21,762 nucleotides of DNA from a virus: positions 1 to 21,762 of the IMG/VR virus record IMGVR_UViG_3300042905_006493, one strand, 5' to 3'. Below, piece after piece: positions 1-21,762 of this stretch. How positions within the stretch are numbered: position 1 is the stretch's first letter; every line of letters begins with the position of its first letter. The position numbers were made by a program, and so were the translations under genes. The notes beneath the pieces were generated by a model that was given only the letters and a program-made list of their open reading frames with translations, searched no databases and was not told where the DNA came from.

Positions 1-54
1 CACGGCAAGCAGGTCGGGGCCTCGATCGACTTCACCTCCAAGATCGCCGCCTGA
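1..54 (+). CDS. C-terminal end of an unidentified rightward gene (partial)
   Basis: Only the last 17 codons are in the window. They read in frame from base 1 to a TGA at 52-54 and end in the residues DFTSKIAA. The fragment is too short for a family assignment. It is taken as real because it abuts the next gene with a 2-base gap and the same stop-start string (TGACCATG) recurs at the next junction, so the three genes look like one rightward transcription unit. Confidence 0.55.
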   Translation, partial: HGKQVGASIDFTSKIAA

Positions 55-56
55 CC

Positions 57-257
57 ATGACCGCCCTCCGCGTCATCAACTCGGTCGAGCCCCTGCTCGA
101 GGCCCACGTCAAGATGGCCCGCCGCCACGGATTCGAAGAAATTCGGATCCCGGTCGGCCGGGCGGTCTCGGTCATGAACGAACTGCGCCGTCTGAAAGAG
201 ACCATCCGCCGCGAACAGCGACCGCGTCCCTTCATGCGCGACATCCACCCCGTCTGA
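57..257 (+). CDS. 66-residue helical protein of unknown function
   Basis: I do not recognise a family. The product is short, basic and predicted mostly helical, with Arg/Lys-rich stretches in its second half (for example LRRLKETIRREQR) and no membrane segment or signal peptide. The ATG follows the previous stop by two bases and no clear Shine-Dalgarno sequence precedes it, so translation probably depends on re-initiation after the upstream gene. It lies in the short rightward cluster that converges on the leftward virion genes, so it need not be a virion protein. A nucleic-acid-binding or regulatory role is possible from the charge but unsupported. Confidence 0.7.
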   Translation: MTALRVINSVEPLLEAHVKMARRHGFEEIRIPVGRAVSVMNELRRLKETIRREQRPRPFMRDIHPV

Positions 258-259
258 CC

Positions 260-388
260 ATGGACCCCGACATCCTCATCATCCTGCGAGGCCTCATCCA
301 GATCGCCTGGAACTTCTGGCCAGCCCTGGTCTTCATCGTCCTGGGGCTGGTCGTGGTCCTGGCCTGGGAACGGGCAGACCGAGACTAG
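260..388 (+). CDS. 42-residue single-pass membrane protein
   Basis: Small gene, starting two bases after the preceding stop. The product has a short acidic N-terminus (MDPD), a moderately hydrophobic helix (ILIILRGLIQIAWNFW), one strong transmembrane segment at about residues 21-36 (PALVFIVLGLVVVLAW) and a charged tail ERADRD. Phages often encode such miniature membrane proteins, including small holins and spanin or anti-restriction accessories, but nothing in the sequence picks one of these roles. It is the last gene of the rightward cluster, and its TAG stop overlaps the TAG stop of the giant leftward gene. It is called a gene because of its spacing, the continuity of the operon and its clear membrane-segment composition. 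Confidence 0.65.
   Translation: MDPDILIILRGLIQIAWNFWPALVFIVLGLVVVLAWERADRD
385..388. other. Convergent stop codons sharing the palindrome CTAG
   Basis: The rightward 42-residue gene ends in TAG at 386-388 and the leftward giant gene ends in TAG read from 387-385. The four bases CTAG therefore serve both stops, leaving no room for a conventional intergenic terminator. No GC-rich hairpin with a T-run was seen on either side. Confidence 0.9.
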
Positions 389-3300
389 CCGCCGCGGATC
401 ACATCGCGCATCGTCTCGCGGATGGTCTGCTTCCACTCGTCCTCGGTCGAGAAGTCCTTCCTGGTGATGCCCATGCGATCTCGCAGATAGGCGATGGTCT
501 TGCGCTTGTCCTCGGAATAGAGACTGAAGTCAAAGTTGCCGTCGTCATCGGTGTAGCGAGGGTTGTAGCCGGGCATGAATCTGGCCCCAGACAGAGGACC
601 CTGGTCAGTGTCTGGTCCCGTGACTCCGGCAAGACTCTGGTCATCCTGGGATGATCCGGGCATGAATCGAGCGTTTGGTCGGGCACTCGAGGGTGCCACA
701 AAGACTTCGCCTTCTCCAAAAGCTCCCTCCATGTGCTTTCCGGGCATGTGGGGTTGCTCGGATCGATTGATCCCGAGTTCCTCGGCAATGTCGTCGATGG
801 CCCCGTCCTCGATCACAGGAAACTTGCCCACCGGACTGATCCTGAGCACCTCGGGTTCAAGACCTCGGCGACTCTCGGCGTTGGCATAGGCGACCATGTC
901 GGCCATGTCGTAAAACTGCGTGAATGACTTTGCCTGTCGAGTCAACTGAGATCTTTTTTCATCTAGTCCGACTCCTCGATAGAGTTCGTCCATGCCGCGT
1001 TCTTGCAGATTTTCTTGAGACATTGCCAGGAGTCTCTTGAAATACGGGTTGTCTTTCAGCGTCACAAAGACAGACGACAGGGCCTTGCGGCTATCGACTC
1101 CCTTGGAGTGCATGGCAAGTCTCTGCAGACCCGCGATCATCGCGGCCGCGTCGGCATCAGGTTCTTTTGAGGTGACGACATCGCCGACACGCCACCGGTT
1201 CTTGCCAATCTTGACGGGTCTTGGAATCTTGAACGGACGGACTCCCTCGATGTCGATCAGACGGCTGGTATCCGCCGGCATGAACTTGGCCCCCGGTCCC
1301 GTGCCGCCCGTGCCCTCCTCAGAGTCGGGATTGTTTTCTAGAAACTCACTGATCTTGTCGTAGAACGCATCGAGCATGTCCGAGGGCTCGCGATACTCGC
1401 CCGGGTCGAGCATGAAATAGCCGACTGAGTCCTCCATGCCGGGCTCGACGTAGATGTTGACCCTGGTTCCTCCAAGACCAGAGGCGATCGGCTCAAACGT
1501 GTATTTGCCGAGCGACGTCGTCTCGTCGTTCATCAGGGCCTCGGCGGCCTCGTTGATCATGGCCGTCGTGATCGGCTTGGTCTTGGTCCCAGGTGCCGTC
1601 GGGGCAGACGTGGCTCCAAGAGTCGACAGGGCCTCGTAGATGGCCGCCTCGAGATCCATGGGTTCCATGTTCTGCGATCCCTGGATCGGGATGATGCCGA
1701 ACACGTTGCCGTCCTTGTCGTAGCCGGTGATCGCGACAGACCCGACCTCGGTGACGCCCTTTGCAAACTTCTTGCCGCCGACCTCGACGACCTCGATGTC
1801 CGGGTCCATGAGCTGGGCGGCCGCCTGCATCGTGAAGTCTTCCTGTTCTGTTAAGAGCGGCTTTTCATTCTTTGCCGTCGGCTTGTTCAGAAACTTTGCG
1901 GCCTCTCGGATGACGTATGCAAACGGTCCGATCGCGAAATTCTTGTCGTCCTTGATGAACTGATACATTCCGTCCTCCGCGACCTGCTTGACAATCTTGA
2001 CCTCGTCTCCCTGGCCGTTCGTGAGAACCACGGACTTCCATTTGCCATCCTTGGTGGCCTGCGCGTCGTCAAGAGTCACTCCCAGATTGTCGACAAATTT
2101 CATCAGTGCGTCGGAGTCGGCAAGAATCACGGGATCCGCCTCATTCTCCGAGGGTTTCAGATACGGGTGGCTGGGATTCGCGGCATCGAAGATCGCCAGG
2201 GCCGTCTCAGAGACAGACGGAAGGACTCCGTTGTCGGCCCAGTATTGCATGATGGCCGTCTTGTTGCCGGGCGCCCACTCGGTCACAAACGGATCGCCCT
2301 GCTCGTCCTCGTATGGATTTGTCACGGCCGTGCCCGAGTTTGTCGTGAAATACACGTGGTTGGTCCCGCCGATCTCGCCCTCTTCAAACGGTCCGACCAT
2401 GGCGGCCGCCTCGGCGACGGTCATGAGGGTGTCGTCTGCCTTGGCATATCCGACTGCCGGAGAATCCAGGGTCAGCCCCTCTTCCTCGACTTCTTCGACC
2501 ATGTCGGCCGCCTTGCGCTTCTCAAGCTTGTCGGATGCCCACTTGCCGACGTCGTAGAGATACTTGCCGAGGGCCTCGACGTCGTTGGGGCTAAGTGCGT
2601 CAATGATCTTTGCCTTGGCGAGGCCCTCAGAATTTCCGAGAAGAAGCGACTCCACGAACTCAGCCGAGGCGTCGATGTCGGACGGCGGAAGATTCACGAG
2701 GTTGGTGTCAACCCACTCCTGATCCTGCAGATTCTCAAGCAGTTGATTGACTCTGTTTCTCGCGGCCCACGGAAGATTCTCAAGAAGATTGCTGATTCCC
2801 TCACTCTGCGCGGGCATCTGCGGCTTCATCTCGGTCTTCAGATTCTGCTGCATCCAGTCCATGACGTTGCCGTAGCCGGCCTGTTTGGCGCGCATCATCG
2901 CGTAGTCGGACAGCCAGTCAACGGCGTCGCGCTTCTTGCCGCCAGGAATCTGGGCCGTGGTGAGAAGATTGCCCTCAGACACTGAGTCTCCGGCATAGAC
3001 CTTGAGAGTCGCGACCTTGCCAGATCCACCGGCATTGAGAACCGTGACATCGCCGAGCTTCAGGCCGTTGAATCCGGCGGTCATGAGAGTCTCAACAAAC
3101 TTGTTGAGGTTCGTCGGAGTCGAAACATTGGTCTTTGGCTTGAATGTGCTGCCCATGAACCAGTTCTGGTCTGCAATGGGCTTTGGCTTCGGAAGCTTGA
3201 TCTCGACATTCGGGACATTAGACAAAGACGGCTTCTTGCCGGTCACCCGCGGATCCTTGCCCTCGTTCAGGAGCATGCGAAAGAGTTTCGTGGCGTCTGT

Positions 3301-6300
3301 CTGCGCGATTCCGATGTCTCCAAAGTGGTCCTGCAGGATCAGACCGATGTGGGCATTCTGGTCCTTCTTGATGGCCTTCCAGGCGTCACTGCCCCGTCCC
3401 AGATTTCGGTGGATTCCCTCGGCCGCGTTGGCAATGTTCTCATACGGGTTCTCTCGACGGACGCCGCTTGATGACTTGCGATAATAACTGCCAACGAGAT
3501 CCTTGAGCACCTCAATGAACTGATCGGGATCAAGGGCCACGTCCTTGAAGTTCTCTGGCAGCTGTGCCTTGACGCTCTCTTCAAGATCCTGGGTGAGAGG
3601 CGCGTCGGCTCGCATGTCGGCAAACCAGGCGTCGGCCAGTTTTCCCATGGTGCCACTGACGAGCCCGCGCAGTTCACGGGGATTTCCCACGTTGGCCTTG
3701 AAGTCGAGCATCTTGGCGATCCAGCCGTATCCCTCGGCTCCCATGTAGTATTTCTTGAGCTTGTTGAAGACCGTGTTGGTGTTGTGCTGCAGGTCGTAGG
3801 CACGGTCGATCTCCTGGAACATGGCGCTGTAGGCACCCGGGTCGCGAAACTCGTTGGTCTCAATGACCTGCATGCGGCCGGTCTCTGGATCGGTCGCGAC
3901 GGCGCGGACTCGCTCGGTGGAATATGTCGGATCTGACATCTGGGCGAGATGGGCCGCGATGTCGCCCCATGGGTTTCCGCCGTAGCTCGACGACCAGTCG
4001 CCGCGACGATACAGCTGCTCGGCAAAGCGCGCCACGTCGGCGATGCCCATGCCCAGTTTCTTGCGGGCATTCTCCATCGCGACAAAAGAAGCCTTATAGC
4101 CCTCGCTCTCTCCCTTGTAGCGGCGTGGCCCCTTTTCTTTCTTGAGATCTGGCATGCCCGCTCCCTGGATCGCATACTGGCGCATGTATTCCTGATAGAA
4201 TTCAGACTCGGCCAGGTCGGTCGGCTGTCTGCGCGGAATGGCATGGCGAAGTTCGGCCGCGATCGCAAAATGCAGTGCCTTCTGGATCTTGCTGTGGAGA
4301 GACGGGATGAGCGTCTGCTTGGCCTCATCGAGGGCGTCCTGGTATTTCTCGGCGCGGACTCCGGCATAGCGCCCGGTCGGGTCTGCCGAGGGAGCATACA
4401 TGGTGGCCTCGCCACCGAACTTGCCCATGCTCCATCCAGTCGGCGGCGTCGTGATCATGGCGTTGAGCATGTAGAAGTCGGCCATGGTCTTCTTGGGATC
4501 GTCGGGAAGCGACGTGTAGCGGATGCCGGGAAGGAACCGAGGCATGGCGCCGCCGACAATGTCGTTTTCCACCTCGAGGTCCTGCGACTGGTCGAGACGG
4601 AGCGCGCCATCGGGTCTCTCTGGGAAGAAATTGATTTTCATCCTGCCGTAGTCGATCGGCATCTTGGCGGCGTTGCTGATCTGCATCTGGTTGATGCGGT
4701 CCATGCGCGCCGACATGATGATCCGGTCGGCAGACTCTTTTCCGCGCTGGGCCGGGAGCTTGGTTCTTGACGGATTGGAGGCCTCGGTCTCCTTTGAGAA
4801 CATGTTGAAGAAGTCGTTGATGCGGTTCTTCTTTTGCATTGCGATGTCGGGGTCGATGTCGAGGTTGGTCTGCCCGGCGAGTCCGCGATTGTGATTGTCG
4901 AGCACCTTCATGACGTCGGCCCAGAACTTAGAGGTGCTGCGTCCCCAAAGATTGAGGTTCTCGGGCTTCTTCTGGGCCCACAGGTTCATTTTGTCAAACA
5001 TGCGGCTGACCGATGCCGTGACGGCGAGCCAGTTGCCCTGCTTGGTGAATCGAAACCCAATCGGCACAACGTCGCGAATCTTTGGGGCGAGGGCCCGATA
5101 TCTTCCCTTCTTGAGGGAGGGCTGGTATTCCATAAGGATGCGAGTCCCGTCACGACGCTGCAAGACCTCGCTGAACGCAATCAGATTTTTCTTGACATAC
5201 GGGGTGACCAGCGTGTTGGGCAGCGCCATGATGGCCTCGACCTGGGACGGACTGAGCGTCCCGGTATAGTTGCCATTCTCGTCGCCCCTCATCCGGCCCT
5301 CGAAGCCGTCCTCTGGCGCGTTGTCGATCGCGTCCTTGATCATCTGGTCGCGCTGGCGAGCCCGCGCCTGGATCTCTTTGTTCTGGAGAATCTTGGGACT
5401 GCCGTCGGGGTTGCGGGCGATGCGGTTGTCAATGGACGCGCTCGATCCCTCCGGAAATGCCGAGAGATCAATGGCCGGGTCGATCGGCGGGAGCACGTTG
5501 CCATTCTCGTCGACAAGCTGCCCGTTGACGAGGCGGTATTCCCCGATCGCGGCCGAGTTGGCCACGGGGCTGTCCGGTATCACGATCTGTGACAGCGCGT
5601 TTCCGTCCTTGTCGCGAATGTCGAGCACCGTTTCCTTGTCCCAGATGACGTCATCCTTGTAGACCTCCTGCAGGGCCCGGTTGGTCATGAGCTCGGTGAG
5701 GCTGATCTCGATGTCATCCTGCAGCGAGTCGCCCACAAACGTCATCGTGTCGGTATATTCAAGAAGCTGCCGCTTGTATTGACGCATCATTGCAAGAACT
5801 TCAGGAATCGCGACGTTGCTTCCAAAGATTACTGAGCGGACATCGCCCTGCGAGTCAAGCTCGACTCCGACGGCCTCCAGGGCCTGGCGAAGTCGCCCGA
5901 GCATCGAGTTCTGGTTCGCGACCAGCAGCCGGTCGACGACGGCCTGTCCGGGCGAATCCAGGCCCTCGCGCATCGTCTGGTAGCCACCCTCCGAGATCGC
6001 CGCAATTTCTGACATGATTTCTTCACGAATGTATTCGCGCATCTTGTCAGTGTCTGGAAATCCTCTCTTGAATCCTTCCACTCCACCGACTGTCCGACTG
6101 CCATACAGCGGCACAAACACGGAATCGAGCACTTCATCGGTGATCACTCCAGGTGTCACGGGCATCTTGCGGACAGTCCCGTCGGGCATGAACTGATCGG
6201 CATATCTTCCAAATAAAAACTGCCGTGCCGGCTGCTGCATGTCCTGAACTTCTTTGAACTTCGACAGCGCGTGGTTCATCTCGTGCGACAGGGCATGCCT

Positions 6301-8706
6301 CAGTCCCGCGGGATTGTTCATGACATAGCCCGCGTTGATCATGACCGTCGGAGACGTGACGTTGGCCGGCCTAAGGTGCGGCGGCGTTAGAGTTTCTCCC
6401 TCGCGCTCCGTTTCCGGCGCAAGCGCGACATGCGACTGAACGGCCTGTTCAAGTTCCTTGTTGAATTTTTCGATCGTGTTTCTGGCCCGATTCAGTGTCT
6501 CGGCTTCAGATCCGCCGAGTTGTTTTCCGTCGAGCTGACTCACGATGGCCTCGGCCCGCTCAAGAGTGGCTCCCCATTTTTCACGAAGCCACGCCGACAC
6601 CTGGTCGGTATCCACGATCTGAACCTCGATGTTGTTCAGCCCCGCAGAGGCACCTGTCGCCCGGGCCTGATCGAGAACATCGATCATGATCAGCTCCACG
6701 GCGCGCCGGCGCTCATCGCGCTGCTCCTGGGTCATGTTCTTGGCAGTCTCCTGAAGAGCGGCAAGCTCGTCGGCCCTCTGCGTGATCTCCATGTCCAGGT
6801 CTGTCGTGTCCTGCTCGGCATAGTCGGCCTCGGCCTTGCGCTGAAAAAGCGCGTCAAGTTCCCTCGCGCGCGACTCGATCTGCACGTCCGGGTCGGCCAT
6901 TCTTTCGGCCTGGCGAATCAGCTTCGGATCAGTGGTCACGCGGTAGCGCTTGCGATCGGCGTCCTCGTCCAGCCTGCGATCGAGCGGGTCGATCTCGGTG
7001 ACTCTGTTGATTCGGGTGCGAAGATCTGTCGTCGGATCAAGGGCTGCCCCGATGCGCTCGGGCACGCGACCGGCCATGTAGGAGCCGATGCCAAAGCCCA
7101 CGCCGGTGGAGCGGCCAAATTCTTCTGCGGTCTCGATGTCGGCCGCCCCAATGATCCCGTTGAGCGCGGCTCCCGAGACACCCGACTTGGTGAGACTGTT
7201 CGCGAGACGCAGACCATAGTCGGCGGTGCGGGCCCGCATGACCCCGCCGCGTCCGGGCTTGATCTCGGGTTTGCCCTCGGCGACGCGCTGCTTGTTCTTG
7301 CGCTCCATCTTCTCGAGTCGCTTCTGGGCGCCGGGTCCAAAGAGGTCGCGGATCCAGTCGGCCGAGGCGGGGTCTCTTCCGAGGCGCTCGACGATGCCGG
7401 TCCGTCCGCGAATCCCGCCCTCGTCGATCTGGCGGCCGACATCGCGAAGCGTGCGGCCGACTCCCTCGACCAGCTGACCGGGTCTCTTTGTGAATGCCGA
7501 GACGATCGTGCCAGGTGCCGCCAGGAAGGTGTCGGGGCGTCCCGTGATCGCCTGACTGACTCCGGCTCCGACCTTCTCGGCTCCCTCGCCGACTTTTCGG
7601 ATTCCGATGCCGACTCCCTCGAGAGGGTTGACGCCTCGGATCGTGGGTCTGGTCACTCCGCGAACTGCGAGTCCGCCCGCGGCCTCCATGGTTCCGCCAA
7701 GGGCACTCGTGACGGGCTTCACCAGTCTGGCCGGAAGACCGACCGGAGACAGGACCTCGCCGAGCATCGAGATGTCCTCGTCTGGTCGAAATTTTGCTTC
7801 AGCGAGAAGAGATTCTTCATAGCCCCTGAGAGCCGCCTGTTTTTCTTCTGGCGTCGTGAATCCAGGTCCCGGAATTGTTCGAGGCATCCATGGCGAGGAG
7901 GGGCGGTATGGCAACTCGATGGGATTGGACATGGCGGCCGCTCCCTCGATCACGGTCCCGGCGAGCGGGTTTCTGGCCAGCAGGGTCGCGGCGCGATCAG
8001 GATTCTCCTGGATGTCCTCGGCCTCGCCGCGGCGCATGTCCTCGCGTGCGAGATAGTTGTTGAAAGATTGTTCTGGCGTGACGAGCCCGAGCTTCTCGGC
8101 GGCGCGGTCGGTGATGCTGGTCCCGAACATTGCGGCCCTCGTTGCGGCGTTGGCCGTTTCTTCCATGTCCTGCGCGACCCCGGAGGCCAGCGAGCGAACG
8201 GCCCGGTTTGCGCCGCCATACGTCTGTGACAGGGCCCGCTCATACTCGTCCGATCCGGGTTCATACTGCAGCCCGGCAAGCACGGTCTGACCGATGGGCT
8301 TGAGAGCTCCCTCATAGGCAAATTTGCCTGTTCCCCTGACGAGCTGCCCGACGGTTTCCGGGACGGCCTGAATGAAGGCACCCGCGGCCCCAAGTGCAAC
8401 ATCGGTCAGTGGCCTCGCCCGCTCTGCCTCGAAGGCGATGCGCTGTTGATCGGTCGTGAGACGCTGTCCCTCGGTCCGCATGCGGCGAACCGTCTCTGGA
8501 TCTGTCTCGGTCTCGCGCATGACCTGCGCGAGCGTCTCCTCGGGGGTCGGCTCCTTTGAGACCTCCTCGGTGACCTCGTCAAGAATCGATGCGGGCTTCT
8601 TCTTGCGGCGACGCCCGACGGCGCCGCGCGAGACTCCGCCGACCACGCCAGATTTTGGCCTGGTCTCAGACGTGACCTCGTCGGTGACTTCCTTGAGAAC
8701 GGCCAT
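385..8706 (-). CDS. Giant 2773-residue phage protein with zincin and ADP-ribosyltransferase motifs (polyvalent-protein type)
   Basis: Last gene of the leftward operon and 38% of the window. The start is fixed by a good Shine-Dalgarno (AGAGAGGA, nine bases from AGGA to ATG) and a 3-base gap from the previous stop. Visible in order: two copies of a D-E-V-T-type motif and a basic patch (GRRRKKK) in the first 45 residues; Gly/Ala-rich segments to about 450; a charged helical region about 580-780; a zinc-metalloprotease motif HEMNH at 808-812 with candidate third ligands E895/E896/E900; a middle region about 1150-1240 and a segment around H1641 (LQHNTNTVFNK) that resemble conserved parts of phage large polyvalent proteins; and an R-S-E ADP-ribosyltransferase signature at R2577, S2594-F-T and E2665-G-E2667. 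A-[KR]-F-M-P motifs lie either side of the last domain. Position and size suggest an injected virion protein with effector domains; this is inference. A virion RNA polymerase was considered and not supported. Confidence 0.93.
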   Translation of the reverse strand: MAVLKEVTDEVTSETRPKSGVVGGVSRGAVGRRRKKKPASILDEVTEEVSKEPTPEETLAQVMRETETDPETVRRMRTEGQRLTTDQQRIAFEAERARPLTDVALGAAGAFIQAVPETVGQLVRGTGKFAYEGALKPIGQTVLAGLQYEPGSDEYERALSQTYGGANRAVRSLASGVAQDMEETANAATRAAMFGTSITDRAAEKLGLVTPEQSFNNYLAREDMRRGEAEDIQENPDRAATLLARNPLAGTVIEGAAAMSNPIELPYRPSSPWMPRTIPGPGFTTPEEKQAALRGYEESLLAEAKFRPDEDISMLGEVLSPVGLPARLVKPVTSALGGTMEAAGGLAVRGVTRPTIRGVNPLEGVGIGIRKVGEGAEKVGAGVSQAITGRPDTFLAAPGTIVSAFTKRPGQLVEGVGRTLRDVGRQIDEGGIRGRTGIVERLGRDPASADWIRDLFGPGAQKRLEKMERKNKQRVAEGKPEIKPGRGGVMRARTADYGLRLANSLTKSGVSGAALNGIIGAADIETAEEFGRSTGVGFGIGSYMAGRVPERIGAALDPTTDLRTRINRVTEIDPLDRRLDEDADRKRYRVTTDPKLIRQAERMADPDVQIESRARELDALFQRKAEADYAEQDTTDLDMEITQRADELAALQETAKNMTQEQRDERRRAVELIMIDVLDQARATGASAGLNNIEVQIVDTDQVSAWLREKWGATLERAEAIVSQLDGKQLGGSEAETLNRARNTIEKFNKELEQAVQSHVALAPETEREGETLTPPHLRPANVTSPTVMINAGYVMNNPAGLRHALSHEMNHALSKFKEVQDMQQPARQFLFGRYADQFMPDGTVRKMPVTPGVITDEVLDSVFVPLYGSRTVGGVEGFKRGFPDTDKMREYIREEIMSEIAAISEGGYQTMREGLDSPGQAVVDRLLVANQNSMLGRLRQALEAVGVELDSQGDVRSVIFGSNVAIPEVLAMMRQYKRQLLEYTDTMTFVGDSLQDDIEISLTELMTNRALQEVYKDDVIWDKETVLDIRDKDGNALSQIVIPDSPVANSAAIGEYRLVNGQLVDENGNVLPPIDPAIDLSAFPEGSSASIDNRIARNPDGSPKILQNKEIQARARQRDQMIKDAIDNAPEDGFEGRMRGDENGNYTGTLSPSQVEAIMALPNTLVTPYVKKNLIAFSEVLQRRDGTRILMEYQPSLKKGRYRALAPKIRDVVPIGFRFTKQGNWLAVTASVSRMFDKMNLWAQKKPENLNLWGRSTSKFWADVMKVLDNHNRGLAGQTNLDIDPDIAMQKKNRINDFFNMFSKETEASNPSRTKLPAQRGKESADRIIMSARMDRINQMQISNAAKMPIDYGRMKINFFPERPDGALRLDQSQDLEVENDIVGGAMPRFLPGIRYTSLPDDPKKTMADFYMLNAMITTPPTGWSMGKFGGEATMYAPSADPTGRYAGVRAEKYQDALDEAKQTLIPSLHSKIQKALHFAIAAELRHAIPRRQPTDLAESEFYQEYMRQYAIQGAGMPDLKKEKGPRRYKGESEGYKASFVAMENARKKLGMGIADVARFAEQLYRRGDWSSSYGGNPWGDIAAHLAQMSDPTYSTERVRAVATDPETGRMQVIETNEFRDPGAYSAMFQEIDRAYDLQHNTNTVFNKLKKYYMGAEGYGWIAKMLDFKANVGNPRELRGLVSGTMGKLADAWFADMRADAPLTQDLEESVKAQLPENFKDVALDPDQFIEVLKDLVGSYYRKSSSGVRRENPYENIANAAEGIHRNLGRGSDAWKAIKKDQNAHIGLILQDHFGDIGIAQTDATKLFRMLLNEGKDPRVTGKKPSLSNVPNVEIKLPKPKPIADQNWFMGSTFKPKTNVSTPTNLNKFVETLMTAGFNGLKLGDVTVLNAGGSGKVATLKVYAGDSVSEGNLLTTAQIPGGKKRDAVDWLSDYAMMRAKQAGYGNVMDWMQQNLKTEMKPQMPAQSEGISNLLENLPWAARNRVNQLLENLQDQEWVDTNLVNLPPSDIDASAEFVESLLLGNSEGLAKAKIIDALSPNDVEALGKYLYDVGKWASDKLEKRKAADMVEEVEEEGLTLDSPAVGYAKADDTLMTVAEAAAMVGPFEEGEIGGTNHVYFTTNSGTAVTNPYEDEQGDPFVTEWAPGNKTAIMQYWADNGVLPSVSETALAIFDAANPSHPYLKPSENEADPVILADSDALMKFVDNLGVTLDDAQATKDGKWKSVVLTNGQGDEVKIVKQVAEDGMYQFIKDDKNFAIGPFAYVIREAAKFLNKPTAKNEKPLLTEQEDFTMQAAAQLMDPDIEVVEVGGKKFAKGVTEVGSVAITGYDKDGNVFGIIPIQGSQNMEPMDLEAAIYEALSTLGATSAPTAPGTKTKPITTAMINEAAEALMNDETTSLGKYTFEPIASGLGGTRVNIYVEPGMEDSVGYFMLDPGEYREPSDMLDAFYDKISEFLENNPDSEEGTGGTGPGAKFMPADTSRLIDIEGVRPFKIPRPVKIGKNRWRVGDVVTSKEPDADAAAMIAGLQRLAMHSKGVDSRKALSSVFVTLKDNPYFKRLLAMSQENLQERGMDELYRGVGLDEKRSQLTRQAKSFTQFYDMADMVAYANAESRRGLEPEVLRISPVGKFPVIEDGAIDDIAEELGINRSEQPHMPGKHMEGAFGEGEVFVAPSSARPNARFMPGSSQDDQSLAGVTGPDTDQGPLSGARFMPGYNPRYTDDDGNFDFSLYSEDKRKTIAYLRDRMGITRKDFSTEDEWKQTIRETMRDVIRGG
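571..1290 (-). repeat. Three A-[KR]-F-M-P motifs bracketing the C-terminal domain of the giant protein
   Basis: AKFMPA at residues 2473-2478 (bases 1276-1290 for the five-residue core), ARFMPG at 2679-2684 (658-672) and ARFMPG at 2708-2713 (571-585). The codons for A and K/R differ between copies, so the similarity is at protein level rather than a recent DNA duplication. Two looser relatives, QFMPD at 838-842 and RFLPG at 1390-1394, lie earlier. The first two strict copies flank the ADP-ribosyltransferase signature. A role as linker or protease-processing site is inference. Confidence 0.75.
697..999 (-). other. ADP-ribosyltransferase-like domain (R-S-E class) within the giant protein
   Basis: Residues about 2570-2670. 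Three motifs occur in the correct order and spacing for R-S-E ADP-ribosyltransferases: DELYRG with R2577; KSFTQFYDMADMVAYA with S2594 in the S-x-[ST] position; and GEGEVFVAP with the E-x-E pair at 2665 and 2667. Members of this family transfer ADP-ribose from NAD+ to protein residues, and in T4 such enzymes are injected with the DNA. An E-x-E pair often marks arginine-directed members. The fold has not been verified; motif order and spacing are the basis. Confidence 0.72.
6007..6285 (-). other. Zincin metalloprotease motif within the giant protein
   Basis: The residues LSHEMNHALSKF contain HEMNH (H808, E809, H812), matching the H-E-x-x-H zinc-binding signature, preceded by a helix (GLRHA). 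Downstream, EEIMSE (E895, E896, E900) could supply the third zinc ligand of a gluzincin. HExxH can arise by chance in a protein this long, but the alanine/leucine-rich helical context (ALSHEMNHAL) is typical of true zincins. The substrate could be the phage's own proteins (self-processing) or a host target. Confidence 0.6.
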
Positions 8707-8709
8707 GGG

Positions 8710-10122
8710 TCATTGTCCTCTCTGGCGACGAACCAGCTCCTTGAGCCGTTCTCTCCCGGCGCGATATTCCTCAGAATTCCTGTCGGGCATGTCATCGAGC
8801 TGCTCGGCGAGACTGTTGATCTCGGCAGTCAGATCGAACTGTGACGTGCCGGCTCCCATCGAGGCAAGCTTGCCGCCCCACATCTTGATCAGCTCCTTGC
8901 GCGCCTTGCTGATGTCCTGCAGATTGCGCTTGAAGATCGGCCAGCTGAGAGACGGGTTGATCGAGCCCTCGGCGGCAGCCAGGAGGGCAAGTTCTCGGTC
9001 AGAGATCGCGCCCAGGGCGCCACCCGTCTTGCTGTTGCGCCGCATGTCGGCCAGCGTCTTGAAGGCCACGTCTGCCTCGATGTTCTTGATGAGGGCTCGG
9101 ACGTCACTCGCTCCGGTGGTGACGGGCAGCGTGGCAATCCAGTCAGAAAATTTTCCAGTCGCCGGGAGTCTGGCTCCCTGCGCCGTGTCGACGATCGTGT
9201 CGATGTCTCGCACGACGCGGTTGGCCTGCTCGATGCTCGACTGCATCGTGCTGATCTCCTTCTCCTGGTCCGCGTCGGCCGTGCTCGGCTCGTAGGTGGT
9301 CGAGACCTCTCCCTTGGCGTTGACGGTCACGCCCTTGAGACGGAGTTCATCCTTGAGTTCCTCGGGAAGTCCAGAGGCCGTGGTCTCGGTCCGTCCGCCG
9401 GCTCCCTTGTCGATCGTCGTGGCGCCGGTGGCCCGATTGATGATCATGCGACCCCCGCCAGATTCCTCAGGAATCGGGACCACAAGAAGCATTCCTCCTG
9501 GACCGGCCGTCGTGTAGCCCTCTGGGGCGGCGCCGGGCGCGGGTTCCTCGCCGGGAGGACGGGCTCCCTGAAGAGGCGGGAGCGGAACGTCGCCCGACGG
9601 GAGTCCTGGCTCGACGTTCTCGGGCGCATTCGGGTCGAATGGCTCAAGAGGCAGATCCTCGGGTCTCAGACCAAGATTTGGGTCAGGAATGTCGCCGAGT
9701 GGCGATGGGCCCTTTTCACCGAGAAACTCGGCATAGGGATCCTCAAGTTTGCGAATCTGCTCGATGTTCTGCAGACGCTGCCCGAGCAGGCGCTCGCGGT
9801 CGAGCGGGCTGAGAATGTTGCCAAGAACGTTGCGCTCGCGGGCAATCTCAAGAGCACGCTGATGAGCGAGCTCGTCTTCCTCGCGCTTCTGTTTTCGTTC
9901 AAGAAGCCCGATTCCGGCTCCGAGCACACTCTCGAGGGCCACGTTGACCCCGGAGAGAAGACTGGCTGTCGCCTGGCGTGATCCCTCGGTGATGGCATTG
10001 ATCCCGAGATCTCCCGGGGCAAGCGACGCGCCAGACACAAACGACAATGGTGTCGGGGTGGCGGGCTGAAATTGTGCCCCTCCTCCCCGTGCCACCGTGA
10101 AGCCGCCGGTCTGGATTGCCAT
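8710..10122 (-). CDS. 470-residue phage virion-associated protein, unknown function
   Basis: Start chosen at the ATG giving MAIQTGGF, 19 bases after the previous stop and preceded by a purine-rich stretch (AAGAGAAA); a longer in-frame reading would run into the previous gene. In order: a Gly/Pro N-terminus; a helical stretch about 40-110, charged at its end (ERKQKREEDELAHQR), likely coiled coil; a Pro-rich linker about 115-210; and a C-terminal helical region with MRRNSKTGGALGAISDREL near residue 370, followed by a coiled-coil-like tail. The N-S-x-T-G-G-A-L-G-x-[IV]-S-[DE]-x-E-L pattern recurs in many phage structural or injection-gene neighbourhoods, but I know no defined function for it. 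It immediately precedes the giant protein, so the two are probably translated together and may both be internal or ejected proteins. Confidence 0.9.
   Translation of the reverse strand: MAIQTGGFTVARGGGAQFQPATPTPLSFVSGASLAPGDLGINAITEGSRQATASLLSGVNVALESVLGAGIGLLERKQKREEDELAHQRALEIARERNVLGNILSPLDRERLLGQRLQNIEQIRKLEDPYAEFLGEKGPSPLGDIPDPNLGLRPEDLPLEPFDPNAPENVEPGLPSGDVPLPPLQGARPPGEEPAPGAAPEGYTTAGPGGMLLVVPIPEESGGGRMIINRATGATTIDKGAGGRTETTASGLPEELKDELRLKGVTVNAKGEVSTTYEPSTADADQEKEISTMQSSIEQANRVVRDIDTIVDTAQGARLPATGKFSDWIATLPVTTGASDVRALIKNIEADVAFKTLADMRRNSKTGGALGAISDRELALLAAAEGSINPSLSWPIFKRNLQDISKARKELIKMWGGKLASMGAGTSQFDLTAEINSLAEQLDDMPDRNSEEYRAGRERLKELVRRQRGQ
8716..8723 (-). promoter_or_regulatory. Strong ribosome binding site of the giant gene
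   Basis: The minus strand reads AGAGAGGA, with AGGA nine bases before the ATG at 8706. It overlaps the end of the 470-residue gene. It supports the chosen start and implies independent initiation for the giant protein rather than pure coupling. Confidence 0.75.
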
Positions 10123-10141
10123 TTGTCGGAGATTTCTCTTA

Positions 10142-10699
10142 TCAGGCTGAACCGTAAAGTGCGCGCAGCCAATCGAGACCGGATCCACCGCCGAGATTCA
10201 CGTTGCCGGGTGCGGCCATCATGTTTCCATATTCGGGTGCCACGGGACTGATCGTTGGTGGAGAATACACGGAGGCCGATCTCCTGGATCTCGAACCTGG
10301 GACTGGCGAGAGACCCGGAGCCGCGCCGGCTGACGAGCCGGGCGTGATGGGCGAGATTCCCCCCACGGCCTGCGCGGCGGCAGCCTGCTGCATTTTTTCA
10401 TAATTCGTGAGCGCGGCCTGGTCGGCCGTGCGCTGTCTCACGTTATGCTCTTCCTGCGTCCGGCGAGCTTCTTCCTCACGCTGTCTTTGTTCCTCCGCAT
10501 TTCGGGCATTTTCTGCTTCCAGACGCATCTGATTGATTATGTTTTCGTTTGCGGCACGCTCTGCCGCAAAGATCGCGGCCCAGTCTGTCTGTGGCGCGGC
10601 GGGTGCAGGCGCCGCTCCGCCCCCGCCCTTGCTCGGCGGCTTTAGAGATCTTGCCGCTCCTTTAATGTCTCCCTTCAAAACCGATTTGACGAATCCCAT
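10142..10699 (-). CDS. 185-residue Ala/Pro-rich protein with a coiled coil
   Basis: The start is supported by GAAAGGAA eight bases upstream. The N-terminus (MGFVKSVLKGDIKGAARS) is an amphipathic basic helix. An Ala/Pro/Gly linker follows, then a strongly charged heptad-like helix about residues 50-95 (rich in E, R, Q: AEEQRQREEEARRTQEEH), then a Ser/Pro/Gly-rich disordered C-terminal half. No enzyme motif is visible. Small proteins with this layout are common between tail genes and internal virion genes of podoviruses, and I infer a minor structural or ejection role. It is the second gene after the phage-type promoter. Confidence 0.88.
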   Translation of the reverse strand: MGFVKSVLKGDIKGAARSLKPPSKGGGGAAPAPAAPQTDWAAIFAAERAANENIINQMRLEAENARNAEEQRQREEEARRTQEEHNVRQRTADQAALTNYEKMQQAAAAQAVGGISPITPGSSAGAAPGLSPVPGSRSRRSASVYSPPTISPVAPEYGNMMAAPGNVNLGGGSGLDWLRALYGSA

Positions 10700-10707
10700 G
10701 GTATGTG

Positions 10708-10715
10708 TTCCTTTC
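10708..10715 (-). promoter_or_regulatory. Ribosome binding site of the 185-residue gene
   Basis: The minus strand reads GAAAGGAA, ending eight bases before the ATG at 10699, inside an A-rich 22-base gap between genes. It fixes the start. Confidence 0.7.
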
Positions 10716-10721
10716 TTTTTG

Positions 10722-11006
10722 TTACAGCGCCAGCGCGCCCGCTCTCATTGAGCTATTCATATTGTCGGCCATTCCCGGTTGTGCCTGTTGTGCCTGTTGT
10801 GCCTGTTGTGCCTGTTGTGCCGGCGGTCTCGCGGATCCAAAAAAGTTTTCCACGGGAGGCCGAGCCGGCGGTCTGCCGGCACTCTCGCCGTTTCCGCTCA
10901 TGCTAAATACGCCGCCCAGTCTGGGCCGCGATCTGTCTGCGCCGCCGCCAATTGGCAATATGCCAGGCTGAATTATTCCTCTCCCAAGTCTGCTTGCTCC
11001 GCCCAT
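10722..11006 (-). CDS. 94-residue MGGAS-type small protein with an AQQ repeat
   Basis: First gene after the phage-type promoter. GGGAGA, eight bases before the ATG, serves both as the predicted transcript start and as a Shine-Dalgarno-like sequence. The product is low in complexity: MGGASRLGRG start, Gly/Pro/Arg-rich middle, PPARPPV, then four A-Q-Q triplets at about residues 63-74 and a short Met/Asn/Ala tail. No fold or enzyme motif is apparent. The N-terminal M-G-G-A is shared with the next two genes upstream. It is probably a small virion component, but function is unknown. Confidence 0.78.
   Translation of the reverse strand: MGGASRLGRGIIQPGILPIGGGADRSRPRLGGVFSMSGNGESAGRPPARPPVENFFGSARPPAQQAQQAQQAQQAQPGMADNMNSSMRAGALAL
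10781..10821. repeat. 9-bp tandem repeat (GTGCCTGTT x4 plus a partial copy)
   Basis: Four exact head-to-tail copies of GTGCCTGTT at 10781-10816, followed by GTGCC. The unit is a multiple of three, so the leftward gene keeps its frame and gains or loses an Ala-Gln-Gln triplet per copy. This is a typical slippage-prone minisatellite within coding DNA. Confidence 0.95.
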
Positions 11007-11014
11007 GGTTTTAT

Positions 11015-11037
11015 TCTCCCTATAGTGTTTGGTTGTT
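11015..11037 (-). promoter_or_regulatory. T7-type (single-subunit RNA polymerase) promoter
   Basis: On the minus strand the bases CACTATAGGGAGA (11027-11015) match the T7 late promoter from -7 to +6 exactly. The upstream specificity segment differs: AACAACCAAA at -17 to -8, with C at -11 and A at -10, -9 and -8. Upstream divergence with a conserved core and start is what separates T7, T3, K11 and SP6 promoters. The predicted start is G11020, giving a 14-base leader to the ATG at 11006. The site fills an AT-rich 33-base gap in otherwise GC-rich packed genes. No other copy was noticed in the window. Confidence 0.72.
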
Positions 11038-11039
11038 TG

Positions 11040-11426
11040 TCAGATGGAATATCCTCCCTGGGATGTCCCAAAAATTGCAGAACCCTGTCTTGCTCCCGAA
11101 AACTTGGGAAAATTTCCGGCCGGCCCGGTGAATGAAAACGGAGCAGCTGGGCTATAGAACGCTGAAGAATCCACCGAAAAATCTGGAATCTGCTGTCCGG
11201 CAATTGATTTGGCAATCTGGCCGGAGGCGTCTCTGACGGCGCCGCCAAAAAATCGCGCGATCTGAGAATAATCTGGTGCCCCGCCGGTCGGCTGTGCCCG
11301 TGGCACCCATCCCATTCCAGAGATGTTGCTGCCGGTGATTCCGCCGATTGTGGAACGGGCCATTGAGGCCGGACTCGAGTATCCGCCAGATGCCGCGGCC
11401 GCCGGTGCTGAAGAGGCTCCTCCCAT
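11040..11426 (-). CDS. 128-residue MGGAS-type Gly/Ser/Ala-rich protein
   Basis: The start at 11426 is set by GAGGTGA seven bases upstream; that sequence contains the TGA stop of the preceding gene. The product begins MGGASSAPAAAASGG, then has a Gly/Ser-rich region, a short helical stretch around YSQIARFFGGAVRDASGQIAKSIAG (split here as YSQIARFFGG and AVRDASGQIAKSIAG) and an aromatic, Gly-rich tail ending GTSQGGYSI. No known family is recognised. Its stop lies directly upstream of the phage-type promoter, so it belongs to the preceding transcription segment. Likely a small virion or assembly protein by context only. Confidence 0.78.
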   Translation of the reverse strand: MGGASSAPAAAASGGYSSPASMARSTIGGITGSNISGMGWVPRAQPTGGAPDYSQIARFFGGAVRDASGQIAKSIAGQQIPDFSVDSSAFYSPAAPFSFTGPAGNFPKFSGARQGSAIFGTSQGGYSI

Positions 11427-11432
11427 GGTCTG

Positions 11433-11439
11433 TCACCTC
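11433..11439 (-). promoter_or_regulatory. Ribosome binding site embedding the upstream stop codon
   Basis: GAGGTGA on the minus strand, seven bases before the ATG at 11426. Its last three bases are the TGA stop of the 92-residue gene, so termination and re-initiation are likely coupled at this junction. Confidence 0.7.
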
Positions 11440-11711
11440 ACGCCCATCGGGGCGGATCGCATTGGAACTGTCGGAGGCGGAACGACGCTCACGCTGGGGC
11501 TGGGTCCTCCGGTCGAACGAAACAGGGGCAGGCGCTGCAGTGCCATCATTTCCTGATCTGAGATCATGCCATACGGCTGCCGGAGGGCCGTCTGCGACAT
11601 CTCGGTTGCGCCCTCGCTCATCGGATCCATGAGGGCATATTCTTCACGTGGAGGCAGAGGACGAGTGATCCTCTCCATCTTGGCCATTGTCTGTCTGTTA
11701 GCGCCTCCCAT
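11433..11711 (-). CDS. 92-residue MGGAN-type small protein
   Basis: Starts MGGANRQTMAKMERITRPLP, continues with an acidic/Met-rich middle (EEYALMDPMSEGATEM) and a helix (MISDQEMMALQRLP), and ends in a Pro/Ser/Val-rich tail. No family is recognised. A 49-base gap (11712-11760) separates it from the PAPS-reductase-family gene; I see no promoter or hairpin there, only a weak TTAGAGAC before the ATG. It shares the M-G-G-A start with the two genes downstream, which suggests a common handling of these three proteins. Confidence 0.75.
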   Translation of the reverse strand: MGGANRQTMAKMERITRPLPPREEYALMDPMSEGATEMSQTALRQPYGMISDQEMMALQRLPLFRSTGGPSPSVSVVPPPTVPMRSAPMGVR

Positions 11712-11760
11712 GTCTCTAAGAATCTAATCCATTTCTGCCAGGACTCAGAATCAGAAAATT

Positions 11761-12594
11761 CTATGCAGAATCCTCACGTCCGAGCCCGCAGTAGGCAAAA
11801 TCTGGCCTGACCCACGGAACCAGATGTGACACGTTGTTCACGTCGATGCCATACTTGGGACACCTGACAAAGGACGCCGAGGTCGGGTCGCAGCACTTTG
11901 TGCAGGTATGGAAATAATCGGGATTTGTCGAGTCCTTCCCAAGGACTCTTCGATTCTTCACGTCGTAGCGCGTCTCGTCGTGCGGCACCGAGTGTCTCTC
12001 ATGGTATTCAAAGACGTCGCCGTCGGTCCACTCGCGAATCGGATAAAGGATCGTCCCGGCGTTCTCGAGCTGGAGCCGGTCGACTCGCAGGGGAACCTTT
12101 CCAACGGTCGGGTCGTCGTCAGAGGACTTGTGGCCCATGACCATGCAGTCCCATGGAAAGTTGAATGTCCCAAGGGGACGGGCAAGAAACGTCTCGAGTG
12201 CACAGAGAAACGGCCGCCCTTCTTCTGGAACAATTGTCCCGCGCGCCACCATGAGATGCTGCGAGTTGGACATTGCCATGGAGTTGACCTGGTAGCATTC
12301 CATGATGTCGACTCTGCCCTCTTTTCCTCGACAGAGACTGACGGCCGAAGGAGCATAGTCGTGCGCCTCAAGATTCCACTCGTCGATGATCCTATTGACG
12401 AAGCGCAGCTTCTCTGGCATCCAGGGCTCTCGCCAGCAGACGACAGGAAGTTCTCTCTTCATGAGAAACTTGATCATATGCAGGACCACCATCGAGTCCT
12501 TGCCGCCCGACCAGAGAATGACCGGATTCTTTGCCGTCCTGAGCATGCGATCGAGAAAATCGATCGTGGCCTCGACACGCCGGTCGAGGGTCAT
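11761..12594 (-). CDS. PAPS reductase-family (PP-loop ATPase) protein
   Basis: The start is fixed by an ATGA overlap with the upstream stop. The 277-residue product has the PP-loop nucleotide-binding motif SGGKDSM at residues 29-35, an LYPIREWTDGDVFEY segment (183-197) typical of the adenosine-phosphosulfate reductase/CysD superfamily, a cysteine cluster CTKCC (231-235) with C245, and an end FAYCGLG (C269) that resembles the catalytic ECGLH-type tail of CysH but with Y in place of E and G in place of H. Relatives reduce or activate sulfate, or carry out other PP-loop chemistry such as nucleic-acid sulfur modification. Phages often carry this gene without a known role. Its insertion among virion genes is unusual for a metabolic enzyme. 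Whether it reduces PAPS cannot be decided from sequence. Confidence 0.9.
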   Translation of the reverse strand: MTLDRRVEATIDFLDRMLRTAKNPVILWSGGKDSMVVLHMIKFLMKRELPVVCWREPWMPEKLRFVNRIIDEWNLEAHDYAPSAVSLCRGKEGRVDIMECYQVNSMAMSNSQHLMVARGTIVPEEGRPFLCALETFLARPLGTFNFPWDCMVMGHKSSDDDPTVGKVPLRVDRLQLENAGTILYPIREWTDGDVFEYHERHSVPHDETRYDVKNRRVLGKDSTNPDYFHTCTKCCDPTSASFVRCPKYGIDVNNVSHLVPWVRPDFAYCGLGREDSA

Positions 12595-13367
12595 AGGGCG
12601 ATTCCGGCCGCCGTGATTCCGGCGCCAGCGAGAGCGCCGCCGCCTCCGATCAGGGCCCCGGCCATGGAGGCCCGATTTGCGGCTCCGGCTGCCTGCGCGG
12701 CGTTGTAGGCACTGACGTTTTGGGCGCGGCGTGCCGCTTCCATCTGGGCCGCCTGATTGAAGGCATTGGCCACGTTTCCGGTCTGAGCTCCCATGTATCC
12801 CAAAACCTGCTGACGATATGCGTTGCGAAGATTCGCGTTCTCTGCGGCCGTCTGGCTCATGATTCCAGCGAGAGAGCCCGGATCCAGGCCGGCCACGGGA
12901 GCCGGATTGGCCTGAAGATATGACGACACTCGGTCCTGCAGAGCCTGGCGGTTGGCATAATAGTCTCGCCGGCTGCGATCGGCGAGCGCCGACCGGGCAA
13001 ATCCAGATTCTGTTTTTGCTCCGGTTCCCACAACATCTGAGAGTCCCTGACGAAGCCACAGGTTGGAAAGTTCTCGGCTGGGACCCCCAGCAAAATCCTC
13101 TTCAAGCTGCTGACGCAGTCCGGCCCGCATTCTGGAAGTTTCTGGGGCAAGTTCTCGCTCAAGAGCCGCAGAATTGAGCGCATTGATGGTGGCCTCGCGG
13201 CGAGCCATTTCCTGGAGACGCGGAATGTTTTCAGTCAGTTGTTCTGGCGGCGTCTGCGCCACATATCCGGTCATGTCCCTCCCAAGACCAAGGATGTCTT
13301 GAATGCCCTGCCCATACCACTCGATGGGTTGCGCAAACTGCACTGATGGTGTTTTTCCTCCGCCCAT
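12591..13367 (-). CDS. 258-residue internal/ejection-type protein with a C-terminal glycine zipper
   Basis: Start taken at the ATG giving MGGGKTPSVQ; a TTG three codons upstream is a weaker alternative, and neither has a clear Shine-Dalgarno. Residues 40-150 are predicted helical and charged. Residues 170-230 are Ala/Asn/Gln-rich helix (NAFNQAAQMEAARRAQ). The last 26 residues (from about 233) form a hydrophobic glycine zipper, including GALIGGGGALAGAG, able to enter a membrane. Podovirus ejection proteins, which form a channel through the cell envelope, often have this Ala/Gln-rich helix plus glycine zipper. Its place after the nozzle-like gene fits the position of T7 gp14. The assignment is by composition and order, not by a defined domain. 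Its stop overlaps the start of the PAPS-reductase-family gene. Confidence 0.88.
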   Translation of the reverse strand: MGGGKTPSVQFAQPIEWYGQGIQDILGLGRDMTGYVAQTPPEQLTENIPRLQEMARREATINALNSAALERELAPETSRMRAGLRQQLEEDFAGGPSRELSNLWLRQGLSDVVGTGAKTESGFARSALADRSRRDYYANRQALQDRVSSYLQANPAPVAGLDPGSLAGIMSQTAAENANLRNAYRQQVLGYMGAQTGNVANAFNQAAQMEAARRAQNVSAYNAAQAAGAANRASMAGALIGGGGALAGAGITAAGIAL

Positions 13368-13379
13368 ATCAGTCAAAAT

Positions 13380-13766
13380 TTACACGGTCCCATTCAGCAA
13401 GTAAATCTCGCGGTTCATCTTTGAAAATCCGATGTTCTCCAACATCTGCGTAGAAAATGTCTTCCGGGTCTCATCGAGGGGCACCCCGATCCAGCCCTCG
13501 CCGCCATGGCTGAGCTGCGCGACGGACTTCCAGCCATTCACCACGTCCATGATCCCGCGTGGCGTGGCGACCTCGGGATGGAACGCCGGAAAGGCCACCG
13601 GAAGATATACGATGTCGGCATAGCCAAAGGTCTTTTCATCTCGCTCAAAGGCGACGAGCCTTCCGTTCTTCCAGTGCCCGATCTCGTGATCGAAGGTTCT
13701 GGCGAACTGCTGCATTCTCTTGAAGTCGTCGGAATACGGGCTGACGTCGATGAATCGGGTTTTCAT
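13380..13766 (-). CDS. 128-residue GNAT-like protein
   Basis: The ATG at 13766 overlaps the preceding TGA (ATGA). The protein starts MKTRFIDVSPYSDDFKRM. It contains GRLVAFERDEKTFGYADIV (an acetyltransferase-like central strand pair), FPAFHPEVATPRGIMD, and a C-terminal GWIGVPLDE followed by MLENIGFSKMNREIYLL, which resembles the end of GNAT folds where a helix leads into G-F and a last strand. The classical acetyl-CoA loop (R-x-x-G-x-G) is not evident, so it may be a degenerate or non-catalytic member. Related small proteins are frequent beside phage tail genes. The gene is certain; the family is tentative. Confidence 0.87.
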   Translation of the reverse strand: MKTRFIDVSPYSDDFKRMQQFARTFDHEIGHWKNGRLVAFERDEKTFGYADIVYLPVAFPAFHPEVATPRGIMDVVNGWKSVAQLSHGGEGWIGVPLDETRKTFSTQMLENIGFSKMNREIYLLNGTV

Positions 13767-14053
13767 GATACAGATGTGGGTGGCTGTGGTTCTGGCGGTA
13801 TGGTTGGCAGCGTCTGCGAGGTCGAGATGCTGTTCGAGAGGGACAGCGGAATCTCCTGGGCGAGGTCCTGGATGAACTGGTTGACGGTCGACGTCGAGTA
13901 GCCGGTCATGGCACAGGGCAGACACTCCTGGGTTGGCATGTTCGGGACCGTGATCGACGAATAGAACGACATCGGGAGACGGTCGGAGAATGGACTCACG
14001 AAGGCGTTCGGAGTTGTCCCATTGAGGAGCGTGACTGAGGTGGCCTTGGGCAT
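13763..14053 (-). CDS. 96-residue small protein after the nozzle gene
   Basis: Begins two bases after the stop of the 1219-residue gene, through the same TGACCATG string seen at the left end of the window, with no Shine-Dalgarno, and overlaps the next gene by ATGA. The product has a beta-type N-terminal half (MPKATSVTLLNGTTPNAF), a C-x-x-C pair (C44, C47), a short helix (TVNQFIQDLAQEI) and a Pro/Ser/Thr-rich tail. No family is recognised. Tight coupling to the nozzle-like protein suggests a tail accessory or chaperone role, which is inference. Confidence 0.83.
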   Translation of the reverse strand: MPKATSVTLLNGTTPNAFVSPFSDRLPMSFYSSITVPNMPTQECLPCAMTGYSTSTVNQFIQDLAQEIPLSLSNSISTSQTLPTIPPEPQPPTSVS

Positions 14054-14055
14054 GG

Positions 14056-17000
14056 TCAGGTGCAGGGAAGTTCAATGAGGGCCCGGGCATTGGCAAGCGC
14101 CAGGGCCTGCGTGTCAGAATCGGCCTGAGAGACAGTGCCACGATGGCGTCCGGTGACAATTACGGTCTGGCGGGTGACGAGGGCTGCTCCCGTCGTCTGG
14201 TCGATACGACCGAATTTCTCATAGGAATCCGTGTTGCCATTGTAGGACGTGAAATCGCCCGCCGCAAAGAAAAATGTCCCGGTCGAAGGAAGCATGAGGG
14301 CCCGGACAGTCGCGTTGAATCCGGTTCCGGGATTGAATGCCCCGACGGCCGCTCCCAGTGCCGTGGTCTTGACGATCCGCGGGACGGCGACAGAGTTGTA
14401 GGTCGTGAAGTTGCCCCCGAGAATGACAGTTCCATCTGCGAGGATGAGAATGGCTCGGGCCGCGGTGTCGAGTCCGGTCCCCACATTGTAGGTCGAGTCC
14501 ACGGTCCCGTCGGTGTTGAGTCTCACCAGATCCTTGGCAGAATTGGCGCCGTCAAACGAGACAATGATCTTGCCATCGGCCTGCAGGGCCATCGAGGCAA
14601 ATCCGGGATCGGCGACCGTGACCTCATACGGCGTGAATGCCGGATCCTCGACGCCCGTCGTGAGAAGCCTCGCCACACGGACCTTTCCGGCGACAGACTC
14701 GTATCCGGCGACATAGACAAGGTTTCCGGTCTGGGGAATGAGAGCAAAAATCTTCGTGAATCCCGTGGGAAGATAATCGGCATCTCTGACACCGTTTGCC
14801 TCGATCAGAATGATCGGCTTTGCCGCGGCGACTGAGTCGTATGTAGTGAATGTCCCGCCGATCACGAGAGATCCTGCAGACGAGCCGAGCGCCGCGGTCG
14901 CCACCACAAAGCGCGTGCCCGAGCCTGGCTCGGTCACATGGAGACGGTGCCCGGTCGCGGAGGCCGTGATGGTGACGGTGTCGGACGCGACTGTCGCGAT
15001 GAACTGCGCGTCGGCATCGACCGCAAGCTGTATCTTAGTTGCAAGCTGCGCGTCCGTGTCAGAATTCTGCATGTCGACCTCGAGCAGGCGACCGCCAGAC
15101 GGAACCGCCGGAGGACTCGACGAGTTGTTGTGGTCCATCCATACTCGCACGGGCCCATTTGCGTCTCCGAGATCAAAGTATGATCCGCCGTGGGCTGAAA
15201 TGACCTGAACCGTTGAGACCTCGGCGAGAGCAGACGGAAGAATGCAGGCGGCGGTCGGGGCCGTGTTGAATCCCGTCCCAAAGGTCACGGTCGTGTCGAG
15301 CGCCCCGGCCGACGTCAACCGCGCGATCCGAGTTCTGGCGCCATTGTTGTATTCGCTGAATTCTCCGAGAGCATAGATGCCGTTTGTGTCATTGAGCAGC
15401 ACGTTGATCTGTTCGGAACTCGGCTCTGCCCCGAAGTTTGACACGAAGCCGTCTCCCTGCGTGAAAGTCAGGCTCCGGATTCCCGCAGAGGTTCTCTCGG
15501 TGATCTTGCCCTGGTTGGTCGTGTTGTCTCTCCAGAACTGGCCCCCGAGAATGACACGGCCGTCAGACAGTCTCGTCATGGCGAGGGCGTCATCGTTGAG
15601 CTCAGAATAACAGTGGCGGGTCACGGACTGCACCGAGTCATAATAGCACGGATAGATCGTCCTGAGATAGTCGGCCTGTGCCTGGGCGGCCGTCTGGGCG
15701 GACGCGAGTGCCTGCGCGTCGGCGTCAGCCTGCGAGATTCTTGACCTGTATGTCGACGTGGCCGTGACGGTCAATGGCCCGGTAGTCACCGATCCGACCG
15801 GACAGGTCAGGGTGACAGTCGCGGACCTCGTCGAGGCCCACGCGTTGCCTCCGACCTCGTAAAGATCCTCGAGAGCCACAAAGCCCTCCTCGCGGCTGTA
15901 GATGTGGTTCCTGCCGTCCTCTCCGACCAGGCAGACATTGGTCTCGTTTTCCTCGCAGCGTCCCTCGGCGCGCTCGGCCCACGGTTCCATGAAGATCCTG
16001 ATCGATTCCACGGCCATCTGGCCGCACCATCTGACGAGAATGCTGAAGGCCTTGTCGATGTTCTCGGAATACTCGGACTCGCAGGTCGGGCAGCCGTCGG
16101 ACGGCAGGGCATTCTCGGTTGTGACCCGGCGGCTCTGTTTCTTGAGACCGTCAAGGATGCCGAGCTCAGATGGCGGAATGTCGGCGCCCGCGGAGGCCGC
16201 CGTGATCGGAGCGATGATGCGCTTGCAGAGAACTGGCTTGTAAGCGCCGCGGATCCCACGGTAGTTTGCCGTGACATAGGCGTCTCCGGCAATTTCCATC
16301 AGGTTGATGTCGGCATACTGGAACGACTTGAGATCGTGGCCGTCTCCGATTAGGCGCGTCTCGAACTCGCAGAAGATCGGCCTGGCAAAGTCAATCCTTG
16401 TGAAGTCACTCCCAAGCTCGAAAAACGTGTCCTCCCTCTCCGGCATGAAGGCCTCCCACACATGGTTGTGGCTCCCGTCAGAGAGGGCCCGGTAGTCGAC
16501 TGATGCCGCGAAGGCCCGGCGCTTTCCGTCGATCACGGGAGATGCCCACTGGATCGGGCGAATTCCCGTCCACACTCCAGACCATGCCGGAATTTTTTCA
16601 GAGGAAAATTCGCTCAGCGGCGAATAGTCAAGCACAAATGTCTCAGAATTCAGATTCTGTCCGATCGGCATCGACATTAGCAGATAGTTCTCGAAGCTAA
16701 GGCCGCAGATCATCGATGAATCATCATTGAGAAATTGCTTGCTGAAGGCCATTTCGGCGTCACGGTAATTGATCTGGCTCGTCAGGTTGCTCGATGCCGC
16801 GGCGTCAGAGGCGACCAGGCCTCCCGGGCTATACCACCACATGAGTCCTGCCTGGAACACGATGCTGCGTCCCGCGATGCAGCCCGTGCTCGGAAATAAA
16901 ATCGACTGCATTCCTTGGGTCGTGGCCCACTGGGCGCGATCGCGGATGCCAGAGAGCACAATCTCGCTGCGCTCGTCGGTGAAGACCACGACAACCTCGA

Positions 17001-17715
17001 CCCGCTCTTCTCCAATGAAGCTTGTCAGTCCGGTAATCTGTTTCGGAAAAGAAAAATCGCCTCGGCCCTCGCCCTCGACTCGCTCGGTGAACTTGACCGG
17101 GTCAAACAGATCAGACGCCAGGAGAATATTGCCGCGCGCAACCCAGAGACGTCCTCCAGAGAAGGTCATCCAGGTCCCGGTCGGAGTCTCGAGACTCGGG
17201 GCCGCCTCGACGAGATGCCGCGATTCCTCGCCGTCCCAGTATGCGGCCGGGGTCACGCCGTCCTGGATCATCAGCACGTTGTGCGATGGCACGATCTGGA
17301 GTGTCTGATCGGGCGCGGTCATGACGGTCTTTTCGGCGACCGCAAAGTGGATCATGTCTGCATCGGCAGAAAACTGAAGACTCTTGAGGCAAAACTCTTC
17401 CCAGAATCTTGGCTGCTCGAGAGGAAACGGCAAAAAATAAATCTTGCCATCTACCGCAAAGACCAGGTAATCGTCGCGACGCCCGTTCTTGGTCACCTGA
17501 AAGTGAGCCATTCCCTGAAAGTTTCCTTCTGGCAGGGTCAGGCGCATGCGGAAACCAGGTCTCGTCTGGATGACGCCGCCACGATTAACGACATTGACTC
17601 CACGGCGATACTGGTCCTGGCGAAGAAACCACGGGTGCCGGACAGAGTTCATTCCTGACATCCATCCGGCGTCGACGCTCACGAGCCGCCCCTGGGTTAT
17701 CGCGGGAGATTGCAT
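14056..17715 (-). CDS. 1219-residue tail nozzle-like protein fused to a delta-60-type beta-propeller
   Basis: Starts one base after the previous stop. The N-terminal half (about 1-560) resembles the T7 gp12-type tubular tail (nozzle) protein: RRGVNVVNRGGVIQTRPGF at 37-55, then beta-rich segments with many W/F/G strands. A first SQADADAQA repeat at 661-669, inside a Cys-flanked segment like DUF5977, precedes a region (708 to about 1180) of delta-60-like repeats. I count seven core strands of the type GGQF, LGEF, GGTF, AGYE, VSFD, GGNF and AGDF, enough for a seven-blade propeller. A further domain (about 825-940; VRVWMDHNNSSSPP and later strands) interrupts it between the second and third blades. 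A second SQADSDTQA is at 1196-1204 near the end. T7 gp12 is about 800 residues, so the extra part is an extension. A role in receptor contact is inferred. Confidence 0.9.
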   Translation of the reverse strand: MQSPAITQGRLVSVDAGWMSGMNSVRHPWFLRQDQYRRGVNVVNRGGVIQTRPGFRMRLTLPEGNFQGMAHFQVTKNGRRDDYLVFAVDGKIYFLPFPLEQPRFWEEFCLKSLQFSADADMIHFAVAEKTVMTAPDQTLQIVPSHNVLMIQDGVTPAAYWDGEESRHLVEAAPSLETPTGTWMTFSGGRLWVARGNILLASDLFDPVKFTERVEGEGRGDFSFPKQITGLTSFIGEERVEVVVVFTDERSEIVLSGIRDRAQWATTQGMQSILFPSTGCIAGRSIVFQAGLMWWYSPGGLVASDAAASSNLTSQINYRDAEMAFSKQFLNDDSSMICGLSFENYLLMSMPIGQNLNSETFVLDYSPLSEFSSEKIPAWSGVWTGIRPIQWASPVIDGKRRAFAASVDYRALSDGSHNHVWEAFMPEREDTFFELGSDFTRIDFARPIFCEFETRLIGDGHDLKSFQYADINLMEIAGDAYVTANYRGIRGAYKPVLCKRIIAPITAASAGADIPPSELGILDGLKKQSRRVTTENALPSDGCPTCESEYSENIDKAFSILVRWCGQMAVESIRIFMEPWAERAEGRCEENETNVCLVGEDGRNHIYSREEGFVALEDLYEVGGNAWASTRSATVTLTCPVGSVTTGPLTVTATSTYRSRISQADADAQALASAQTAAQAQADYLRTIYPCYYDSVQSVTRHCYSELNDDALAMTRLSDGRVILGGQFWRDNTTNQGKITERTSAGIRSLTFTQGDGFVSNFGAEPSSEQINVLLNDTNGIYALGEFSEYNNGARTRIARLTSAGALDTTVTFGTGFNTAPTAACILPSALAEVSTVQVISAHGGSYFDLGDANGPVRVWMDHNNSSSPPAVPSGGRLLEVDMQNSDTDAQLATKIQLAVDADAQFIATVASDTVTITASATGHRLHVTEPGSGTRFVVATAALGSSAGSLVIGGTFTTYDSVAAAKPIILIEANGVRDADYLPTGFTKIFALIPQTGNLVYVAGYESVAGKVRVARLLTTGVEDPAFTPYEVTVADPGFASMALQADGKIIVSFDGANSAKDLVRLNTDGTVDSTYNVGTGLDTAARAILILADGTVILGGNFTTYNSVAVPRIVKTTALGAAVGAFNPGTGFNATVRALMLPSTGTFFFAAGDFTSYNGNTDSYEKFGRIDQTTGAALVTRQTVIVTGRHRGTVSQADSDTQALALANARALIELPCT

Positions 17716-17716
17716 C

Positions 17717-20692
17717 TCAGTCCATCCAGTCGTCGGGCCTCGTCGTCACGTCAGCGTTGATCTGGAATGTTGGGGCGCGCGGTCCGTCGAGCGCGCGATT
17801 TCGCTTGTTGAGATATTCCACGGCAATCAGACGATACTGCTCTGATTCAGCAACGAACTTCTTGAAGAGCAGCTCCTGCGATTGGACCATCATTAGAATC
17901 GCCATGCGCGAATCTAGATTTATGAAATCCCTCTCGGTCAGCACGTCAAAGGCGCGGCGACGATATTTCAAGCGGACCGACGTGGCCGACTTGTTGATCC
18001 GGATGCGGCGATACGCCGGCGTGGTCTCAGTCGGGTGCAGGTCACCAAGAAGCGCAATGTTTCCGGTCCTGGACGTGTCCCAGGCATAGAGCCGGATGTA
18101 TCCGTCGGTCACCGGCTTCTCGATGGAAGAGACGGTCTTGACCGACACCGGGGCACGAGAGACCACGACTCGCTGGGATCCGGTTCCGGTCGACAGAAAG
18201 GTGATGCGCCCGGTCGTCGCCGGGGCCGCGTTGGCCTGCGCCTGCGACGGATACAGCTCGATCTGATCGTCATCGATGGACCTGGCATAATAGGTGGTCG
18301 ACAGCAAGAGCGGCGACGGTAGCGCCGAGCTCGTCGTGACCGTCAGCGCCGTTCCGGTCGCAAATCCGTGGTCTGGGATGTCAAGCGATGTCGCGGCCGG
18401 CGTCGTCATTGAGCGAGAGATCAGCATCTCATGAATCCCGGATCCGACCGTCGTCAGCGGAATCAGGACGTTTCCGGTCGTGTAGACCTCGATGGCGTCT
18501 CCGACCACGTTGGCGCGATAGTCGGTTCCGGTCGCGAGCGGGGCCGGAAGAGTCCCATCGGTCGTGAAGCGAACAATTGTGAGATTCTCAAGAAATGCCG
18601 TGAAGTCGACATCAAAACTGTTGTCGCGGGGCGACACGGTCACGGACCTTGCCCTCGAGAGATACAATGTCTCGGCTCCCGCGGTCGTGGCCGAGAATCG
18701 TCCCGTCACCGTGGGAGGAGCGGCGTTCGCATTGATTGCCGAGTCGTAGATCTCGACGAGAGAATTACTGATTTTGCGGACGTAATACAGGGCTGACTGA
18801 TCAACCTGTGACGGGGCCGTGCCCGGCAGGATTCCCGGCGTGTAAAATCGGACGGCGTCGCCCGTCGAGAGGGCCGTGGCATCCACCGACCACTGCGAAA
18901 GAAACCCGACCGAGAATGATCTTGAAATGACCACATAGAGCTGTCCGGTGCCGCCGGAACTGATCGCGACCGGATTCGGGATCGTGTCGTTGAGTGAGAA
19001 CGTTGTCGAGGTCAGCGGGGCCTCGCCGCGATACACAGTCTCGGCCTTGATGGGATCAGGAAGTGTTCCATTTGTAGTGAAACGAACAAAACTGCCTCCC
19101 TGGGCCGTAAAGGTCACCGTCGGGGCCGAGGTGTAGCCGGTTCCTCCGGTGATGACGCGAATCGACACAACGGCACCGCCCGCGACGATTGCCTCGGCCG
19201 TTGCGCCGGTGCCTCCACCTCCCGAGATGGTGACCTTTGGCGAGACGTTGTAGGCACTTCCGCCGGCCCCGACCGAGATGGCCACGACAGTCTGACTTGA
19301 AAGCACCGCGGTCCCGGTCGCGCCCGATCCGCTGGGGGAACTAAGATTGTGCGGACTCACAGTTGTCACGATGCTGCTGCCGCCGCCGGCCACGGTCGCC
19401 GCGATGCGCTTCACGAGCGAATTTGTCCCGACTCCCAGGGAAGTCAGCGCAATCGGGTTGGCTCCCGTGGACGCATCGGCCGAGGTGGAGTGCAGCGAGA
19501 CCGACGTGGCGCTGAGAGTCCTCACAAAATACGGCGTGTTGGCGATCAACGGCTGCGGGAGTTCTCCGCCAGAATTCGAGGCCGTCACCTGGTCTCCCGT
19601 GACAAAATTGTGCTCCAGCGTGAAGGTCAGCTGGGTCAGCGGATACATCGGCTTGAGAATCCGCGCCTCGACAGACGTTCCAGGAGTCGTGGCATTGACC
19701 GGGTTGGTGGCATTCTCGCGGTCGCTGTCGTCGTTGTAGACGATGAAGCGGTCGGTCGTGATCGGGGAGGCCGGATACGTGCGGGCCGCCTCGAAGGGGA
19801 GCGGAAGTGGCAATCCAGTGAAAGCGACGAGGTCTCCCTCAGAGATGAGATTGGCACCAGAGGTCACAAAGCAGGTCCTGGCCCGGACAGGGCGCGTCTC
19901 GCGGAGTGTGATCGAGGCCGTCGGATCGACCGTTGAGAACAGAATCGGTCGCTGGTTTGTCTGGGCATCAAGTCGGGTTGCATAAAGCAGCACGCGGGTC
20001 GAGTCGACGACCCTGATGAAATAGAATGCCCCGTTGATCAGGGGCTGCGGGATGGAACCTGACGACAGCTGCACCTGCATCTGGGCGGCCGTGGCGAGAC
20101 CGTGCGCCGTTCCGGAGACGAGCCGCCCGGTCGGCGTGGTCTCGAAAAGACGAAGAAACGGCACGGACGTCGGGGCGGCCGTGGGAGCTCCCGCGACGTT
20201 GACTGCAAAAGTCTCAGTCCCGTCGATCCAGTCGCCATTCTCGAGCTGCTGCCTCAGTTCTCGGCCATTCGCGTCTGTCCCAAGGACACGCACGACGACG
20301 CCAATGTCGGCCTCCGAGTCACAGCGGGCGATCAGGGGACCAGGGGTCCCGATGTCCATGAAGGAGGGAACGGTCCCGGAATCGTCCCACGCCCACGGGA
20401 CGACGTGGTCGTCTGTCAGTCCGTCGCCATTGAGATGGAAGCGGAAAAATTCGTCTCGCATGAAGGCCGGAATGCCATTGACGGCAACTGCCAGCGGTGT
20501 CTCGACCTCGCGCGGAAGAGTGACGGTCTGACCGTCAGAGAGGGTCATGATGTCAAGGGCCCCGATGTTCGCGGCCCAGTCGCCCTCGTCCTGGAGGGCT
20601 CGAACTGCCTCGGAGATGCGACGAAGGGCCTTCTGCCGGTCGCACCGACCGAGGACCTCGATCACCTGGTCAATGATCTCCGAGACGAACAT
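17717..20692 (-). CDS. 991-residue adaptor-like virion protein expanded by tandem beta repeats
   Basis: Start at the ATG giving [10 protein letters not shown], seven bases after the preceding stop; earlier in-frame starts lie inside the upstream gene. Residues 1-150 (helical: [20 protein letters not shown]; then GDWAANIG and a strand TLPREV) and the last 100 residues ([28 protein letters not shown], a helical tail) look like one conserved phage module, possibly a head-to-tail adaptor. Between them, about 170-890, lie roughly seven repeats of 70-90 residues with the pattern L-P-x-P-L, x-T-x-Y-x-x-R, and a G-rich turn. Two [11 protein letters not shown]-like beta stretches are within. Such repeats are common in phage tail-surface proteins. 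It precedes the nozzle-like gene, as T7 gp11 precedes gp12. Adaptor identity is inferred from order and N-terminal character. Confidence 0.88.
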
Positions 20693-20699
20693 GTCCAGA

Positions 20700-20972
20700 T
20701 CATGCCACTGGCGGAATTCCGAGTCGGCTGTCGGACATCGCCGAGAGCTCGGCCCCAAATCCAGAAAGATCGGCGCCGGTGGCAAGAACCTCGTTCATTG
20801 TCTCGTCGGCCTTCATCGCCTTATCGTCGGCCTTGAGCTTGGCCTCGGCGGCTCCGATCGCCTGGCCCAGACCAGCGACAAATCCCTTGGCAAGGTCAAA
20901 CGTCGATCTCGGCAGCGTCAGCTGAATCTGGGGTTCTGGCTCCTCGGCCATCGTGTCGGTCATTCCATTCAT
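20700..20972 (-). CDS. Small helical acidic protein, about 90 residues
   Basis: Two in-frame ATGs compete. The first (20978) overlaps the preceding stop as ATGA but leaves only two bases after GAGGAG. The second (20972, [11 protein letters not shown]) has eight bases and is preferred. The product is an acidic N-terminus, a strand ([14 protein letters not shown]), then a predicted amphipathic helix rich in Ala/Lys/Asp ([19 protein letters not shown]). No family is recognised. Position directly before the adaptor-like gene suggests a small head or neck component, but this is context only. Confidence 0.75.
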
Positions 20973-20974
20973 GG

Positions 20975-21301
20975 TCATTTCTCCTCGTCCTCGGTTTCCT
21001 CTTCGGACTCGCGGAGACCCTTCTCGATCTCATCCTCGCCGTCCTCGGAGATCTCTCCAAATTCGATTCCCATGACCTCAAGATCCAGCGACGAGGTCTT
21101 TCCGTTCGGGCCCTCAGAGTCGGTCTTCGAGACTATCCTGAAGCGGATCGTCGCCTCGCCCTCGGTCCCGACATCGGGAGCGTCGTCGATTCCCTCTCTT
21201 CCAGAGATGTAGAGAGACGGATAGGTCATTTTTTCATCCGGCATCGCGGAGACCATCTCGATCATGCCGGCGGATTCTGAAGATTTTCCAAGATTGATCA
21301 T
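20975..21301 (-). CDS. 108-residue acidic protein, unknown
   Basis: Begins MINLGKSSESAGMIE with several in-frame ATGs. MTYPSLYISGREG (ATG at 21229) is a plausible later start, because the region before it is less ordered and GGAT lies just upstream. The core has beta character (GEATIRFRIVSKTDSE, SSLDLEVMGIEF) and the C-terminal 30 residues are almost all acidic (EDGEDEIEKGLRESEEETED). Similar small acidic beta proteins occur near phage capsid genes, but I cannot name the family. A 69-base gap (21302-21370) separates it from the acetyltransferase; I see no clear promoter or terminator there. Confidence 0.75.
   Translation of the reverse strand: MINLGKSSESAGMIEMVSAMPDEKMTYPSLYISGREGIDDAPDVGTEGEATIRFRIVSKTDSEGPNGKTSSLDLEVMGIEFGEISEDGEDEIEKGLRESEEETEDEEK
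20979..20986 (-). promoter_or_regulatory. Shine-Dalgarno GAGGAG that decides the 20972 start
   Basis: The minus strand reads GAGGAGAA. It is spaced ideally (eight bases) for the ATG at 20972 and too close (two bases) for 20978. It also encodes the acidic end of the preceding protein (DEEK), so its presence could be partly codon-driven. Confidence 0.5.
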
Positions 21302-21370
21302 GATCGTGACTCGTTGTGCAAAGTTATCTCTCGATGGAACATTCTGACATCACGGATTGCCGCGCAGAAG

Positions 21371-21762
21371 TCAAAGAATCTTTCGGAAATAGAGGGCACT
21401 CCTGCCTCCCCAGACGTGGTGGGGAGAATACAGCCGGAAGCCGCAGGAAATGAGCGAATTCGCGCTCGCAAGATTTGATGGAACCACGTAGGTCACGAGT
21501 TCTTTCAGTCCGACTCGGCGAGCCTGGGCGATCCGTCTCCGGATGAGCTCCTTCTGCCGTCCCTGGCCTCGCCAATCTCGCAGGACTCCGACTCTTGAGA
21601 GAAATCCAATGCCGGCGTTGTGCCTCGCCGTGCAGGGACGCAGGGCCGCATAGGCGACGGGCGTCCGGTCCTGTTCCTCGATCCACCAGTAGCAGCCCTC
21701 GACGCGGACGCGCCAGTCGGCAGGAAAGCACAGCTGGTCGAGACGCAGAATGGTGTCCCGGA
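21371..21762 (-). CDS. GNAT N-acetyltransferase (partial, start beyond the window)
   Basis: Translated in the minus frame from the right edge, this reads 129 codons to a TGA at 21373-21371, with no start codon in view. It carries the GNAT acetyl-CoA motif in VGVLRDWRGQGRQKELI (R-x-x-G-x-G as RDWRGQG), a preceding strand GIGFLSRVGV, and the C-terminal N-x-x-S-x-x-L-I-x-x-C-G-F pattern (NLASANSLISCGF) plus a last strand SALYFRKIL. GNATs transfer acetyl groups from acetyl-CoA to amines of proteins or small molecules. Substrate cannot be inferred. It is upstream of virion genes on the same strand; phages commonly insert GNATs in such places. Confidence 0.85.
   Translation of the reverse strand, partial: RDTILRLDQLCFPADWRVRVEGCYWWIEEQDRTPVAYAALRPCTARHNAGIGFLSRVGVLRDWRGQGRQKELIRRRIAQARRVGLKELVTYVVPSNLASANSLISCGFRLYSPHHVWGGRSALYFRKIL

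Follow-up and report, generated by a model that had tools for sequence, protein, structure and literature searches.

Phage tail nozzles are usually regarded as conserved plumbing, with host contact left to the fibers. The gene considered here encodes a protein that resembles such a nozzle and carries a whole additional β-propeller at its C-terminal end. The window, that is the whole stretch of DNA analyzed, is a 21.8-kb IMG/VR fragment, and positions 14056-17715 on its minus strand form a single open reading frame encoding 1219 amino acids. Copies 99.9-100% identical to the window protein are found in contigs of three other, differently numbered IMG/VR datasets (L001, L003, and L007), and the protein is therefore not an assembly fusion. 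The gene and its upstream neighbor contain the following features:

15916..17715, minus strand: residues 1-600, conserved nozzle-like core, with relatives in at least 289 IMG/VR stretches and weak PHROG, Foldseek, and LUZ24-profile matches
15646..15840, minus strand: residues 626-690, first and full copy of a DUF5977-like hairpin and helix module, with SQAD at residue 661 (Pfam, AF2, and HMM)
14164..15618, minus strand: residues 700-1184, seven-bladed delta-60 (DUF5122) propeller (Pfam, AF2, and Foldseek)
14887..15246, minus strand: residues 824-943, domain inserted inside blade 3, absent in relatives of class C and nested in others
14059..14169, minus strand: residues 1183-1219, half copy (strand and helix) of the DUF5977-like module, with SQAD at residue 1196 (AF2 and module HMM)
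17717..20692, minus strand: upstream neighbor, adaptor-like by position, whose conserved ends flank inserted β-repeats

From gene order and fold we infer that the product is very probably the nozzle of an uncultured short-tailed phage (podovirus). The adaptor-like gene is followed by the nozzle-like gene, some small genes, and the gene for a 2773-residue protein, as in T7 genes 11-12-13..16. The window shares this order with 19 related loci, and in these the gene type found at 17717-20692 is always located immediately upstream of the nozzle gene. This neighbor would be the adaptor; its two ends gave no significant match when searched alone against PHROGs. Between them lie several hundred residues of repeated β-modules resembling repeats in many phage structural proteins, and the putative adaptor is thus enlarged like the nozzle.

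The AF2 model of the N-terminal 700 residues is poor (pLDDT 51.5). When this low-confidence model was used in Foldseek, the nozzles of PhiM1 (6.9e-4), T7, and GP4 were listed among many other propellers (nozzle PDB entries 8vbx, 7ey7, 9jyz, and 8jov). The core also matches phrog_511, labeled 'internal virion protein' (best 2.4e-5, 16/21 members), and phrog_8040, labeled 'head closure Hc3' (best 0.0062, 6/21 members), both weakly; P22 gp10 is likewise labeled Hc3. Ten aligned LUZ24-type nozzles match the core N-terminus to N-terminus (19-65 to 11-57, E 0.028) with a score of 26.9, where the highest-scoring of 11 decoys reached 22.7, which is suggestive as far as sequence comparison goes.

Other sequence tests were negative. 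The core profile had no match in the PDB up to an E-value of 10, and neither hhalign of the core against the T7 and PhiM1 nozzles nor HMM and hhalign rank tests over the ORFs of six phages gave significant results. Since the SU10 and T7 nozzles also share no detectable sequence similarity (PMC9509320), these failures weigh little against a nozzle. It is rather unlikely that residues 1-600 instead constitute some other virion protein containing a propeller. The label of phrog_511 and the non-significant profile tests against nozzles would fit such a protein, but the gene sits between the putative adaptor and a giant internal protein as in T7, Foldseek returns nozzles, and the N-to-N match to the LUZ24 family beats all decoys. 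The nozzle-like N-terminal half proposed by the earlier sequence-only reading is thus backed by gene order and the fold search, while proof from sequence was not obtained.

Two further genes of the cluster deserve mention. The 2773-residue protein (window 385-8706) contains a zinc-protease-like motif, HALSHEMNHAL, recognized by eye, and much of its N-terminal half is homologous to giant proteins of related phages. It is likely an internal or ejected virion protein. The frame at 11761-13059 contains a PAPS-reductase-like stretch (PF01507, 5.4e-7) amid the structural cluster; in more distant relatives mostly just the C-terminal ~270 amino acids are conserved.

When it comes to the C-terminal half, the propeller is clearly recognized. 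Its sequence contains seven recognizable delta-60 repeats, in line with the seven delta-60-like strands noticed in the sequence-only reading, and the Pfam profile DUF5122 (delta-60, PF17164) matches at 4e-23 with 81.8 bits against a cut-off of 27. DUF5977 is matched at residues 629-682 (5.6e-9, 36.9 bits against a cut-off of 25). Of the profiles proposed for the two parts, only TIGR02608 fell short; it has an E-value of 8e-13, but its 48 bits are under the cut-off of 76.5. An AF2 model of residues 620-1219, built from a 16-sequence alignment, has a pLDDT of 84.6 and a pTM of 0.73. It displays a hairpin, a 26-residue helix (662-687), repeated four-strand blades, and a final strand and helix; structure prediction thus returned the propeller that had been expected. 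A Foldseek search with the propeller gave propellers throughout, the best PDB match being CylK (7roo, 1.2e-9), and a viral match to the uncultured-phage protein A0A6J5M436, annotated 'Delta-60 repeat' (1.7e-12). Weak PDB profile matches to FtsZ and alcohol dehydrogenase were dismissed as chance.

The SQAD motifs at residues 661 and 1196 are indeed found at both borders of the propeller, where each begins a helix, the first in a full copy of a module and the second in a half copy of it. An HMM of this module (residues 630-690) recognized the C-terminal end of every one of the 66 complete short relatives (best E 9e-14) and 31 of 32 long-form ends at E<0.01 (median 6e-6; the set includes one end at a truncated contig), while no reversed decoy came below 0.01. 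In the short relatives DUF5977 is under the Pfam cut-off, yet it is detected by the family HMM. The propeller is therefore flanked by one complete and one half copy of the cap that ends the C-terminus in this family, each marked by an SQAD motif. As none of the 66 complete short relatives lacks the DUF5977-like module, this module is ancestral in the phage family and belongs to no capture; the propeller alone is the addition. The border repeats could result from an insertion with partial duplication, or from a propeller arriving with its own half module.

Relatives of the core are encoded in at least 289 IMG/VR stretches. None were found in the phage collection or among cultured phages, nor in bacterial genomes scanned with the core as query. 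The proteins fall into four length classes. Class D proteins (about 700-760 amino acids) stop right after the DUF5977-like module in the relatives examined, class C (about 1090-1140) adds a propeller that lacks the insert, and the propeller contains one insert in class A (about 1220) and two in class B (about 1340). Class D keeps the neighboring genes and provides the natural control that lacks the extension. No separate propeller gene was found in the loci of the short relatives examined, and the propeller is seen only fused to the nozzle-like gene, in one clade.

In a tree of the cores the propeller forms, together with one short member (L054), make up a single clade of nine with strong support, while the remaining 27 representatives (clade II) are all short. 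The unconstrained tree nests L054 inside the propeller forms, and a tree constrained to keep these together is not rejected (AU p 0.134). A single gain of the propeller, and one gain followed by one loss in L054, are thus equally open.

A 65.7-kb relative (G002, comprising L034, L129, and L130) encodes a polymerase, a helicase, and a primase that match PHROGs or Pfam. Its portal-, capsid-, and terminase-sized frames matched nothing convincing in PF03237, PHROGs, or Pfam, and structurally this lineage seems remote from cultured phages. The cultured, 62-kb Caulobacter phage KcrB (gp068c/gp069c; L155) has a LUZ24-type nozzle following a gene of ~790 amino acids, which is perhaps an enlarged adaptor. 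KcrB is a possible cultured model.

The inserted domain at about residues 825-940 noticed in the sequence-only reading is present, but it is not placed between blades two and three. It splits blade 3 between the first two strands of that blade (about 824-943). Across the relatives the insert is absent, single, or nested in itself, nested copies being found in L005/6/8/9/12/14 and in L015 (genes at, e.g., L005:9861-13886, L008:7139-11164, and L015:3564-6710). In class B the insert profile is matched in the order 2-60, a complete 8-123, and then 61-122, that is a second copy within the first. The nested insert of L015 is split at profile position 38-40, which differs from class B, and the two nestings are therefore independent self-insertions of the same domain. 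They constitute a clear case of a virion-protein domain growing by internal insertion.

The insert has also been exchanged recently between strains. The window and L010 have cores that are 95.8% identical, while their inserts are only 65.5% identical. The opposite is seen with L002, where three of 77 four-fold sites differ in the insert compared to 110 of 291 in the core (p=2e-10). The DNA identity to L002 is 96-100% inside window positions 14473-15195 (residues ~841-1080) and about 82-93% outside, and this stretch is a recent recombination tract between the two. Outside the family the insert resembles solely phage tail-sheath and baseplate proteins: it has a weak match to the tail-sheath family phrog_165 (7.8e-4), an E-value of 0.5 to the sheath of Curvibacter phage TJ1, and a clearer match (43%, 7e-19) to a protein that by eye reads as baseplate-J-like.

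All segments of the gene are under purifying selection, with dN/dS mostly 0.02-0.2, the estimates being noisier in short segments and in recently exchanged tracts. Divergence is faster in the propeller and the insert than it is in the core: when class A is compared with class C, identity is 64-67% for the core and 34-44% for the propeller. The faster divergence of the propeller suits an exposed accessory domain, and fits any such domain, not only a receptor binder.

The location of the propeller in the virion may be deduced by analogy. In the T7 nozzle the C-terminal domain makes the platform facing the adaptor, next to the fiber dock, while the tip is formed by an excursion of blade 3 (PMC6702177). 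The SU10 nozzle follows the same plan, with its C-terminus in the adaptor-side platform (PMC9509320). If the core follows the T7/SU10 plan, the propeller is therefore more likely to sit at the collar than at the tip.

This bears on the proposal of the sequence-only reading that a bacterial adhesin has been captured and placed at the tail tip. Two facts speak for such an origin: bacterial proteins are known to contain delta-60 repeats, and DUF5977 is counted among the stalk domains of fibrillar-adhesin-like proteins (PMC8286594). Nevertheless, the proposal did not hold up and is now quite improbable, as the DUF5977-like module is ancestral in the phage family (66/66 complete short relatives), delta-60 propellers also occur in unrelated phage proteins (RAS14 and BFVD matches), the modules that the insert resembles are those of tail sheath and baseplate, and the C-terminus of the solved T7 and SU10 nozzles is located at the adaptor-side platform and not at the tip. 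Pfam reported no secretion or anchor domain in the 1219-residue protein, the frame of which begins with the nozzle-like core. No bacterial donor was found; the bacterial genomes were scanned with the core only, so this says little about the origin of the propeller.

The reading we favor is that of a podovirus nozzle with an accessory host-contact propeller at the level of the collar, and as a whole we consider its chances to be about even. Below the adaptor, residues 1-600 would build the hexameric DNA-ejection channel typical of nozzles. A strand-helix module of the DUF5977 type caps the C-terminus throughout the family, and one clade adds after this cap a seven-bladed delta-60 propeller that is closed by a second, partial copy of it. 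With six copies per virion, six extra propellers would surround the tail, most likely at the platform or collar, and their job would most likely be an accessory contact with the host surface beside separate fiber genes. We infer host contact from the faster evolution of the propeller and its exchange between strains, both of which are most marked in the blade-3 insert. A nozzle touching a receptor also has a precedent, as TTPA and TTPB of OWB bind Vp0980 (PMC7241545), and this, alongside the separate fiber-like genes, likewise favors an accessory head. In the same phage a region upstream of the adaptor (L007:1-6400) encodes a fiber end with an S74-type chaperone, a glycine-rich protein of 445 amino acids, a peptidase-like lysis protein, and phosphoesterase-like genes, all assigned by eye; a LamG-like, fiber-like protein was seen by eye in relative L034.

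The appended propeller might instead be structural, docking tail fibers or bracing the adaptor-nozzle collar without touching the host. This is the main alternative, possible though we hold it doubtful. The expected location adjoins the fiber dock, nozzle and adaptor both bear variable β-insertions in this lineage, and purifying selection acts throughout. Nevertheless, the majority of the family has the same flanking genes and manages without a propeller, and swapping and nesting of inserts is more typical of exposed parts that do not bear load. An enzyme acting on host polysaccharide is highly improbable, even if the top fold match, CylK, is an enzyme and propeller glycosidases are found lower in the list. 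The propeller matches are generic, with GPCR G-beta, lectins, and NHL domains scoring similarly, and to our knowledge DUF5122 has no known activity.

The host-contact propeller could be taken one step further, to a crown of six replaceable propellers at the tail collar in which the blade-3 loop is a dedicated site of diversification and a second determinant of host range beside the fibers. We put this forward as speculation, tentative and on balance improbable. If true, strains swap or lose one small domain at the blade-3 loop, or stack it within itself. The large uncultured lineage is in any case a natural experiment, with nozzles that have or lack the propeller and carry zero, one, or nested inserts, and it becomes directly testable whether nozzles carry variable receptor-binding heads.

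Among known systems, gp12 of T7 (tail tubular protein B; 7ey7, 9jyz; PMC6702177) is similarly encoded after the adaptor and before the internal virion proteins, and it has an all-β core containing a propeller with a weak fold match. It is without a second, C-terminal propeller and has no detectable sequence similarity to the present core. The SU10/LUZ24 nozzles (phrog_3287; PMC9509320) are similar in core length (513 amino acids in LUZ24), and their N-terminal P-x-LP...G-NVRF-x-G motif aligns N-terminus to N-terminus, although the match is not significant. SU10 differs in that its channel propeller carries Ig domains between the second and third blades, and it has no second propeller at the C-terminus. 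The muzzle gp44 of crAss001 (PMC10172136) is an enlarged hexameric nozzle with extra domains too, Ig domains being placed in blade 3 and between it and blade 2; its extra parts are Ig and crass folds within one propeller, whereas here a whole second propeller is added. DUF5122 propellers in a phage gene are found in WAX21589.1 of Stenotrophomonas phage RAS14 (7.2e-49), but this is a jumbo phage protein without fusion to a nozzle-like core. In the literature searched, which lay mostly outside the subscription journals, we found no nozzle described as having a second propeller. A tail nozzle with an extra C-terminal propeller would be a variation on nozzles already known to carry extra domains.
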